Shown here: piece by piece, positions 1 to 64,000 of the stretch
Position numbering within the stretch: the first letter of the stretch is position 1
Layout of the letters: every line of letters starts with the position of its first letter
NCBI GenBank assembly: GCA_016186945.1
Contig: JACPKR010000022.1
Location: 26,480-90,479, forward strand
Reading direction: 5' to 3'
DNA length: 64,000 bases
From: Deltaproteobacteria bacterium
GTDB taxonomy: Bacteria > Bdellovibrionota_B > Oligoflexia > Oligoflexales > Bog-1112
Made by a program: the position numbers and the translations under genes
Notes under the pieces: generated by a model
What the model saw: the letters and a program-made list of their open reading frames with translations, nothing else
The model's database searches: none
What the model was told of the DNA's origin: nothing

Positions 1-45
1 CGCAGTTTCCCAAACCAGCTCCTTGCCAAAAGCGGGTTTGACTCG
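1..45 (-). repeat. family A element, degenerate partial copy
   Basis: The first bases of the window match the family A core (cgcagtttcc, ccttgcc) but with losses and substitutions. It is cut by the window edge. Confidence 0.5.
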
Positions 46-116
46 GCAGGCTAGCTTTGTTATGAAGACAATTGATAACATATTGTTTTCACAATACCTT
101 TTGTCGAGGTGAATCT

Positions 117-677
117 ATGCAAAAAGCACTTTCCACGCTGGTCGCTGTTTCCTTTGTAATTTTAGGTTTCGGAAATGCTTCTCAAGCGGCCTCCATGCAA
201 TGCCCCAGTTATGACGGTCTTACGGACGATGTTCATCTGGTGTTTCAATTTGAGGGGAAAACGGATTTCCGCAAAATCAGCTCAGCCGTTGTAAATTACC
301 TGAGGAATTCTCACTATCAGGAAGCCAGGCAAATCGAAGCAAGTCTTTCGCGAGACCTCGACAGTAATACTCTCGTTATTTTCTCCTACCACACGGGAAC
401 GTTCAAAACATACCCTTACCCTGTAGAAGAAGTGGAAAAGGTTATTCTAAGTGACCTCGAAGATTGCGTTTCAACTCAGCGCATCTCTATAGGCCCCGAC
501 ACTACGTCACTTGTATTCTCTCAGTCGTTTGGTTCGCGTCCCAACCTGAACCTTGCCTTGGTCGATGCACTTTTCGCACTTTCAGAAGATGTCGAAGTGA
601 TGTCTGACCAGGGGAAAGGATGGCTCTGTGCCGTTGCGCCAGAGCATGAAGCTTGCCCGCTTATTGGTAGGCGGTGA
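117..677 (+). CDS. hypothetical secreted protein
   Basis: I do not recognise this 186-residue protein. The start at 117 is preferred over the in-frame start at 72 because GAGGTGA lies just upstream and the product then opens with a typical signal peptide (MQKALSTLVAV..., A-rich cleavage region near residue 24). The mature part is soluble and mixed alpha/beta, with cysteines at the start of the mature chain (MQCPSY), mid-protein (EDCVS) and near the C-terminus (LCAVAPEHEAC), which suggests periplasmic disulfides. It stands alone between two degenerate family A elements, with no operon partner visible. Confidence 0.7.
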   Translation: MQKALSTLVAVSFVILGFGNASQAASMQCPSYDGLTDDVHLVFQFEGKTDFRKISSAVVNYLRNSHYQEARQIEASLSRDLDSNTLVIFSYHTGTFKTYPYPVEEVEKVILSDLEDCVSTQRISIGPDTTSLVFSQSFGSRPNLNLALVDALFALSEDVEVMSDQGKGWLCAVAPEHEACPLIGRR

Positions 678-687
678 GAGACTTTTC

Positions 688-745
688 TTGGAGGACGCTG
701 GGTAGTTTCCTCCAAACCACCTCTTTGACTCACCACGCTATTTTG
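688..745 (-). repeat. family A element, degenerate partial copy
   Basis: Decayed core copy (cttggagg...gtttcctccaaaccacctc) in the gap before the protease gene. No terminal repeats remain. Confidence 0.6.
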
Positions 746-847
746 TCACCCTTATTGCTGCGACGGCCCATCGGTTGTAAAATTTTTATGACAAGAAATA
801 ATCCCCAACTTTAGAAGTGAAAAAACTTCCCAAGCCAAGGAGTGTTT

Positions 848-2440
848 ATGGCCAGAGGACTACTTTGCCTTCGTAACGGGTGCCTAGCTTTCAGTGTTCT
901 CATGACGGCTTTGCATGCAAGAGCTGACGAGTACATTGTCAAAGTAAAGAGCACATTCAGTGTGAGCGCCACTGCTAAGAGACTTCAAGAGGATCTGGAT
1001 TTGAAATTCGTCGATGAGCACCGGATCGGTCGTCTTCTTCTCATGAAGAACGACACGGTCCAGGAGAGCATGCAGACGATGCAGAGCATCCAGGCACGCC
1101 CAGAAGTTGAGTACGTGGTGCCGAACATCAAACTTCATGCTTTCATCGTTCCTGACGACCCACTCTATGCGCAACAGTGGGCTTTGAAAAAGGTGCAAGC
1201 GGAGAGTGCATGGGATCTTCAGGAGGGGAAGAAAGACACAGTTGTCGCAGTCATAGATACCGGTGTCGACTGGAGGCATGAAGACCTGAAGCCCAGGATC
1301 TGGACTAACAGCGACGAAATCACGGGTAACGGGAAGGATGACGACGGGAATGGTTATGTCGATGATACTCTCGGTTGGGACTTCTTCGGAAACGACAACA
1401 ATCCTAACGATGAAACATCCACACGAAATCCTGGACACGGCACACATTGCGCCGGCATCATCGCAGCTACAGGGAACAACGGAAAGGGTGTCTCTGGAAT
1501 TGCTCCCGGCATCACCATCATGCCGATTCGATTCTTGGGCGCAGACGGTTCCGGGGACTTGATGAACGGAATCAAGGCTATTGACTATGCGATTCTGAAC
1601 AAAGCGCAAATCATAAGTGCAAGCTGGGGTGCGGCCGTTCCGCGTTCACAAGCAACTCCACTTATCGAAGCGATTGAAAGGGCAAATCAAGCTAATGTCG
1701 TCTTTGTAGCTGCTGCTGCGAATGACGGTCAGTCGAATGATGTTAGGGAAGTTTATCCCGCTAATGCTGGACTTCCCAACGTCATAAGTGTTGCTGCGTC
1801 AGACGTAAACGACCAGAAGCCTCAGTGGTCAAACTACGGGCGGGCCACTGTTGACCTTTCTTCCCCAGGCGCTGGCATACTCAGCACAATTCCTGGCAAC
1901 CAGTACAAGGAATTGTCGGGGACTTCCATGGCTACCCCCTTAGTTGCAGGGTTAGTGGCACTCCTAGCGTCCCAAGCGATGGTGGAGGGGCGATCCTACA
2001 AACCAGTCGAGTTAAAGGCCATCCTGCAGGCCAGCGGTGCCAAGGTTGCCATTGAAACGGCGTGTCATTGCCGCGTCGTTGCAGATTCCGCTCTCACACT
2101 TATCCGCGACAACAAATTGACCGTTGTTCCCAACGCGTTAAGTTTAAAGAGCGGTGGAAATTCTTCTTTCTATGCGATAGGAGGGTCTGGGAACTACAGC
2201 TTCACAAGTTCACAACCCGAGATAGCTAGCATTACGGCAGACGGCAAACTTACAGCTCACAAGGACGGCGAGACTTTCGTGAAGGTAGTGGACGGATCGG
2301 GAGCAGAGGCCTTAAGTCGGGAGATTTATGTCGGTGGTTCATCGGCGCCTCCCGGAGGCCAATGTCCTCTGCAAGATCCCGTCATGTGCCAGCTCTTGTG
2401 CCTGTTAAACCCAGCTTTACCTTGGTGCTCGGGGAACTAG
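848..2440 (+). CDS. subtilisin-like serine protease (S8), secreted
   Basis: Secreted endopeptidase of 530 residues. The ATG at 848 follows AAGGAG with 5-nt spacing; the GTG at 842 lies inside that Shine-Dalgarno and is rejected. Order: signal peptide (about 1-26), S8 prodomain with a typical YIVKVK strand (about 28-95), then the catalytic domain with Asp137 (VIDTGVDWRHED), His197 (GHGTHCAGI) and Ser360 (GTSMATPLVAG), so the triad is intact. Residues about 430-500 look like a bacterial Ig-like (BIG2-type) module (PNALSLKSGG..., ITADGKLTA). A short Cys-rich tail (CPLQDPVMCQLLC) ends the protein. It is probably exported and self-processed; the substrate is unknown. It is a single gene flanked by family A elements. 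Confidence 0.95.
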   Translation: MARGLLCLRNGCLAFSVLMTALHARADEYIVKVKSTFSVSATAKRLQEDLDLKFVDEHRIGRLLLMKNDTVQESMQTMQSIQARPEVEYVVPNIKLHAFIVPDDPLYAQQWALKKVQAESAWDLQEGKKDTVVAVIDTGVDWRHEDLKPRIWTNSDEITGNGKDDDGNGYVDDTLGWDFFGNDNNPNDETSTRNPGHGTHCAGIIAATGNNGKGVSGIAPGITIMPIRFLGADGSGDLMNGIKAIDYAILNKAQIISASWGAAVPRSQATPLIEAIERANQANVVFVAAAANDGQSNDVREVYPANAGLPNVISVAASDVNDQKPQWSNYGRATVDLSSPGAGILSTIPGNQYKELSGTSMATPLVAGLVALLASQAMVEGRSYKPVELKAILQASGAKVAIETACHCRVVADSALTLIRDNKLTVVPNALSLKSGGNSSFYAIGGSGNYSFTSSQPEIASITADGKLTAHKDGETFVKVVDGSGAEALSREIYVGGSSAPPGGQCPLQDPVMCQLLCLLNPALPWCSGN

Positions 2441-2445
2441 GCTGA

Positions 2446-2537
2446 GGAAGCGTCGCCTCCCCCAATGGATTTCTTGGAGGAACCAGCTGCGCAGTTTCCT
2501 CCAAACCACCTCCTTGCCCAAAGTGGCTTACTCAGCT
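2446..2537 (-). repeat. family A element, partial copy
   Basis: Contains the core (cttggaggaaccagctgcgc, then ccaccTCCTTGCCC) and one terminal half ending in agtggcttac. It fills the gap between the protease gene and hflK. Confidence 0.85.
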
Positions 2538-2574
2538 ATGATGGCCTTTCTCTTTTCCAGCCAACGGATGAACT

Positions 2575-3669
2575 ATGACGGATCGACGTGGTAAAAGTAT
2601 TGACGAAGTTTTTGAAGATTTGAACCGAATCCTCAACAAAATAGGTCGAGGTAGAAGAAAGGAAGGGGAACCCATCCCGATGAAACCGAATTGGAGCACA
2701 AAATTACAATGGCTCATTATCGTGGGAATCCTCGCCGCAATTGGGTTGTTCACTTCGTACTATCAGATTGAGACTGCCCAGCAGGGAGTGGTCACCCGTT
2801 TCGGAGCCTTCGACCATATCGCGGATGAGGGTCCCCACTTCAAACTGCCCTTTGGGATCGACCAGGTCTACAAGATCGAGGTCACAAGGATTCACGAGCT
2901 ACAGTTTGGTTTCCGTAAAAGCAGCAACTTGAGCGAGGAACTGGCAAGGCTAGAAAGCTTGATGCTCACCGGTGACCTTAACGTTGCTGTCGTTGAATGG
3001 ATCCTCCAGTATAGGATCACCGACCCCCGCAAATACCTTTTCAATGCAGCCAATGTGGAGAAAAATATTCGCGATGTCTCCATTTCTGTCATGCGGCGCG
3101 TCGTGGGGGATAAACTCGTGAGCGATGTGTTGACTACAGATCGTGTAGTGATCGCGCAAACTGCACAAAAATTGACGCAGGAGGTTCTTGATTCTTACAA
3201 TATGGGCATTCTGCTCAACAAAATTCATTTGCAAAACGTCACTCCGCCTGAAGTGGTCAAACCCGCGTTTAACGAAATCAATATCGCCAAGCAAGAACAA
3301 GAACAGTTGATTAACCAGGCGAAAGGTACATACAACAAATTCATCCCCGAAGCTGAAGGAAAGGCTGCCAAGCTTCTTTCCGAGGCTGAAGCCTACGCAG
3401 TGGATACGGTCAATCGAGCAAAAGGTGACAGTGCCAAGTTTGTCGCGCTCTTGAATGCTTACAAAACCGCACCTGAAATCACTAAAAAGCGACTTTTTCT
3501 GGACGCAATGATTGAAATCTTTTCCAACGTCAGCAAAATCACGGTTGTCGATGAGAAAGTTCAGGGACTACTACCCATCTTTGGATCGATGGGCGGGGGA
3601 ACTAAGCGTGAATCTTCCCCCGAACAGGAAGCTGAAAAGACAACAGTTGAGAATCGCCATAGTATTTGA
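2575..3669 (+). CDS. hflK: HflK, SPFH/band-7 membrane protease regulator
   Basis: HflK with HflC forms the large membrane-anchored assembly that surrounds FtsH and modulates its proteolysis. The 364-residue product has a charged N-terminus (about 1-42), one membrane segment (about 46-64, WLIIVGILAAIGLF), an SPFH/band-7 domain starting at YYQIETAQQGVVTRFG, and a helical EAEGKAAKLLSEAEAYA segment typical of HflK. The family's Gly-rich N-terminus is short here. The last residues (about ENRHSI) and the TGA stop come from the left end of a family B element, so the C-terminus has been rewritten by the insertion. hflC follows after the element. Confidence 0.95.
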   Translation: MTDRRGKSIDEVFEDLNRILNKIGRGRRKEGEPIPMKPNWSTKLQWLIIVGILAAIGLFTSYYQIETAQQGVVTRFGAFDHIADEGPHFKLPFGIDQVYKIEVTRIHELQFGFRKSSNLSEELARLESLMLTGDLNVAVVEWILQYRITDPRKYLFNAANVEKNIRDVSISVMRRVVGDKLVSDVLTTDRVVIAQTAQKLTQEVLDSYNMGILLNKIHLQNVTPPEVVKPAFNEINIAKQEQEQLINQAKGTYNKFIPEAEGKAAKLLSEAEAYAVDTVNRAKGDSAKFVALLNAYKTAPEITKKRLFLDAMIEIFSNVSKITVVDEKVQGLLPIFGSMGGGTKRESSPEQEAEKTTVENRHSI

Positions 3670-3848
3670 GAAAAAGAATTTGTGGAGAGGACCTTTTTTG
3701 AAAAAAAGTTCCCCTCCACTGTCATCCCGCGGCTTGACCGCGGGATCCAACGGCAGCCTTCCTCGAATAAGTTGGATCCCGCGGTCAAGCCGCGGGATGA
3801 CAGACTTGTAAAAGTTTTTCCCAAAATTGATTATCTTGAATACTATAG
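3657..3848 (+). repeat. family B element, full copy with nested GTCATCCCGCGG palindrome
   Basis: 192 bp bounded by ccatag and ctatag. It holds the ggagaggacc...ggttcccctcc-type stem, then a long inverted pair (gtcatcccgcggcttgacc / ggtcaagccgcgggatgac) around about 20 bp, then the right arm ending in attgattatcttgaatac. It separates hflK from hflC and provides the hflK stop; the hflC Shine-Dalgarno lies immediately after it. Confidence 0.9.
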
Positions 3849-3865
3849 GATCGAAAGGAACTGCT

Positions 3866-4843
3866 ATGGTTAAAAATATTCTCTCGCTCATTAGTATTGT
3901 CGTCTTATTGTTTCTATTGGACTCATCGACGTTTACCCTCCCCGAGTACCAGCAGGCGCTGATCCTGCAATTTGGCAAAGTACAGGGTGATCCCGTTACG
4001 AGGGCAGGGTTACATTGGAAAGTTCCTTTCGTTCAAGAAGTTCGCTATTTCGATAAGCGCATTTTGCAGTGGGATGGGGAACGTGGGGAGATCCCGACAA
4101 AAGATAAGAAATTCATCTGGGTCGATACAACAGCACGTTGGCGCATTCACGATGCTTTACTATTTTACAAAGCTGTACGGGATATTCCCAACGCGATCTT
4201 ACGCATGGGAACCATTCTGGATGGTGTAACCAAAGACACGGTGTCCAGTTTCAATCTGATAGAGGCTGTAAGAAATTCCAACAATATCCTTGAAGACATT
4301 CGGCACAATCGTTCAGAGGCTGAGAAACGTCAGCTTTCTGATTCGTCCGACACGACCATGGATGAGTTGACGACCGATGTCGAATCGATTCAGACGGGAA
4401 GGGAAAAACTTTCGGAGCTTATTTCCAGTCGAGCGCGTAGGGAATTGGAATCTTTCGGTATCGCCATCATTGACGTGCAACTCCGAAGCATCGCCTACAA
4501 GGAAGTTGTGGAGCAGAAAGTTTATCATCGTATGATTTCTGAACGAGAGAAGATTGCCACTAAAATCCGCTCTTCAGGGAAAGGTGAGGAGGCAAAAATC
4601 GTAGGTCAGCTCAACTTGAAGCTGAAACAGATTGAATCGGAGGCTTACCGCAAAGCCCAGACTATCAAGGGACGTGCTGAGGCAGAAGCAGCTGAGATTT
4701 TCGCCGGGGCTCTTAAGGCCGATCCTGCCTATTTTGAGTTTATAAAAACGTTAGACGCCTATAAAAAGACTCTCAAAGATCGCGGCGAATTTATCCTTTC
4801 CACTGATAATGCCTTCTTGAAGCTCCTCAAGCGAGGCGGCTAG
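3866..4843 (+). CDS. hflC: HflC, SPFH/band-7 partner of HflK
   Basis: Second subunit of the HflKC complex around FtsH; 325 residues, close to the family's usual length. The ATG at 3866 follows AAAGGAA, and the longer frame from 3827 only reads the upstream repeat. There is an N-terminal membrane anchor (about 5-20, ILSLISIVVLLFLL), then the SPFH domain (PEYQQALILQFGKVQG) and the long coiled region (ISEREKIATKIRSSGKGEEAKIV, AEAEAAEIFAGAL) characteristic of HflC. Its stop overlaps the next gene's GTG start (TAGTG), implying coupled translation. hflK lies upstream, split off by a family B element. Confidence 0.95.
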   Translation: MVKNILSLISIVVLLFLLDSSTFTLPEYQQALILQFGKVQGDPVTRAGLHWKVPFVQEVRYFDKRILQWDGERGEIPTKDKKFIWVDTTARWRIHDALLFYKAVRDIPNAILRMGTILDGVTKDTVSSFNLIEAVRNSNNILEDIRHNRSEAEKRQLSDSSDTTMDELTTDVESIQTGREKLSELISSRARRELESFGIAIIDVQLRSIAYKEVVEQKVYHRMISEREKIATKIRSSGKGEEAKIVGQLNLKLKQIESEAYRKAQTIKGRAEAEAAEIFAGALKADPAYFEFIKTLDAYKKTLKDRGEFILSTDNAFLKLLKRGG

Positions 4844-5469
4844 TGTCTTTGCTAGTCGTTTCCGCAGCTCACTTTGAAGCTCAAGCTACTTTGGAATTGT
4901 TGGAGAAGCGCAATGTCCCCGCTTCCTTCTTTCTTCTTGGCGTCGGGCCGATCCACGCAGCACGAGCGGAACAGCGCCTTGGAGAAGCTTCTAAAGGAAA
5001 GGATGTCATCTATGTAGGCTCGTGCGGGTCGTTTTACCCCTTCGAGGACCTGCACCTGGTTTCGATTGACCGAGCCTATTGGGTGCCTCCTTGTTACCGC
5101 ACGGGGATAAGCGACAATCTGGACGGCCTCTACCCTCCTATCAAGTTTCCCCCAGGTATTTTCTCATTGCCAAAGTTTGGATTGCCTGTGAAAAAACTCC
5201 TTTGCTCCCCGACGATCTCTCGTGTTGATCACTTTGACGAGAGAATTGCCAAAACGCTCCCCTCACCGGATGAGCTGGTCGAAAATATGGAACTATATGT
5301 GTGCGCCCGTGCTTTGATAGACAATGCTCGTTCTGTGAATGTTATTTTAGCCGTCACGAACCGCGTCGGTCCTGAAGGTCGCCTACAGTGGAAACGGAAC
5401 TTCGCAAACGGTGCTGCACTCACTGCGCAATTTGTGACAAGTCACATTTCCAGCTTTACCAGCGGATGA
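4843..5469 (+). CDS. nucleoside phosphorylase/MTA-SAH nucleosidase-like protein
   Basis: 208 residues; the GTG start overlaps the hflC stop. The fold signature of the phosphorylase/5'-methylthioadenosine nucleosidase superfamily is visible: an N-terminal strand (LLVVSAAHFEAQ), the VGSCGSFYPFEDLHLVS segment (family: VGTAGxL...GDVVV) and VENMELYVCA, which corresponds to the ribose-binding Met-Glu motif. Sequence identity to characterised enzymes looks low, so the substrate is unknown; a futalosine or MTA/SAH hydrolase is possible. Coupling to hflC suggests co-expression, not a shared pathway. The 3' end overlaps convergent fabH by 14 bp. Confidence 0.65.
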   Translation: MSLLVVSAAHFEAQATLELLEKRNVPASFFLLGVGPIHAARAEQRLGEASKGKDVIYVGSCGSFYPFEDLHLVSIDRAYWVPPCYRTGISDNLDGLYPPIKFPPGIFSLPKFGLPVKKLLCSPTISRVDHFDERIAKTLPSPDELVENMELYVCARALIDNARSVNVILAVTNRVGPEGRLQWKRNFANGAALTAQFVTSHISSFTSG

Positions 5470-6487
5470 GGTTAGCTCCCCATGTGAAACCGGAGCCAAA
5501 GGCTAGCGTAAGAACCAGAGCGCCTGGTTTCAAAATGCCTCTCTCTTCTGCCTCCGTCATTCCAATGGGTAAGGTAGCAGCCGTGGTGTTACCGTAGCGC
5601 TCAATGGTGTTGAATACTTTTTCGGGAGCAAGTTCTAGTTTTTCTCGGACAGTTTCATTGATGCGAATGTTCGCCTGATGGGGGATGACAAGGTCGATAT
5701 CCTGAGCCTTCAAACCGTTGCGCTTCAGTATAGTCTGTGCTGCTTCCAACATTCTCGTCACTGCATGGCGGAACACTTGCTGTCCTTCCATATAAGGAAG
5801 GTAGGCTTTTTTCTCTGCTTCCTCGGGGCTGATAAACTCTTTAAAACCTCGGGCAGTACCTGGTCTTTTGACGGCAAGGAATTCAGCCCCTGAGCCATCA
5901 CAACCCATGAGGGAGTCGATCACTCCCCTTACTTTATTGTGGCTGGTGGGTGGCTCGTTTTCTTTTCCCCGCTCCAGAAGCATAGCTCCTGCTCCGTCTC
6001 CAAAGAGAACCGAGACATTGCGTCCGCGATTGCTGAATTCGATGACTCGCGAGTGGATTTCTGCTCCCACAACGAGGGCGCACCTGTAATTTCCCGTCCG
6101 CAGCAACGCATCTGCCGTTGCGATGCTCCAGGCAAATCCACTGCATTGCCCGCGGACATCTAACGCAGGTATGCATGAGGCACCAAGTGCATTTTGCATC
6201 TGCACTCCGATGCCTGGGAAATAATAGTCAGGAGAAAGTGTGGCGGCGACCAGCAAATCAAGGTCCCTGGGAGTTTTTCCACACTTTTCAAGAACCTTCC
6301 TTGCGGCCAAGGTTCCCAGATCGGATGTGCTCGTATTCACATCCGCAATGCGACGCTCGCGAATCCCCGTACGTTCCTGGATCCATGTGTCTGTAGTGTC
6401 CATCACCCTTGTGAGGTCTTCGTTTGTTACAATTTTCTCGGGAACGTAGAAACTTACTCCACTCACAACAGAATACAACGCGCTCAT
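5456..6487 (-). CDS. fabH: 3-oxoacyl-ACP synthase III (KAS III, FabH)
   Basis: Condenses acetyl-CoA (or a branched primer) with malonyl-ACP to start fatty acid synthesis. The 343-residue product is slightly longer than typical FabH (about 317). The catalytic triad is visible: Cys115 (RGQCSGF), His270 (PHQANIRI) and Asn300 (YGNTTAATLP). The N-terminal WIQERTGIRERR motif and GDGAGAMLL are also classical. The start is supported by GAAGGAAGG about 6 nt upstream. It is a lone gene, away from the usual plsX-fabD-acpP cluster, so it may be a second KAS III for a special product. Confidence 0.93.
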   Translation of the reverse strand: MSALYSVVSGVSFYVPEKIVTNEDLTRVMDTTDTWIQERTGIRERRIADVNTSTSDLGTLAARKVLEKCGKTPRDLDLLVAATLSPDYYFPGIGVQMQNALGASCIPALDVRGQCSGFAWSIATADALLRTGNYRCALVVGAEIHSRVIEFSNRGRNVSVLFGDGAGAMLLERGKENEPPTSHNKVRGVIDSLMGCDGSGAEFLAVKRPGTARGFKEFISPEEAEKKAYLPYMEGQQVFRHAVTRMLEAAQTILKRNGLKAQDIDLVIPHQANIRINETVREKLELAPEKVFNTIERYGNTTAATLPIGMTEAEERGILKPGALVLTLAFGSGFTWGANLIRW

Positions 6488-6570
6488 CGGGTGCCTTCCT
6501 TCAAACTTCCGGTACTTACTCAGCCATTTCAGAATAGTCGTTTAGTCCACTCGTGGCAAGATACCCGCAT

Positions 6571-6628
6571 GTGGCAAGGAGGTGGTTTGGAGGAAACTGC
6601 GCAGCTGGTTCCTCCAAGATTTGCTTTG
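6571..6628 (+). repeat. family A element, partial copy
   Basis: Left-half core (gtggcaaggaggtggtttgg then gctggttcctccaaga) lying between fabH and the next gene. The right half is missing. The rest of the 6488-6701 gap shows nothing recognisable. Confidence 0.85.
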
Positions 6629-6701
6629 CTGTTGCTTTTTATGATATAAATGCCTCGAATTTCTGCTTAGTGCTCAAAATAGAACAGCGAAAGGGATTGA
6701 T

Positions 6702-7622
6702 ATGAAACGCAAACTTTGTTCCCTCATTCTTTTTGGTTCCTTGATTCTCAGTCAATTGGTAAATGCCTCCCCAATTTCAAGCGCAGTTAAGAAGTTTATA
6801 GTCCCGACTGTGCCCATCGTTTTAGCAGTTCTGGTACCGCATAACTCAGGTCTTGCCTCAGAATACTCTAAGTTTCTGATGCGGGCGGGTGTCCTTACAG
6901 CTCATGCGGAATTAAAGAACAGTGGGGAAATAGGGAATTATCCTGGAGCGGCTGCGTCTCTTATCCTATTTTACCCCGCTCATGATGCTCTCCAACTTGT
7001 AGGGCATGAGCATGTAGTTGATGCTCAAAATTTTCAGACGTTCGCCCTTATAACAGCAGCGCAGACTTTTAGCGGCTGGGTTGGAGGCATGAATCCAAGT
7101 GCTCACACTCTTACGGCCGCACTTAGCAATGGTGCTCTTTTAGCAGGGTATAGACTGGCGAATTTTGATACAGGCGGACAGACTCTACACAGCAAGGCTT
7201 TGACGGCGGCGACCATGCCAACAACTATGCTTTTCCTGAATGTTGGAAAGCAGGCGGCTCAAACGCTTGGTGTTTCGCCTTCGCTTGTACCTGTTGTTTT
7301 CATTACTCTCGGCGCACAGCAATTCAGCACTCTCTCTGTTGGAGCGTCTCATCTAAGGAGGAATCTTGCCAGTACCCTTGTCCAAACTGGGGTCGTCGCC
7401 ATACTCAGCGGAGAGGCTCAGGCATTCGTGCAAAACGCGGTTGGAAAAGAGAAAGCTCCTCTCGTTGTCGGTTTGAGTTCCGTAATGTTGGGAACTTTGC
7501 TTTATTTCGTTACACCGCGAAGTGGCTACCCTGTGGTCATGCATCTTGCAACAAACGCAAGGTACGCTGCCTTTATGGTTGGGTTTATGGCTTTAACGAG
7601 TGCGTTTTCAAATCTACTTTGA
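6702..7622 (+). CDS. hypothetical integral membrane protein
   Basis: Unrecognised 306-residue protein. The ATG follows AAAGGGA with 6-nt spacing. It opens with a signal-like hydrophobic stretch (LILFGSLILSQLVNA) and then carries several moderately hydrophobic segments (IVPTVPIVLAVLVP, TALITAAQTF-like region, MLGTLLYFVT, AFMVGFMALTSAF), rich in Ala, Gly, Ser and Thr. It is probably an inner-membrane protein. It ends 2 bp before the convergent GMC oxidoreductase gene, so the two transcription units share the terminator region. Confidence 0.6.
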   Translation: MKRKLCSLILFGSLILSQLVNASPISSAVKKFIVPTVPIVLAVLVPHNSGLASEYSKFLMRAGVLTAHAELKNSGEIGNYPGAAASLILFYPAHDALQLVGHEHVVDAQNFQTFALITAAQTFSGWVGGMNPSAHTLTAALSNGALLAGYRLANFDTGGQTLHSKALTAATMPTTMLFLNVGKQAAQTLGVSPSLVPVVFITLGAQQFSTLSVGASHLRRNLASTLVQTGVVAILSGEAQAFVQNAVGKEKAPLVVGLSSVMLGTLLYFVTPRSGYPVVMHLATNARYAAFMVGFMALTSAFSNLL

Positions 7623-7624
7623 TT

Positions 7625-9316
7625 TTATGAACTTTTGATTTCACGAAGCTGATCGACAACTTTATCGGCGACTCGAAAGGAGTTTGCGTAGATGGTCCAG
7701 GTGTAAGGAACACTTCCTCCTGTTGGCATAAAGCTTCCGTCACTGACAAAGAGGTTTTCTGCATCATGCACCCGGCAGTCTGCGTTCAGAACTGAGGTGC
7801 TAGGGTCCTTGCCAAAACGGCAGCCGCCGGCTTGAAGGTTAGTGGGTGGATAAACGTTGACGGATGAGGAAACACCGATGGCGCCCATTTGAGTGAGAAC
7901 TTCCTCGGCTCGGCGTGCTAAAAAACCGGCTATCTCCCACGCATGAGGGTGGTTGCCGACCCGAACCTTGGCGACGGGAAGCCCCCAAGCATCTTTAACA
8001 AGAGGGTCAAGACTCACAAAGCAGTCATCATTGGGGAGCCAGTCCCCGAACACTTCGAAGACAAAACGACGGCTTTTTGTAAACACGGCATGAAGGCGTT
8101 TTTGCAATGCCTTCCCCCACACCAATCCCTCTGGCCCCCATTTGACTGCGTTCGCTGTGGCAATGGGGTCGGGGTGTGCAAATAGAAAGTCTATGGTCCC
8201 GCCCTTTTTTGCTTCCCCTGTTTCGACATCTTTCAAAATGTACCAATCTTGCAAAGAACGATTTACGAAAGGTCCCTGTCGTTTCAGGTCTTGGGCTTCT
8301 TTCTCGGAAAGGTGTTCAAAGGGGAAGAGTCCGGAGCCAAAGGCAAACGTAGAAAAAAGCAGATTTTTTCCAACTTGATCGAAGCGGTTTCCGATTCCCT
8401 TTGGATGACGGGGGCCAGTTGAGAGAAGAAGGAGTCTGGATGTTTCAATAGCCTGACAAGCGACCACGAAAATCCTGGCTCTTATTTGCTGCTCTTCTTT
8501 AAGAGAATTGTAATATTTGGCTACTGTTACCTTTCCCGTTTCATCGCTTTCCAGGTGGAATACTTTCGCGTGGGGGCGAATCGTACATCGACCTGTCGCT
8601 ACGGCTTTGTCCAGGAGTGCTGCGCGAGAGCTACCTTTCGCACCGGAAGCACATCCGTATCCCCCGCAAAATCCCGAATAGGAGCAAGCTTTCCTGTTCT
8701 GGTCAGAGTAAGGGAGTATCGCACGGGCGACTGGGATAGCGTGCAAATCCAAAGCCTGACAGGCGTCATCAAATTGTTTTGAAATGGGGTGTTCTACGGT
8801 CGGAGGATAGGGGAAATTCTTCGTCGAACGAGGTTCCGCCTGAGGATGGTCAACGACCCTGCCTGAGATGCCCACTTCCTTTTCAACTTTTGCATAATAT
8901 GGTTCCAGGTCATCGTAGGAAATAGGCCAGTCTACGATGTTAGCACCTGGAATGGGGGCAAAGCTGGAGGCTTGGGTAAAATCGTAAGGTTTCAAACGGT
9001 GGAAGAAGCCACTCATAAAGTTCGATGAACCGCCAACACAATTTCCGTTCCAAAAGCTCTTTCCAGACTCACCAGATGATGCACTGCTCCATTCGTCGCC
9101 AGAGGACTCCTCTATAACATGCGGCTCATCCTTTAGATTAGGCGTAAACACCGAGCGATAACTGGACGCGAGATCATCCTTGAAAAAATCACCTTCTTTG
9201 AACCACGGCCCTTTCTCCAGCACGACAACAGAAAACCCTGCTTCCGCAACGGTCAGGGCGACTGGTCCTCCGCCCGCTCCGCTTCCTATTACACATACAT
9301 CAAATGTTTCGATCAT
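7625..9316 (-). CDS. GMC-family FAD-dependent oxidoreductase
   Basis: 563-residue flavoprotein of the glucose-methanol-choline family, probably oxidising a sugar or alcohol substrate. An N-terminal Rossmann FAD motif (CVIGSGAGGGPVAL, about 8-21) is followed by GGSSNFMSGFFHR (about 127-140). The C-terminal GMC domain has AGGCRFGKDPSTSVLNADCR and DGSFMPTGGSVPYTWTIYANSFR. No signal peptide is present. The gene begins 17 bp inside the end of the upstream subunit-3-like gene, the usual arrangement for gluconate/sorbitol-type dehydrogenases whose small Tat-exported subunit carries the flavoprotein across the membrane. A cytochrome c subunit is not adjacent. Confidence 0.88.
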   Translation of the reverse strand: MIETFDVCVIGSGAGGGPVALTVAEAGFSVVVLEKGPWFKEGDFFKDDLASSYRSVFTPNLKDEPHVIEESSGDEWSSASSGESGKSFWNGNCVGGSSNFMSGFFHRLKPYDFTQASSFAPIPGANIVDWPISYDDLEPYYAKVEKEVGISGRVVDHPQAEPRSTKNFPYPPTVEHPISKQFDDACQALDLHAIPVARAILPYSDQNRKACSYSGFCGGYGCASGAKGSSRAALLDKAVATGRCTIRPHAKVFHLESDETGKVTVAKYYNSLKEEQQIRARIFVVACQAIETSRLLLLSTGPRHPKGIGNRFDQVGKNLLFSTFAFGSGLFPFEHLSEKEAQDLKRQGPFVNRSLQDWYILKDVETGEAKKGGTIDFLFAHPDPIATANAVKWGPEGLVWGKALQKRLHAVFTKSRRFVFEVFGDWLPNDDCFVSLDPLVKDAWGLPVAKVRVGNHPHAWEIAGFLARRAEEVLTQMGAIGVSSSVNVYPPTNLQAGGCRFGKDPSTSVLNADCRVHDAENLFVSDGSFMPTGGSVPYTWTIYANSFRVADKVVDQLREIKSS

Positions 9317-9899
9317 AGGTGTGCAGTTCCTTAGACGCTTGACTGAGGGGAAGGTAATGCCGGGAACTCGGTGGACGCGGAAAACCTGCTTGAAATTCCA
9401 ACCACGTCCATCCCACGCCTTCCGGATTTCCTCCGTATACAGGATCGCTTAGAAGAGCTTCGAATATATAGGAAAGGATCGTCGCAATCCACTGCCCACC
9501 GACAGGGTTTTGCTCCCACCGACGCAAAACGTTCTCACGATCTTCAGAGGATAGAGCGACAAACGACAGTCCGTAACGCTTTTGGACTTCCTCTTCCAAC
9601 TGCTGCGCTCCATCCCTGATGAGAAGCTTTTCCTTAGAGTCGATCAAGGGGTCTTCAAGGACGCTTCCTAAATAGCTCAGAGCTTTGATTTCTTGTGCTC
9701 CGGGGGTGTTTCCATCGGAGGGAAACAAGTGTTCCTGAACGGCAGACAAGACCAGCCACAGTTTGGCTGGTATCGAAACGAGAGGATCCGTCTTAGCTTT
9801 ACTTCTTTCCTGACGGGAAAAATGTCGGACAAGGAAAGGGGAGAGAATCGCAATTATTCCGAGGCTACCTTTTATCAGAAAGGAGCGACGCGCTATCAT
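9300..9899 (-). CDS. gluconate 2-dehydrogenase subunit 3-like protein, Tat signal
   Basis: 199 residues from the ATG at 9899; a GTG directly before it at 9902 is an equal possibility. The N-terminus MIARRSFLIKGSLG is a twin-arginine signal followed by a hydrophobic stretch (GIIAILSPFLV). The rest matches the gluconate 2-dehydrogenase subunit 3 family (LSAVQEHLFPSD, the DPVYGGNPEGVGWTWLEF end). This subunit is expected to escort the GMC flavoprotein encoded by the overlapping downstream gene. A family B element ends 6 bp upstream of the start, so only a weak AGG remains as ribosome site; the native leader seems to have been displaced. Confidence 0.8.
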   Translation of the reverse strand: MIARRSFLIKGSLGIIAILSPFLVRHFSRQERSKAKTDPLVSIPAKLWLVLSAVQEHLFPSDGNTPGAQEIKALSYLGSVLEDPLIDSKEKLLIRDGAQQLEEEVQKRYGLSFVALSSEDRENVLRRWEQNPVGGQWIATILSYIFEALLSDPVYGGNPEGVGWTWLEFQAGFPRPPSSRHYLPLSQASKELHTYDRNI

Positions 9900-9905
9900 C
9901 ACGAC

Positions 9906-9990
9906 CTATAGTATTTGGGAAAAAGAATTTGTGAAGAGGACCTTTTTTTCAAAAAGTTTGTCCCCAAATTGATTATCTTAAACACTATAG
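9906..9990 (+). repeat. family B element, short form without nested palindrome
   Basis: 85 bp with both ctatag ends. It has the left arm (gtatttgggaaaaagaattt) and right arm (gtccccaaattgattatc) but neither of the central modules seen in other copies, so it may be the minimal unit. Confidence 0.88.
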
Positions 9991-9998
9991 CGTCCAAT

Positions 9999-10442
9999 TT
10001 ATTTCTTCTTTTCTGGCATTGGCATCGGCATCTTCATTTCGCCCATTTTCATCTTCGTGTATTTTTCGGGAACTTGCTTTTTTTCTCCTTCCCCCGTGAT
10101 CATAAAACCACCTGCGATTTTTTCGCACATTCCTTCGGCAACGTACAACCAGCCCAGGTTTCCAGATCCTCCTGCGCAAGCGCCTTTTCCATCGCAGGAG
10201 TGCGATGTTGCACTCTTATACTTGTCCCCAAAGGCCTTGTTCGCAGCCGTTATATCATGCTTCCCAACTCCGCACGCGGTATGCCCGTTACAACTATTGA
10301 TCCCCCAACATTTTTCGTAGGCTCCGCTTGCCCCTTTCATCTCCATTTTCATTGGCTTGTCTTTTTTGCCGTCCGCAAGAACTGATTGGGAAAGGAGGAG
10401 GGATACTCCAGCAAAGATGCTAACCAAAAAACTTGTTCTCAT
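9999..10442 (-). CDS. Cys-rich secreted protein, BufA2-like
   Basis: 147 residues with a clear signal peptide (about 1-23, ends SVLADG) and an AGGAGA ribosome site. The mature chain is rich in Cys, Gly, Lys and Met: EKCWGINSCNGHTACGVGK, then SHSCDGKGACAGG, and a Met/Lys/Pro-rich tail (KMKMGEMKMPMPMPEKKK). The CxGxNxCxGxxxC pattern resembles the bufferin A2-like (formerly low-complexity, DUF2282-related) proteins thought to bind copper or be modified as RiPP precursors. No bufB/bufC maturation genes are adjacent, so that role is not demonstrated. A YceI gene lies 34 bp upstream on the same strand. The Met-rich tail also fits metal binding. Confidence 0.6.
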   Translation of the reverse strand: MRTSFLVSIFAGVSLLLSQSVLADGKKDKPMKMEMKGASGAYEKCWGINSCNGHTACGVGKHDITAANKAFGDKYKSATSHSCDGKGACAGGSGNLGWLYVAEGMCEKIAGGFMITGEGEKKQVPEKYTKMKMGEMKMPMPMPEKKK

Positions 10443-10476
10443 TTCTTATCTCCTAAAGGTTATAAAACGTAACCGT

Positions 10477-11112
10477 TCAAAGGTCTTTTTTTCGGACGCC
10501 CCCAACCCTGAGTTTTATCGTTATGTTATCGCCAACGGCCGGGCCAATTTCGATAAAATCGTTCCATTTCAGCCCAAAGTCTTGCCGATTGATCTCCGCT
10601 TCTGCTTTGAAAACGACTTTTTGTCGATCGTAGGCCACAACTTTCCCCAGGTACTCTACTTTCAGGGTAACTGCCTTCGTTGTTCCCTTGATCGTCAAAT
10701 CTCCCGTGAGATCAAATGCTTTTTCCCCAGTGATCTTAACGCTTTTCCCTTTGAAAGTCATGAAGGGGAACTCTTTTGCATTGAAAAAATCGGGGCTTCT
10801 CAGATGATTGTCCCGCTTCTCGATATCCGTATCAATGCTTGCCACATCAACTTTTACGTCAAGTGTAAGATTCTTTGCGATGTCGGCATTGAGGCGATCG
10901 GGTGCAAATGTGAAACTTCCTTCAAAGTTTTTAAAGAAGCCTTCTACAGTTGATATCACCAAATGAGCGACTTCAAATCTCATTTTGGAATCTTCTTTGT
11001 CAATGACATACTCTTCAATGACAGGAGGACTTTCCTTTGAGGGAGAATCCGTGGAAAATGAAACCTGAGCTGTCAACACCGTTGCTGCGAGAATAAGATT
11101 AGTTCTAATCAT
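10477..11112 (-). CDS. YceI-family periplasmic lipocalin-like protein
   Basis: 211 residues: signal peptide (about 1-20) and a YceI beta-barrel. Typical YceI landmarks are SKMRFEVAHLVISTVEGFFKNFEG, SIDTDIEKRDNHLRSPDFFNAKEFP and GDLTIKGTTKAVTL, with NRQDFGLKWN near the end. The family binds amphiphilic molecules such as polyisoprenoids in the periplasm; the ligand here cannot be read from sequence. It is probably co-transcribed with the Cys-rich protein downstream. Confidence 0.92.
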   Translation of the reverse strand: MIRTNLILAATVLTAQVSFSTDSPSKESPPVIEEYVIDKEDSKMRFEVAHLVISTVEGFFKNFEGSFTFAPDRLNADIAKNLTLDVKVDVASIDTDIEKRDNHLRSPDFFNAKEFPFMTFKGKSVKITGEKAFDLTGDLTIKGTTKAVTLKVEYLGKVVAYDRQKVVFKAEAEINRQDFGLKWNDFIEIGPAVGDNITIKLRVGGVRKKDL

Positions 11113-11168
11113 GAAGAGTAGCTTATCTGGTCTTCGTTTTTAAGTCAACAGCCTCATGCGGGAGATAA

Positions 11169-11314
11169 GTAATGCGCAAGCCACTTGGGGCAAGGAGGTG
11201 GTTTGGAGGAAACTGCGCAGCTGGTTCCTCCAAGAAATCCCCTGGGGGAGCGACGGTTCCCTCGCCCCCCCAAACCCCCCTCTCCCTATTTGCCCCAAGT
11301 GGCTTACGCATTAC
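11169..11314 (+). repeat. family A element, complete copy
   Basis: 146 bp with near-perfect 25-bp inverted termini (starts gtaatgcgcaagccacttgg, ends in the inverse ccaagtggcttacgcattac). Inside lie aaggaggtggtttggagg, the tggttcctccaagaaat stem half and a C-run segment. There is no ORF of its own. It occupies most of the 11113-11404 gap. Confidence 0.92.
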
Positions 11315-11404
11315 AAATACAATTTGCTAATTTTTATATTGCTCTTGAGATAAAAAACTGAAATAAAGTCTAGGCGATGACCTTTAATCAACGAGGGGAA
11401 CATT

Positions 11405-11899
11405 ATGAAGAATTTTATCGTTAAGCTTTTGCCACTTGCTATCCCTGCTATGACCTTTTGTTTTAGTGCATCATTTGCTTTTGCCGATGTTATCCCTCCG
11501 GGCCATCATACCGTCACCAAATGCATTAAGTTTAATAACCTATCTGAGTTCACGGAAGAGATTAGACTTGTGGGCATCGTTACTGGTCCAGTCGTTAAAG
11601 GTCTCGAAGCTTATGAAATTAAAAATAATGAATGTCTGAATGGTGGGTATAAGTTTAACTCCCACGCTGTTTATTTTGTTAAAAGCGATTACTTTGCCAC
11701 ATTGGATCTTAACAACCTTGCGCATGATGGCGACAAGTTAACAGACCCAAATTTTATTCTCTTGACAAAGAAACTTAATCCCGCAGAGAGATTGGTCAGA
11801 GATAGAAACCCTCTTAAGCATGAAACATTTATTTATGCTCTTAAAAGAGATTTGATTCACCAATATAAGATTAGTTTAGTTAAACGTACAAGAGAATAA
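11405..11899 (+). CDS. hypothetical secreted protein, AT-rich gene
   Basis: Unrecognised, 164 residues. The ATG follows GAGGGGA and the product begins with a signal peptide (MKNFIVKLLPLAIPAMTFC..., cleavage after about FAFA). The mature part has a CIKFNNLSEF start, one further Cys (NECLNGGY) and a basic C-terminus. Base composition is clearly more AT-rich than flanking genes. It is followed 49 bp later by a small membrane protein gene of similar composition, suggesting the pair was acquired together. Confidence 0.6.
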   Translation: MKNFIVKLLPLAIPAMTFCFSASFAFADVIPPGHHTVTKCIKFNNLSEFTEEIRLVGIVTGPVVKGLEAYEIKNNECLNGGYKFNSHAVYFVKSDYFATLDLNNLAHDGDKLTDPNFILLTKKLNPAERLVRDRNPLKHETFIYALKRDLIHQYKISLVKRTRE

Positions 11900-11948
11900 A
11901 TATAGCATTCAAGAAAATGATTTTGGAACGGTGAGAAATTCTTAATAA

Positions 11949-12311
11949 ATGGACTATGAGCTTCTGTTTTTAAAATCGCTGTTTCTCGCTATTTTATCAG
12001 AATTTATTGTTCTTCTTTTTTTACTAAGAACATTTCCTTTTTTCTTTTTGACGACAACTCATCATCGTCTATCCAAGGTCGTTGCTGCTGCTATCTTCAG
12101 TACATCTTTGACCTTGCCATATTTTTGGTTTGTTTTACCTCACTACATTGATAATCGTTTTTTATATATTGGGACTGGAGAGAGTTCCATTATTCTCATA
12201 GAGTCTATTTTCTACCATTATTTCCTAGATTTCCGCGTTTCGAGATCTTTTCTTCTATCATTGAGTTGTAATATAACTTCGATAATTATTGGGAAAATTT
12301 TACTGAATTAG
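11949..12311 (+). CDS. hypothetical small membrane protein, AT-rich gene
   Basis: Unrecognised 120-residue protein with three or four predicted membrane segments (SLFLAILSEFIVLLFLL, FFFLTTT, VVAAAIFSTSLTLPYFWFVL, a C-terminal SFLLSLSCNITSIIIG). The ribosome site is weak (GGTGAGA). It overlaps the convergent DUF4105 gene by 4 bp. It pairs with the preceding secreted protein and may form a unit with it. Confidence 0.5.
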   Translation: MDYELLFLKSLFLAILSEFIVLLFLLRTFPFFFLTTTHHRLSKVVAAAIFSTSLTLPYFWFVLPHYIDNRFLYIGTGESSIILIESIFYHYFLDFRVSRSFLLSLSCNITSIIIGKILLN

Positions 12312-14233
12312 AAATAGTAGGAACCATTCAAGAGATAGTGTTCGAATCGCTCGCTTTTTTCAAAGGCGAGCTGAACTTGATATCGTTCCCAAAACGTATA
12401 TCCATATTTCAACTGGCCTAGAAATCTTCTTTTTGGTTTTGTCTTTTCAAAAGGATCGAAAAGAACCTCGTAGGATCCTATCAAATGATCTTTTGATGAA
12501 AGTAAGCGGGTCCATAACCCGAATTGAGGACCTAAACCTAGACGGGTGTGAAGCCTTTTTGTTTCATCGCTTTGGTACAAGTCGGTTTTTGCAACGCCCA
12601 GGGCGTAGAGTGTAGGCTTCAAACGGTGGTGATTGGCTTGGACGGCTAAACCTGTACCCATTCCCAACCGCAGCCCATAGCAATGCTCACACTGCGCGTC
12701 GTTGAAATCATGCAAGCCAAGCTCGATTCTCCACGATTGTTTTTTATCCAGTGGATTAAGAGGTTGAATATTAAACACGTCGAACAGGGTTAAGCGATGC
12801 AGGCGAAGACTTTTATTGTCCGTGTAATAACGGAAGGCGACATCGAACATGTCGAGGGTTGAGAAAAAATGGCCCCTTTCGGAATCGTCCCATTCATGAA
12901 AGGCTCCACGAAACCGGAAATCCATAAAAGGTGCTGAGATCATGCCCCCCGAATTTCGGTAACCCAATCCTAGTGTGAACTTAGTTCCCGGATGCCCTTC
13001 ATGGGGAAATTCGTCCACATTTGGTTCGATTGCTTCTTCGACGCTAGCTAAAGGAATGCGGCTTCGTGCCAGAAGATACTTTTTCTTTGCCTCATATTCC
13101 GGACCTTTTCCGTTGAGAATCTCTTTCGGGTACAGATAGTCGAATTGAATAAGGGCAAGGTCTAAAAGTTTAGCCTGATCCGAATGCCCATGTGTAGCAG
13201 GAAAAGCAGGAGCTTGTGAAAGATCAAGAGCGAGATAGGAACGCTTAAGCTTCTCATCCAGCTTTTCGTAATGTTCCCACAACCGTGAACGAACCGATGG
13301 ACGATAAACGATGGAATTTACAAATCCAGGCCTGCTTTGAACCGCACGCACGGTATCGATCGGGATGACATAGGCAGGCAGTCGATCAAGAAAGTTAAAA
13401 TCTTCACTGATCGCGTCCAGAAGTGCCAAAAGAAAGTACGAGCAGTTTTTGGTGATGTAGTAATAGTTGAATTGGGCCCGATCCAGCTCCCAAACGAGAT
13501 CGAGTAGTTTAGAGATTTCATCCTCTGTCAATGCAAGTTTGTAGTTCCACAAGTCCCGCGACTCATAATCGTTGTATTCGCGAATTTTATAATAGTAAGG
13601 GAGAGCACTGAAATTTCCCTTAAATCCGCCAAAAAGGCCTTTCCAGGCATAGACCAACGCATTGTTTGAATCGGGATTGGCAGCGAAATTCACACTGTAA
13701 TCCAGTAAGTCGTTGTTGCCGTTGATCCCTTGTTTTTGTTTTCCCAAACGAAGAAAGGTGTGCCCGAAAGACGACGCCGGGGCCTTTAAATGATAAGAGG
13801 CAAAGACTAGCCACACACTTTTTGGCTCAACCATTTCGAGGTATTTTTGGTAGCCCTCACACCGAATGTCTGACAATAGACTCTTGGGAATTTGAAGCCT
13901 TGAAATCAACCATTTTGAACGAGCCGGGAAGCGGCATAGAAAATGTTTGTCACCCCCCGTCCTTTCAAATAATGCGTCGAGAGAGTCGAGAAGTTCCTGG
14001 TGGGGATCGCTAGCCCCTTTTGCGCTGACAAAAAAGTCCTCGTTTACAACAAGAGAGCCTTGCCCATCTTCGATGTACAAAAAGCGGTTCCACTGTTTCG
14101 TTTTATGAAGTTGAAGATCCAGTGCGATTGACCGAAAGCGTGTCAAGGCGTCTGAGTATAGCTCCCCGAACAAGTTCACATTGTATAGAACAATGCCCAG
14201 CACGAACAAAAGAATGTGTAGTTTTTGTCTCAT
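12308..14233 (-). CDS. Lnb N-terminal periplasmic domain (DUF4105) protein
   Basis: 641 residues from the ATG at 14233, which begins a signal-anchor (MRQKLHILLFVLGIVLY). An in-frame ATG at 14269 would add 12 unpromising residues. Residues about 140-300 form the DUF4105/Lnb-N domain: VWLVFASYHLKAPASSFGHTF with the conserved His, and YYITKNCSYFLLALLD with the conserved Cys, consistent with a papain-like fold. The C-terminal about 300 residues look like an outer-membrane beta-barrel (alternating aromatic strands, final Phe: NGSYYF). A surface-exposed hydrolase or transamidase role is inferred only. It stands alone. Confidence 0.82.
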   Translation of the reverse strand: MRQKLHILLFVLGIVLYNVNLFGELYSDALTRFRSIALDLQLHKTKQWNRFLYIEDGQGSLVVNEDFFVSAKGASDPHQELLDSLDALFERTGGDKHFLCRFPARSKWLISRLQIPKSLLSDIRCEGYQKYLEMVEPKSVWLVFASYHLKAPASSFGHTFLRLGKQKQGINGNNDLLDYSVNFAANPDSNNALVYAWKGLFGGFKGNFSALPYYYKIREYNDYESRDLWNYKLALTEDEISKLLDLVWELDRAQFNYYYITKNCSYFLLALLDAISEDFNFLDRLPAYVIPIDTVRAVQSRPGFVNSIVYRPSVRSRLWEHYEKLDEKLKRSYLALDLSQAPAFPATHGHSDQAKLLDLALIQFDYLYPKEILNGKGPEYEAKKKYLLARSRIPLASVEEAIEPNVDEFPHEGHPGTKFTLGLGYRNSGGMISAPFMDFRFRGAFHEWDDSERGHFFSTLDMFDVAFRYYTDNKSLRLHRLTLFDVFNIQPLNPLDKKQSWRIELGLHDFNDAQCEHCYGLRLGMGTGLAVQANHHRLKPTLYALGVAKTDLYQSDETKRLHTRLGLGPQFGLWTRLLSSKDHLIGSYEVLFDPFEKTKPKRRFLGQLKYGYTFWERYQVQLAFEKSERFEHYLLNGSYYF

Positions 14234-14329
14234 GGGTCGGGAACGTAACACAGAGGGGGGAATTTGCAAAAGCAGGGATCGTTGCTACGCTCCTTGCTAA
14301 ACGGGCCTCCGCGCTCTTTGGGGGAAAGT

Positions 14330-14803
14330 CTAGCCAAAAATCTGGCAGGAGTCTTTCAGACCGGGTTGAGACTTAACTGTGTTATAAATAACTTCCGTAC
14401 TTGCTCCAGGCGTTTCGCTGTTGTTAAGGATCGTTTCGAAGTTTGTTTTCAGCCAAGTGTCAAGCTGGGCCTGTTTTTCTACACCGCAGCCCATCATTTG
14501 GCCTAAGCCAACAAGGCTTTCACCGCTTCCTTTTGCAATGTCAGCCAAAATCTGTTGCTTATTCACATCGACATAGGGCAGCAAAGCCACTTTTGCTTCC
14601 AAATCCCGACAATTTGATGTTCCTGAAGTGATGCCAAACAGTTGACTGTAGCTTGTTCCATTGGTGGTTGCAGCGAGAACCTGACTTCCTTTTGTGTCGG
14701 AACTAAAGACAAGCGATCCCAACCCACAACCTGCCATTCCATAGGGTTTACAAAATGCCGCTGTCGATATGAATAGACCTAAAACGATAAAAACGCTTTT
14801 CAT
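14330..14803 (-). CDS. DUF3015 family secreted protein (copy 1)
   Basis: 157 residues with a signal peptide (about 1-18) and a GAGGT ribosome site. The DUF3015 signature is YGMAGCGLGSLVFSSDTKGS, LAATTNGT and FGITSGTSNC. Function of the family is unknown. It lies 23 bp downstream of a second DUF3015 gene on the same strand and shares its motifs, so the pair arose by tandem duplication and is probably co-transcribed. Confidence 0.88.
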   Translation of the reverse strand: MKSVFIVLGLFISTAAFCKPYGMAGCGLGSLVFSSDTKGSQVLAATTNGTSYSQLFGITSGTSNCRDLEAKVALLPYVDVNKQQILADIAKGSGESLVGLGQMMGCGVEKQAQLDTWLKTNFETILNNSETPGASTEVIYNTVKSQPGLKDSCQIFG

Positions 14804-14826
14804 AGTTGACCTCTTTTTTCACGAAA

Positions 14827-15339
14827 TTAAATGTTACAAAGTTTGGAATTGCTGATGGCACCATAAAGGTTATCAACGACATCTTGCTGGTTATCACTAG
14901 AAAAGATTTTGCCGTATTGTGGCTGCAAAACGGCTCCAAGATTCCCTCCTGAGCATCGCCCCAATTCAGCAAGTGCCGTTACGGTATCACCGGATGCCTT
15001 TGCTATATCATTTTCCAGGCGATGTCGGTTTCCTTGTACGAAATAGTTCAGCTTTTCTTTAAAGCCTTGGGCCATGCTTTGCTGTTCAACACAGTTGGAC
15101 GTTCCTGATGTAATGCCAAAGGTCTGACTGCTTCCAATATTATTTGTCGTTGCCGCTACAACCTGAACCATTCCAGGCTTGTCCCCAAAGACGACGGAGC
15201 CAAGACCGCACCCTGCTGTGCCATAACCCTGACCTCCAACTCCGAATTGATCATAAAGCGGCTGTTTCTTTTCCGCCGCCAAACACAGAGACGAAACAGC
15301 CAGAGCTCCTAGAGCCACTGTCACAAAAATGTTTCTCAT
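14827..15339 (-). CDS. DUF3015 family secreted protein (copy 2)
   Basis: 170 residues, signal peptide about 1-21, ribosome site GGAAGGGTG. The motifs GYGTAGCGLGSVVFGDKPG, VAATTNNIGSSQTFGITSGTSNC and the C-terminal LCNI match DUF3015. It is the first gene of the two-gene unit. The mature N-terminus (EKKQPLYDQFGVGGQ) is longer than in copy 1, so the paralogues have diverged in this region. Confidence 0.88.
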   Translation of the reverse strand: MRNIFVTVALGALAVSSLCLAAEKKQPLYDQFGVGGQGYGTAGCGLGSVVFGDKPGMVQVVAATTNNIGSSQTFGITSGTSNCVEQQSMAQGFKEKLNYFVQGNRHRLENDIAKASGDTVTALAELGRCSGGNLGAVLQPQYGKIFSSDNQQDVVDNLYGAISNSKLCNI

Positions 15340-15429
15340 TCAACACCCTTCCTATCCATTTTTAAATACGTTAAGAATACAATATTAGCGAGTTTTTGAT
15401 GAAGGTCAAGAATAGACGAAGGAAATCTT

Positions 15430-16473
15430 TTGCTTGATACCGTTCATTGGCGGGAGCTTCCTCGAAGGGAGCAGAGCCGACGTGTGCTCATCGATCTGCG
15501 CAGCCCGAAGGAGTTTGCGCGAGGTCATGTGCCGGATGCCGTGAATCTTGCCCTGCTTGATGATGATGAGCGGCATGAAGTAGGCAAAACATTCAAGGAA
15601 AGGGGCAAAGCAGAGGCGGTAGCCCTCGGATTGGAGGTTTTTGCGAGAAAAGCACCCCTCTTTCTGACTGCCGTTGAGAATCTGACCAGTCAAGGTGGGG
15701 AACTGTTCGTACACTGCTGGCGAGGGGGGATGCGCTCGCGTCTTGTCGGCATGTGGCTTGCCCGCGCGGGCTTTCGAGTCCGAATCTTAAGGGGTGGCTA
15801 CAAGAGCTACCGGAGGGAGGTTCTGACCGCCCTTGACCACTTAGCCCTCCACCCAAAGCTCGTCGTGAACGGCAGAACTGGTAGCGGCAAAACTCACCTT
15901 TTGGAAGAACTTTCGAAAGAAGGCTTGCCCGTCATTGATTGGGAAGGCTTAGCCCACCATCGAGGTTCAGCTTTCGGCGCCCTAGCACAAGAACATGCGC
16001 CCCCGACTCAGCAAAATTTTGAAAACTTACTCGCTGAGCACTATGGGAAAGTCTGTCATCACAAGACGCTTTTGCTTGAACTTGAAAACAATATTGGCCC
16101 GGTCAAAGTCCCGTGCAAAATAAGGAAGTCCATGGAAAACTCGCCCATGATCTTTGTTTCACGAGATTTCAATGATAGGGTAAACTTGCTTGCTCGGATT
16201 TACTGCAAGGACTGGGACTCGCAGCGAGAAAAGGAGTTTGTGGAAAACGTCGCGCTTTTGAAAAAATTTATTCCGAAGCGGGACATGGAAGCTTTGCAGG
16301 AAGCCGTGCGGGAACGAAAGTTCCCGTACGCCATCGGGCAACTGCTTACGCTGCGCTACGACAAGGCGTATGACAAAAGCCTGGAGCGTTATCGTGGGAA
16401 TGCAATCGCAAGCTTCAATTTGTCACGGGAATACAAACAGGCGAAGGATTTTCTACACTCGACTTTGAAATAA
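15430..16473 (+). CDS. mnmH: tRNA 2-selenouridine synthase (MnmH/SelU)
   Basis: Converts 2-thiouridine at the tRNA wobble position to 2-selenouridine through a geranylated intermediate, using selenophosphate. The 347-residue product starts at TTG 15430 after GAAGGA. An N-terminal rhodanese domain carries the active Cys96 (VHCWRGGMRS), and the C-terminal half has a P-loop at about 148-155 (GRTGSGKT). Both features match MnmH. No selD is seen in this window, so selenium supply must be encoded elsewhere. A complete family A element follows 12 bp after the stop. Confidence 0.93.
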   Translation: MLDTVHWRELPRREQSRRVLIDLRSPKEFARGHVPDAVNLALLDDDERHEVGKTFKERGKAEAVALGLEVFARKAPLFLTAVENLTSQGGELFVHCWRGGMRSRLVGMWLARAGFRVRILRGGYKSYRREVLTALDHLALHPKLVVNGRTGSGKTHLLEELSKEGLPVIDWEGLAHHRGSAFGALAQEHAPPTQQNFENLLAEHYGKVCHHKTLLLELENNIGPVKVPCKIRKSMENSPMIFVSRDFNDRVNLLARIYCKDWDSQREKEFVENVALLKKFIPKRDMEALQEAVRERKFPYAIGQLLTLRYDKAYDKSLERYRGNAIASFNLSREYKQAKDFLHSTLK

Positions 16474-16485
16474 GGCCACGGCAAT

Positions 16486-16632
16486 GTAATGCGTAAGCCA
16501 CTTGGGGCAAGGAGGTGGTTTGGAGGAAACTGCGCAGCTGGTTCCTCCAAGAAAAATCTATGGGGGAGCGACGGTTCCCTCGCCCCCCCAAACCCCCCTC
16601 TCCCTTTTTGCCCCACATGCCTTACGGGTTAC
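16486..16632 (+). repeat. family A element, complete copy
   Basis: 147 bp, left terminus gtaatgcgtaagccacttgg, right terminus ending in the variant catgccttacgggttac. It fills the first part of the mnmH-odhB gap; the remaining 105 bp show only the odhB ribosome site. Confidence 0.92.
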
Positions 16633-16737
16633 GCAAAGTTTGCCTGGGTGGAATTTGCCTGCCAGGCTGTATTGCTAGATCCGTGGGGCAGTGGGACGAT
16701 AGAAAGTGGAAGAAATTGTCTTTCAAAGGATGGAATA

Positions 16738-18012
16738 ATGGCGATCGAAGTCAAAGTGCCCGGCGTGGGTGAGTCGGTCCAGGAAGGTATGATTGCTTCT
16801 TGGTCAAAAAAAAGTGGCGAATGGATCAATACGGATGAGGTCCTTTGCGAACTCGAAACTGATAAGGCAAGCGTGGAGGTCGTTTCCGAAGCCTCGGGGG
16901 TCCTGGAACTTCTTGCTGATGTTGGAAAAGTTGTAAAAGTGGGGCAAGTGATCGCCCGAATCGACGACAAAGCAAAACAAAGCGAGGGGAAAGCAAAAGA
17001 AAAGGCCCTCACTGAGGGTGTAACCCCCCCACCTGTCGCAAAGGAGAGAGCTGAAAAAGCGCCCGAACCGAAAGGGGAAGGAAAGCCTCAGCTTGAGCAC
17101 GGTCCAGCCGTACGCCGCATTGTGGCTGAAAGCGGAGTGGACCTCAATAATGTTCCTACAAAGGGAAAAGGTGGACGCGTAACCAAGGCAGATGTTTTGA
17201 GTATGGTCCTTCCTTCGGAGACCCAAGCATCGGCAGCCCCCTCGAAACGTGAAAGTCCAAAAAAAGAGGAAGCCAAGCCGCAGCCCCCAAAAGCTTCCCC
17301 AGCAGGAGAACGTCGGGAAACTCGGGAACCCATGTCGATGCTACGTCGAAGGATAGCTGAACGACTTGTGCAGTCTCAGAAAACAGCCGCCATCCTCACA
17401 ACGTTCAACGAAGTTGACATGAGCGCCATCCTCGATATGCGGAAAAAATATAAGGATGCGTTTGAAAAACAGCACGGCGTTAAGCTTGGCTTTATGGGCT
17501 TCTTCCTGAAGGCCAGCGTTTTTGCCCTCCAACAATTCCCTCGCGTCAATGCGTTCATCGACGGGGACGATATCGTTTACCACCATTATTGTGATATAGG
17601 AGTTGCAGTTTCGACGGAGAAAGGTCTGATGGTCCCTGTTGTCCGCAATGTCGATAGCATGTCCCTTGCGGAAACTGAGTTGGCGATTGCAGCTCTGGCG
17701 GAAAAAGCCAGGAGCAATAAAATATCGGTCGATGATTTGTCGGGGGGGACGTTCACAGTGTCAAACGGAGGCGTGTTTGGTTCTCTTCTCTCGACGCCCA
17801 TTATTAATCCTCCTCAGACGGCGATCCTTGGCATGCATAAGACGCAACAGCGCCCCGTCGTACGGGAAGATGGAAGTATCGTGGGACGACCTATGATGTA
17901 CCTTGCTCTGTCTTATGACCACCGCTTGGTCGACGGGAAGGAGTGCGTGCAATTTTTAGTGAAGATCAAGGACGCTATTGAAGACCCAAGCCGTCTCTTG
18001 TTGGGAGTCTGA
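16738..18012 (+). CDS. odhB: 2-oxoglutarate dehydrogenase E2, dihydrolipoyl succinyltransferase
   Basis: E2 core of the 2-oxoglutarate dehydrogenase complex (TCA cycle): transfers succinyl from lipoate to CoA. 424 residues from the ATG after AAAGGA; the longer upstream frame only reads the family A element. Order: lipoyl domain with Lys43 ([11 protein letters not shown]), a charged Pro/Ala linker, E3-binding domain (about 120-155, [18 protein letters not shown]), a second linker, and the catalytic domain ending with His395 and Asp399 ([12 protein letters not shown]). lpd and then sucA (odhA) follow, so gene order is E2-E3-E1. Confidence 0.96.
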
Positions 18013-18017
18013 GTGAA

Positions 18018-19421
18018 ATGTCTGAACTGACAAAATTCGACGTGATTGTGATAGGAGCAGGACCCGGCGGCTATGTCGGAGCTATACGAGCCGCTCAGCT
18101 TGGTTTTTCCGTTGCATGCGTGGAAGATAGAACGTCCCTCGGGGGTACCTGCTTAAATGTCGGTTGCATCCCGAGTAAGGCCATGCTGGAGTCAAGCCAT
18201 CGTTATCACCAGGTGCAGCACGAGTTGGCGGATCACGGGATCGAAGTGGGCAAGGTGTCCCTCGATCTGAAAAAAATGATCAATAGAAAAAATTCTGTCG
18301 TCACTGCGATTACGAAGGGGGTTGAATTCCTCTTTAAGAAAAACAAAATCACCTGGCTGCGAGGTTGGGGGAAAGTTGAGAGCGCTCATAGTGTCTCAGT
18401 CCAAAGCCGCAACGGTGAGAAGAAAACATACGAAGCTAAACATATCATTATCGCGTCAGGAAGTGTGCCGATAGAGCTTCCCTTCGCTCCTTTTGACCAT
18501 AAGCTGATCGTCGATTCGACGGACGCGTTGGAATTTTCCCGCGTTCCGGAACATTTGATCGTTGTCGGAGCGGGAGTCATCGGTCTGGAGCTTGGAAGTG
18601 TTTGGTCTCGTCTGGGAGCCAGAGTCACGTTCATTGAGGCGTTACCAAATATACTTGGTAATACAGACAGTGAACTTTCCACAACCATGCTGCGCCTGTT
18701 TCAAAAGCAAGGGATCACCTTCCACATGGAATCCATGCTAAAAAGCGTCGACACGAAGAACAAAGTGATCGCCCGATGCACAGGCAAGGCGGAAGGAACC
18801 GAGATTGTCGGGGACAAGATTCTTATAGCGATTGGGCGTAAGCCTGCCATTTTGGGGCTAGGCTTGGAAAATGTGGGCGTGAAAATGGAGAAAAACGGTT
18901 GGCTGACGGTCGATGACCGTTTTCGAAGTTCCGTCCCTTCTATTTGCGCGATCGGAGATGCCGTTCGGGGACCGATGCTTGCTCACAAAGCAGAGGAGGA
19001 GGGCATTGCCGTTGCAGAATTTTTGGCTGGCAAACACGGCCACGTGAATTACGAAGCTATCCCTAACGTCGTTTATACTTGGCCTGAGATAGCCACAGTC
19101 GGACAGAGTGAAGAAGATTTGAAGAGCAAAGGGATCGCCTATAGGACGGGGAAATTTAATTTCAAGGCAAACGGCCGTGCACGTGCTGTGGGTGCGGTGG
19201 ATGGGTTTGTTAAAATTCTGGCAGACGCGCAGACCGATCGTTTGCTGGGTGTTCACATTCTTGGTCCTATGGCATCAGAACTGATTGCTGAAGTTGCGGT
19301 AGCGTTTGAATTCGGAGCCAGTGCCGAAGACGTGGCCCGCTCTGTTCACGCTCATCCGACACTTGCCGAGGTTATCAAGGAAGCTGCGCTTGATGTGGAT
19401 AAACGCGCTATACATTCGTAG
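18018..19421 (+). CDS. lpdA: dihydrolipoyl dehydrogenase (E3)
   Basis: FAD enzyme that reoxidises E2-bound dihydrolipoate with NAD+. 467 residues, start 5 bp after the odhB stop. FAD motif VIGAGPGGYVGA (about 11-22), redox-active Cys45/Cys50 (GGTCLNVGCIPSK), NAD-binding VVGAGVIGLELGSVW, FAD site ICAIGDAVRGPMLAHKAEEEG, and the C-terminal dimer-interface His446-Glu451 pair (HAHPTLAE). All catalytic elements are intact. It is placed between E2 and E1 and is presumably dedicated to this complex. Confidence 0.97.
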   Translation: MSELTKFDVIVIGAGPGGYVGAIRAAQLGFSVACVEDRTSLGGTCLNVGCIPSKAMLESSHRYHQVQHELADHGIEVGKVSLDLKKMINRKNSVVTAITKGVEFLFKKNKITWLRGWGKVESAHSVSVQSRNGEKKTYEAKHIIIASGSVPIELPFAPFDHKLIVDSTDALEFSRVPEHLIVVGAGVIGLELGSVWSRLGARVTFIEALPNILGNTDSELSTTMLRLFQKQGITFHMESMLKSVDTKNKVIARCTGKAEGTEIVGDKILIAIGRKPAILGLGLENVGVKMEKNGWLTVDDRFRSSVPSICAIGDAVRGPMLAHKAEEEGIAVAEFLAGKHGHVNYEAIPNVVYTWPEIATVGQSEEDLKSKGIAYRTGKFNFKANGRARAVGAVDGFVKILADAQTDRLLGVHILGPMASELIAEVAVAFEFGASAEDVARSVHAHPTLAEVIKEAALDVDKRAIHS

Positions 19422-19486
19422 TTTATCTTGTGCATGAGCAAGGAAGAGGGCTTGAGGGAAAACCGAGAGCGTGGTTTCCCCTCACA

Positions 19487-19540
19487 GGAGTTCTTGGAGG
19501 AACCAGCTGCGCAGTTTCCTCCAAACCACCTCCTTGCGGA
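19487..19540 (-). repeat. family A element, core only
   Basis: Copy of the cttggaggaaccagctgcgc...ccacctccttgc core between lpdA and sucA. The frame from 19428 through it is open into sucA, but a good ribosome site just upstream of 19560 makes read-through unnecessary. The 19422-19486 stretch shows no clear feature. Confidence 0.85.
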
Positions 19541-19559
19541 CAGGGAAGAGGAGAAAAAA

Positions 19560-22334
19560 ATGTTTGATCGGTCTTCTTTCGCATCGGGAGCCAACGCCCG
19601 TTTTATCGAAGAGATGTACGAGGAATTTCGCAAGGGGTCATCAGATCTGGATGATTCTTGGAGAAGGTTTTTCCAAGGATATGAGTTTGCCTTGCAAGGC
19701 TTAGCTAACCCCGTTCGGGCGGGAGAGGATGAAAGGCGAGACAGCGCGAAAGTAGAAGCGTTTATCAATGCCTATCGGCGTCTTGGTCACCTCTCAGCTC
19801 ATTTAAATCCCTTGGATTCCCAACCTGAGATTGCTGCCGATATGATGCCGGAATGCCACGGGTTGAAGAACGTGGAACCACATCGAAAGTTTCTTTCCTC
19901 AAATTTTGGAAACACCGAGCGCACCTTCGCCGAAATCTGGGACAAATTGAAGGCAACCTATTGCGGGAAGATTGGACCCGACTTCCGCGACTCGAACGAC
20001 ATAGAAGCAGTCAAATGGTTGCAGGACATGATGGAGTCGTGCAACAACCAGCCAAGTTACCCCGTTGAAGTCAAGAAAAGGATTCTCCAGAAACTTGCTG
20101 AGGCAGAAGGCTTTGAGCAGTTCCTGCACTCTCGCTATCTGGGGCAGAAACGGTTTTCGCTGGAAGGTTTGGAGACACTCATCCCCCTTATGGATGTACT
20201 CGTGGATGAGGCGGCAAACGTCGGTGTGGCTGAAATTTGCATGGGTATGGCCCACAGAGGGCGGCTCAACCTCCTAGTGAATATTCTTAAAAAATCGTTC
20301 GAGCGGATGTTTATCGAATTTGAAGGCAGTGAGTTTAATCCCTTCGATATAGATGGAGATGTTAAATACCATCTAGGTTTTGCGAATCAGATTGAAACTT
20401 TTTCGGGGAAAAAAATTCGCATGTACCTGTCTCCCAACCCCAGCCATCTCGAGGCGGTCAATCCGCTGGTGGAAGGGTTTACAAGAGCGCGACAGGAAAC
20501 CTTAGGAGGCGATGATGCGATCATGCCTATCTTGCTTCACGGGGACGCGTCGTTCATCGGTCAGGGAATTGTTGCCGAAGTTCTGAATCTCTCGCAGCTG
20601 CCCGCTTACAAAACTGGTGGGACTATACACATTATCACCAACAACCAAATAGGCTTTACTACAAACCCCAGAGAAAGCCGCTCATGTGATTATAGTTCAG
20701 ACATTTGCAAGATCATCCGTGCTCCCGTCTTCCACGTGAATGCGGACGACCCGGAGGCCGCCATTTGGGTTGCGAAATTAGCCGTCCAATATCGCAAGAA
20801 GTTTAAACGCGATGTTGTGATCGACCTCGTCGGTTACAGAAGGCGCGGGCATAACGAAACAGATGAGCCGGGCTTCACCCAACCCCTCTTGTACAAAAAA
20901 ATCGAAGAGCACCCGACGACGCTTACTCTTTATGGAGAGAAACTGGTTAGGGAAGGGTCCCTAAACAAAGAAGAGATAGACGAACAGCATCACCTTGTGC
21001 GTGAAACATTGCAGAAAGCACAAACTTCGATCAAAAGCAAAAGCTTCCATCTCCATAAGATCGAAGTGCCCGCGGAATTTAAGCCTGTCTTTTCCTACCG
21101 CAAACCTGAGCGACAAGAAGTCACGCAGGGTACGGCCACGGAAGTGAGGCAGGAACGCTTAATCTCCCTCGGTCAGCGGATTACACAGCACCCGGAATCA
21201 TTCCACCCCCATCCAAAAGTCAAACGAGTGTTAGAAAATCGGGAAAAGATGCTGCAAGGTAAGGGAAGCATTGACTGGGCCTTTGCAGAACTTCTTGCCT
21301 TTGCTTCCCTTGCGGAGGAAGGTTTCAATGTAAGACTTACCGGACAAGACTGCCGACGGGGAACGTTCAGCAGCCGCCATGCTGTTTTGCTCGACTACGA
21401 GAGCAACGAACCGTTTGAGCTTCTCAAGCAAATAAAGAACGGAAATGTGGAGATTATCAACAGCCCCCTTTCGGAACAAGGATGTCTCGGCTTTGAATTT
21501 GGCTACTCGGTCGCAAATCCCAATACGCTCGTCTTGTGGGAGGCGCAGTTTGGTGACTTCGCTAATGGAGCGCAGATTGTTGTCGACCAGTTCCTTGTTG
21601 CCTCAGAAGCGAAATGGCAACAAACCAGCGGGCTTGTCATGCTCCTTCCCCATGGTTACGAAGGTATGGGGCCGGAACATTCCAGCGCCCGTCCGGAACG
21701 TTTCCTGCAATGCTGCGGAAATTTGAACATTCAAGTGTGCAACGTTAGCACCCCTGCACAACTCTTCCACGTCTTGCGTCGGCAAATGCTGCGTCAATTC
21801 CGCAAGCCCTTGGTTCTCATGACGCCGAAAAGTTTGTTGCGCCATCCTAAAGTTCAGTCGCCCATGCAAGAGTTCACTGGCCCCTCCTTCCAGGAAGTGA
21901 TAGACGATCCAGGAGCAGGTGAAAGGGAAAAGGCGGCTCGCTTGATCATGTGTACAGGTAAGATTTATTACGAACTTGCTGAGCTGCGAGATTCCCGCAA
22001 CGATCTTGAATGGGTGCCGATCCTTCGGCTTGAGCAGCTCTATCCTTTCCCTTACGAGCGACTGGAAGAAGTACGGGCGCAGTATTCCAATATTCGCGAG
22101 CTTGTTTGGGTGCAGGAGGAGCCGGAAAATATGGGAGCCTGGACCTTCGTCCAACATCGTATCCCCCGCATTTTTGGGGGAAATGTGAAAGTTTCCTACA
22201 AGGGAAGAAAGAACTCAGGCTCAACTGCGGAAGGCTCAGCCAAAGCCCATCAGGTGGAACAAAAACGAATTCTGGATGAAGCCTTTGCTTTGGTTTGTGC
22301 CTGGGAGCCGAAGTTGGTGGTGAAAAAGAGTTGA
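19560..22334 (+). CDS. sucA: 2-oxoglutarate dehydrogenase E1
   Basis: Thiamine-diphosphate E1 that decarboxylates 2-oxoglutarate. 924 residues; ATG 19560 preceded by AGAGGAG, and the N-terminus (FARGANARFIEEMYEEF-like; here FASGANARFIEEMYEEF, then DSWRRFF) matches the family. Conserved stretches include HRGRLNLLVNILKKS, SPNPSHLEAVNPLVEG, the GDASFIGQG and NNQIGFTTNPRESRS region of the ThDP site, YRRRGHNETDEPGFTQP, LTGQDCRRGTFSSRHAV and LLPHGYEGMGPEHSSARPERFLQ. Third gene after odhB and lpdA; the complex is complete in this locus. Confidence 0.97.
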   Translation: MFDRSSFASGANARFIEEMYEEFRKGSSDLDDSWRRFFQGYEFALQGLANPVRAGEDERRDSAKVEAFINAYRRLGHLSAHLNPLDSQPEIAADMMPECHGLKNVEPHRKFLSSNFGNTERTFAEIWDKLKATYCGKIGPDFRDSNDIEAVKWLQDMMESCNNQPSYPVEVKKRILQKLAEAEGFEQFLHSRYLGQKRFSLEGLETLIPLMDVLVDEAANVGVAEICMGMAHRGRLNLLVNILKKSFERMFIEFEGSEFNPFDIDGDVKYHLGFANQIETFSGKKIRMYLSPNPSHLEAVNPLVEGFTRARQETLGGDDAIMPILLHGDASFIGQGIVAEVLNLSQLPAYKTGGTIHIITNNQIGFTTNPRESRSCDYSSDICKIIRAPVFHVNADDPEAAIWVAKLAVQYRKKFKRDVVIDLVGYRRRGHNETDEPGFTQPLLYKKIEEHPTTLTLYGEKLVREGSLNKEEIDEQHHLVRETLQKAQTSIKSKSFHLHKIEVPAEFKPVFSYRKPERQEVTQGTATEVRQERLISLGQRITQHPESFHPHPKVKRVLENREKMLQGKGSIDWAFAELLAFASLAEEGFNVRLTGQDCRRGTFSSRHAVLLDYESNEPFELLKQIKNGNVEIINSPLSEQGCLGFEFGYSVANPNTLVLWEAQFGDFANGAQIVVDQFLVASEAKWQQTSGLVMLLPHGYEGMGPEHSSARPERFLQCCGNLNIQVCNVSTPAQLFHVLRRQMLRQFRKPLVLMTPKSLLRHPKVQSPMQEFTGPSFQEVIDDPGAGEREKAARLIMCTGKIYYELAELRDSRNDLEWVPILRLEQLYPFPYERLEEVRAQYSNIRELVWVQEEPENMGAWTFVQHRIPRIFGGNVKVSYKGRKNSGSTAEGSAKAHQVEQKRILDEAFALVCAWEPKLVVKKS

Positions 22335-22340
22335 TGAACG

Positions 22341-23870
22341 TTGGATAAATTACCGCAGTATAACAGTTTTTCATCTCACGAACTTACTTCCGAGCAGTGT
22401 CTGGCTGTTCATCTTGCCGTAACGCGCAGGGAAAACCTGAAGGTCAACGCTTTTGCAGGAACAGGCAAGACGTTCACGCTTCGTACGATCGCTCGCCACC
22501 TTCCCCGACATCGCATTCTCTATCTTGCTTTCAACAAGTCAGTACAGATGGAGGCACAGTCTAGCTTCCCGGGCAATGTGGAAGCCCGCACCATCCACAG
22601 CCTGGCCTTCAGAGCCGTGGGGATGGGGGAGCGTGCCTGGCAGGCGAAGCTTTCAAAGCATATGACCATCAGGGATTATGCAGCACTTCTCAAGCTGGAC
22701 TTCCATTCGCAGTTGAGTATGAAGAGCCTTTTTTGCATAAAGGAAGCACTGAGAGAGTTTCAAAATTCCCAAGATAGCGAGCCTTCCTCAAAGCATATCC
22801 CTGCCTGGGAATTCAAAACCATGAAAAGCGAAGGAGAAAAAGAGTTCACCCGTCAATTTGTCGATGACTTTGCGCCCCTCCTTTGGCAGCGGATGATCGA
22901 TCCAACTGACGATAGGGTCGGTATCACTCACGACACCTATCTGAAACTCTGGCAGTTGACCGACCCTGTGTTGAGCACTTTCGACCTAATCCTTCTCGAC
23001 GAAGCACAGGACAGCAACCCGGTGACGATGGCGATTTTGAAACAACAAAAAGTCAGATTGATTGTAGTCGGTGATAGTTGGCAGCAAATTTACTCTTTCC
23101 GTGGGGCGGTGAACGCAATGGAGCTTCTTTCCACACCCCTTGATTGCGTGCTTACGCAGAGCTTCCGTTTTGGAAAAGCGATCGCAGACCTAGCGAACAA
23201 AATCTTGCGTTTACGTGACGCCCGGAATCTTCTACGTGGACTCCCCCGGCATAAGAGTTTTCTCTGCAAGATACCGAGCGGTGAACCCTACACAATGATC
23301 TTTCGCTATAACATCGAGTTACTAGAAGAGGCCTCTGCCCTTGCCGCAAGGCAAATGTACATCTATGTCGTGGGGTCTTTGGACAAGACAACTGGTCTGA
23401 TGCTTGATGTTTTTCATCTGTATAATCACGAACGTGCTGCGATTCGTGACCCGAGGGTGAAAGTCTTCAAAACCTGGGCCGAACTTGAGATGAACTACGA
23501 CATATTGGACGACATTGAGTTAAAGAAAAGCTTTCGGTTTGTTGAACGCTACGGCCAAGACATTCCTGCTATCATAAAAATGGTGCAGAAAGTTTGTGTC
23601 CCTAACGAGGAGCAAAGTGACGTTGTCCTTACGACCGGACACCAAAGCAAAGGTAGGGAATGGCAAAACGTCAGGATTGCTGGTGATTTTTTCGATTCGT
23701 TGCGCAGTCAGGCGCCGGAAGAGCTAAACTTACTGTATGTGGCGATTACGCGCACGATTTCTCAACTTGAAGTTCCCCCTTTTATTCTCGAGTGGCTGCT
23801 CACCTCCGCCAAAGCACGAGAGGTCCGAAGTAGCGAGGGAACGGCTTCTGCCCCATCACTTCAAACTTAG
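22341..23870 (+). CDS. UvrD/FBH1-like superfamily I helicase
   Basis: 509-residue DNA helicase-like ATPase. The TTG start is 7 bp after the sucA stop; no better in-frame start exists. Helicase motifs in order: Q (LTSEQCLAVHLAV), Walker A (AFAGTGKTFTL, about 38-48), Ia (LAFNKSVQMEA), Walker B (LILLDEAQDSNPV), III (VVGDSWQQIYSFRGAVNAM), IV (LTQSFRFG), V (LTTGHQSKGREWQNVRI) and VI (LLYVAITRT). The domain arrangement is compact compared with UvrD and is closer to short FBH1-type helicases. The role (recombination control or repair) is inferred from family only; the link to sucA is probably only positional. Confidence 0.85.
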   Translation: MDKLPQYNSFSSHELTSEQCLAVHLAVTRRENLKVNAFAGTGKTFTLRTIARHLPRHRILYLAFNKSVQMEAQSSFPGNVEARTIHSLAFRAVGMGERAWQAKLSKHMTIRDYAALLKLDFHSQLSMKSLFCIKEALREFQNSQDSEPSSKHIPAWEFKTMKSEGEKEFTRQFVDDFAPLLWQRMIDPTDDRVGITHDTYLKLWQLTDPVLSTFDLILLDEAQDSNPVTMAILKQQKVRLIVVGDSWQQIYSFRGAVNAMELLSTPLDCVLTQSFRFGKAIADLANKILRLRDARNLLRGLPRHKSFLCKIPSGEPYTMIFRYNIELLEEASALAARQMYIYVVGSLDKTTGLMLDVFHLYNHERAAIRDPRVKVFKTWAELEMNYDILDDIELKKSFRFVERYGQDIPAIIKMVQKVCVPNEEQSDVVLTTGHQSKGREWQNVRIAGDFFDSLRSQAPEELNLLYVAITRTISQLEVPPFILEWLLTSAKAREVRSSEGTASAPSLQT

Positions 23871-23881
23871 CAATTTCTGGA

Positions 23882-24072
23882 CTATAGTGTTCAGGATAAT
23901 TAATTTGGGGACAAACTTTTACGAGTCTGTCATCCCGCGGCTTGACCGCGGGATCCAACTATTCGAGGAAGGCCACCGTCCGATCCCGCGGTCAAGCCGC
24001 GGGATGACAGGGGAGGGGAACTTTTTTTCAAAAAAGGTCCTCTCCACAAATTCTTTTTCCCAAATACTATAG
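23882..24072 (-). repeat. family B element, full copy with nested palindrome
   Basis: 191 bp with ctatag at both ends, reading opposite to the copy between hflK and hflC. It includes the paired gtcatcccgcggcttgaccg arms. It lies between the 3' ends of two convergent genes, where the GC-rich stem could act as a transcription barrier. Confidence 0.9.
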
Positions 24073-24096
24073 CTCATGAACTTGGCGTGGGGTCCT

Positions 24097-25545
24097 CTAT
24101 TTTTTCTTCCAGACTTTGTGAACGTTTACGTCTTCTTGAACGCCCTTCAAACTGGACCTTACGCGAGAAATGTGAAAGCCCTTTAAAAGATGAGGGTCGA
24201 TATTGTCGTATACGATCTCGGTCATATAGATTTCCTCTGCATCAGCAAGGCTTTGTACACGCGCAGCTATGTTGACGGTCTGGCCAAAGTAGTCTAGACG
24301 GTCGTTAAGTGTGACAGCAATTGAGGCCCCTTGATGAATACCGATTTTTAAGATGATTTCTTGTGATTTTAGAGTTTTGTTAAAGTGTTCTATTTCGGAG
24401 AGCATTTCTACTGCGGCTTGAGTAGCTTGACTTGGAGTCATGAACGTTGCCATGACCGCATCCCCTATTGTTTTTACGATCGACCCCGAATGAGCGACGA
24501 TCACCTTCGTGAGACGGTCGAAGTGTTGCTGGACAAGGGTGTAGGCCTTGAGATCGCCGATTCTGTCATACATTGCGGTAGATCCCTTCAGGTCCGTGAA
24601 TAAAAACGTTATATTTTTTACTCCAATTCCCTCTGTACCAGAGACAGTTTCAAAACGGAACAGATCACGAAACGTTTGATGAGTAATAAGTCGTTTGCCC
24701 GTCAGAAAGGGAACGAACTGAATTGCCATCTTCATATCAGCTTCTTCTTGGTTGAAAATGAATAGAGAGTGTTCATCCTTGGTTATATTCTCGATTTCAA
24801 GGTGAACTTGACCGGCTGATAGTGTTCCACTTTTAGGCTTTGCCTCGCCGTTGGAACAGACGATTTTCAGATTCTGACTGCCCGTTATTGCAGGAGAGGT
24901 GACCAAAAATGTGAATCCAAAATCATGACGCAGATTATAGCCTGAAAGAACGCCTGGTTTGCAGTCAAGGTCTAGAACCTTTTTTTCACTCGGTGCGAGG
25001 ATCCCTAGAAAGAGTCTTGCGGTCTTCATAGCGTCGCGTAAAGGAATCATATTCCCGTTTCCCAAATCAATTTGACCTTCCGGCCTGAGCCTGTATTTGA
25101 AGAGATAGTCCTCCGCAGAAAGTTTAGCAGGATGATGAAAGATGATCTCTCTCAGTTCAGGATCGACTGTAAAATTAATTTGTATCATGTCATCCATGTT
25201 GACTTCGTATTCCAGATTGCACATGTTACAGCAGTATTCTGAATGAAGTCCTTTCAAACTGGCGAAACTCTCCACAAGTCCGGTGCAACTAGGACAAATA
25301 AGAGCCCAGTTCATAGTAAACAGTTGCAGGTGCGCACCGTAAAGGAAAAGATCGATAGCCTCGTCTTCCTTGATGTTCTTTTCAGAAGCAAAACGTATTG
25401 GATTGATGCAGAATAAAGCTTCATCGTCAGGGGAGTTTAGGAGCGTCTCAAGTTTTGAAACGACTCGCGGGCTCCATTTTTTCGCCTTTTCCAGCTCTGT
25501 GAATTTTTCATCCAGTAGGGTTTTGTTGATTTTTACATGACTCAT
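24097..25545 (-). CDS. class III adenylate/guanylate cyclase with N-terminal DUF5939-like region
   Basis: 482 residues from the ATG at 25545, which follows CGGAG and overlaps the stop of the ROK kinase gene (ATGA). A start at 25566 would lie inside that gene without a ribosome site. The N-terminal about 300 residues resemble DUF5939 and contain a likely zinc ribbon (CPSC...CCNMC, about 85-115). The C-terminal cyclase domain (about 320-482) has FLFTDLKGSTAMYDRIGD with the first metal Asp, GSIVKTIGDAVMATF with the second, and YFGQTVNIAARVQ for nucleotide binding. Soluble; no membrane segment. Coupling to sugar kinase and transporter genes suggests that sugar supply sets cAMP or cGMP output. Confidence 0.88.
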   Translation of the reverse strand: MSHVKINKTLLDEKFTELEKAKKWSPRVVSKLETLLNSPDDEALFCINPIRFASEKNIKEDEAIDLFLYGAHLQLFTMNWALICPSCTGLVESFASLKGLHSEYCCNMCNLEYEVNMDDMIQINFTVDPELREIIFHHPAKLSAEDYLFKYRLRPEGQIDLGNGNMIPLRDAMKTARLFLGILAPSEKKVLDLDCKPGVLSGYNLRHDFGFTFLVTSPAITGSQNLKIVCSNGEAKPKSGTLSAGQVHLEIENITKDEHSLFIFNQEEADMKMAIQFVPFLTGKRLITHQTFRDLFRFETVSGTEGIGVKNITFLFTDLKGSTAMYDRIGDLKAYTLVQQHFDRLTKVIVAHSGSIVKTIGDAVMATFMTPSQATQAAVEMLSEIEHFNKTLKSQEIILKIGIHQGASIAVTLNDRLDYFGQTVNIAARVQSLADAEEIYMTEIVYDNIDPHLLKGFHISRVRSSLKGVQEDVNVHKVWKKK

Positions 25546-26489
25546 TTTATCTCCGTATGTTGACACAAATAGGAAGCCCCTAGGAGGGAGGACTGATTGT
25601 CTAAACTTGAGAGCATAAGCTTAGGATCCAAGCCTTGACGGCGATAGAGAAGCTTTCTCAGGTAAGTACGGGTCAGTTCAGAAAATTCATCGAAGCTTCT
25701 GGCAAAACCACCGTCGAAGACGATGACTTCCGGATAGAAAAGAACGCACAAATTATGCAAGGTAACGGCAAGCGCCTGTGCATAGCGGTTAAAGGAGTCT
25801 TTAGCTCTTTCGTCCCCCATCCTTGCAAGCTTTGTGATTTCCAAGGCTGACAGAGGTGAAGCTAGCTCATATTCATGACAAAATTCGGCTTCGAAGTGTT
25901 TTCCTGACAAGTAGGATTCCGCATCGCCAGAAACTCCACACGCACATTGTCGTTTGGAACCCTCATACTGGATAATCAAATGTCCCGCTTCAGGGTGAAG
26001 GTGGCGACCACCTCGCACCAGTGTTCCATTGCAAAGAATGCCGACGCCTAATCCTGTCCCCAAAGTTAGCATGATAAGATTGTCACAGGACAACGTTTTC
26101 CCTACTCCGAAATGCCTTTCTGCCAAAACTGCACAGGCGGCATCATTCTCCAGGAACACTACCTTTCTCAACGCCTTTTCAAGCATGTCTTTAAGAGGAA
26201 CGCTGCCCCACCCTTTCCCCTGACTGAGCAAATTCGTGGGATCAAGAAGCAGCCCTTGACGAGAGTCGAGTGGACCACAGGAGGAGATGCCAATTTTGTC
26301 AATTTGTGGGAATTTCCTGAGAACCTCTTTGGCCTTTTCAATCATCGCCTCAAAATAGAAGTCTTTTCCTTTTTCCAAGTCAGGGTAAAGGATTTCCTTA
26401 TGCAAAATGGTACCCGACCAGTTGACGACGCCTATAGCAAGCTTTGTCCCTCCTATATCAAATGCGAGGTATTGCTTTTCAGTTTCCAT
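25542..26489 (-). CDS. ROK-family sugar kinase (glucokinase-like)
   Basis: 315 residues; start preceded by GGAG with good spacing. ROK kinases phosphorylate glucose, N-acetylmannosamine or related hexoses. ATP motif AFDIGGTKLAIGVV (about 9-22), catalytic LENDAACAVLAE, phosphate loop TLGTGLGVGI, and substrate His HLHPEAGHL are present. The zinc motif (family C-x-C-G-x-x-G-C-x-E) reads CACGVSGDAESY, with Asp where the third Cys is expected, so zinc binding may be altered. Overlaps the sugar transporter gene upstream (11 bp) and the cyclase downstream (ATGA), so all three are translated together. Confidence 0.92.
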   Translation of the reverse strand: METEKQYLAFDIGGTKLAIGVVNWSGTILHKEILYPDLEKGKDFYFEAMIEKAKEVLRKFPQIDKIGISSCGPLDSRQGLLLDPTNLLSQGKGWGSVPLKDMLEKALRKVVFLENDAACAVLAERHFGVGKTLSCDNLIMLTLGTGLGVGILCNGTLVRGGRHLHPEAGHLIIQYEGSKRQCACGVSGDAESYLSGKHFEAEFCHEYELASPLSALEITKLARMGDERAKDSFNRYAQALAVTLHNLCVLFYPEVIVFDGGFARSFDEFSELTRTYLRKLLYRRQGLDPKLMLSSLDNQSSLLGASYLCQHTEIK

Positions 26490-27894
26490 GTGATGCTCCT
26501 TCAGTTTTCACGCCTGTCAAGGCCCACTCACTCCCTTTAAAAAAAGACTGCCCTGCATACCAACAAATGTATGTATAGCTAAGCAAGGGAAGGACAAAGC
26601 TCAGGCGGATTCCCCATGCATCTGCCACGAACCCTTGTAACAAAGGCATAATGGCTCCTCCCACGACCGCCATGCAGAGAAAAGAGGATCCTTGGGATGT
26701 ATGTCTGCCCAGATTTTTGATAGACAAACTGAAAATGACAGGAAACATGATCGAGTTGAAAATTCCAATGATCAAAAGAAAATAGGGGCTTAAACCTTGG
26801 GACCCCAGAATCCCGAGAAGAATACAGACAGTGGCGAAAAGCCCTGATACACCCAAACAAAGTTCGGCACGGAAACGGTTCAGGAAGTACGTACCCACAA
26901 AGCGACCCGCCATGGCACCACCCCAATAAAACCCAACGTAGTAGCCTGCGTCATACGGTTCGATAGTCCATGACGAGGCGATGTAGTTCACCAGCATGCT
27001 TCCGAGACCAACTTCCGCCCCCACATAGAAAAAGATAGCCATGACCCCCCATCGAAGGTTGGCGTACCGCAGTGCATGGCCCCTGTCGATCCCTCCAGCC
27101 GTTTCTCTCTCTAAACTGGCATCTGTGAGGGAAGGTAAGGACAAGGCCCTGAGAGCAAGAATCATTGCGAACAAAAGCAGTGTGATCCCGAGATAGGGTA
27201 GGTCAGTGCTCGATTGAAAAATGGAGAATGGGGAATGAGCCGCTCCGCCAAGAACAAAATACGATCCTATCGTTGGGGCAATCGTAGTACCGAGCGAATT
27301 AAAAGCCTGAGCGAAATTTAAACGAGCAGATGCCTTCTCGGGAGGTCCCAATGCTGCTGCATACGGATTGGCCGCTATTTGGAGAAGGGTGATGCCACAA
27401 GCAAGGATAAAAAGGGAAGCGAGAAACACTTCGTAGGAATGCAGCAAGCTTGCGGGGTAGAAGGCAAAAGCCCCTATTCCTGCGATGAAAAGGCCGGTCA
27501 AGAGGCCGTTGGGATACCCGAATCGTTTCACGATGTACCCGGCGGGCAAGGAGAAGAAAAAATATGCTGAAAAGAAAGCAAACTGAACCATCATCGCACC
27601 AGCGTAATCGAGGGAAAAGATCCCCTTCAGGTGCGGGACGAGAATGTCATTTAAGCAGGTGATAAAACCCCACAGGAAGAAAAGTGCGGTGACCGAAATA
27701 AAGGCCATTTGTGGAGAGGATCTTTTTTTGAAAAAAAGTTCCCCTCCCCTGTCATCCCGCGGCTTGACCGCGGGATCGGAGGGTGGCCTTCCTCGGATAA
27801 GTTGGATCCCGCGGTCAAGCCGCGGGATGACAGACTCGTAAAAGGTTGTCCCCAAATTGATTATCTTAGACACTATAGCGAACTTCGCTTCCAA
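26479..27894 (-). CDS. FucP/GluP-type MFS sugar transporter with element-encoded N-terminus
   Basis: Proton-linked sugar:H+ symporter of the FucP/GluP branch of the major facilitator superfamily, in the inner membrane. The transporter proper starts near Met63 (MAFISVTALFFLWGF, then ITCLNDILVPHLKGIF, the family's first-helix motif) and has about 12 helices; AANPYAAALG and RLNFAQAFNSLGT are typical of the branch. No ribosome site precedes Met63 (27708). An AAGGAG with 7-nt spacing precedes a TTG at 27894, and the frame stays open through the whole family B element, giving 62 extra residues (MEAKFAIVSKIINLG... then VIPRLDRGIQ...). I favour the longer form. It is probably in an operon with ggt, ROK kinase and cyclase. 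Confidence 0.85.
   Translation of the reverse strand: MEAKFAIVSKIINLGTTFYESVIPRLDRGIQLIRGRPPSDPAVKPRDDRGGELFFKKRSSPQMAFISVTALFFLWGFITCLNDILVPHLKGIFSLDYAGAMMVQFAFFSAYFFFSLPAGYIVKRFGYPNGLLTGLFIAGIGAFAFYPASLLHSYEVFLASLFILACGITLLQIAANPYAAALGPPEKASARLNFAQAFNSLGTTIAPTIGSYFVLGGAAHSPFSIFQSSTDLPYLGITLLLFAMILALRALSLPSLTDASLERETAGGIDRGHALRYANLRWGVMAIFFYVGAEVGLGSMLVNYIASSWTIEPYDAGYYVGFYWGGAMAGRFVGTYFLNRFRAELCLGVSGLFATVCILLGILGSQGLSPYFLLIIGIFNSIMFPVIFSLSIKNLGRHTSQGSSFLCMAVVGGAIMPLLQGFVADAWGIRLSFVLPLLSYTYICWYAGQSFFKGSEWALTGVKTEGASHGN
27707..27878 (+). repeat. family B element, left end missing, nested palindrome, inside the sugar transporter ORF
   Basis: Starts abruptly at atttgtggagaggatc and ends with ctatag. 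It has the gtcatcccgcgg/ccgcgggatgac pair. Read on the minus strand it is open in frame with the transporter gene. Confidence 0.9.
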
Positions 27895-27901
27895 GCCTTA
27901 T

Positions 27902-27907
27902 CTCCTT
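27902..27907 (-). promoter_or_regulatory. ribosome binding site deciding the transporter start
   Basis: AAGGAG on the minus strand, 7 nt before the TTG at 27894. It lies outside the family B element, so it is probably the original initiation site of the transporter gene. Confidence 0.65.
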
Positions 27908-27919
27908 GTAGGTGCGAAA

Positions 27920-29668
27920 CTAAAGTCCAATTGGCTGACCTTCCGAGCGGGTGTCGGAAACTCCTATCCAGCCACCATGGATGCGACCAATGGCTTGCAC
28001 GTCTCCTGTGGGGGCCGAGGACTCCTTGATCGTATGCCCCTTTGCTTCCAAAGTTCGCATAACATCCTTGGGAAGCCCATCAGTTTCTGTGCGGATGTGA
28101 TCCGGAAGCCACTGGTGATGAATACGTTTCGCATGTACAGCATCAGGTAAGGGCATCTTGAAGTCGATCACGTTGCTAATGGTCTGAAGAACGGATGAGA
28201 TAATGCGAGGGCCTCCTTGTGCCCCAAGAATCAAAAACAATTCGCCAGAGGGATCAAGGACAATGCTTGGAGACATGGACGACAGCATTGTTTTACCTGG
28301 AGCGATCGAGTTAGCTTCCCCCCCGACAAGACCAAACAAATTGGGAGCCCCGGGTTGTTTTGAGAAATCATCCATCTCGTTGTTCAGCACTATGCCTGTT
28401 CCCTCTGCGACAACGCAGGAACCGAATGTAGCATTGATTGTCTGCGTTGTACTTACAGCATTCCCCCACGGATCGACCACAGAAAGGTGGGTTGTTGAGG
28501 GAGGTTCATACGGCAAGGGATTGCCAGCCGCGAGTTCCGAGGACGGAGTGGCTTTTTCCAGACTTAGCGAAGTTCGCAGTTCCCTAGCATATTCGAGTGA
28601 GGTGAGACCTTTCACAGGAACTTTCGCAAATTTCGGATCTCCTAAGTACTGAGCACGGTCCGCGAAGGCGCGCTTCATCGTTTCTGTGAGAAGATGTATA
28701 TGCTCTGCCGAGTGAAAGGCCAAGCTTCCCACGTCAAAGAATGAAAGCATGTTGAAAATCTGAACGATGTGAACCCCACCTGAGGAAGGTGGCGGCATCG
28801 AGAAAATACTGTACCCTCTATAGCTTCCTTGAATAGGCTCATGTTGGACCACTTTGTAGGAGCTTAAGTCCTGGGCTGTGATCAGACCACCGCCACGCTT
28901 CATTTCCTCTACTATTTTTCTTGCCGTCATCCCTCTATAGAACGCTTCGCTTCCATGCTTGGAAATGGCGACGAGGGTTCGAGCCAGGTCTTTCTGAACA
29001 AGAAGGTCTCCTTCGGCCAGGGGATTGCCGTTGGGAAGAAATAGTTTACGACTTCCTGGAAAATGCGCTAGCACTTCCTTTTTTTCTCGGATTGACTCGG
29101 CGAGTGACTTATAGACGGGAAAGCCCTCCTCTGCAATTCGGATAGCAGGAGCCATCACCTTTGGGAGGGGAAGGCTGCCGAGGCGATTGTGTACTTCCAG
29201 AAGCCCGGCAACCAAACCAGGGACTCCCACGGCAAGGTGTCCTTCCTCTGAGCTAAGGCCTACTCGTTTTCCCTCGTAGAAAAACTCTCTCCATGCTCCC
29301 TCCTTATGCACATACATGTGTCTTTGCGCGCGCAAAGGAGCACGCTCGCGAAAGTCGAACACCTCAACAGCTTTCCGTTGCGCGTCGTAAAAAAGGAGGA
29401 AGCCCCCACCCCCAAGTCCTGTCGACTGAGGACGAAGGACTGAGATAGCAAACGAACTTGCAACGGCCGCATCGACGGCATTCCCACCTAACTGGAGCAT
29501 GGTGAGTCCCGCGCTGGCTGCCAAAGGGTGGGCTGCCGTCACGATACCGCGAGTGGATTCCTTCGCATAATCGTTTCGCAATTTCGGCGCGCTTGCTTGG
29601 TAGAACCGTTGGTGATTTACACAGGCAACTAAGAACAAGAAGGGGAGAACAAGCATGGAACGCAACAT
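27920..29668 (-). CDS. ggt: gamma-glutamyltranspeptidase, lipoprotein
   Basis: Cleaves gamma-glutamyl bonds of glutathione in the periplasm or at the outer membrane. 582 residues from the ATG after AGAGGT; the longer frame from 29764 reads a family A element. It begins with a lipoprotein signal (LPFLFLVAC, Cys about 15) instead of the usual Sec signal. The self-processing Thr392 heads the small subunit (STTHLSVVDPWGNAVSTTQTIN). Other motifs: GIVTAAHPLAASAGLTML, GNAVDAAVASSFA, TGLGGGGFLL and MSSMSPSIVLD. The N-terminal glycine loop and glutamate-binding Arg (DFRERAP) are intact. The transporter gene begins 25 bp downstream of its stop. Confidence 0.95.
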   Translation of the reverse strand: MLRSMLVLPFLFLVACVNHQRFYQASAPKLRNDYAKESTRGIVTAAHPLAASAGLTMLQLGGNAVDAAVASSFAISVLRPQSTGLGGGGFLLFYDAQRKAVEVFDFRERAPLRAQRHMYVHKEGAWREFFYEGKRVGLSSEEGHLAVGVPGLVAGLLEVHNRLGSLPLPKVMAPAIRIAEEGFPVYKSLAESIREKKEVLAHFPGSRKLFLPNGNPLAEGDLLVQKDLARTLVAISKHGSEAFYRGMTARKIVEEMKRGGGLITAQDLSSYKVVQHEPIQGSYRGYSIFSMPPPSSGGVHIVQIFNMLSFFDVGSLAFHSAEHIHLLTETMKRAFADRAQYLGDPKFAKVPVKGLTSLEYARELRTSLSLEKATPSSELAAGNPLPYEPPSTTHLSVVDPWGNAVSTTQTINATFGSCVVAEGTGIVLNNEMDDFSKQPGAPNLFGLVGGEANSIAPGKTMLSSMSPSIVLDPSGELFLILGAQGGPRIISSVLQTISNVIDFKMPLPDAVHAKRIHHQWLPDHIRTETDGLPKDVMRTLEAKGHTIKESSAPTGDVQAIGRIHGGWIGVSDTRSEGQPIGL

Positions 29669-29696
29669 CAGATGACCTCTTCCTAAAGACACCAAG

Positions 29697-29742
29697 CTTG
29701 GAGGAACCAGCTGCGCAGTTTCCTCCAAACCACCTCCTTGCA
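29697..29742 (-). repeat. family A element, core only
   Basis: cttggaggaaccagctgcgc...ccacctccttgc core in the divergent gap between ggt and the next gene. Confidence 0.88.
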
Positions 29743-29838
29743 GAAAAAAAATCCGTAGTATCAATCCGTCGAATTCGATAATATCCCGGTTACGTCAATT
29801 TTTAAAAGCAAAGAATCTTTGAATCTGTGGAGAAAAAA

Positions 29839-30381
29839 ATGAGAATCGTACTTGCGTTGTTTTTTCTGACATCGTCTTTGGCCTTCGCGCATGGTGACAC
29901 AAAAATGGGAATGTTTGTAGGATCCGGTGTTGATGCTTCTTATTCGGATCATGCCCTTGCCGGCCGCGTAGGCCAGGTTGTGTTCTATGCGTCTCCACTT
30001 AAGGAGGAATTTGGGACGAAACTGACCTTCCGTGCCCATGGATTGGATCAAGAAGCCTTTTTTCGCAAGTCAGGGGAAGATTTCGTCGGCACGCTGATAT
30101 TGAAAAATGAGAGTGGGGTGCTGCGACCCGTTGTTTTCAAAATCGACAGAATCGATCGAGATGAACATAAGGTTTTTGGCTCACTCAACGACATCCCTTT
30201 CGAACTGCACGTCCGGGCAAAGGAAATGAACGGAAATCATTATATAAACCCTGAGTTTGAAGTGGTCACAAACGGAAAGTCGCTCAGCTACCGTCTTGAA
30301 AACGGGAAGGTCTGTATGAGCTGTGTTGCGAACACTAGCTTTGTTATCCTTTCTCTCTTGAATCTTCAGGGAAAAATATAG
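29839..30381 (+). CDS. hypothetical periplasmic protein with C-terminal CxxC
   Basis: 180 residues, unrecognised. ATG 29839 follows GTGGAG. Signal peptide about 1-19 (ends AFAHG). The mature N-terminus has His and Met residues (HGDTKMGMF) and the C-terminal part has a CMSC motif followed by a hydrophobic end (TSFVILSLLNL). The FYASPLKEEFGTKLTF segment gives a beta-rich pattern. It is the first gene of a plus-strand run encoding a TauE-type exporter and respiratory proteins, so a redox or metal-handling role in the periplasm is possible but only inferred. Confidence 0.55.
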   Translation: MRIVLALFFLTSSLAFAHGDTKMGMFVGSGVDASYSDHALAGRVGQVVFYASPLKEEFGTKLTFRAHGLDQEAFFRKSGEDFVGTLILKNESGVLRPVVFKIDRIDRDEHKVFGSLNDIPFELHVRAKEMNGNHYINPEFEVVTNGKSLSYRLENGKVCMSCVANTSFVILSLLNLQGKI

Positions 30382-30414
30382 GCCAAAATATAGCTAGACT
30401 CGCTCTCAACGTTG

Positions 30415-30440
30415 TGGCAATGAGGTGGTTTGGAGGAAAC
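30415..30440 (+). repeat. family A element fragment carrying a ribosome site
   Basis: ggcaatgaggtggtttggag plus gaaac: the left-core piece of family A. It directly forms the Shine-Dalgarno (GAGG) and TTG start of the exporter gene at 30430. Confidence 0.7.
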
Positions 30441-31371
30441 ACCAGCGGAGGGTATTATTCTAGCTATCAAGACCATTATTTTTGCGATTTCCGTACTCGC
30501 TTTTGTGGGTGTTGGAGTCCTCTTTTGGAACGAAAAGAAAACGTCAAAGAATGTCTCCACCCCTTGGTCCGGCCTTTACAAACTCAAACTTTTCATTTCA
30601 GGATCGATTGCCAACGTTTTTGACACGCTTGGGGTGGGCAGTTTTGCACCTCTTACAGCTTTTGACAAATATTGGAGCCTCATAGATGATAGGAAACTTC
30701 CAGGAACTTTAAATGTACAATCCATACTCCCCTCTCTTATCCAGTCTTTTCTTTTTATGGAATTTGTGAAAATAGATTTTAAAACTCTTGTTTTTCTAGT
30801 TGTTGGATCGAGCTTAGGAGGGTTCTGCGGAGGTCTGGTCGTTGGAAAATTCAACAGACGGAAGGTTCGGGTCAGCATGCTCGTCGGTTATTTCATTTTT
30901 ATGCTGATTATTTTATTTAACCAGCTGGGTCTTTCGCCTTTAGGTGGAGATCTTTTGGGACTAACGGGAACGCGTTTGATGATCGGTTTTTTCTCTATGA
31001 TGATCATTGGACTTTTTCCAGCTTTTGGGCTTGGTAATTATGCCCCCACTCAGATCGCTCTTTTTGCTTTAGGGATGAATCCGCTAGCTGCGTTTCCAAT
31101 CATGACAACGGCTGGGACGATTCAATCGTCGGTGACGTCTCTAGCTTTTGTGTTTCGAAAGGCAATCAATGTTCGTGTGGCTCTTTTTCTCACAGCATCC
31201 GGTATCGTTGGGGTGATACTTGCCGTTCCTCTGGTAACACATGCAGACCCTTCTCTTCTTCGGTGGGTCCTTTTCGGAGTTGTGCTTTTCAATATCCGTA
31301 TGCTGTGGGTGTCGCTCAAGGGCGAAAGAGTTGTCGAGGAAGAAGCCGAAACCTTGCCACAAACGGCTTAA
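30430..31371 (+). CDS. TauE/SafE-family anion (sulfite) exporter
   Basis: 313-residue membrane protein of the TauE/SafE family, which exports sulfite, sulfoacetate or related anions. About eight hydrophobic helices; family features include the repeated NVFDTLGVGSFAPLTA and PAFGLGNYAPTQIALFALGMNPLAAFPI half-sites and VGSSLGGFCGGLVVGKF. The only usable start is TTG 30430 inside a family A fragment with GAGG 4 nt before it, so the element seems to supply the initiation region and the first residues (MEETPAEG). A second TauE-type gene lies at the far end of the respiratory cluster. Confidence 0.85.
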   Translation: MEETPAEGIILAIKTIIFAISVLAFVGVGVLFWNEKKTSKNVSTPWSGLYKLKLFISGSIANVFDTLGVGSFAPLTAFDKYWSLIDDRKLPGTLNVQSILPSLIQSFLFMEFVKIDFKTLVFLVVGSSLGGFCGGLVVGKFNRRKVRVSMLVGYFIFMLIILFNQLGLSPLGGDLLGLTGTRLMIGFFSMMIIGLFPAFGLGNYAPTQIALFALGMNPLAAFPIMTTAGTIQSSVTSLAFVFRKAINVRVALFLTASGIVGVILAVPLVTHADPSLLRWVLFGVVLFNIRMLWVSLKGERVVEEEAETLPQTA

Positions 31372-31424
31372 TAGGAGATAATTGAACCAGTTGATCCACA
31401 AAACACTGATTAAAGGAAAGATCA

Positions 31425-32669
31425 ATGAGTTCAAGGTTGTTTTTGAATGGTCTTTTTGTTCTATTGTCTGGTTTATTCTTTGCGAATCAATCGGATGCGA
31501 TGCCGCAGTTCACACGCAAGTACAACCTTAGTTGCGATGACTGTCATGCGTCGCACACACGTCCACGTCTAAACGACGAGGGCTACAAATTTCGGCGTGC
31601 TGGTTATCGCATGCCGGATCAAATCGGAAAGGAAGAAGCGAAGGAATTTCTTCTTGGTGATTACACTGCCGCTCGCATCCAATTGCGTTACACTGCATCT
31701 CAGTCTGAAGACAAATCTGTGTCGCCTTCAAAAAAATCGAGCGGGGATACAATGGAAATGAGAGAACTCACATTGTATCCGATGACCGGGTCGTTTGAAA
31801 AGCATTGGGGTTCGGGCGTGGAGTTGACCTTTCCTCCGGAAGAAGGTCCAGAAATTGAAAATGCTTATCTTCGAGGAGTTTGGGGTGACGAGAGTGCCTG
31901 GGTCGAAGCGAGGGCTGGTCTTTTTCATCCGTTTGAAGGTTTCGGCGCATCAGACCGACCAATTAGCATTAGTCGTCCCCTTTTCCAAACAGGCACTGCC
32001 AATAAAAATCAAAACACGCTCTATAAACTCTGGGGACAGGATCAAGTCGGAGCTGAGCTTGGTTTGCAGTGGCAAAACACGTCTTTAACCGTCTCGATCC
32101 TCAATGGGCTGAATGTCTCGGCTTCGGATGGAAAAGTTGTGGCACATGGCATAACTGCAGATGAGGACAATAGAAAAGATCTTTTGGTTTTCGCGAATCA
32201 GATATTGGGTGAGACGACGGGCATCAGCCTTTACTACTCGCGGGGATACGTTTCTCTTCCCGTCGATGTGGCAGGGTTTGCTGCTGACACCGACGCGAGG
32301 ACTTGGAAAAATACATATCAGAGAGCCGCTGCCTACGGATCTTGGGGATTGGGAAATGCCCTCGGTCTTGCCGGGTACATGATGGGCGATGATAAATCAA
32401 GACAGACATCTGGGGATTTGGAGGACTTCAAATCGAAGGGTTATTTTGCCGAACTCGATTACGATTTTAAAGTTTTATCGAGTTTTCTCCGTTGGGATAA
32501 TTTCGATCCATCGACGACAACGGATGACGATCAAATCGTGGGTTTGACCGTCGGTGTTAACTTCGCGCCGAATGAGTGGATTCATGTTATTCCTGAGTTT
32601 CAATACAGGAAAACAGGATCCGATCTCACTCAAACAACTGCCTTGCTTCATGGCGTTGTCATCTATTAA
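31425..32669 (+). CDS. outer-membrane porin-like protein with N-terminal c-type haem site
   Basis: 414 residues, AAAGGAAAG ribosome site, signal peptide (about 1-25, ends SDA). The mature protein starts MPQFTRKYNLSCDDCHASH, a single CxxCH haem motif in the context common to a family of cytochrome-bearing outer-membrane proteins (RKYxxSCxxCH...LNxxGxxFRRxGYRMP). The remaining about 330 residues show alternating polar/hydrophobic strands and end in an aromatic residue (VVIY), as expected of a beta-barrel. It may pass electrons or solutes across the outer membrane. It lies upstream of the Rieske/cytochrome b genes. Confidence 0.78.
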   Translation: MSSRLFLNGLFVLLSGLFFANQSDAMPQFTRKYNLSCDDCHASHTRPRLNDEGYKFRRAGYRMPDQIGKEEAKEFLLGDYTAARIQLRYTASQSEDKSVSPSKKSSGDTMEMRELTLYPMTGSFEKHWGSGVELTFPPEEGPEIENAYLRGVWGDESAWVEARAGLFHPFEGFGASDRPISISRPLFQTGTANKNQNTLYKLWGQDQVGAELGLQWQNTSLTVSILNGLNVSASDGKVVAHGITADEDNRKDLLVFANQILGETTGISLYYSRGYVSLPVDVAGFAADTDARTWKNTYQRAAAYGSWGLGNALGLAGYMMGDDKSRQTSGDLEDFKSKGYFAELDYDFKVLSSFLRWDNFDPSTTTDDDQIVGLTVGVNFAPNEWIHVIPEFQYRKTGSDLTQTTALLHGVVIY

Positions 32670-32678
32670 GTTGAACTC

Positions 32679-33191
32679 ATGAAAAGGCGATCATTCTTCA
32701 ATCTCATTCTTGGCTTCTGTACGACCGCGGTTTCCGCGATCGTTGGTTTGCCTGTGCTTTCTGTTTTCTTCGATCCGGCACGCAAACAAACGGTTCGTAG
32801 AGGAGACAAACCACATGAGTTTGAAGCAGTCGAATCGCTGCCCATTGATATTCCCCGGAAACGAGAAATCATTCAAAAAGGGACCGATGCGTGGGATCGT
32901 TCCGATCCAAAACCTGTCGGTGCGGTTTGGCTTGTGAGAAGAAAAGGAAACACCGTCGACGCATTCTCAGTTGCGTGCCCTCATCTGGGGTGCGCGACTG
33001 GTTTCAATTCCGAAAAGAACGTGTTTTTCTGCCCTTGCCACGATAGTGCGTTTTCATTAGAAGATGGAAAAACAATTTTCGGCCCAGCCCCCCGTGGACT
33101 CGATCCTCTTCCTGTGAAAATTGAGGAAGGAAAAATCTTGGTAACCTTCAAAAAGTTTATACAGGGGATCACGTCACGCAAGGAGGCTTGA
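32679..33191 (+). CDS. petA: Rieske [2Fe-2S] subunit of a bc-type complex
   Basis: 170 residues. The N-terminal MKRRSFFNLILGFC is a twin-arginine-type membrane anchor (about 5-30). Cluster ligands are Cys100 and His102 (CPHLGC) and Cys118 and His121 (CPCHDSAF), with the structural disulfide Cys105-Cys120. GPAPRGLDPLPVKIEEG is the conserved C-terminal turn. It takes electrons from quinol at the Qo site of the cytochrome b encoded immediately downstream. The stop overlaps that gene's ATG (TGATG), so the two are coupled. Confidence 0.95.
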   Translation: MKRRSFFNLILGFCTTAVSAIVGLPVLSVFFDPARKQTVRRGDKPHEFEAVESLPIDIPRKREIIQKGTDAWDRSDPKPVGAVWLVRRKGNTVDAFSVACPHLGCATGFNSEKNVFFCPCHDSAFSLEDGKTIFGPAPRGLDPLPVKIEEGKILVTFKKFIQGITSRKEA

Positions 33192-34891
33192 TGCGTTTGC
33201 GGGATTGGCTCAATAATCGGACGGGGTATCGAAAACTCCTCGATCATCTTTTGAATGAACCCGTTTTAGGCGGTGCCCGTTGGGCTTACATCTTTGGCAG
33301 TGCGCTGGCCATCCTTTTTTGCATACAGATTTTGACAGGAATTGTCTTAGCTTTTTACTACTCCCCGTCGACCAAGGAGGCGTGGGGAAGTGTGTACTAT
33401 CTCGATCAGGAGATTTTACTTGGTTGGTTCGTCCGAGGACTGCATCACTATAGTTCAAGTGCGATCATTCTTTTGCTCGTGACCCATCTTTTTCAAGTCT
33501 TTCTTTACGGAGCCTATCGTCCCCCGCGGGAACTGACATGGTGGAGCGGGATTTTAATGCTTTTTGTCACGCTTGCCTTTTCCCTGACGGGTTATCTTTT
33601 ACCGTGGGATCAGAAAGGTTTTTGGGCAACAAGTGTTGTGGCAAGCATTGCAGGAACATTTCCCGTCATCGGTCATTTTCTTAGAACAACTCTGCAGGGA
33701 GGGAATGATTTTGGAAATTTGACCCTCACACGATTTTTTGGGTTTCATGTTTTTCTTTTACCTGCGTTCTTGACGAGCTTATTTCTTTTTCATTTGTTTT
33801 TATTTCGTCGCAATGGTGTCACTCCCCATTGGAAAAGAGATACAAACGAGTTGCATAAAAAGACCGAACCTTTTTGGCCCAAGCAAATTATATATGACAT
33901 CATCTTTGCGACAGCCCTGGTTTTTGTCCTCAGCCTTTTCGTGATTGTTCAGCATGGCGCCCCGCTTGATGCGCCAGCCGATCCGTCTTCATCTTATTTG
34001 GCTCGACCCGAGTGGTATTTCCGGTGGTTGTTTGAACTTTTGAAAATCGTTCCTGGAAAATGGGAAGGGCCTGCCGTTCTAGGATTTTGTTTGTTTACCT
34101 TTTTTTTCCTAGCCGCATTACCTCTTGTGGAAAAATCACCCGTTCCCAGTTTTAAGAATCGAAGAGTTCATCTAGTGGTCGCATTTGGCATAGCTGGACT
34201 GATTTCTTGGTTAACGCTCTCGTCTTTTATTGCCGACTGGAATGATAAGGGGGTAGCTTTACAAGAGAAACAAGCGCAAACTGAAACGGCCAAAGCTCTT
34301 CAACTGGCTAAAGGGGGTATTCCTCCGGGAGGAGCGCTCGATCTTTATTTGAATGATTCTTACGAAACGGGAAAACGATTGTTCATGGAGCACTGCAAAA
34401 ATTGTCATAAAGCGGGAGGGGAGGAGGAGGGGGAAGGAAGCGCGCCCGATCTTACGAACTTCATGACTCATGAGTGGGTCAAGGGTTTGATTGCCGATCC
34501 GACCGATCCGAAGTATTTTGGAAAAACAAAAATCACAGGAATGGATCCCACAGATGTTCCCGACGAGGATCTCGATGCGTTGACGGATTATGTTCTGTCT
34601 CTTGGAGGACTTGCCCCTCACTCAAAAAGAGGGGAAACGCTTTTCGAAGACAGCGGGTGCCACACCTGTCATCCGAGAGGGAATGAAGAAGCGTCCGATG
34701 GCCCTACACTGGATCAATACGGTTCCAAAACTTGGATGTATCGAGTGATTAAGAATCCCGATCACCCGTTGCTTTACGGAGAACAAAACGAAATGCCGGC
34801 CTTTGATGGCAAGCTTTTGGATTCCCAAATTGATGATTTGATCAATTACATTTTTAACAAGAAAAGTCTGGTCGTGTCAGAGCAACTATAA
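33191..34891 (+). CDS. cytochrome b fused to di-haem cytochrome c
   Basis: 566 residues; ATG 33191 follows AGGAGG. N-terminal cytochrome b with haem-ligand helices (GWFVRGLHHYSSSAI, LLVTHLFQVFLYG; FFGFHVFLLPAF, LFLFHLFLFRR) and the Qo motif RPEWYFRWLFELLK. The membrane part runs to about residue 385. The C-terminal about 180 residues carry two haem c sites (MEHCKNCHKAGG and SGCHTCHPRG) with Met candidates (GMDPTD, NEMPAFDG). This combines cytochrome b and the electron-exit cytochrome in one chain, as in several delta-type lineages. The TAA stop is formed by the ctataa end of a family B element, so the natural C-terminus may have been longer. Confidence 0.93.
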   Translation: MRLRDWLNNRTGYRKLLDHLLNEPVLGGARWAYIFGSALAILFCIQILTGIVLAFYYSPSTKEAWGSVYYLDQEILLGWFVRGLHHYSSSAIILLLVTHLFQVFLYGAYRPPRELTWWSGILMLFVTLAFSLTGYLLPWDQKGFWATSVVASIAGTFPVIGHFLRTTLQGGNDFGNLTLTRFFGFHVFLLPAFLTSLFLFHLFLFRRNGVTPHWKRDTNELHKKTEPFWPKQIIYDIIFATALVFVLSLFVIVQHGAPLDAPADPSSSYLARPEWYFRWLFELLKIVPGKWEGPAVLGFCLFTFFFLAALPLVEKSPVPSFKNRRVHLVVAFGIAGLISWLTLSSFIADWNDKGVALQEKQAQTETAKALQLAKGGIPPGGALDLYLNDSYETGKRLFMEHCKNCHKAGGEEEGEGSAPDLTNFMTHEWVKGLIADPTDPKYFGKTKITGMDPTDVPDEDLDALTDYVLSLGGLAPHSKRGETLFEDSGCHTCHPRGNEEASDGPTLDQYGSKTWMYRVIKNPDHPLLYGEQNEMPAFDGKLLDSQIDDLINYIFNKKSLVVSEQL

Positions 34892-34996
34892 TCTTTGAGA
34901 AATAGAATTTGTGGAGAGGACCTTTTTTGAAAAAAAGTTCCCCTCCACGCCTCCCCCCAAAAAACTTTAAATGTTGAAGTTTTTTGAATACTATAA
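34886..34996 (+). repeat. family B element with C-rich/ACTTTAAA module
   Basis: 111 bp between ctataa ends. It keeps the ggagaggacc...gttcccctcc stem, but the nested palindrome is replaced by cctccccccaaaaaacttta, and the right arm is shortened. It supplies the stop of the cytochrome b/c gene. Confidence 0.85.
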
Positions 34997-35015
34997 CGTG
35001 GATGAAAGGTAAGTT

Positions 35016-35372
35016 ATGTATCTGAAAAACTGCCGTCTGCCTGGTGTTTTATTTGCGGCCGTCTTTTTTGGTGCGTCCGGACGTTCCTTTGGAAATGATG
35101 CGGCCACGGTAAAGCTTTTCGAATCTGAATGCAGCACATGTCATGGCAAGGATGGAAAAGGCAAGACGTCCATGGGTCGGAAAAAAAATGTAGAAGATTG
35201 GACCGATGGTGATAGGCTATCCAAGGTGACTGACGATGAGATGAAAGCGATCTTGGAGAAAGGGATCAAAGATAAGGACGGAAACGTCACGATGAAGCCC
35301 CCTAAAAAGGTGCAGGCTGGTCAATTTGATGCTCTCATCAAATACTCTCGTTCTCTCAGCAGGGGGAAATGA
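35016..35372 (+). CDS. small periplasmic mono-haem cytochrome c
   Basis: 118 residues: signal peptide (about 1-28, ends SFGND) and one CSTCHGKDGKGKTSMG haem site at about residue 40. A Met for the sixth ligand is plausible in VTMKPPKKV. Size and pattern fit a class I cytochrome c of the cyt c5/c6 type, which could carry electrons from the neighbouring bc-type complex to an oxidase. The ribosome site AAAGGTAAG lies just downstream of a family B element. Confidence 0.9.
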   Translation: MYLKNCRLPGVLFAAVFFGASGRSFGNDAATVKLFESECSTCHGKDGKGKTSMGRKKNVEDWTDGDRLSKVTDDEMKAILEKGIKDKDGNVTMKPPKKVQAGQFDALIKYSRSLSRGK

Positions 35373-35387
35373 GTCGGAGCAATGCCT

Positions 35388-35464
35388 CTCTCCCATGGGA
35401 TTTCTTGAAGGAACCATCTGCGCAGTTTCCTCCAAACCGCCTCCTTGCCCCAAGCGGCTTACAC
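35388..35464 (-). repeat. family A element, partial copy
   Basis: Core with two mismatches (gaaggaaccatctgcgcagt) and the right terminus gccccaagcggcttac. It lies between the cytochrome c and exporter genes. Confidence 0.85.
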
Positions 35465-35480
35465 TTTGGAAGGAAATTCC

Positions 35481-36209
35481 ATGTTTGATTTTGTGCTACT
35501 TGCGATTTCAGTAATTGCTGGCGCTGTCGCTGCCATTAGCGGCTTCGGAATTGGAAGCCTGATCACTCCGGTTCTTAGCCTTTCTGTAGGTACGAAATTG
35601 GCGGTCGCTTTGGTTTCGATTCCGCATCTTATTGCCACAGCGATCCGATTCCTGATCTTGCGTTCCCATCTCGATAAAAAGCTGCTCGTCGGCTTTGGGC
35701 TGATGAGTGCCGTGGGGGGGGTGTCGGGCGCTCTCCTTCATGCTGCTTTTGGAACGCCTGCTTTGACACTTATCTTTGGTCTCATCTTAGTCTTCTCAGG
35801 CTTTATGGGATCAACTGGATTTTCTGAGCGGATGAAGTTTCGCGGCGCGGGAGCTTGGATCGCGGGGGGCGTGTCGGGCATCCTCGGGGGAATGGTTGGG
35901 AACCAAGGAGGTATACGAGCAGCAGCGCTCCTTGGCTTTCAAGTCTCAAAAGAATCGTTCGTTGCAACAGCAACCGCTATTGGCTTAGTGGTCGATAGCT
36001 CGCGCATTCCTGTCTATTTGTGGGCGGATTGGGGTGGAATAACGGACCATCTCAATTGGGTTACGCTTTGCACTGTGGGAGTTGTTGTGGGAACCCTTTT
36101 GGGTACCAAACTCTTGAAACGATTAAATGAGCGCGCTTTTAAAAGGATTGTCTCAGGGCTGATCTTTCTTCTCGGTGCCTTTATGACATATCGAGGACTC
36201 TTCTCGTGA
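35481..36209 (+). CDS. TauE/SafE-family anion exporter (second)
   Basis: 242 residues; ATG 35481 follows GGAAGGAA. The longer frame from 35445 enters the family A element and is not needed. It has seven or eight membrane helices with the TauE half-motifs: AAISGFGIGSLITPVLSLSVGTKLAVALVSIPH and the second-half GGVSGILGGMVGNQGGIRAAALLGFQVSKESFVATATAI. A sulfite/organosulfonate exporter role is inferred by family. Two such exporters flank the respiratory genes, which fits a pathway that produces sulfite or another toxic anion, though no sulfur-oxidising enzyme is seen here. Confidence 0.88.
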   Translation: MFDFVLLAISVIAGAVAAISGFGIGSLITPVLSLSVGTKLAVALVSIPHLIATAIRFLILRSHLDKKLLVGFGLMSAVGGVSGALLHAAFGTPALTLIFGLILVFSGFMGSTGFSERMKFRGAGAWIAGGVSGILGGMVGNQGGIRAAALLGFQVSKESFVATATAIGLVVDSSRIPVYLWADWGGITDHLNWVTLCTVGVVVGTLLGTKLLKRLNERAFKRIVSGLIFLLGAFMTYRGLFS

Positions 36210-36250
36210 GAAGATCGTCCCTTTTAGGGCGAAAAGGAAAAGGTTAAACG

Positions 36251-37717
36251 ATGCGCTTATCAAAATTTGTGCTGCTTGTCATGATCCTACATCTCGCATC
36301 GTGCAAGGAGGCGGAATCACCTGCACTGAAGCGAGAACGGATAAAAGCAAGAGTTCCCAAACAGCTTGGTCAATTGACTTGCTCGGTGAACCAACTTGCT
36401 TTGGCAGAGGAAACGTTCGATGCCGAAGACATAGTCCCCGTGCCTTTAGAAAAATTGACACTTGAGCGGTTTGTACTCACAAAAGAAACTCCCTTCCCTG
36501 GCCTGCCGTTCCTTTTCCCTCGTGTTGCCGTCCAGGTAAATGATCCAGCTGGATCTTATGGGAAACTACGCTTTCGCTCCCTGACAGACTCGTCTTTTAC
36601 GAAAGAGACCGAGGTTCCGTCGAATATTGATATGTGGGTCTACGATTTGCCTCCGGGTAGTTACGAGGTTTCGGTCCTACCGTGCAACAGCCTCGGTTGC
36701 CGTGAGGAGGGAGTCAAGAAAAGCAATCTTCTTCAGGCGTCGAATACATATCCCGAATACGAGATCTTCCAAAGCAAACTCAATGAGTGCCTGGTGATGC
36801 AGGAACGCCTTAGAAAGGCCGGATACGATGTCGTTGAGGAAGCCAAACAGATCGAAATTCTGCTCGCAGGTGTCTCTCCAGGAACTTCGGAAACAGGACA
36901 AGCAGGGGAGCCAAGCTCATGTGCGCCGGGACAGGAAGACGTAGCAGAGCACGGCCGCTCCCACATGCGCAACCTCCAACGCTGGGGAGGTGCCAACGTA
37001 GCAGCCATCCTCTCGGACCCCGATGTTTCAAAGGAGCTTGAAGAAAACGTTAAGAAGGAAAGCTCCCCTGTTAAGGAAACTAAAGAACCCGAGCAGCAGC
37101 CCACGGGAGACAGCTTTGCGAAGAAGTTTTACTTTGCCCTTGGCGTTTCTTCCCTAACGGCTGGTGCTTTGACTTTCGCCGTCTACACCTTTCGCGCCAA
37201 AGCTTGGGAGAATCTAATCGGAGGAGCACAGAGAAGCGTTGCGAATATTCAACAAGCGTTGTTCGACGCTGGGTATAACGCGGAAAAAGCAGTAGCTGCT
37301 GTGGGTCAAATGGCTCTGCCAGAACCCATGAGGGCTAGCCTGTTAAGAAATTTTGAAAATCCGGGGGTAAAGGATGCCTTCAATTCAAAGGCAGGTGGTA
37401 GAATCAAAAACCTCACGTCCCTACCACCAAATATCTCGCAGAGAGTTGTTGCTGAAGTGGATACTTTCCAGGCCTTTGAAACTCAAAGGCTCGCCAATCA
37501 GCAGAGTTTTAAACGAGGAGCCATATTAGGAGCAGCTTTCATCGCAGCCGGGGTCACCTCGCTGCTCATCTCTCATTCTCTGCCTTTGGTGACGGGGTCT
37601 GTGAATCCCCTGAATGAGGCGGAGCGCATTATAGATGAAGCCTTCCAAACGCAGCGTGCCTTCAGGAAGTGCTCCTTAGAGCTTAACAGTCTGTATCAGG
37701 CTGCTGTGAAGCTGTAA
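36251..37717 (+). CDS. hypothetical lipoprotein with two C-terminal membrane segments
   Basis: Unrecognised, 488 residues. The lipobox LASC ends the signal (Cys about 19). Residues about 85-150 have a beta-sandwich look (VAVQVNDPAGSYGKLRF, PPGSYEVSVLPCNSLGC) similar to Ig-like surface domains, with several Cys. A helical, charged stretch (about 170-280) contains NECLVMQERLRKAG and EQQPTGDS. Two hydrophobic segments follow (ALGVSSLTAGALTFAVYTF and GAILGAAFIAAGVTSLLI). A lipid anchor plus membrane helices is unusual. The TAA stop lies in the terminus of a complete family A element, so the true C-terminus may be lost. Confidence 0.6.
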   Translation: MRLSKFVLLVMILHLASCKEAESPALKRERIKARVPKQLGQLTCSVNQLALAEETFDAEDIVPVPLEKLTLERFVLTKETPFPGLPFLFPRVAVQVNDPAGSYGKLRFRSLTDSSFTKETEVPSNIDMWVYDLPPGSYEVSVLPCNSLGCREEGVKKSNLLQASNTYPEYEIFQSKLNECLVMQERLRKAGYDVVEEAKQIEILLAGVSPGTSETGQAGEPSSCAPGQEDVAEHGRSHMRNLQRWGGANVAAILSDPDVSKELEENVKKESSPVKETKEPEQQPTGDSFAKKFYFALGVSSLTAGALTFAVYTFRAKAWENLIGGAQRSVANIQQALFDAGYNAEKAVAAVGQMALPEPMRASLLRNFENPGVKDAFNSKAGGRIKNLTSLPPNISQRVVAEVDTFQAFETQRLANQQSFKRGAILGAAFIAAGVTSLLISHSLPLVTGSVNPLNEAERIIDEAFQTQRAFRKCSLELNSLYQAAVKL

Positions 37718-37882
37718 TGGGTAAGCCACTTGGGGCAAGGAGGTGGTTTGGAGGAAACTGCGCAGCTGGTTCCTCCAAGAAATGCCTTGGGGGAGCGACC
37801 CTTCGCTTTGCTCAGGGCAGGCTTTTCCCTCGCCCCCCCAAACCCCCCTCTCCCTATTTGCCCCAAGTGGCTTACGCATTAC
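37714..37882 (+). repeat. family A element, complete copy with internal expansion
   Basis: 169 bp, termini gtaatgggtaagccacttgg and ccaagtggcttacgcattac. About 22 extra bp (cttcgctttgctcagggcag) sit in the middle. Its two outer GTAA ends provide TAA stops for both flanking convergent genes: the lipoprotein (37715-37717) and pyrD (37881-37879). Confidence 0.93.
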
Positions 37883-38901
37883 CTCTCGTCCTCCAACAGT
37901 TCATGGGGGAAGAGTGGTCCCCCATAGACAAAACCAGTGAAGACTTGCAGAAGTTTCGCACCAGCATCGAACTTTTCCCGAGCATGCTCGGCGTTCAGAA
38001 TCCCCCCGCATCCGATCAACACAAGCCTGTCGCCCCCAAACGACGCAAGTTCCCGCAGAAGGTGCGTGCTTCTTGCGAAGAGGGGAGACCCGGAAATGCC
38101 ACCCGACCCGAGTGTTTCCACCGCAGGGCATAGGGACGAGTCCGTCGAAGTGTTCCCGAGAATAAGACCGTCCAGCTGAAAGTGTAAAGCTATGTGAGCT
38201 GCCGTCCTGGCTTCGTCCTCGCATAGATCAGAACTGAGTTTGAGCAAGAGAGGAACGGGAGTTTTACGATGGAGGTTCTCTTGAAGGAGGGGTTCCAAGA
38301 GTTTCGACAATGCGTCTGGGTGCTGCAAACCCCTAAGTCCAGGTGTGTTGGGACTTGATACGTTAATGACAACATAGTCTGCAACGTCGGCAATGATTTT
38401 GAAAGTTCTGAGGTAATCCGCTGGCGCTTCTTCCAGAGAAACAGACCTGGATTTGCCGATATTGACCCCTACAGGTATGGCGATCTTTTTCTCAACTCTC
38501 TGTTTCCCCATTCGTTCAGCGATGCGTTGCGCGCCATCATTATTGAAGCCCATGCGATTAAAAAGTGCGCGGTCTTTGACAAGGCGGAAAAGGCGCGGGC
38601 GAGGGTTTCCCTCCTGCGCGTGAAACGTCACGGTGCCGACTTCTACAAACCCAAAACCCAGCGATTGCCACGTTGCCAGACAGTGCGCGTTTTTGTCAAA
38701 GCCTGCCGCAAGACCTATGGGGTTGGGAAAATCCAGACCGAAATGTTTCTGCGGATGGCAAAAATAGGGAGTTTGGGAAGCGTACTTTTCCGAAAATTTT
38801 AGGAAGCTTATCGCTTTTTCATGAACCCACTCCGGATCACACTGAAACAAGAGGGGGCGCAGGGCGGGCCAAATTGCTTGAATGCTTGAAAAAGGATTCA
38901 T
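37879..38901 (-). CDS. pyrD: dihydroorotate dehydrogenase (quinone), class 2
   Basis: Oxidises dihydroorotate to orotate with membrane quinone (pyrimidine synthesis). 340 residues from the ATG at 38901 after GGGAGAG; the frame reaching 38982 reads a family A element. Class 2 features: amphipathic N-terminal helix region (LRPLLFQCDPEWVHEKAISFL), FPNPIGLAAGFDKNA, GFVEVGTVT, GFNNDGA, catalytic Ser region VINVSSPNTPGLRGLQ, LLKLSSD, GGISGSPL and LIGCGGI. The last residues (HELLEDER) reach the family A terminus that provides the stop. Confidence 0.96.
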   Translation of the reverse strand: MNPFSSIQAIWPALRPLLFQCDPEWVHEKAISFLKFSEKYASQTPYFCHPQKHFGLDFPNPIGLAAGFDKNAHCLATWQSLGFGFVEVGTVTFHAQEGNPRPRLFRLVKDRALFNRMGFNNDGAQRIAERMGKQRVEKKIAIPVGVNIGKSRSVSLEEAPADYLRTFKIIADVADYVVINVSSPNTPGLRGLQHPDALSKLLEPLLQENLHRKTPVPLLLKLSSDLCEDEARTAAHIALHFQLDGLILGNTSTDSSLCPAVETLGSGGISGSPLFARSTHLLRELASFGGDRLVLIGCGGILNAEHAREKFDAGAKLLQVFTGFVYGGPLFPHELLEDER

Positions 38902-38924
38902 CGCTCTCCCTTGTCCGCTTGCAA

Positions 38925-39000
38925 GGAATTTCTTGGAGGAACCAGCTGCGCAGTTTCCTCCAAACCACCTCCTTGCTCCCAAGCCTTGCTCCCAAGGGGC
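38925..39000 (-). repeat. family A element, partial copy
   Basis: Core plus a decayed right end with duplicated ccttgctcccaag pieces, lying between divergent pyrD and the pantothenate operon. Confidence 0.8.
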
Positions 39001-39042
39001 AAGTGGGGTACAACGCTTCCGGACTTCTGGAGGACTTGATCA

Positions 39043-39822
39043 ATGCGACAGGTACCACGTTACGCCATTATTGGCGACGGAAGGATCGCCAGACATTTTA
39101 CCTTTTACTTCCGACTGAAAAACATTCCCTACATGCAGTGGGCACGCAAGGGGAAATTTCACGATCTAAAGAGCGTGATTGAGCAGGCCACTCACGTGTT
39201 GCTGCTTATTTCGGACAGCGCTGTTGACTCTTTCATTGCCAATAACTCTGAGATTAGGCGTAAAGTTGCCGTCCACTTCTCAGGCTCACTTCTCTGCCCT
39301 TACGCATTCACGGCCCATCCCTTGCAGACATTTGCACACGATCTTTATGATCTAGCGAGTTATGAGCGTATCCCTTTTGTGATTGAAGAGGAGGGTCCTG
39401 AGTTTAGTGAACTGCTGCCTTTTCTGCCAAACCCACATTACAGGATCAGACGAGCAGCGAAAGCCTTCTACCACAGCTTATGCGTGATGGCGAATAACTT
39501 CACCACGATCCTTTGGCATAAGTTTTTTGAGAGTTTGAAAGAGTTAAACATTCCTCGGGAAGCTGCCGAACCTTTCCTCGAACGTACCTTTCTCAACCTT
39601 CTGCAAAATCCATCACACGCTCTGACGGGACCATTTGCACGTAAGGATTGGCCGACCCTGCAACGCGATTTGAATGCGTTAAAAGGAGACCCATTTTACG
39701 GAATCTTCCGAGAATTTATCAAAGCACAAATGAACGACGAATGGGAGGATGATGTCCATGAACAGTTTGAAGATAAGGGAAAACAAGGGTCGGAAACCGA
39801 TTTCCATGGTAACTTGCTATGA
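39043..39822 (+). CDS. Rossmann/DUF2520 protein, candidate ketopantoate reductase (PanG-like)
   Basis: 259 residues. N-terminal nucleotide-binding motif YAIIGDGRIARHFTFYF (about 7-23), then VLLLISDSAVDSFI, HFSGSLLCPYAFTAHPLQTF (the family's HxSG and HP motifs), and a helical C-terminal half (FYHSLCVMANNFTTILW). This is the Rossmann plus DUF2520 architecture. The Francisella alternative ketopantoate reductase PanG is, as far as I recall, of a related class. Position directly before panB and panC, with no panE visible, supports a reductase converting ketopantoate to pantoate. Its 3' end overlaps panB by 65 bp. The sequence after about residue 240 could be a recent extension. Confidence 0.7.
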   Translation: MRQVPRYAIIGDGRIARHFTFYFRLKNIPYMQWARKGKFHDLKSVIEQATHVLLLISDSAVDSFIANNSEIRRKVAVHFSGSLLCPYAFTAHPLQTFAHDLYDLASYERIPFVIEEEGPEFSELLPFLPNPHYRIRRAAKAFYHSLCVMANNFTTILWHKFFESLKELNIPREAAEPFLERTFLNLLQNPSHALTGPFARKDWPTLQRDLNALKGDPFYGIFREFIKAQMNDEWEDDVHEQFEDKGKQGSETDFHGNLL

Positions 39823-40546
39823 TTTTTCCATGGCAAGGATCCTAGCGGAAACGTCGGTGGACTGTCTTCTTGTTGGGGATAGCGCAGCCATGGTCATGCA
39901 CGGATACTCCGACACAATCCATGCCACGATGTCAATCATGGCTCTTCATACGAAGGCTGTCGCGAAAGGCGCACCGGATAAATTCCTGATTGCTGACATG
40001 CCGTTTCTCAGCTACAGGAAGGAACTTTCCGACACGATGGACAACGTGGACGTCCTCATGAAGGCTGGTGCGCACGCCGTTAAACTGGAAGGAGCGGAGG
40101 GTAACCTTGAAACGATCCGCACACTCGTTCAATCAGGTGTACCTGTTATGGGCCATTTAGGATTGACACCGCAGTCTGTCCACGTACTCGGCGGTTATAA
40201 AGTTCAGGGACGGACGGAACAGGGGCGCCAGGCTCTTATGAAACATGCCGCTGAATTGGAACAATCGGGTTGCTTCGCTATAGTCCTTGAGTGTATTCCC
40301 AGTGCCCTGGCGGGGGAAATTACGAGAGGCGTTTCGATCCCCACCATAGGCATTGGGTCGGGACCCGATACAGATGGCCAGGTACTTGTCTTGCAGGATT
40401 TGTTGGGAATGCAGAAGGGTTTGAAATTGAAGTTCGTGAAAACATATGTCGATGGGCATTCCGTCATTAAAGATGCCGTTGAGCAGTATTGTCAGGAAGT
40501 TGTGGGGAGGGCCTTTCCGGTTCCCAATGATCACACGTTTCAGTGA
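39758..40546 (+). CDS. panB: 3-methyl-2-oxobutanoate hydroxymethyltransferase
   Basis: Makes ketopantoate from 2-ketoisovalerate and methylene-tetrahydrofolate. ATGs occur at 39749, 39752 and 39758; GGGAGG ends at 39748, so 39758 (262 residues, spacing 9) is favoured and matches the usual length of about 264. Motifs: ISMVTCYDFSMARILAE, LLVGDSAAMVMHGY, ADMPFLSY, GAHAVKLEGAE, MGHLGLTPQSVHVLGGYKVQGR and the catalytic Glu in VLECIPSALAGEIT, then TIGIGSGPDTDGQVLVLQDLLG. Second gene of the pantothenate operon. Confidence 0.96.
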   Translation: MNSLKIRENKGRKPISMVTCYDFSMARILAETSVDCLLVGDSAAMVMHGYSDTIHATMSIMALHTKAVAKGAPDKFLIADMPFLSYRKELSDTMDNVDVLMKAGAHAVKLEGAEGNLETIRTLVQSGVPVMGHLGLTPQSVHVLGGYKVQGRTEQGRQALMKHAAELEQSGCFAIVLECIPSALAGEITRGVSIPTIGIGSGPDTDGQVLVLQDLLGMQKGLKLKFVKTYVDGHSVIKDAVEQYCQEVVGRAFPVPNDHTFQ

Positions 40547-40556
40547 GAGGAACAAG

Positions 40557-41327
40557 ATGGATATAGTTAGAACACTCGATGACTGGAGCAAACGTAGATC
40601 GAAAATAAGCGAGGGGACACTGGGATTTGTGCCAAGCTTAGGAGGACTGCACGGGGGGCACGCGATGCTTCTTAGACGCTCCGTCGAAGAGAATGACAGT
40701 ACGGTGCTGAGTATCTTCCTAAACAGGACGCAGTTTAACGAAGTGCAGGATTTGCAGAACTATCCAAGTGTAGAGGCGGCTGATTTAGCAGTCGCCGAAC
40801 AGTGTGGGGTTGATGTCGTCTTTTTGCCTTCCCATGAGGACATATATCCTGACAACTATACGTTTCGTGTTGTGTCCGAACATCCTCTCAGTAAGGTGAT
40901 GGAAGGTGTGTTTCGCCCGGGACATTTTGAGGGAGTGTTGACGGTTGTCTTAAAGCTCCTCCTTATCGTGAAAGCTACCCGAGCGTACTTTGGGGAAAAG
41001 GATTATCAGCAGTTGGTCCTTGTCAGGGAAATGGCTAAGGCTTTCTTTCTCGAAACGGAGATTGTTCCATGTCCGACCGTGCGTGATGAACGAGGTCTGC
41101 CACTAAGTTCTCGGCACAATCGCCTGACGCAGGAGGAGCTTCGCATCGGTCAGGAATTTGCCGAAGTCCTTCAAACTCATCAGTTCGTGGCGGACATCGA
41201 GAGGGAGTTGGTAAAAAAAGCCATCGCTTTTGATTACGTGGAAGAAAAGGAAAACCGACTTTTTGCCGCTGCCAGGATCGGAGGGGTCAGGCTGATTGAT
41301 AACGTCCCAGCCACTTGGGGCAAATAG
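40557..41327 (+). CDS. panC: pantothenate synthetase
   Basis: Joins pantoate and beta-alanine with ATP. 256 residues from ATG 40557 after GAGAGGAA; slightly short for the family (about 280). HxGH nucleotide motif is present as LGGLHGGHAMLLRR, with FVPSLGG before it. Also FLNRTQFNEVQDLQNYP, VMEGVFRPGHFEGVLTVVLKLL, YFGEKDYQQLVLVREM and LPLSSRHNRLT. The C-terminus ARIGGVRLIDNV is canonical, but the final PATWGK and the TAG stop are encoded by a family A element. panD is absent from the window, so the beta-alanine source is unknown. Confidence 0.93.
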   Translation: MDIVRTLDDWSKRRSKISEGTLGFVPSLGGLHGGHAMLLRRSVEENDSTVLSIFLNRTQFNEVQDLQNYPSVEAADLAVAEQCGVDVVFLPSHEDIYPDNYTFRVVSEHPLSKVMEGVFRPGHFEGVLTVVLKLLLIVKATRAYFGEKDYQQLVLVREMAKAFFLETEIVPCPTVRDERGLPLSSRHNRLTQEELRIGQEFAEVLQTHQFVADIERELVKKAIAFDYVEEKENRLFAAARIGGVRLIDNVPATWGK

Positions 41328-41445
41328 GGAGAGGGGGGTTTGGGGGGGCGAGTGAAGCGTCGCCTCCCCCAAGGGATTTCTTGGAGGAAACAGCTGCGCC
41401 GTTTCCTCCAAACCACCCCCTTGCCCCCAGTGGCTTACGCATTAC
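41300..41445 (-). repeat. family A element, complete copy
   Basis: About 146 bp, reverse orientation, ending ccagtggcttacgcattac. It overlaps the panC stop at its left terminus (ccacttggggcaaatag) and ends 2 bp before the coaX ribosome site. Confidence 0.9.
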
Positions 41446-41455
41446 GAGGATCCGT

Positions 41456-42226
41456 ATGATACTTTGCCTTGATATTGGAAACACTCACATTTTCGGTGGG
41501 TTTTTCTCAGACGATCAGCTTAAGTTAAGCTTTCGTTATCCCACACAGAATGCTTGTAGCTCCGATCAGTTTGGTTTGTTTGTAAAATCGTTTCTCAGGG
41601 AGCATGAAACTGACCCAGGTTGCGTGAAGGCTGTCATTCTGGGGTCGGTCGTTCCTTCACTCGACTACTCGATAAGCTCCGCCTGCGTGAAGTATTTCGG
41701 AATCACACCATTGGTACTGCGTTTGGGAGTTAGGACTGGCTTAAAGGCAAAGGTAAAGGAACCTGCGACGGTGGGCGCTGACCGCATTGCTACGGCAGTG
41801 GGAGCATCAGAGTTGTTTCCCCACCAGGATCTTATCATCTGTGATTTTGGAACAGCAACAACGGTAGGAGCGGTTTCAAAGGACAAGGAGTTCCTCGGAG
41901 GCGTCATCATGCCCGGAATACGGATTTCCATGGAAGCCCTTTCCAGTGCCACCGCAAAACTTGCCCCCGTTGAGATTCTGAAACCAGCATTCGCTCTTGG
42001 GAAAACGACCGAGTCCAATATCCAGGCTGGTCTTTATTTCGGGCAACTTGCTGCGGCTCGTGAGGTCATTGCGCGGTTGAAGGAAGAAGCTCACTTTGCC
42101 TCTGATACAAAAGTCATCGGGACAGGTGGTTATGCTCACCTATTTGAGGACGAGCACTTGTTTTCTGACAATGTCCCTAACCTTGTTCTCTTTGGCTTAC
42201 TCGCAATCCTCAAGAAAAACTTATGA
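41456..42226 (+). CDS. coaX: type III pantothenate kinase
   Basis: Phosphorylates pantothenate (first committed CoA step). 256 residues from ATG 41456 with AGGA upstream; the frame from 41315 only translates the family A element. Type III signature motifs: CLDIGNTHIFGGFF, GADRIATAVGA, ICDFGTATTVGAV, FLGGVIMPGIRISMEAL, VIGTGGYA. Stop overlaps coaBC start (ATGA). Confidence 0.95.
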   Translation: MILCLDIGNTHIFGGFFSDDQLKLSFRYPTQNACSSDQFGLFVKSFLREHETDPGCVKAVILGSVVPSLDYSISSACVKYFGITPLVLRLGVRTGLKAKVKEPATVGADRIATAVGASELFPHQDLIICDFGTATTVGAVSKDKEFLGGVIMPGIRISMEALSSATAKLAPVEILKPAFALGKTTESNIQAGLYFGQLAAAREVIARLKEEAHFASDTKVIGTGGYAHLFEDEHLFSDNVPNLVLFGLLAILKKNL

Positions 42227-43392
42227 CAAAGGTTCTACTCGCAGTTTCGGGGAGTGTGGCAGCGTATAAGGCTGTTGAACTTGCGCGCCTTCTCGTTAAA
42301 GCAGGGTGCTCGGTGCGCACAGTCATGACGGAACATGCGCAACAATTTGTCCACCCCAACTCCTTTGCAGCAGTAACCGGTCAGAGTGTCTACAGCGAAC
42401 TGTTCGACAAAGACCAGCCCATGGTACACATCCAGCTTGCCAAGTGGGCTGACAAGGTGGTCATAGCACCTGCTTCCGCTTCTCTGATAGGACGGCTGGC
42501 GAATGGGTTATGTTCCGACCTGCTCACAAGCATCTGTCTGGCAAGTCGTGCCAAAATGTTCATCGCCCCTGCTATGAATCAATATATGTGGGAACATTCT
42601 CTCCTTCAGAACAACGTAGAGACCTTAAAACAGGCTGCTTACTATTTCCTCGGACCGGTAGAAGGGATACAGGCCTGCGGCGATCAAGGTTTTGGCCGGA
42701 TGATGGAGCCAGACGCGATTTGCCAAGCTGTAACCGTGACGCCTTCATTTGCAGGAAGGACCGTTCTCATCACAGCAGGACCGACACGAGAAGCAATCGA
42801 CCCGATACGTTTCCTCAGCAACCATAGTTCTGGAAAGATGGGCTATGCCCTTGCGGAAGCCTTTCGTGAGAAAGGAGCGAGCGTCATACTAATCAGCGGC
42901 CCTACCACCTTAGCTGTTCCGAAACTTGCTGAGTTCGTTCCGGTCCAAAGTGCCGAGGAAATGCTGGAGGAAGTTTTAAAACGTGTCGACCGTTCCCAGG
43001 TCTTCATCTCATCGGCCGCAGTCTCAGACTACAGAGTGAAGGAACTTAGCGAGAGGAAAATAAAAAAGAGTTCGGAGGAACTTACCCTTACACTCAAACG
43101 AAACCCAGACATTCTTACAATCGTTTCAAAACGACAAGCTCACCCGTTTCTCGTCGGATTCGCGGCAGAAACCGATAACCTCGCGATTAACGCCAAAGCC
43201 AAGCTCAGAGACAAGAACCTGGATATGATCGTCGCCAACCGGATCGGCTCAGATTTTTCTCCCTTTCACTCCGAGTTCAACGAGGTCCTGGTCATAAAAC
43301 GCAATGGGGAGGAAAGCTCCCTCCCTCTTCAAAAAAAGTGCGAAATTGCAGATAAAATTGCCGACATAATCGCTTCCTCACTAAATTCTTAA
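42223..43392 (+). CDS. coaBC: bifunctional phosphopantothenoylcysteine synthetase/decarboxylase
   Basis: Makes 4'-phosphopantetheine in two steps. 389 residues. N-terminal CoaC flavoprotein (about 1-180): LLAVSGSVAAYKAVELARLL, VIAPASASLIGRLANGLCSDLL, FIAPAMNQYMWEH, and ACGDQGFGRM with the catalytic Cys. C-terminal CoaB (about 185-389): LITAGPTREAIDPIRFLSNHSSGKMGYALA, FISSAAVSDYRV, IKKSS/LTLKRNPDIL, VGFAAETDNL and IVANRIGSDFSPF. Fifth gene of the pan-coa operon, completing the pathway from 2-ketoisovalerate to phosphopantetheine apart from the beta-alanine branch. Confidence 0.96.
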   Translation: MTKVLLAVSGSVAAYKAVELARLLVKAGCSVRTVMTEHAQQFVHPNSFAAVTGQSVYSELFDKDQPMVHIQLAKWADKVVIAPASASLIGRLANGLCSDLLTSICLASRAKMFIAPAMNQYMWEHSLLQNNVETLKQAAYYFLGPVEGIQACGDQGFGRMMEPDAICQAVTVTPSFAGRTVLITAGPTREAIDPIRFLSNHSSGKMGYALAEAFREKGASVILISGPTTLAVPKLAEFVPVQSAEEMLEEVLKRVDRSQVFISSAAVSDYRVKELSERKIKKSSEELTLTLKRNPDILTIVSKRQAHPFLVGFAAETDNLAINAKAKLRDKNLDMIVANRIGSDFSPFHSEFNEVLVIKRNGEESSLPLQKKCEIADKIADIIASSLNS

Positions 43393-43439
43393 TTTTCATA
43401 AGCTATTGGTATAACTGACAAAACTTGGGAGGATAAGCT

Positions 43440-43601
43440 ATGCACCTGTTGAAGAGGATCGTATGTCTGTCGATGTTTGTTAGTTTGTCCTTGCCGATCC
43501 TTGCTCTCACGAAACAGGAACTGGATCAGAAATATCCTAGGACAGCGTTTCATTCCCAATTCGGGTCCTTTTCTGGGGAAGTGCAGACATTTTTACAATA
43601 A
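43440..43601 (+). CDS. 53-residue leader with signal peptide, same frame as the following kinase-fold gene
   Basis: Starts with ATG 43440 after GGGAGG (8-nt spacing). It encodes a signal peptide (MHLLKRIVCLSMFVSLSLPI, ending LALTKQ) and a short mature stretch ending TFLQ, then TAA at 43599-43601. The reading frame continues without another stop from 43602 to 44360 through the kinase-fold protein. This looks like the 5' exporter part of one longer gene that has an in-frame stop, either a recent nonsense mutation or a sequencing error, or a gene read by reinitiation. Confidence 0.55.
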   Translation: MHLLKRIVCLSMFVSLSLPILALTKQELDQKYPRTAFHSQFGSFSGEVQTFLQ

Positions 43602-43607
43602 GGACTT

Positions 43608-44360
43608 GTGCAGGAGGCAATTTGGCTTCTGGAAGATGCGGGCAATGAACAAGATGCGAGGTCATTGAAACAGGCGCTCTTTTCGATGATGACCCAGGCT
43701 ACCATCGCTGATGACGGGGTGATTGAGCTAGGAGGAGGTAGAACCGTCACGAAGCTGGTTTATTTTGACAGCGGCATCAAGGGAGTTTTCAAACCTGCCA
43801 TCTCGCATCCCTCAGAATGTTACAGGTGCGAAATTGCAGCGTACATCATTGATCAATTGGGTAAGTTTGCCCTAGTGCCCATGACAGTCGAGAAAAAAAT
43901 AGGGGGCAAAATCGGATCGCTTCAATATTTCGTGGAAGGCGCGCGCGATGTCAACAAAGAGCCTAACTATCAAAAAAGTTTCAATCTGAGTGCTTTTGAT
44001 TACATCATCCGTAATATGGACCGCACGGCTAAAAATGTACTGATTGCCAACGAGCGTGAGGTAGCCATTGATCATGGCAATGCTCTACGATTGGACGCCT
44101 GGGTCACTCTTCTTCGCTCAGGTGACAAGGCTAGAAATTTGTTCGGTATCAGTACATATCCGCTGCGCCAGGCGATGACTTTCCCCAGGGTTCATCCTGA
44201 GTTGTTTCGAGCGAGTCCTAGAATTGTCGAGGCATTGAGGCGGGTTGATCATGAAATGCTCGAGAAGCATCTTTCGAATTTACTGCCTGGAGTTATGATT
44301 AAAAAAGTTTCTGAGAAAATAGCGAAGCTGCTTCAGATTTTGGATTCCCAACCTCAATAG
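43608..44360 (+). CDS. kinase-fold (PI3/4-kinase or HipA-related) protein, probably 5'-interrupted
   Basis: 250 residues from GTG 43608, whose AAGGA is only 3 nt away. Kinase-type features: KGVFKP (nucleotide-binding Lys), EIAAYIIDQL helix, catalytic loop FDYIIRNMDRTAKNVLI with Asp and Asn, and metal-binding AIDHGNAL. This matches the PI3/4-kinase-like/HipA-like superfamily, and not eukaryotic-type Ser/Thr kinases. The upstream in-frame 53 codons encode a signal peptide, so the intact protein was probably exported. The target is unknown. Following it is a partial family A element and then the purine operon. Confidence 0.6.
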   Translation: MQEAIWLLEDAGNEQDARSLKQALFSMMTQATIADDGVIELGGGRTVTKLVYFDSGIKGVFKPAISHPSECYRCEIAAYIIDQLGKFALVPMTVEKKIGGKIGSLQYFVEGARDVNKEPNYQKSFNLSAFDYIIRNMDRTAKNVLIANEREVAIDHGNALRLDAWVTLLRSGDKARNLFGISTYPLRQAMTFPRVHPELFRASPRIVEALRRVDHEMLEKHLSNLLPGVMIKKVSEKIAKLLQILDSQPQ

Positions 44361-44374
44361 CAAATGTACTTGCG

Positions 44375-44446
44375 GTAATTGGGGGAGCGACGGTTCCCTC
44401 GCCCCCCCAAACCCCCCTCTCCCTTTTTGCCACAAGTACTTGCGAG
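44375..44446 (+). repeat. family A element, right half only
   Basis: gggggagcgacggttccctc then cccccccaaacccccctctc, with divergent ends (gtacttgcg). It precedes purL. Confidence 0.8.
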
Positions 44447-44452
44447 GAAAAG

Positions 44453-47400
44453 GTGTTGCTCATCTCCCACCTTTTCCCTAAACTCTTCCTCCCAAAGAAT
44501 GAGCTTTCTTCTAGCAGGTTTTCCATGCTTTCATCTTTGGGTTCAGAATCTCCTTCCCTCTTGAAATCATTTGCTTTTGCGTTTCCCAAACATTCTTCCT
44601 TTGAGCCGTTCGGTCGACGTTTGCGCAAGTCAGCCGAGCAGAGTTTAGGTATTTTGACAGGCGAGTTACTTAAATGTCCCGTTTTTGAATTTGTGAATCA
44701 TTCCTTGTCAATTGAGGAGTGCGGCTTTGTTAGAGAGGCTTTGCTTGATCCTATACTTTACGAAGTTTCCTTCACACAGATGCGGCATTCAAAGTTCCTC
44801 TCTTCAATCATGGTCTCAAAAAAGCACGGTGTGACGGACGACGAAGGTCTAACTGCCGAGAAAGTGTTCGCCGACCGTTTTTCGATTTCATCGCCACAGA
44901 TCCGTACGCATGACCTTTACCTGGTCGAAAATAGGCTGACAGAAGAGCAGTGGAGGAAACTTGCGACAACGCTTCTGGGAAATCCTCTGATTCACGACTT
45001 TTCTTTTGAAACAGCGGACGGTTTGCAGTGGGAAGCGAGAAGGGCGTTTGTCCCAACCGTTCCTCTTGGGCTGAACATTTACGCTGTGTCTCTTGATACG
45101 GATGAGGCCCTGCTGGAACTGTCTCGCACCCGACACTTTGCATTAAATCTGGAGGAGATGCGCGCCATTCGTGCATACTTCCAACGAGACGATGTGCAGC
45201 AACACAGGAAGGCGAAAGGGTTATCGCAGCCGACTGATTGCGAATGGGAAATCTTCGCACAGACCTGGTCGGAACATTGCAAGCATAAGGAATTCAACGC
45301 CGAGATTCATTTCACCGACTTAGACACGGGAGAGTCACGGACGATTGACTCACTTTTTCGGTCGAAGATTAAAAAATCTACAGACATTGTGGACCAAAGG
45401 TTCCGCGAGAAGGGCCGATCGTTTTTGGTGAAAGCCTTCAACGACAATGCGGGCATTGTCCGTCTTCCTTTTAGAGGGGAACCCAACCTTGTTTGGAAAG
45501 TTGAAACCCACAACACACCTTCGGCGCTTGATCCTTACAGTGGGGCCATCACGGGGATACTTGGAGTGAATCGAGACGCTATGGGAACGGGCGTAGGAGG
45601 GGGGCGCCTGCTCTTTAACACGAACGTTCTCTGTTTCGGCCCGCCAAGCTATGCGAGACCTCTTCAAGCGGGGCAGAAGCATCCGCGCTTTGTCGAGGAA
45701 GGTGTCGTCGCGGGAATCCGAGATGGTGGGAACAAAATGGGGGTCCCGACCGTTAACGGCTCGGTGGTCTATGATGAGCGTTACGCTGGAAAGCCTCTCG
45801 TATTTTGTGGAACGGCTGCTCTCATGCCTGCAAGGGTGGGCACACGACTGAGTTGGGAAAAACCTATACTTGCTGGTGACTGTATCGTCATGGCAGGTGG
45901 CAAAGTTGGTAAGGACGGTATCCACGGCGCCACTCTGTCCTCAACCGAAGCCCATGCGGGAACCCCTCAAACGATCGTGCAAGTTGGCAGTCCTGTGACG
46001 CAAAAGTTCCTGGCTGATTTCCTTGAAGAAGCTGTACGTCGGTCCTGGGTCAAGTGTTGTACGGACAATGGAGCGGGGGGCTTATCATCTTCCATTGGTG
46101 AACTTGCAGAGATATCGGGCGGCGCTGTCGTTCATCTTGAGACTGTCCCCCTGAAATATTCCGGCCTGGCACCGTGGGAAATTTTCCTCTCTGAATCTCA
46201 GGAACGCATGACAATTGTATGCGAAAGCAAAGACGCCGAGAATTTACGCCAACTTGCCAAAGATCGCGAGGTCGACTGTACGGTAATAGGGACGTTTACC
46301 GACACAGGCTTCCTTGATGTGCGGTTGGGAAGAGAGCAGCTAGCCTATCTGTCTCTCGACTTCCTTCACAACGGGGTCCCTCGGAAAGTTCTCGAAGCGG
46401 AAGGAAAACAAGCAATCTTGCACGAACCCGCTTTGCCCGCTTTTGAGTCTTTCAGCCCGCTTCTGCTTGCACTGCTGGGAAGTGACAATATCCGTTCACG
46501 TCGCCACATTGTGAGTCAATATGATCATGAGGTGAAAGGTAGGTCTATTGTTAAACCCCTCATGGGTTTCGACCAGAGTGCTCCCCAGGATGCGGCGGTA
46601 GTCAGACTGGACTTTGAAACGTATCATGGCCTAGCCATCTCCAACGGGATCATCCCGCGCTATGGCGATCTGGATCCTTACCATATGTCGGCAGGGTCGT
46701 TCGATGAAGCCGTCCGTCAGATCGTTTCTGTAGGAGGAAAACTTCCCGACCCCGATGATCCTACAACGTCTGTCTGGACCGTGAACGACAATTTTTGCCT
46801 TCCCAATGTGGTCTACGACCCTGAGGCCAACCCAGACGGCAAATTGAAGTTGGGCAAACTGGTGCGCATGTGTGATGCCCTCTTCGATATGGCAACGTTT
46901 TTCAATATTCCCATGACGTCGGGAAAAGACAGCATGAAAAACGATTTCGGCAGCGGGAACCAGAAAATCTCAGTTCCTCCCACTGTTCTCTATTCGATGA
47001 TTGCAAGTATAGAAGATGTCCGTCTTACGGTGACGTCTGAATGGAAGGATGCGGGCGATCTCGTTTATCTCGTCGGTCGTACGTATGACGAGTTAGGCGG
47101 CTCTGAAGTCTACAAACTGTTCAATGAGAAAGGTGCCCATGTCCCGCTCGTTCGCATGGCAGATGCGAAGCGTGTCTATCAGAAAATGAGTCGAGCAAGT
47201 TCCGCGCGACTTTTGCAATCCAGTCATGATCTCTCCGACGGAGGATTGCTTCTTGCCTTAGCGGAAGCCTCGATAGGAAGTGGAATTGGTCTCCGGTGTG
47301 AGTTACCCCAGACAGGCCTGTCACCGTTTACCTTCCTCTTTGCGGAAAGTCACTCGCGTTTTGCTGTTTCCGTAAAAAAGAGAGACAGAGACAGGTTCGT

Positions 47401-47539
47401 GTCTATTATGGGTTCCGACGCTCTTCTTTTAGGGGAACTTGAGGACGAGCCAAAATTTTGTGTCGTGCAATCGTCACAGGTTCTCGTCCATTGCACAGTC
47501 GAAGAGATGAAGCAAGCTTGGGGAGGGGAGCTATGCTAA
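44453..47539 (+). CDS. purL: phosphoribosylformylglycinamidine synthase, synthetase subunit (PurL with PurS-like N-terminus)
   Basis: Converts FGAR to FGAM with ammonia from PurQ. Up to 1028 residues from GTG 44453 (GAGGAAA upstream); ATG 44522 (after AGCAGG) is an alternative that removes 23 residues with no family match. A PurS-like domain (about 50-130, EPFGRRLRKSAEQSLGI, LLDPILYEV) precedes two PurM-like repeats. Landmarks: WEIFAQTWSEHCKHKEF, VKAFNDNAGIVRL, WKVETHNTPSALDPYSGAITGI, GVGGGRLLFN, KCCTDNGAGGLSSSIGELAE, LSESQERMT, TSGKDSMKND and LLQSSHDLSDGGLLLALAEAS. The product is the large E. coli-type PurL minus its glutaminase third, which is the separate PurQ downstream. The TAA stop lies at the start of a family A element. 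Confidence 0.93.
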   Translation: MLLISHLFPKLFLPKNELSSSRFSMLSSLGSESPSLLKSFAFAFPKHSSFEPFGRRLRKSAEQSLGILTGELLKCPVFEFVNHSLSIEECGFVREALLDPILYEVSFTQMRHSKFLSSIMVSKKHGVTDDEGLTAEKVFADRFSISSPQIRTHDLYLVENRLTEEQWRKLATTLLGNPLIHDFSFETADGLQWEARRAFVPTVPLGLNIYAVSLDTDEALLELSRTRHFALNLEEMRAIRAYFQRDDVQQHRKAKGLSQPTDCEWEIFAQTWSEHCKHKEFNAEIHFTDLDTGESRTIDSLFRSKIKKSTDIVDQRFREKGRSFLVKAFNDNAGIVRLPFRGEPNLVWKVETHNTPSALDPYSGAITGILGVNRDAMGTGVGGGRLLFNTNVLCFGPPSYARPLQAGQKHPRFVEEGVVAGIRDGGNKMGVPTVNGSVVYDERYAGKPLVFCGTAALMPARVGTRLSWEKPILAGDCIVMAGGKVGKDGIHGATLSSTEAHAGTPQTIVQVGSPVTQKFLADFLEEAVRRSWVKCCTDNGAGGLSSSIGELAEISGGAVVHLETVPLKYSGLAPWEIFLSESQERMTIVCESKDAENLRQLAKDREVDCTVIGTFTDTGFLDVRLGREQLAYLSLDFLHNGVPRKVLEAEGKQAILHEPALPAFESFSPLLLALLGSDNIRSRRHIVSQYDHEVKGRSIVKPLMGFDQSAPQDAAVVRLDFETYHGLAISNGIIPRYGDLDPYHMSAGSFDEAVRQIVSVGGKLPDPDDPTTSVWTVNDNFCLPNVVYDPEANPDGKLKLGKLVRMCDALFDMATFFNIPMTSGKDSMKNDFGSGNQKISVPPTVLYSMIASIEDVRLTVTSEWKDAGDLVYLVGRTYDELGGSEVYKLFNEKGAHVPLVRMADAKRVYQKMSRASSARLLQSSHDLSDGGLLLALAEASIGSGIGLRCELPQTGLSPFTFLFAESHSRFAVSVKKRDRDRFVSIMGSDALLLGELEDEPKFCVVQSSQVLVHCTVEEMKQAWGGELC
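47521..47530 (+). promoter_or_regulatory. ribosome binding site of purQ before the element
   Basis: gggaggggag, 2 nt before ATG 47533, giving about 5 nt from GGAGG. It sits in the last codons of purL and outside the family A element, so it is likely the original purQ initiation site. Confidence 0.6.
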
Positions 47540-48474
47540 CGCGTAAGCCGCTCGGGGCAAAAAGGGAGACGGGGTTTGCGGGGGTGAGTGAAGCGTCGCC
47601 TCCCCCAAGGGATTTCTTGGAGGAACCAGCTGCGCAGTTTCCTCCAAACCACCTCCTTGCCCCAAATGCCTTACGGGTTACCGGGTTTCCTCCAAACCAC
47701 CTCCTTGCCCCAAAGGTGCTTGTCTTGTGCGGTCTGGGTATGAACTGTGAGGAAGAAACTTATGCGGCCTACAAGTTGTGTGGTACACGCCCCCGTCTCG
47801 TTCACGTGAATGAGTGGTTTGCAGGAAAGGTGAGTCTCGATGACTTTCAACTGGTCCATTTCACGGGAGGCTTTTCCTTTGGGGACCATTTGGGGGCAGG
47901 GAAGGTTTTGGCAAATCGCATCCGCTTCAAACCCACAGCGACAGGAAAACCGCTGATCCATGAGCTGGAGGAATTTTTGGCTAGCGGAGGTTTCGTGTTC
48001 GGTGTCTGCAATGGCTTCCAAACTCTTACTGCCTTAGGACTCCTCCCTGGGATCGAAGACGGGCAAAGCGTTAGCCTGGCTCCCAATATAGACGGTAACT
48101 TTCAAGACAGGTGGGTTAGCTGCCAGATCGACCCCGAAAGCCCCCTCAGTTACCTTGGCGCTGGTGAAACTTTATCCCTCCCGATTCGTCACGGGGAAGG
48201 GCGCCTGGTTGTGAAAAATGATGCTGTTGAAACACTCATGGTCTCGAAAAAACTAATGGGGATCCGCTACCTGCACAATCCAAACGGCTCTGCGTTTAAC
48301 TGTGCAGGACTATGCAATGAAACCGGGCGCGTCGTCGGGATGATGCCGCACCCGGAAGCGTTTCTCTCACCTTTCAATCATCCTGAGTGGTCGCGCAAAG
48401 GGTCTGAAGCTCCGCGAGCCGATGGACTGTTTCTTCTCCAAAATTTAGTGAACTATGTCTCTCACAATCGTTAA
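47533..48474 (+). CDS. purQ: FGAM synthase glutaminase subunit (PurQ) with element-encoded N-terminal extension
   Basis: Supplies ammonia to PurL from glutamine. The ATG at 47533 overlaps the purL stop (ATGCTAA) and follows a strong ribosome site; the frame then runs without a stop through a family A element, giving 61 extra residues (MLTRKPLGAKRETGF..., [15 protein letters not shown], then [10 protein letters not shown]). The conserved protein begins at VLVLCGLGMNCEEETY; GTG 47716 is an alternative start but lacks a ribosome site. PurQ motifs: HFTGGFSFGDHLGAGKV, GVCNGFQTLTALG (nucleophilic Cys), HNPNGSAFNCAGLCN, MMPHPEAF (catalytic His). 313 residues in the long form, 252 in the short. Confidence 0.88.
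   Translation: MLTRKPLGAKRETGFAGVSEASPPPRDFLEEPAAQFPPNHLLAPNALRVTGFPPNHLLAPKVLVLCGLGMNCEEETYAAYKLCGTRPRLVHVNEWFAGKVSLDDFQLVHFTGGFSFGDHLGAGKVLANRIRFKPTATGKPLIHELEEFLASGGFVFGVCNGFQTLTALGLLPGIEDGQSVSLAPNIDGNFQDRWVSCQIDPESPLSYLGAGETLSLPIRHGEGRLVVKNDAVETLMVSKKLMGIRYLHNPNGSAFNCAGLCNETGRVVGMMPHPEAFLSPFNHPEWSRKGSEAPRADGLFLLQNLVNYVSHNR
47536..47715 (-). repeat. family A element, complete copy plus partial tandem copy, inside purQ
   Basis: Complete copy (47536-47681) from ctaacgcgtaagccgctcgg to gccttacgggttac, followed by a second partial core (gggtttcctccaaaccacct then ccttgccccaaag). Both parts are open in the purQ frame. Confidence 0.9.
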
Positions 48475-48483
48475 GGGGTACCC

Positions 48484-50076
48484 GTGGATATTCCGATTAA
48501 AAAAGCCCTCATCACTTGCTACGACAAGTCTCAATTGCGGAACCTTGTTTCTTGCCTGCATAAACACGGCTGCGAGATCGTCTCTACGGGAGGGACGAAA
48601 CGGGCTATTCAGGAGTGGGGCATCCCGGTCACAGATATAGCGAGCCTCACGAAACAAGCGGAGGCTTTTGGCGGGCGCGTCAAAACACTTTCGTTTTCTA
48701 TTGCAGCATCACTCTTATTTGATCGCGAAAGAGACAGGAAGGAAGCCGAGGACTTGGGGGTAGATCCCATCGACTTGCTTGTTTGCAATTTCTATCCCTT
48801 TGAGAACGCTGTTTTTGGGAAGGACGATCCTTCTTTTGTAGAATGGATTGATATTGGTGGGCCAACGATGGTGCGAGCCGCTGCCAAGAACTTCAAATAT
48901 GTGGGCGTCGTCTGCCGTCCTGATAGGTATGGAAGCCTTGTTGCTGAGTTAGAAAGAAACGGTGGAAGCTTGTCTGCTCGTACGCGAAAGTCTCTCATGG
49001 CCGAAGCTTTTCAAACTGTGGCAGACTACGATTCCCAGATTTCAACAGGCATAGATCAGTGGCGCGAGTGCCCGACCCTTCGCCTCTCCTATAAACATTC
49101 ACAAAACCTTCGATACGGGGAGAATGCTCATCAGCAAGGTGCTTTCTTCCGTGAGACTGATAGAAGTTTTCATAACATTCAGGTCTTGCAGGGCAAAGAA
49201 CTTTCCTACAACAACGTTCTCGACATACAGGCGGCTTTTGATTCCATCCGTGATTTGAAGCGCCAAGCTTGTTGTGTGATCAAGCACAATACGCCTTGTG
49301 GCATTGCGGAAGGAGATCAACAAAGGATGGTGCTCGAACGTGCCTGGGCGGGCGACTCGACGTCAGCTTTCGGTTCGATTGTCGTCTTTAACTCCGAGCT
49401 TATGCGGGAGACGGTTGATTTTTTAGGTTTTGAGGGCGGAGCAAAGAAGTTTGTTGAGATCATCCTTGCACCGAGTTTTAGCCCCCAGACCTTGGACTAC
49501 CTGAGTTCGCAGAAGAACTTGCGAGTCATCACGTATGACTCACATGCGAAACGATCACAGCACGAGTTCCGCTTCGTCGACGGAGGAGTGCTTGTGCAGG
49601 ACCGAGATGAGATGCTTTACGAACGGATGGACTGGGTTAGTGCTGGGACAGGAGATGTTTCAACAGAACTCGTGCAGTTCGGGTTGAAAGCCATCCGGCC
49701 CCTTCGTTCCAACGCCATTGCCATCGTGCGGCAACAAGGTGATCGTACCTTGCAATTGCTCGGAATGGGGTGTGGGCAGCCTAATAGGGTCGTGGCTGTT
49801 GAGCTTGCCCTACGGAAAGCTTCAGAAAATTTGCGCGCTGAATTTTCTGGCCATACACACGAACAGGATGCTTACGTGAGGTGGAACCTAGGGCAGGCAC
49901 TTCTGGTTTCTGAAGCGTTCTTCCCCTTTCCTGACAATATTGACATTTGCGCCCAGCATGGGATTAAGACTATCGTTCAGCCCGGTGGTTCCATTCGTGA
50001 TCGAGATGTGATGGCAGCATGCGATAAGCACGGGATAGCGATGATGTTCACTGGACTCAGACATTTTAGGCACTGA
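48484..50076 (+). CDS. purH: bifunctional AICAR formyltransferase/IMP cyclohydrolase
   Basis: Last two steps to IMP. 530 residues from GTG 48484 after AGGGG. N-terminal MGS/cyclohydrolase domain (about 1-190): ALITCYDKSQL, IVSTGGTKRAI, NFYPFENA, EWIDIGGPTMVRAAAKN. The canonical KTLHPKIHGG loop is replaced by KTLSFSIAASLLFD, so a conserved stretch of the cyclohydrolase site is altered. The formyltransferase part has LRYGENAHQQGAFF, CVIKHNTPCGIAEG (canonical KHANPCG), DSTSAFGSIVVFN, AFFPFPDNID and IVQPGGSIRDRDVM. A divergent but apparently full-length PurH. A family B element follows directly. Confidence 0.92.
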   Translation: MDIPIKKALITCYDKSQLRNLVSCLHKHGCEIVSTGGTKRAIQEWGIPVTDIASLTKQAEAFGGRVKTLSFSIAASLLFDRERDRKEAEDLGVDPIDLLVCNFYPFENAVFGKDDPSFVEWIDIGGPTMVRAAAKNFKYVGVVCRPDRYGSLVAELERNGGSLSARTRKSLMAEAFQTVADYDSQISTGIDQWRECPTLRLSYKHSQNLRYGENAHQQGAFFRETDRSFHNIQVLQGKELSYNNVLDIQAAFDSIRDLKRQACCVIKHNTPCGIAEGDQQRMVLERAWAGDSTSAFGSIVVFNSELMRETVDFLGFEGGAKKFVEIILAPSFSPQTLDYLSSQKNLRVITYDSHAKRSQHEFRFVDGGVLVQDRDEMLYERMDWVSAGTGDVSTELVQFGLKAIRPLRSNAIAIVRQQGDRTLQLLGMGCGQPNRVVAVELALRKASENLRAEFSGHTHEQDAYVRWNLGQALLVSEAFFPFPDNIDICAQHGIKTIVQPGGSIRDRDVMAACDKHGIAMMFTGLRHFRH

Positions 50077-50238
50077 TAGATGGAAAAAGAATTTGCGGAG
50101 AGGACCTTTTTTGAAAAAAAGTTCCCCTCCACACCTCCCCCCAAAAAACTTTAGATATTGAAGTTTTTGAAAAGGGGCTTGGGGAAAGAACTTTTTTCAA
50201 AAAGTTTTTCTCCAAATTGACTATCTTGAACACTATAG
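50073..50238 (+). repeat. family B element with C-rich/ACTTTAGA module
   Basis: 166 bp; left end eroded (tgatagatggaaaaagaatt), stem ggagaggacc...gttcccctcc, then cctccccccaaaaaacttta, a further gaacttttttcaaaaagttt piece, and the right arm ending ctatag. It separates purH from purCE; the purCE ribosome site lies just after it. Confidence 0.88.
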
Positions 50239-50251
50239 AGGGAAAACAATA

Positions 50252-51664
50252 ATGCTTTTCTATTTTGAAACACCGCAGTTGATGAAGGTGCACAGTGGCA
50301 AAGTTAGGGAAAGTTTTCGGGTCAACGATCGGTATCGGATTTTGGTCGCTACCGACCGTTTGTCTTGTTTTGACGAAGTTCTTCCCACGTCGTTTGCAGG
50401 AAAAGGCGTGGTGTTGACGCAGATGGCGGCCGAGTGGTTTGAAAGGACGAAGCATCTCGTTGCGAGTCATTTTGTGAAAACCGTAGCACCCAATGTTTGT
50501 TTGGTCAGGGAGGCGAAGCCTATTCCTGTCGAAATGATTGTGCGTCAATATTTGACGGGATCGCTTTGGCGGAAATACGAGAAGGGCGAGCGGGAGATGA
50601 GCGGTGTAAGGCTGCCGGACGGGATGGTGAAAAACCAACGATTCCCGAGGCCGATACTGACACCGACAACGAAGGAAACGTCGGACCGCCCTATTTCTCC
50701 TGAGGAGCTTGTTAAGGTAGGGTGGGTGGATCGTCAGACCTATGGCGAAATGGAAGAAGCTGCCCTGAAGGTCTTTCGGTTTGGTCAAGAATATTGTGAG
50801 AGTCGAGGACTTAGCTTAGTCGACACCAAATATGAGTTCGGTTGGATTGACGGGAAGCTTGCTCTTATTGACGAACTTCACACACCCGATTCGTCCCGCT
50901 TCTGGCCTTGGCGCGGCGAGCGATCATCCTCCGACGAGCTTCCGTACTTGGATAAGGAATTCATACGGCAGTGGCTTCTGTCGCATCCTGAGGCAGGGAA
51001 CAAGCTAGCTCCCGACGTTTGTGCAGAGGCTAAACGGCGGTATGAACTTGTTTTGTGTCAGCTCTTCGATAGGCAGGTAAGCGAAGAATCCGAGGAAGAT
51101 CTTAGCACGCGCACCTATCGTTCCCTTGTGGCCCATCGCCTTATCAAACCTGCGTATATCGCGATTGTGATGGGGTCTCGGTCTGACTTAGCATTTGCTG
51201 AGAGCATACGCGAGCGTCTGGCTCCCTACGATGTCATGGTTGATATGAGGGTAGTCTCCGCGCATAAGAATGGTGAGTGTATCGAGAAACTAGCGCAAGA
51301 GTACAACCACTCGATCGAACCTGGGTGTGTGATTGCTGTAGCAGGTCGGTCGAATGGTTTGGGGGGAGCTTTGGCTGCCAACTTGAATATTCCCGTGATC
51401 AACTGCCCTCCGTTTAAGGATGCACAAGATTTGCAGATGAACATCAATTCGTCGCTCATGATGCCGTCCCACGCCCCTGCGCTGACCGCTGTTTTTCTGG
51501 AGCAGGCAGTGTCTGCTGCCTTACGTGTGTTGAATGTACCGTCCTTGCGAAGAAGGATGATTGAGGAAATCAAGATGATGAAGCAAACTCTGAAAGATGA
51601 CGACGCCAGCGTCAGAGCTTCCTTTCGCAAGGACAGCTTTGAAATTGTGGGGGGTGCTAAATGA
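50252..51664 (+). CDS. PurC-PurE fusion: SAICAR synthetase plus class II AIR carboxylase
   Basis: 470 residues in the same domain order as animal PAICS. PurC (about 1-290): HSGKVRESFRV, LVATDRLSCFDEVLP, EMIVRQYLTGSLW, TPTTKETSD and YEFGWIDGKLALIDELHTPDSSRFW. PurE (about 300-470): IAIVMGSRSDLAFAE, VVSAHKNGECI, then AVAGRSNGLGGALAAN, PVINCPPFKDAQD and SSLMMPS. The AGRSNGLG/CPP pattern is that of class II PurE, which carboxylates AIR with CO2 directly, and not of class I (N5-CAIR mutase, AGAGGAAHLPG). This agrees with the lack of purK in the cluster. ATG 50252 follows AGAGGGAA; the stop overlaps purD (ATGA). Confidence 0.9.
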   Translation: MLFYFETPQLMKVHSGKVRESFRVNDRYRILVATDRLSCFDEVLPTSFAGKGVVLTQMAAEWFERTKHLVASHFVKTVAPNVCLVREAKPIPVEMIVRQYLTGSLWRKYEKGEREMSGVRLPDGMVKNQRFPRPILTPTTKETSDRPISPEELVKVGWVDRQTYGEMEEAALKVFRFGQEYCESRGLSLVDTKYEFGWIDGKLALIDELHTPDSSRFWPWRGERSSSDELPYLDKEFIRQWLLSHPEAGNKLAPDVCAEAKRRYELVLCQLFDRQVSEESEEDLSTRTYRSLVAHRLIKPAYIAIVMGSRSDLAFAESIRERLAPYDVMVDMRVVSAHKNGECIEKLAQEYNHSIEPGCVIAVAGRSNGLGGALAANLNIPVINCPPFKDAQDLQMNINSSLMMPSHAPALTAVFLEQAVSAALRVLNVPSLRRRMIEEIKMMKQTLKDDDASVRASFRKDSFEIVGGAK

Positions 51665-52905
51665 GGATCGCTGTCATCGGTTCGGGAGCACGGGAGCACG
51701 CGATTTCCTGGGGCTTTAGCAGAGAAGGGCATGAAGTCTGGACCCTTCCAGGGAATGGTGGGTGCCGGCGCTCGGTTCCCATAAAAAGCGACCAGTTTGA
51801 TCAGATTGATAAGTTTTGTCGTGCGAACCGTGTGGATCTGATCGTAGTCGGACCTGAGAAACCTTTGGCGTTGGGAATTCAAGACGAACTTGCAAAACAC
51901 GGACATCGCGTGTTTGGACCCTCGAAGAGAGCGTCCGTACTTGAAAGTTCCAAGATCTGGGCGAAGGAATTCATGATCCGAAATGGAATTCAGACGCCTC
52001 CTTTTTGGATAGCGAAAGATATGAGGAACGCAAAGGAGTGGGCCTCACAGCTGAACGGGGATTGTGTGTTGAAATGGGATGGGCTGGCAGCGGGAAAGGG
52101 TGTAGCCGTCTGTAGCGGAAGGAGCGAGGCAGAAGAGTTTGTGGGAAAATACTCCAGACAGTTTGGTTCCGAACATTTCGTGATTGAGAAAAAACTCGAA
52201 GGTCGGGAGCTGTCACTCTTCGCGTTAACCGATGGGCGGGAATTTGTGTTACTCCCAGCGGTTCAGGATTACAAGCGCGTTTACGATGGTGACCAGGGCC
52301 CCAACACGGGAGGAATGGGTGCGGTAAGTTGTGAACAATTGCTTGATGCACCCATGAAGGAGAAAATTCTGAGAAAAATCGTGAGACCCACCATTCGTGG
52401 ATTGCAAAAGGAAGCAATCGACTACATGGGCTTTCTTTTCTTCGGGTTGATGCTGACCGACGGAGAACCTTACCTGCTGGAATACAATGTACGCTTGGGC
52501 GATCCAGAGGCCTCACTTGTCGTCCCCATGTTGAAGACCCCCCTAGCGGAGTTGATCACCGCTTGTCTTGAGCATCGTCTGGGAACGCAAAGTGTCAAGT
52601 GGCATGAGGAGCCTTTTGTAAACATAGTGTTGGTGTCGGGCGGGTATCCCGGTGAGTACCGCACAGGATTTCCCATTGCCGGCTTGGAGGTTTCTGAAAA
52701 GGATCTAGTGATTTTCCACGCAGGTACAGAAAAACGAGATCTCGATGTTGTGACAAAAGGAGGACGTGTTCTCAACGTCGTGGCAAGTGGACCTAGCTTG
52801 GAGGCAGCGAGACGGAAGGCTTACCAACAATGCCGGCGCATCCAGTTTAGCGAAATGTATTACCGCAAAGACATCGGTGTCCTTACGACGGGAGGCGGAC
52901 ATTGA
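51661..52905 (+). CDS. purD: phosphoribosylamine-glycine ligase
   Basis: Makes GAR from PRA, glycine and ATP. 414 residues. N-terminal VIGSGAREHAISWGFSREGHEVWTLPGNGG, then LIVVGPEKPLALGIQDEL, ATP-grasp DCVLKWDGLAAGKGVAVC, VIEKKLEGRELSLFALTDG, QDYKRVYDGDQGPNTGGMGAVS and the metal-binding LEYNVRLGDPEAS. All family motifs are intact. Its start overlaps the purCE stop (ATGA), and its stop overlaps purN (TTGA). Confidence 0.96.
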   Translation: MRIAVIGSGAREHAISWGFSREGHEVWTLPGNGGCRRSVPIKSDQFDQIDKFCRANRVDLIVVGPEKPLALGIQDELAKHGHRVFGPSKRASVLESSKIWAKEFMIRNGIQTPPFWIAKDMRNAKEWASQLNGDCVLKWDGLAAGKGVAVCSGRSEAEEFVGKYSRQFGSEHFVIEKKLEGRELSLFALTDGREFVLLPAVQDYKRVYDGDQGPNTGGMGAVSCEQLLDAPMKEKILRKIVRPTIRGLQKEAIDYMGFLFFGLMLTDGEPYLLEYNVRLGDPEASLVVPMLKTPLAELITACLEHRLGTQSVKWHEEPFVNIVLVSGGYPGEYRTGFPIAGLEVSEKDLVIFHAGTEKRDLDVVTKGGRVLNVVASGPSLEAARRKAYQQCRRIQFSEMYYRKDIGVLTTGGGH

Positions 52906-53504
52906 CCCTCCCAGGCAGGGTGAGAAAACGAATTGCCGTCCTGATTTCAGGAAGAGGCAGTAACATGTTGCGCATAGTGGAGGAAGCACAAACAGGAATT
53001 TTGAAGAACTCGTGCGAAGTTTGTGCAGTGATTGCCAACAACGAGCAGGCTGGTGGGCTGGCTCTCGCACGAGACATGCAGGTTCCTACTTTCGTGGTCC
53101 CGTCAAGGGGACAGCCCCAGGAAGTTTTTGAGAACGACCTCTTGCAGGTGTTGAAAAGTTTAGATGTTGACTACCTTGTTCTGGCAGGTTTCATGAAGAT
53201 CCTGTCCGGATCCTTCGTTTCGCACTATAAGCGACGTATCGTCAACATCCACCCCGCGGATACGAGACAGCACAAAGGTCTTTACGCCTATCAATGGGCT
53301 TTTGAGCGAAAACTTCCCAGCACAAAGATTACCGTGCATTACGTCGATGACGGAGTGGATACAGGCGAGATCATTGCACAGACCGATCTTGATTTAAAAG
53401 GTGCCGCGAGTTTGGGTGAGGTAGAGGAACGAGGGATAGCAGTCGAACATCAATTTTATAGCAAAGTTTTGCGGTCAGTGTTTTCAACTCAAGAGGGGGA
53501 CTAG
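52902..53504 (+). CDS. purN: phosphoribosylglycinamide formyltransferase
   Basis: Transfers formyl from 10-formyl-THF to GAR. 200 residues from TTG 52902, which overlaps the purD stop and follows GGGAGGCGG; GTG 52920 is a second possibility. AVLISGRGSNMLRIVE, VIANNEQAGGLALA, YLVLAGFMKILSGSFVSHYKRRIVNIHPADT, and DDGVDTGEIIAQ include the catalytic Asn, His and Asp. The loop after NIHP (ADTRQHKGLYAYQWAFERK) differs from the usual SLLPxYPGLHT. Confidence 0.93.
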   Translation: MTLPGRVRKRIAVLISGRGSNMLRIVEEAQTGILKNSCEVCAVIANNEQAGGLALARDMQVPTFVVPSRGQPQEVFENDLLQVLKSLDVDYLVLAGFMKILSGSFVSHYKRRIVNIHPADTRQHKGLYAYQWAFERKLPSTKITVHYVDDGVDTGEIIAQTDLDLKGAASLGEVEERGIAVEHQFYSKVLRSVFSTQEGD

Positions 53505-53507
53505 GCA

Positions 53508-56092
<2,585 letters not shown>

Positions 56093-56094
<2 letters not shown>

Positions 56095-56097
56095 GAG
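56093..56097 (+). promoter_or_regulatory. ribosome binding site of guaA immediately before the element
   Basis: AGGAG between the guaB stop and the left end of the family B element. It is 5 nt from the GTG formed by the element's ctatagtg end. Confidence 0.65.
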
Positions 56098-56248
56098 CTA
56101 TAGTGTTCAAGATAATCAATTTGGGGACAAACTTTTTGAAAAAAGTTATTTCCCCAACAGTATTTAAAGTTTTTTGGGGGGAGGTGTGGAGGGGAACTTT
56201 TTTTCAAAAAAGGTCCTCTCCACAAATTCTTTTTCCCAAATACTATAG
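56098..56248 (-). repeat. family B element inside the 5' end of guaA
   Basis: 151 bp between ctatag ends, carrying the C-rich/ACTTTAAA module. It is open in the guaA frame, and its first bases form the GTG start. Confidence 0.9.
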
Positions 56249-57791
56249 TCCTCATCAAAAAGGGATTCTCATCATTGACTATGGTTCGCAATACACGTTC
56301 CTGATTGCGCGAAGATTGAGGGAGCTTGGGGCCTATACGGAAATCGTTTCAAATAAGGACGCGCTGCCTTCCGGTTTTGAAGTTCAGGGATTTGTTCTCT
56401 CGGGAAGTCCACGAAGTGCGGATGGGGCGGACACTGTCCCGGCTTTCTTGTGGGAGAGTGGGAAACCTATTTTAGGGATTTGCTATGGCATGCAGCTCAT
56501 CAGCCATGCATTCGGAGGTCAGATTCGTTCGCAAGAAAAGAGAGAATATGGGAGAGCACAGCTTTCCTTAACGGAGTCCTCACCCCGGCTCGTACGGGAA
56601 CTTTTTGCAGATACACCCTCACTACAAACTGTTTGGATGAGTCATGGTGACGATGTGGAAACAGCTCCGCCGGAATTTGAAACTTACGGCGTCACGGAAT
56701 CGAAAGCAAGTGCCGTGCTCGCTCATCGCAAATTGCCGATCATTGGCTTACAGTTTCATCCGGAGGTTCATCACACGGATTGGGGAAAGACCATTCTTCA
56801 AAATTTTGCCAATCGCGTTTGTGGAATGAACCTCGATTGGACGCCCCAGGCTTTTGTGGAGGAGTTGGCTGGCAAGCTTGAAGCTACGCTAGGGCCACAG
56901 GATCGGGTCTTGCTTGCCATTTCCGGAGGAGTGGATTCGACAGTTTGCGGGGTGCTTCTGACAAAGATTCTGGGCAAGGAGCGCGTGACGTGTGTGTTCG
57001 TAGATCATGGGTTGTTGAGAAGCGGAGAGGCTGACTATGTCAGTGAAAAACTTGGAAACTTGGGTTTGAATCTGACGGTTCTTGAAAGAAGCGAGCTTTT
57101 TCTGCAAAAGATTGCTGGCGTGTCGGATGCCGAAGAGAAGCGAAAAATCATCGGACGAACATTTATAGAAGTGTTTGAAAAGTTTGCGACGGGGCGAAGC
57201 TTCACGCATTTTGCACAGGGAACGCTATATCCTGACGTCATTGAATCTTCCGGTGCTGGTTCCCAGGCAGAGGTGATCAAGAGTCATCATAATGTGGGTG
57301 GGCTGCCAGAAACGTTGAAGCTCTCGCTTTTGGAACCTTTCCGTTTTCTTTTCAAAGACGAGGTCCGACGCTTGGGGAAGGACTTGGGTCTGCCAGAATT
57401 TTTACTTAATCGCCATCCCTTTCCTGGGCCTGGCCTGGCTATAAGAATACCAGGTGAAGTTTCCAAAGAAAAAGTTTCTATATTGCAGAAAGCTGATCAG
57501 ATTTTTTCTCATGCTCTCCGTGAACATGGGTTCTACGAGAAAATCTGGCAGGCAGGTGTCGTTCTGCTGCCTGTCAAGTCTGTTGGTGTCATGGGTGACA
57601 AGAGGACGTATGAATATACCTGCGTCCTACGAGCGGTGCATGCTGCTGATGCCATGACGGCACAGGTTGGGGACTTACCTCTTTCTTTCCTTACTGGGGT
57701 TGCCGATCAGATCGTTCGTAAGGTTCCCGGGATCAATCGAGTTCTTTACGATGTGACTAGCAAACCTCCCGCAACGATCGAGTGGGAGTGA
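56103..57791 (+). CDS. guaA: GMP synthase (glutamine-hydrolysing), element-encoded N-terminus
   Basis: Aminates XMP to GMP. 562 residues from GTG 56103. The conserved protein starts only at about residue 53 (GILIIDYGSQYTFLIARRLREL); no ATG lies near it. AGGAG is 5 nt before GTG 56103, which is the element end, and the first about 49 codons (MFKIINLGTNFLKK..., TFFQKRSSPQILFPK) are element sequence. GATase: GICYGMQ with Cys127, LQFHPEVHHT. ATP pyrophosphatase: AISGGVDSTVCGVLL (about 273-287), GTLYPDVIESS, HHNVGGLPE. Dimerisation domain: HPFPGPGLAIRI, ending KPPATIEWE. A TTG at codon 12 is a weaker start. Confidence 0.92.
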   Translation: MFKIINLGTNFLKKVISPTVFKVFWGEVWRGTFFQKRSSPQILFPKYYSPHQKGILIIDYGSQYTFLIARRLRELGAYTEIVSNKDALPSGFEVQGFVLSGSPRSADGADTVPAFLWESGKPILGICYGMQLISHAFGGQIRSQEKREYGRAQLSLTESSPRLVRELFADTPSLQTVWMSHGDDVETAPPEFETYGVTESKASAVLAHRKLPIIGLQFHPEVHHTDWGKTILQNFANRVCGMNLDWTPQAFVEELAGKLEATLGPQDRVLLAISGGVDSTVCGVLLTKILGKERVTCVFVDHGLLRSGEADYVSEKLGNLGLNLTVLERSELFLQKIAGVSDAEEKRKIIGRTFIEVFEKFATGRSFTHFAQGTLYPDVIESSGAGSQAEVIKSHHNVGGLPETLKLSLLEPFRFLFKDEVRRLGKDLGLPEFLLNRHPFPGPGLAIRIPGEVSKEKVSILQKADQIFSHALREHGFYEKIWQAGVVLLPVKSVGVMGDKRTYEYTCVLRAVHAADAMTAQVGDLPLSFLTGVADQIVRKVPGINRVLYDVTSKPPATIEWE

Positions 57792-57792
57792 G

Positions 57793-57897
57793 TCGCCTCC
57801 CCCAAGGAACTCTTGGAGGAACCAGCTGCGCAGTTTCCTCCAAACCACCTCCTTGCCCGCAGCGGGCCAAACCACCTCCTTGCTCCCAGCGGCTTAA
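57793..57897 (-). repeat. family A element, partial copy plus short tandem repeat of its end
   Basis: gtcgcctcccccaagg, the core ggaaccagctgcgcagtttc and ccacctccttgcccgcagcg, followed by a repeat of caaaccacctccttgctccc. It fills the gap between guaA and the immunity gene. Confidence 0.87.
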
Positions 57898-57901
57898 GAC
57901 A

Positions 57902-58210
57902 CTATTCCAATCTGTATGTCGCATTATGGTCTTCAACCAGTTGTCTAAACCTAGCAATTAAAAAATCAAGTTTACTGAGGTCTCCCCCAGCATCATAAAG
58001 TCCATCTTTTAAAGTTATATTGTACCAGTCATCTTCGCTAGTCTCGACCAATCCAGTCTTGAAAGAGACCGACTCGAGGGTTGTATAAAGAACGCCTATC
58101 TTTACTGACCAGCAAGGGTTGTCACAAGTTTTAATGTCGATCCCATTTTCATGTTCCCAATCTCCATCGCACATATTTTTAAACCACGCTGTTAACCAAG
58201 CTATTTCCAT
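57902..58210 (-). CDS. Imm53-like immunity protein
   Basis: 102 residues. The N-terminal pattern WLTAWFKNMCDGDWEHENGIDIKTCDNPCW matches the Imm53 signature (WL..W....CDGDWEH..GI.I.T.DNPGW). It is translated from an ATG 3 bp after the toxin's stop, with a GAGGT ribosome site formed by the toxin's last codons, so expression is coupled. The likely role is to bind and block the C-terminal toxin domain of the adjacent Rhs protein in the producing cell. No signal peptide, so it acts in the cytoplasm. Confidence 0.8.
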   Translation of the reverse strand: MEIAWLTAWFKNMCDGDWEHENGIDIKTCDNPCWSVKIGVLYTTLESVSFKTGLVETSEDDWYNITLKDGLYDAGGDLSKLDFLIARFRQLVEDHNATYRLE

Positions 58211-58213
58211 TTT

Positions 58214-61200
58214 TTACCTCAAAAAATCCTTAAATCTTTGGTTGTTTGGAAAGTCCGAACGAGAAGGTTTCTCTACTCCCCCTGGAATGCTTTTCCCTTG
58301 AATGTGGGGCGTCGGAGTTTCTATTCCCGTTGTTTTGCTTCTATGAGGTCTTCCTGCCCTACCATCAGGCAATCCTCCGTCGAATCTTTTTATAGGATTA
58401 AAATTGTTATGATTCACTTTTTCATAGGTTTCATATTTGAAAATATTACCATGATTGTCTCTTTGGAAAACGGAGTGGTGACCCCCTGCGGAACGATCTG
58501 GTTTTAAATTGTTTTTGCCTCTGCCAGCTTGTTTGAAGCTTTCGGAGCTGAGGTTTTTAGCTTGTTTAGTATGTTCCAGGCATTCGACCGCATGAGTCCC
58601 CCCCTTATAGGCTTTTCCCAAACCTGTCGCGTAGGGCAAGGCTGCGCCCAGAACGTCTAAACCCAAGGCCGCAAAATTATCCTTGGAGGGGTCTTTGAAC
58701 ACATCGAAAAGATCCAGAGCGATGAACCCGATATCAGCAATGGTATCGAGCGGAATCGTCCCCGAGGGGTCGGTATAGCGCAGTGGTTGATTCTTCGCGT
58801 AGCTATAGAGGTTACAGCTAATCGGATCTTCGAGACAAAGTTCAGGTTGTTCCAGAAAAACAGGATCTGGGGAGATGAACGTGCCCAGGGCCGGGGAGTA
58901 ATAGCGTTGGCCGAAAAGATAGAGTCCAAGCTGTTTTTCAAAATCTTGACCTGTAAATCGTCGGTTCTCGGTCTTTGGTCCATCCTCTGGCTCTGTTCCA
59001 TAAGGAAAGTAGGACATCGCCTCAAGAATTTTACCGTCCTGATCCAAAGAAAGTTCGGGAGACCCTAGATGGTCGCTAACAAATTCGACAAAACGCTTAT
59101 TCTTATGATCAAACTTCGCAATCGGACGGCCACCTAAATTGATGTAGCTAAGTCCTTCTTTCGATTGAAGGTGAAACTCTGTCTCTTCGGTGGGAAAAAA
59201 GGTCGTCTCCGTCCTGTTTGCCTGCCCCGAGAAGCGAATCTCTCGATAGCGCCTTTGCCCTTGCGTCTCGTAACCAAAGGCAAACAGTGTTCCATCGGTC
59301 GCTTCGGCTTCCACCAAATTGTGCTCTGCGTGAAAACGAAGCGATTTCAGTTTCGAGGAATCAGCAACCATATTCCCAAAGGCGTTATAGTGTTCGCCCG
59401 GCTGATCCCATTCAAAAGAGTTTTCAACAGATCCGGGGGATCTTCTCTCATCATTCGAAAGCAGATGACCCGAAGGGGTGTAGGCATAATTTAAAGTTCG
59501 ACCGTATCTACTGGCCTGAAGCAATTCTTGTCGTTTGGAGTACACAAAACGTGAGCTGCGGTCGCGATGAGGACTGAAGTCGCTAAGATCTTCGATCCCG
59601 AGTAAAGTCCCCAACCCAGAAAAGGTATAGCTCAAATCTTGAAGACGTTCCTCGGTGGGCCCCTTCCTTTTCGTGACAAGCTTCTCCAATCGCAACGACA
59701 CGTCATCATAATGAAAGACTGTCTCTCGCATGGGGGATTGCAGTGTTTGCATCAACCCATGCGGCGCATAGCGAAGGGAAACGATATAATCTTTTCCGTC
59801 TGACGACGCTTTGAGTGATTCGAGGTGACCGGCTCTATTTCTTGTTAACTCCGTTACTAAACCTAAAACGTTGCTTTGTGAAGAAAGTTGTCCGAGCCGA
59901 TTATAGGTGTAGGTTTCATTAAACGAAGTTTTACCAAAACTGATCGTTTTTTCAATTACCGATCCGGAAGCATCATAAGAAAATCCCCAGACCCCATCAT
60001 AAAAGCCATTAGGGTCAAAAACGTTTACTTGAGTGAGAAGCCCAACGTTAAGGCTCCCATGGGTTTGACTTGTGTCCGCTGCGGAGAAATCATAAGCACG
60101 GGTTTCGAGAAGATTACCATCCAGACGAGTTGTCACCACACGATCAAGCTTGTCGCGATGGTACTCATAATGATGAAGATGCGACTTATTGTGGTCCCAT
60201 CTGAATTTGTCGGAAAGTTTCCCTCTGCCGTCGTAACTAAAGCCAACTCCCCCAATCCCAGCAACTGTCTGGGAAATCAGAAGCCCTCGGGAGTCATAGC
60301 GAAGCTCACGTGCTTCAGCCTCACCCGCTAAATAGATTTGCCTAAGATTCCCTCTGTCATCTCGTTTAAAAGAATAAGAAAAACCTTCTTCATCAATCAG
60401 ACCAAAAACTTCATCACCATCGCGGATGATGGAACGCTCCACAGATACAAGGTTCTCACCTTCGTCAAATTGCTTTGTTTCGTGGACGCCCCAAGGGTAA
60501 TAGGTGAACTCTTGACGAAGACCTCGTTTTAGCTTCACATCCTCTAATTGACTTCCCGATTGCACGATGCTGTGGACGCGACCCAATCCATCGTAGTCTG
60601 TGCGTTCAGGAGTCGCCCCATCGGGCGTCAAGAGGGTCTTTAGATCACCCTTGAAAAGATCGGACACCGAGAGGCTCTGCTCTTTATGAAAAGGCTTGTA
60701 TCTGGTTTTAATCTGCTGACCGAATCCGGTCTCGACCAAAGCCATAACACGCACGCCACTGGATTCATGGTCTGCTATCTGCGCAAGTTCCTCACCAAAC
60801 GCGTCTATAACATAGAGGTTCTCATTCCAGACCGAAGACTCAGCTATCGTTTCGCGAAGTTGGGAATGTAAAATCTGCTGAAGGTTATTCCTCGCATGGG
60901 AGTAGGCAAAATGTTCTTCTTCACCGCTGTTGGATATTTTTTCCAAAAGTCGGGAAAGCTCGTCATAGCGAAAAGTCGTTTGCCGCCCACGAGGGTCGAG
61001 CACAGACACCACTCGACCCAGGGCGTCACGCTGTAACGTATGCTTATGCCCAAGGGCGTTCTGGGTGCCCACAAGAAAGAGGCCATCTTCATACGTTGAT
61101 AACTCAACCAAACCGTCTTGATCCGAATGCGCGGTCAGGTTGCCAAAACGATCGTACTCAAAATAGGTGTGAACCGCATCAACGCGTTTCTGCTGTTTCA

Positions 61201-63814
61201 ATATCTTGATCGGGTCGTGGTCGATCTCAGTATCGAAGATCCGATCCGTCTCTTCCGCAACCTTTCCCGTTACAGTGTCATAGGTTAAAGTTCTGTGAGA
61301 CAGAACAGCACCGTTCTGCCCCAAGGTGGTCACGTCGTTAGGCAACTTACAAATCCCTAAATGGCTAAGGGACTCCGTTGCCTGACTATAATCGATTAGG
61401 ACTTCGAGACTTCGTTCGGGCAGCGAATGCCCTTTTATCCCTTCATGGGAGCCTCTGGTTTTTAAAATTCGCCTGGGAAGATTGCACGCGTCGAAATTTT
61501 GATAAACATCGTTATGCTGCAAGGAATCCTGGGGAGACCCGGAGCCAAAATTGAAGGTATGCTGTGAGACAAGGCGTTTATAAAAGCTCTTGTCCCCATG
61601 TCTTGAAACGTCCTCCCAGTTCCAACGGGTTTGACGCAAAAGTTTTTTCGAATTTAAAGGACCATCGACTTCTGCGGAGAACCACCCCGACGTGGAATCC
61701 AACACGAAAGATCCAGGGGACGTCTGCCAGTCGTATTCTCTCAGTTCTTTTAGAGTACTGCCCAATCTAGGATTTTGCGCGCCATAGAAGTACTCATGTT
61801 TCGTCAGAACCCGGTCCGGTCTTTCAGCATCCGCGGAAAGTGTGGCCACCCGTTCAAAGCCCAGAAATTTACGTTCACTCGGACTGTAGCGACCTTTGTG
61901 GTAAAGGTAGCGTGTGACTTGCGGCTGTTTTCTTTCCCCTCCGGCATCAAGTTCAAACTGGGCGATCTGTTTAACGAGAAGTTTGGGGAAATGCAAATTT
62001 CCCAAATCCCTAAGCCCATGTTTTCGGTCACGCTTTATTTCTTCACGAGAACTTGTGTACGACACCTCATAGCGGAGTCCGTTTTCAAACTCCAAGCGTT
62101 GCAAAAGGTGGGGAGGTTCTTGTTTTCCCGTGTCGCGTCGATGAAAGTCGATAACTTTGACCTCACGCATTTGCTGCCGAGGCCAAATCACCACATCGCG
62201 TTGCCCGTCTCCATCAATATCGAGCAATCGACTAGCACTGTGCCGATGATCCAAAAAAACAGGCTCATTGAGTTTTAAAGAACTCAGTCCCGTCTGAAAG
62301 GAGCCATCTCCAAGGCCTTGCCAAATCTGCACAGATGACCCAGCATCATCGATGCGAACAGTGTCGGCAATGCCATCTCCAGTAAGATCCAAAAACCAAT
62401 TGTCTTCCAGACGTCGTGTCTTGAAATCTTCAAAGTCAAAGCTATGAAACTGCCCTTCGCCACATTTTTTCCGATCAACGTCATGACGTGGTATCGAGGA
62501 AAAAACAAGATCACCGTGTTTAAGGTGAGAGCGACTGCGATTTTGATAGAAGCAGTAGTCTCGGGAACTGACGATGTACACCAAATCAGATAGACCATCT
62601 CCTGTCATGTCAGCAAAAACAACCTTTCGCCCTTCAAAAGGTCTCTGATCCTGACTTTCAAAAGGAAGAAAGGAGTCTAGACAATCAAATGTCGGTTCGT
62701 CATGTGACCCGTAAGGTGTTGTATTAAAGCAAACCTGCAAGGGACGCTTTTTAAACTGGAAGCTCTGCGGGATGATAACAATATCGCTGCGTCCATCTTG
62801 GTCGACATCCAAAAACTGAGCGAGCGAGGGAAAAGATAAAACGTGAAGACCTTTTGGAAGGGAAAAACGTTTCTGAGACTCTTCAAAGGCCCCGTTCGGC
62901 TTACGCCAAAAAACTTCAAAGTTTTCCACCCCTCCAAATTCTCGGAAAGCAATCAAGTCAGGATAACCGTCACCGTCAATGTCGGCAAATTGATAGTTCG
63001 GCCGATCTATCCCCGGGTTGATCTCTCCTCTTTTCCCTCCGTTCGATTGCGCTAAACGCCACAACCCGGCAGGTTCGAAAAACTCTCCGTCTCCTTGGTT
63101 ATGGAAAATTTTCGTCTGGTTACGAAAGTCGCGAACCAAAGCGTCGACGGTCCCGTCGTTGTTCATGTCCGCCAACTCAAGGATGCGGCCTTCTTTCATG
63201 ACATCGGATAAGGCCCCCCAACTTTCGACGAGAGGGTGCGTTCTCTCATCCGAGAAAGGGGTCTTGCTATAAGTTAAACGCAGAGTTGGATGACGAATCG
63301 TGTCCTCAGAAAGTTCCGGCGAAGTTCCAAAGCGGTAGACACGAAGGAGAAGATTTTGCTGGCTGTAGGAACCTTCTTCAAGTTCCCCCTGCAAATCTTC
63401 CTGCGCGAAGTCGCGACAAGTGGAACCGCTTCGGACACTTTGTCGGCCATCGGCATTAGGTCCGAGATAAGCAAAGCACCAGTGATGCAACGGTTTCCCG
63501 TCAAATGTGAAACGTGCACCACCATAAAGGAAGGCGTTTCGTTGCAAGGTTCCGTTGGAAAAAACAACCTGGCGAGAAGAGTTGGCTAAAAGTTCAAAGT
63601 GGACTTCGCTCCTGCCTCCAGCATAGGCTACTCTATTTAAATAAAAACGCCCGTCACGTAGAATCGAATCAAAGCGTACAGCCTCTTTTTGCGGGCTAAG
63701 AATCAGGGCTAGCGGCCATTGCGAATTTTTAGCCAATTCTTCGGGAGCCGCGCAAACCTGTTGAGGGCAGCCGTAATAGTACGTGTAGCCATCAGGGTAA
63801 GTCTCAACGAACAC
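58214..63814 (-). CDS. TcdB/Rhs-family polymorphic toxin, 5' end interrupted by IS3-type element
   Basis: 1866 codons from GTG 63814, but the frame stays open to 63892 (reading FLGANEEVLDVLTFNR before the GTG), so the N-terminus is missing beyond the IS. Order: VCBS/FG-GAP repeats (about 215-545, DMNNDGTVDALV, DIDGDGYPDLIAF, DVDQDGRSDIVII, DMTGDGLSDLVYI, DLTGDGIADTVRI, DIDGDGQRDVVIW); TcdB middle-type region (about 570-660, FENGLRYEVSYT, YLYHKGRYSPSERKFLGFERV); YD/Rhs repeats (about 850-1560); Rhs core (about 1580-1684, VSDHLGSPELSLDQDG, FTGQDFEKQLGLYLFGQRYY, FISPDP, ending DPSG). The last about 100 residues (HHSVFQRDNHGNIFKYETYE, IKRFDGG, ETPTPHIQGKS) resemble polymorphic toxin type 24. The immunity gene follows after 3 bp. 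Confidence 0.9.
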   Translation of the reverse strand: MFVETYPDGYTYYYGCPQQVCAAPEELAKNSQWPLALILSPQKEAVRFDSILRDGRFYLNRVAYAGGRSEVHFELLANSSRQVVFSNGTLQRNAFLYGGARFTFDGKPLHHWCFAYLGPNADGRQSVRSGSTCRDFAQEDLQGELEEGSYSQQNLLLRVYRFGTSPELSEDTIRHPTLRLTYSKTPFSDERTHPLVESWGALSDVMKEGRILELADMNNDGTVDALVRDFRNQTKIFHNQGDGEFFEPAGLWRLAQSNGGKRGEINPGIDRPNYQFADIDGDGYPDLIAFREFGGVENFEVFWRKPNGAFEESQKRFSLPKGLHVLSFPSLAQFLDVDQDGRSDIVIIPQSFQFKKRPLQVCFNTTPYGSHDEPTFDCLDSFLPFESQDQRPFEGRKVVFADMTGDGLSDLVYIVSSRDYCFYQNRSRSHLKHGDLVFSSIPRHDVDRKKCGEGQFHSFDFEDFKTRRLEDNWFLDLTGDGIADTVRIDDAGSSVQIWQGLGDGSFQTGLSSLKLNEPVFLDHRHSASRLLDIDGDGQRDVVIWPRQQMREVKVIDFHRRDTGKQEPPHLLQRLEFENGLRYEVSYTSSREEIKRDRKHGLRDLGNLHFPKLLVKQIAQFELDAGGERKQPQVTRYLYHKGRYSPSERKFLGFERVATLSADAERPDRVLTKHEYFYGAQNPRLGSTLKELREYDWQTSPGSFVLDSTSGWFSAEVDGPLNSKKLLRQTRWNWEDVSRHGDKSFYKRLVSQHTFNFGSGSPQDSLQHNDVYQNFDACNLPRRILKTRGSHEGIKGHSLPERSLEVLIDYSQATESLSHLGICKLPNDVTTLGQNGAVLSHRTLTYDTVTGKVAEETDRIFDTEIDHDPIKILKQQKRVDAVHTYFEYDRFGNLTAHSDQDGLVELSTYEDGLFLVGTQNALGHKHTLQRDALGRVVSVLDPRGRQTTFRYDELSRLLEKISNSGEEEHFAYSHARNNLQQILHSQLRETIAESSVWNENLYVIDAFGEELAQIADHESSGVRVMALVETGFGQQIKTRYKPFHKEQSLSVSDLFKGDLKTLLTPDGATPERTDYDGLGRVHSIVQSGSQLEDVKLKRGLRQEFTYYPWGVHETKQFDEGENLVSVERSIIRDGDEVFGLIDEEGFSYSFKRDDRGNLRQIYLAGEAEARELRYDSRGLLISQTVAGIGGVGFSYDGRGKLSDKFRWDHNKSHLHHYEYHRDKLDRVVTTRLDGNLLETRAYDFSAADTSQTHGSLNVGLLTQVNVFDPNGFYDGVWGFSYDASGSVIEKTISFGKTSFNETYTYNRLGQLSSQSNVLGLVTELTRNRAGHLESLKASSDGKDYIVSLRYAPHGLMQTLQSPMRETVFHYDDVSLRLEKLVTKRKGPTEERLQDLSYTFSGLGTLLGIEDLSDFSPHRDRSSRFVYSKRQELLQASRYGRTLNYAYTPSGHLLSNDERRSPGSVENSFEWDQPGEHYNAFGNMVADSSKLKSLRFHAEHNLVEAEATDGTLFAFGYETQGQRRYREIRFSGQANRTETTFFPTEETEFHLQSKEGLSYINLGGRPIAKFDHKNKRFVEFVSDHLGSPELSLDQDGKILEAMSYFPYGTEPEDGPKTENRRFTGQDFEKQLGLYLFGQRYYSPALGTFISPDPVFLEQPELCLEDPISCNLYSYAKNQPLRYTDPSGTIPLDTIADIGFIALDLFDVFKDPSKDNFAALGLDVLGAALPYATGLGKAYKGGTHAVECLEHTKQAKNLSSESFKQAGRGKNNLKPDRSAGGHHSVFQRDNHGNIFKYETYEKVNHNNFNPIKRFDGGLPDGRAGRPHRSKTTGIETPTPHIQGKSIPGGVEKPSRSDFPNNQRFKDFLR
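58216..58220 (-). promoter_or_regulatory. ribosome binding site of the immunity gene inside the toxin stop
   Basis: GAGGT on the minus strand, overlapping the last Arg codon and stop of the Rhs gene, 5 nt before the immunity ATG. Confidence 0.7.
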
Positions 63815-63865
63815 CCGATTGAACGTGAGAACATCGAGTACTTCCTCGTTCGCGCCTAAGAATAT

Positions 63866-64000
63866 AGTGGACCCCGAAAACTGGACAGCTTGCTAAGTAA
63901 GACCCTCCGGTATATTAAAACATCGCCAAGGAGGGATTCATATGGCGCAGAGGAAACGGCATACAGCCCAGTTTAAAGCAAAGGTAGCAGTGGAAGCACT
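63866..64000 (+). mobile_element. IS3-family insertion sequence, left end (truncated by window)
   Basis: The sequence from about 63866 begins tagtggaccccgaaaactgg, a terminal repeat of the type found on IS3-family elements, and leads to a transposase orfA start. The right end lies outside the window, so size and target duplication cannot be read. It cuts the 5' end of the Rhs gene. Confidence 0.8.
63942..64000 (+). CDS. IS3-family transposase OrfA, N-terminal fragment
   Basis: ATG 63942 follows AAGGAGGGA. The visible residues MAQRKRHTAQFKAKVAVEAL are the classical start of the IS3 OrfA helix-turn-helix protein (R-x-x-x-x-F-K-x-x-V-A-x-E-A-L). The rest is beyond the window end. Confidence 0.85.
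   Translation, partial: MAQRKRHTAQFKAKVAVEA

Follow-up and report, generated by a model that had tools for sequence, protein, structure and literature searches.

A non-autonomous DNA transposon (MITE), here called family A, probably inserted at the overlap between the purL stop and the purQ start, and PurQ is probably made from position 47533 with about 58 extra disordered residues that the enzyme tolerates. The window that we analysed is a stretch of 64,000 nucleotides, positions 26480-90479 of contig C12 of a genome of 2.66 Mb (76 contigs, 91% complete), in whose assembly no 16S gene was found. The features of the purL-purQ junction are as follows, in positions of the window.

44453-47539, + strand: purL (FGAM synthase, large form; NCBIfam TIGR01736, E 4e-142, and sequence)
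47520-47530, + strand: purQ Shine-Dalgarno (SD) site GGGGAGGGGAG (sequence; anti-SD duplex -11.9 kcal/mol)
47533-48474, + strand: purQ frame with a putative element-derived leader, residues 2 to ~60 (Pfam GATase_5, translation)
47536-47681, + strand: family A MITE, 146 nt (alignment and pattern matches)
47536-47560, + strand: left terminal inverted repeat CTAACGCGTAAGCCGCTCGGGGCAA (sequence)
47570-47584, + strand: altered G-runs CGGGG TTT GCGGGGG, consensus GGGGGG TTT GGGGGGG (alignment, genome-wide patterns)
47618-47647, + strand: core hairpin TTGGAGGAA...TTTCCTCCAA (sequence; core conserved among copies)
47657-47681, + strand: right terminal inverted repeat (terminal-repeat pattern)
47685-47714, + strand: partial second copy, 30 nt, exact repeat of 47637-47666 (sequence)
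47716-47718, + strand: rival start GTG at the first conserved PurQ residue, without an SD (+2.2 kcal/mol)

The end of purL reads ...GAG CTA TGC TAA, with its stop TAA (47537-47539) within the left end of the element, and the purQ ATG occupies 47533-47535. An earlier note on this DNA had described an overlap of the two codons (ATGCTAA) behind a strong SD site, and both direct reading of the sequence and the duplex energy of -11.9 kcal/mol bear this out. The same note was also right that a complete family A element (47536-47681) and a partial second copy (47685-47714) lie in the purQ frame, which has no internal stop between 47533 and its end at 48474. The conserved PurQ sequence VLVLCGLGMN begins at 47716, where the GTG is codon 62, with a Pfam GATase_5 hit at residues 60-309 (E 1.8e-63). 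PurQ is intact over its full length, keeps its invariant residues (including C159 and H273-P274-E275) and is the single PurQ match in the genome; the frames of purL, purH and purC-purE are intact as well. In the AlphaFold prediction the leader is disordered and the core normal, with a pLDDT of 43-49 for residues 1-50 and mostly >90 for the core from residue 61.

The SD energy at ATG 47533 (-11.9 kcal/mol) was compared with that at GTG 47716 (+2.2) and at TTG 47725 (-3.9, weak), and no ATG, GTG or TTG downstream of the element at purQ had a good SD. These energies, the finding that no start after the element has a good SD, and the association of G-run indels with fusion (see below) support translation through the leader, as had been predicted.

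The junction was compared with purL-purQ junctions lacking the element, as the earlier note had suggested. The same-genus comparison rests on one relative genome, in which no copy of the family A element was found. Its purQ (54% identity) reads ATG ATA CGA GTG, giving a protein M-I-R-V-M-I-L-W that starts two codons upstream of the conserved part, and the purL stop and purQ start overlap in ATGA. A leader conserved in relatives for unrelated reasons was thought to speak against an insertion; the same-genus genome has none. In another member of the family PurQ begins ATGCTTAAGCCCCGG, and the TAA of purL again overlaps the start. Furthermore, the 45 relatives listed have their start codon a few codons upstream of the conserved PurQ strand. 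Since the same-genus purQ starts two codons before its conserved part, ~58 of the leader residues derive from an insertion, which the comparison with relatives places directly after the start codon. The previously claimed 61 element-encoded residues hold as a 61-codon leader, but the net gain, measured against the same-genus purQ, amounts to ~58, as M1 belongs to the native protein and P60-K61 may do so too. The last leader residues, P-K, fit both native starts (...KPKVLVL in L050) and the CCCCAAA of the element, so the right border of the insertion is probably ambiguous by a few bases.

The element had been described as palindromic. It is indeed a repeated element, but more exactly a MITE, as its terminal inverted repeats and target duplications indicate. 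Full copies of family A measure 143-147 bp (n = 55), mostly 144 or 146 bp, and carry 25-bp terminal inverted repeats GTAAYSCGTAAGSCAYTTGGGGCAA that start with GTAA. The terminal-repeat pattern had 153 exact matches in the genome and 0 for a reversed control. Direct repeats of 8-9 bp flank 33 of the 55 full copies, while flank shuffling gave a mean of 0.8 and a maximum of 3. A genome search with the element returned at least 45 matches, the full-length ones among the matches listed having 88-92% identity, and 462 first-look candidates. Copies were sampled in 437 kb (the window and contigs C52, C6 and C14), where 89 were found, 36 of them at least 120 bp long; by extrapolation, this corresponds to ~540 copies per genome. 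Our genome-wide evidence consists of such sampled stretches and of pattern searches, with one genome per species compared.

No partner transposase for family A was found in non-exhaustive searches for domains and ends. GTAA ends and an 8-bp duplication suggested an IS66-type origin. This candidate was rejected, as the genome has no IS66 domain and the IS66 loci of relatives are without matching ends. Likewise, IS1595 was dismissed for lack of an IS1595 DDE domain in the genome, and an IS4-type partner because only fragments without family A ends are present. Terminal repeats 1,050 bp apart on contig C16 turned out to belong to two separate MITEs around an ordinary gene rather than to an autonomous partner.

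The 122 sampled copies of families A and B (the latter described below) lie between genes or at gene ends, and none was found mid-gene with clear coding on both sides. One family A copy in the window serves as a comparison:

41299-41445, + strand: family A copy before the type III pantothenate kinase gene (element and domain matches)

The pantothenate kinase gene behind this copy keeps its own SD and ATG (41457). The terminal TAA of the element is the stop codon of several upstream genes, among them purL, where the consensus GTAA reads CTAA. GTAA ends serve as stops of neighbouring genes at 37714-37882 and 47536-47539 in the window and at C52 118187, C52 59862, C6 114545 and others, and one family A element gives TAA stop codons to the genes on both its sides.

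The purQ copy has no remaining target duplication. The simplest account of its second piece is an in-frame tandem duplication of 48 nt, from which the right terminal repeat has since been lost. The core at 47645-47660, like that of most family A copies, holds ACCTCCTT, an exact match to the anti-SD terminus of 16S rRNA, while the opposite strand of the core carries the complement AAGGAGGT; hence, either orientation of the element could affect ribosome binding.

The subtype inserted in purQ (GAGTGAAGC) has a TGA in the frame set by its left end, and a change of -1 or +2 in the G-runs removes this stop. In the purQ copy it is removed by a 1-nt deletion. A pattern search found 47 copies of the subtype, 40 with the usual run lengths (G6-TTT-G7), five at -1 and two at +2. 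The frame-changing group thus comprised eight copies: the five, the two and the purQ copy, whose broken runs have one base fewer. Seven of these eight stay in frame for 142-420 codons past the element, compared with 3 of 38 intact copies in which the same frame enters a coding ORF. Fisher's exact test gave p = 1.7e-5, and p = 2.9e-4 without the purQ and radical-SAM copies, for small groups and a test devised after these two cases had been noticed. We read the result as statistical support for selection, in particular copies, of a frame that continues into the gene behind them. The sister subfamily needs no indel to be open; of its 64 copies, 4 enter a coding ORF, with no excess over other frames. 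An open frame alone was rejected as a sign of selection, as several unfused family A copies are open too.

Pfam identified QueA, a lysine-2,3-aminomutase-like (kamA-like) enzyme, a LEA_2 protein and FlgA among the fused ORFs. The others are PurQ, a radical-SAM/SPASM maturase-like protein and an unassigned ORF in L197 that may not be a gene. An ATG behind the element offers a possible own start in the FlgA frame (-6.1 kcal/mol) and in the L197 ORF (-5.9 kcal/mol), and in the LEA_2 lipoprotein and FlgA a long leader would bury N-termini that resemble signal peptides, so initiation in the element is not implied for all seven. At C52:140473-140614 (L126), the terminal repeat reads ATGCGTAA, and the stop of the upstream gene overlaps the start of a radical-SAM maturase-like gene inside the element. 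It is rather doubtful, though conceivable, that slippage in G-runs (G6-TTT-G7) lying between a start codon and a host gene could phase-vary the fused gene on and off. The runs in purQ are broken by a C, so that purQ would then be locked on; if true, this would be a MITE spreading phase-variable translation starts.

A second repeat, family B (CTATAGTGTT...AATACTATAG), has a copy in the window directly behind AGGAG at the start of guaA:

56098-56248, + strand: family B element, which would give a GTG start (56103) and ~50 residues to guaA (sequence, start scan)
56103-57791, + strand: guaA frame, conserved GuaA from residue 55 (NCBIfam PRK00074.1)

NCBIfam PRK00074.1 matches GuaA over model positions 1-512 of 512 (E 4e-200), with model position 1 at residue 55, and the same-genus GuaA starts five codons upstream of the conserved part. 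GTG 56103 lies inside the element, and no ATG, GTG or TTG was found between the element and the conserved ILIIDYGSQYT of guaA. A start at a GTG inside the element 64 nt before its end is possible. Short of a non-standard start codon, GuaA can hardly escape carrying some residues of the element. With no common start codon between the element and the conserved sequence, guaA is arguably a cleaner case than purQ. In 44 cases a copy of either family overlaps a downstream coding frame. Most of these genes have their own start with an SD after the element; purQ and guaA belong to the remainder, which lack one. A family B element also precedes a metallopeptidase-like frame (C6:86349-88169). No ATG, GTG or TTG lies shortly after this element, and the frame is either a fusion or a decayed gene. 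In the family B copies at 3719-3803, 23927-24010 and 27749-27833, a nested hairpin TGTCATCCCGCGGCTTGACCGCGGGATCC replaces the middle part.

For purQ, we propose that a family A MITE landed where the purL stop and the purQ start overlap, so that its terminal TAA would have become the purL stop while the SD and ATG of purQ were retained in the end of purL. Small later changes in this copy, namely the 1-nt G-run deletion that removes the TGA, the 48-nt tandem duplication and the loss of a right terminal repeat, would then have turned the insert open and in frame. Hence, the leader frame is probably due to later indels rather than to the insertion alone. Ribosomes would initiate at 47533, adding the disordered residues to the N-terminus of an enzyme that would tolerate them. 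Translation of the leader, its tolerance and this order of events are inferred from the sequence.

Alternatively, the element might merely be a spacer, with PurQ starting at GTG 47716 (or TTG 47725) and the upstream frame open by chance. There are unfused family A copies whose frame is open in the phase seen at purQ, and a GTG start would lose only about three native residues when set against the same-genus PurQ. However, this GTG is without an SD and the TTG has a weak one, against the strong site at 47533. Moreover, the GTG lies ~180 nt past the purL stop, too distant for ordinary coupling, and the purQ copy has lost the TGA of its subtype by the kind of deletion that accompanies fusions. 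We therefore regard a mere spacer as unlikely. That the insertion harmed purQ or purL-purQ expression, and that the leader is translated in a decaying locus whose PurQ is poor or unneeded, appears very unlikely. The predicted mRNA fold does pair the purQ SD with CCTCCTTGCCCC of the second partial copy, but it is no better than that of shuffled sequences (z 0.15), for which reason occlusion of the SD by mRNA folding was rejected; the only PurQ and its neighbouring pur frames are, furthermore, intact. An assembly artefact at a repeat would be thinkable in a fragmented assembly with hundreds of element copies. Yet the copy-specific differences (broken G-runs, a terminal C, the 48-nt duplication) and the fact that purL and purQ are expected neighbours, in correct order and frame, make this extremely improbable.

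That MITEs can become fused in frame to host genes is established for Rickettsia, Enterobacteria, Neisseria and Coxiella (PMC2229807, PMC2759123, PMC10969869, PMC5896051). The purQ case belongs with these events and involves a newly observed element. Rickettsia palindromic elements are repeated, palindromic sequences of ~105-150 bp with an open frame, and some copies sit within genes for conserved proteins without breaking the frame (PMC2229807, PMC10969869), in agreement with the earlier note. Like them, the present elements occur in frame in protein genes, among them purQ and guaA, in every case at the 5' end. Rickettsia palindromic elements have been described in frame in many protein genes, typically mid-gene, whereas the fusions here lie at gene starts and 0 of 122 sampled copies are mid-gene; the clear terminal inverted repeats and 8-bp target duplications of family A are a further difference. 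ERIC, RU-1 and other enterobacterial MITEs have open frames fused in frame to other reading frames (Delihas 2007, PMC2759123). Family A differs from ERIC and RU-1 in sequence, judged by description, and adds fusion-linked G-run indels and element-supplied stop codons. The QMITEs of Coxiella burnetii overlap gene ends and confer residues, in places via an indel (PMC5896051); their 33-residue example is a C-terminal extension (enhC, PMC5896051), whereas the gain at purQ would be N-terminal. Correia elements (NEMIS) of Neisseria are abundant MITEs of 107-155 bp whose short form is fused in frame (PMC2229807), and by description family A resembles them as a short, abundant MITE with in-frame fusion. 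The variant features here are the restriction to gene starts and ends, the element-supplied stops and the association of fusion with G-run length.

In two other genera of the same bacterial family, G005 and G007 (loci L140, L141, L167-L173), only the core hairpin recurs, with ~100 first-look copies in each. In G007, the core hairpins often form inverted pairs at a distance of ~300-500 bp, like the two ends of a larger repeat. L164 521-1456 (G005:C69) contains ten parS-like palindromes (TGTTCCACGTGGAACA) in 1 kb.

Host proteins that incorporate mobile elements are known from few bacteria, and selection on the join has rarely been shown. The present genome provides an internal control, with ~50 near-identical copies in which a 1-nt change sets the open frame, and this frame-opening change occurs where the downstream gene has a matching frame. 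These results suggest that conserved enzymes can owe start codons, stop codons and N-terminal residues to transposons, and that the annotation of gene starts in repeat-rich genomes calls for care.
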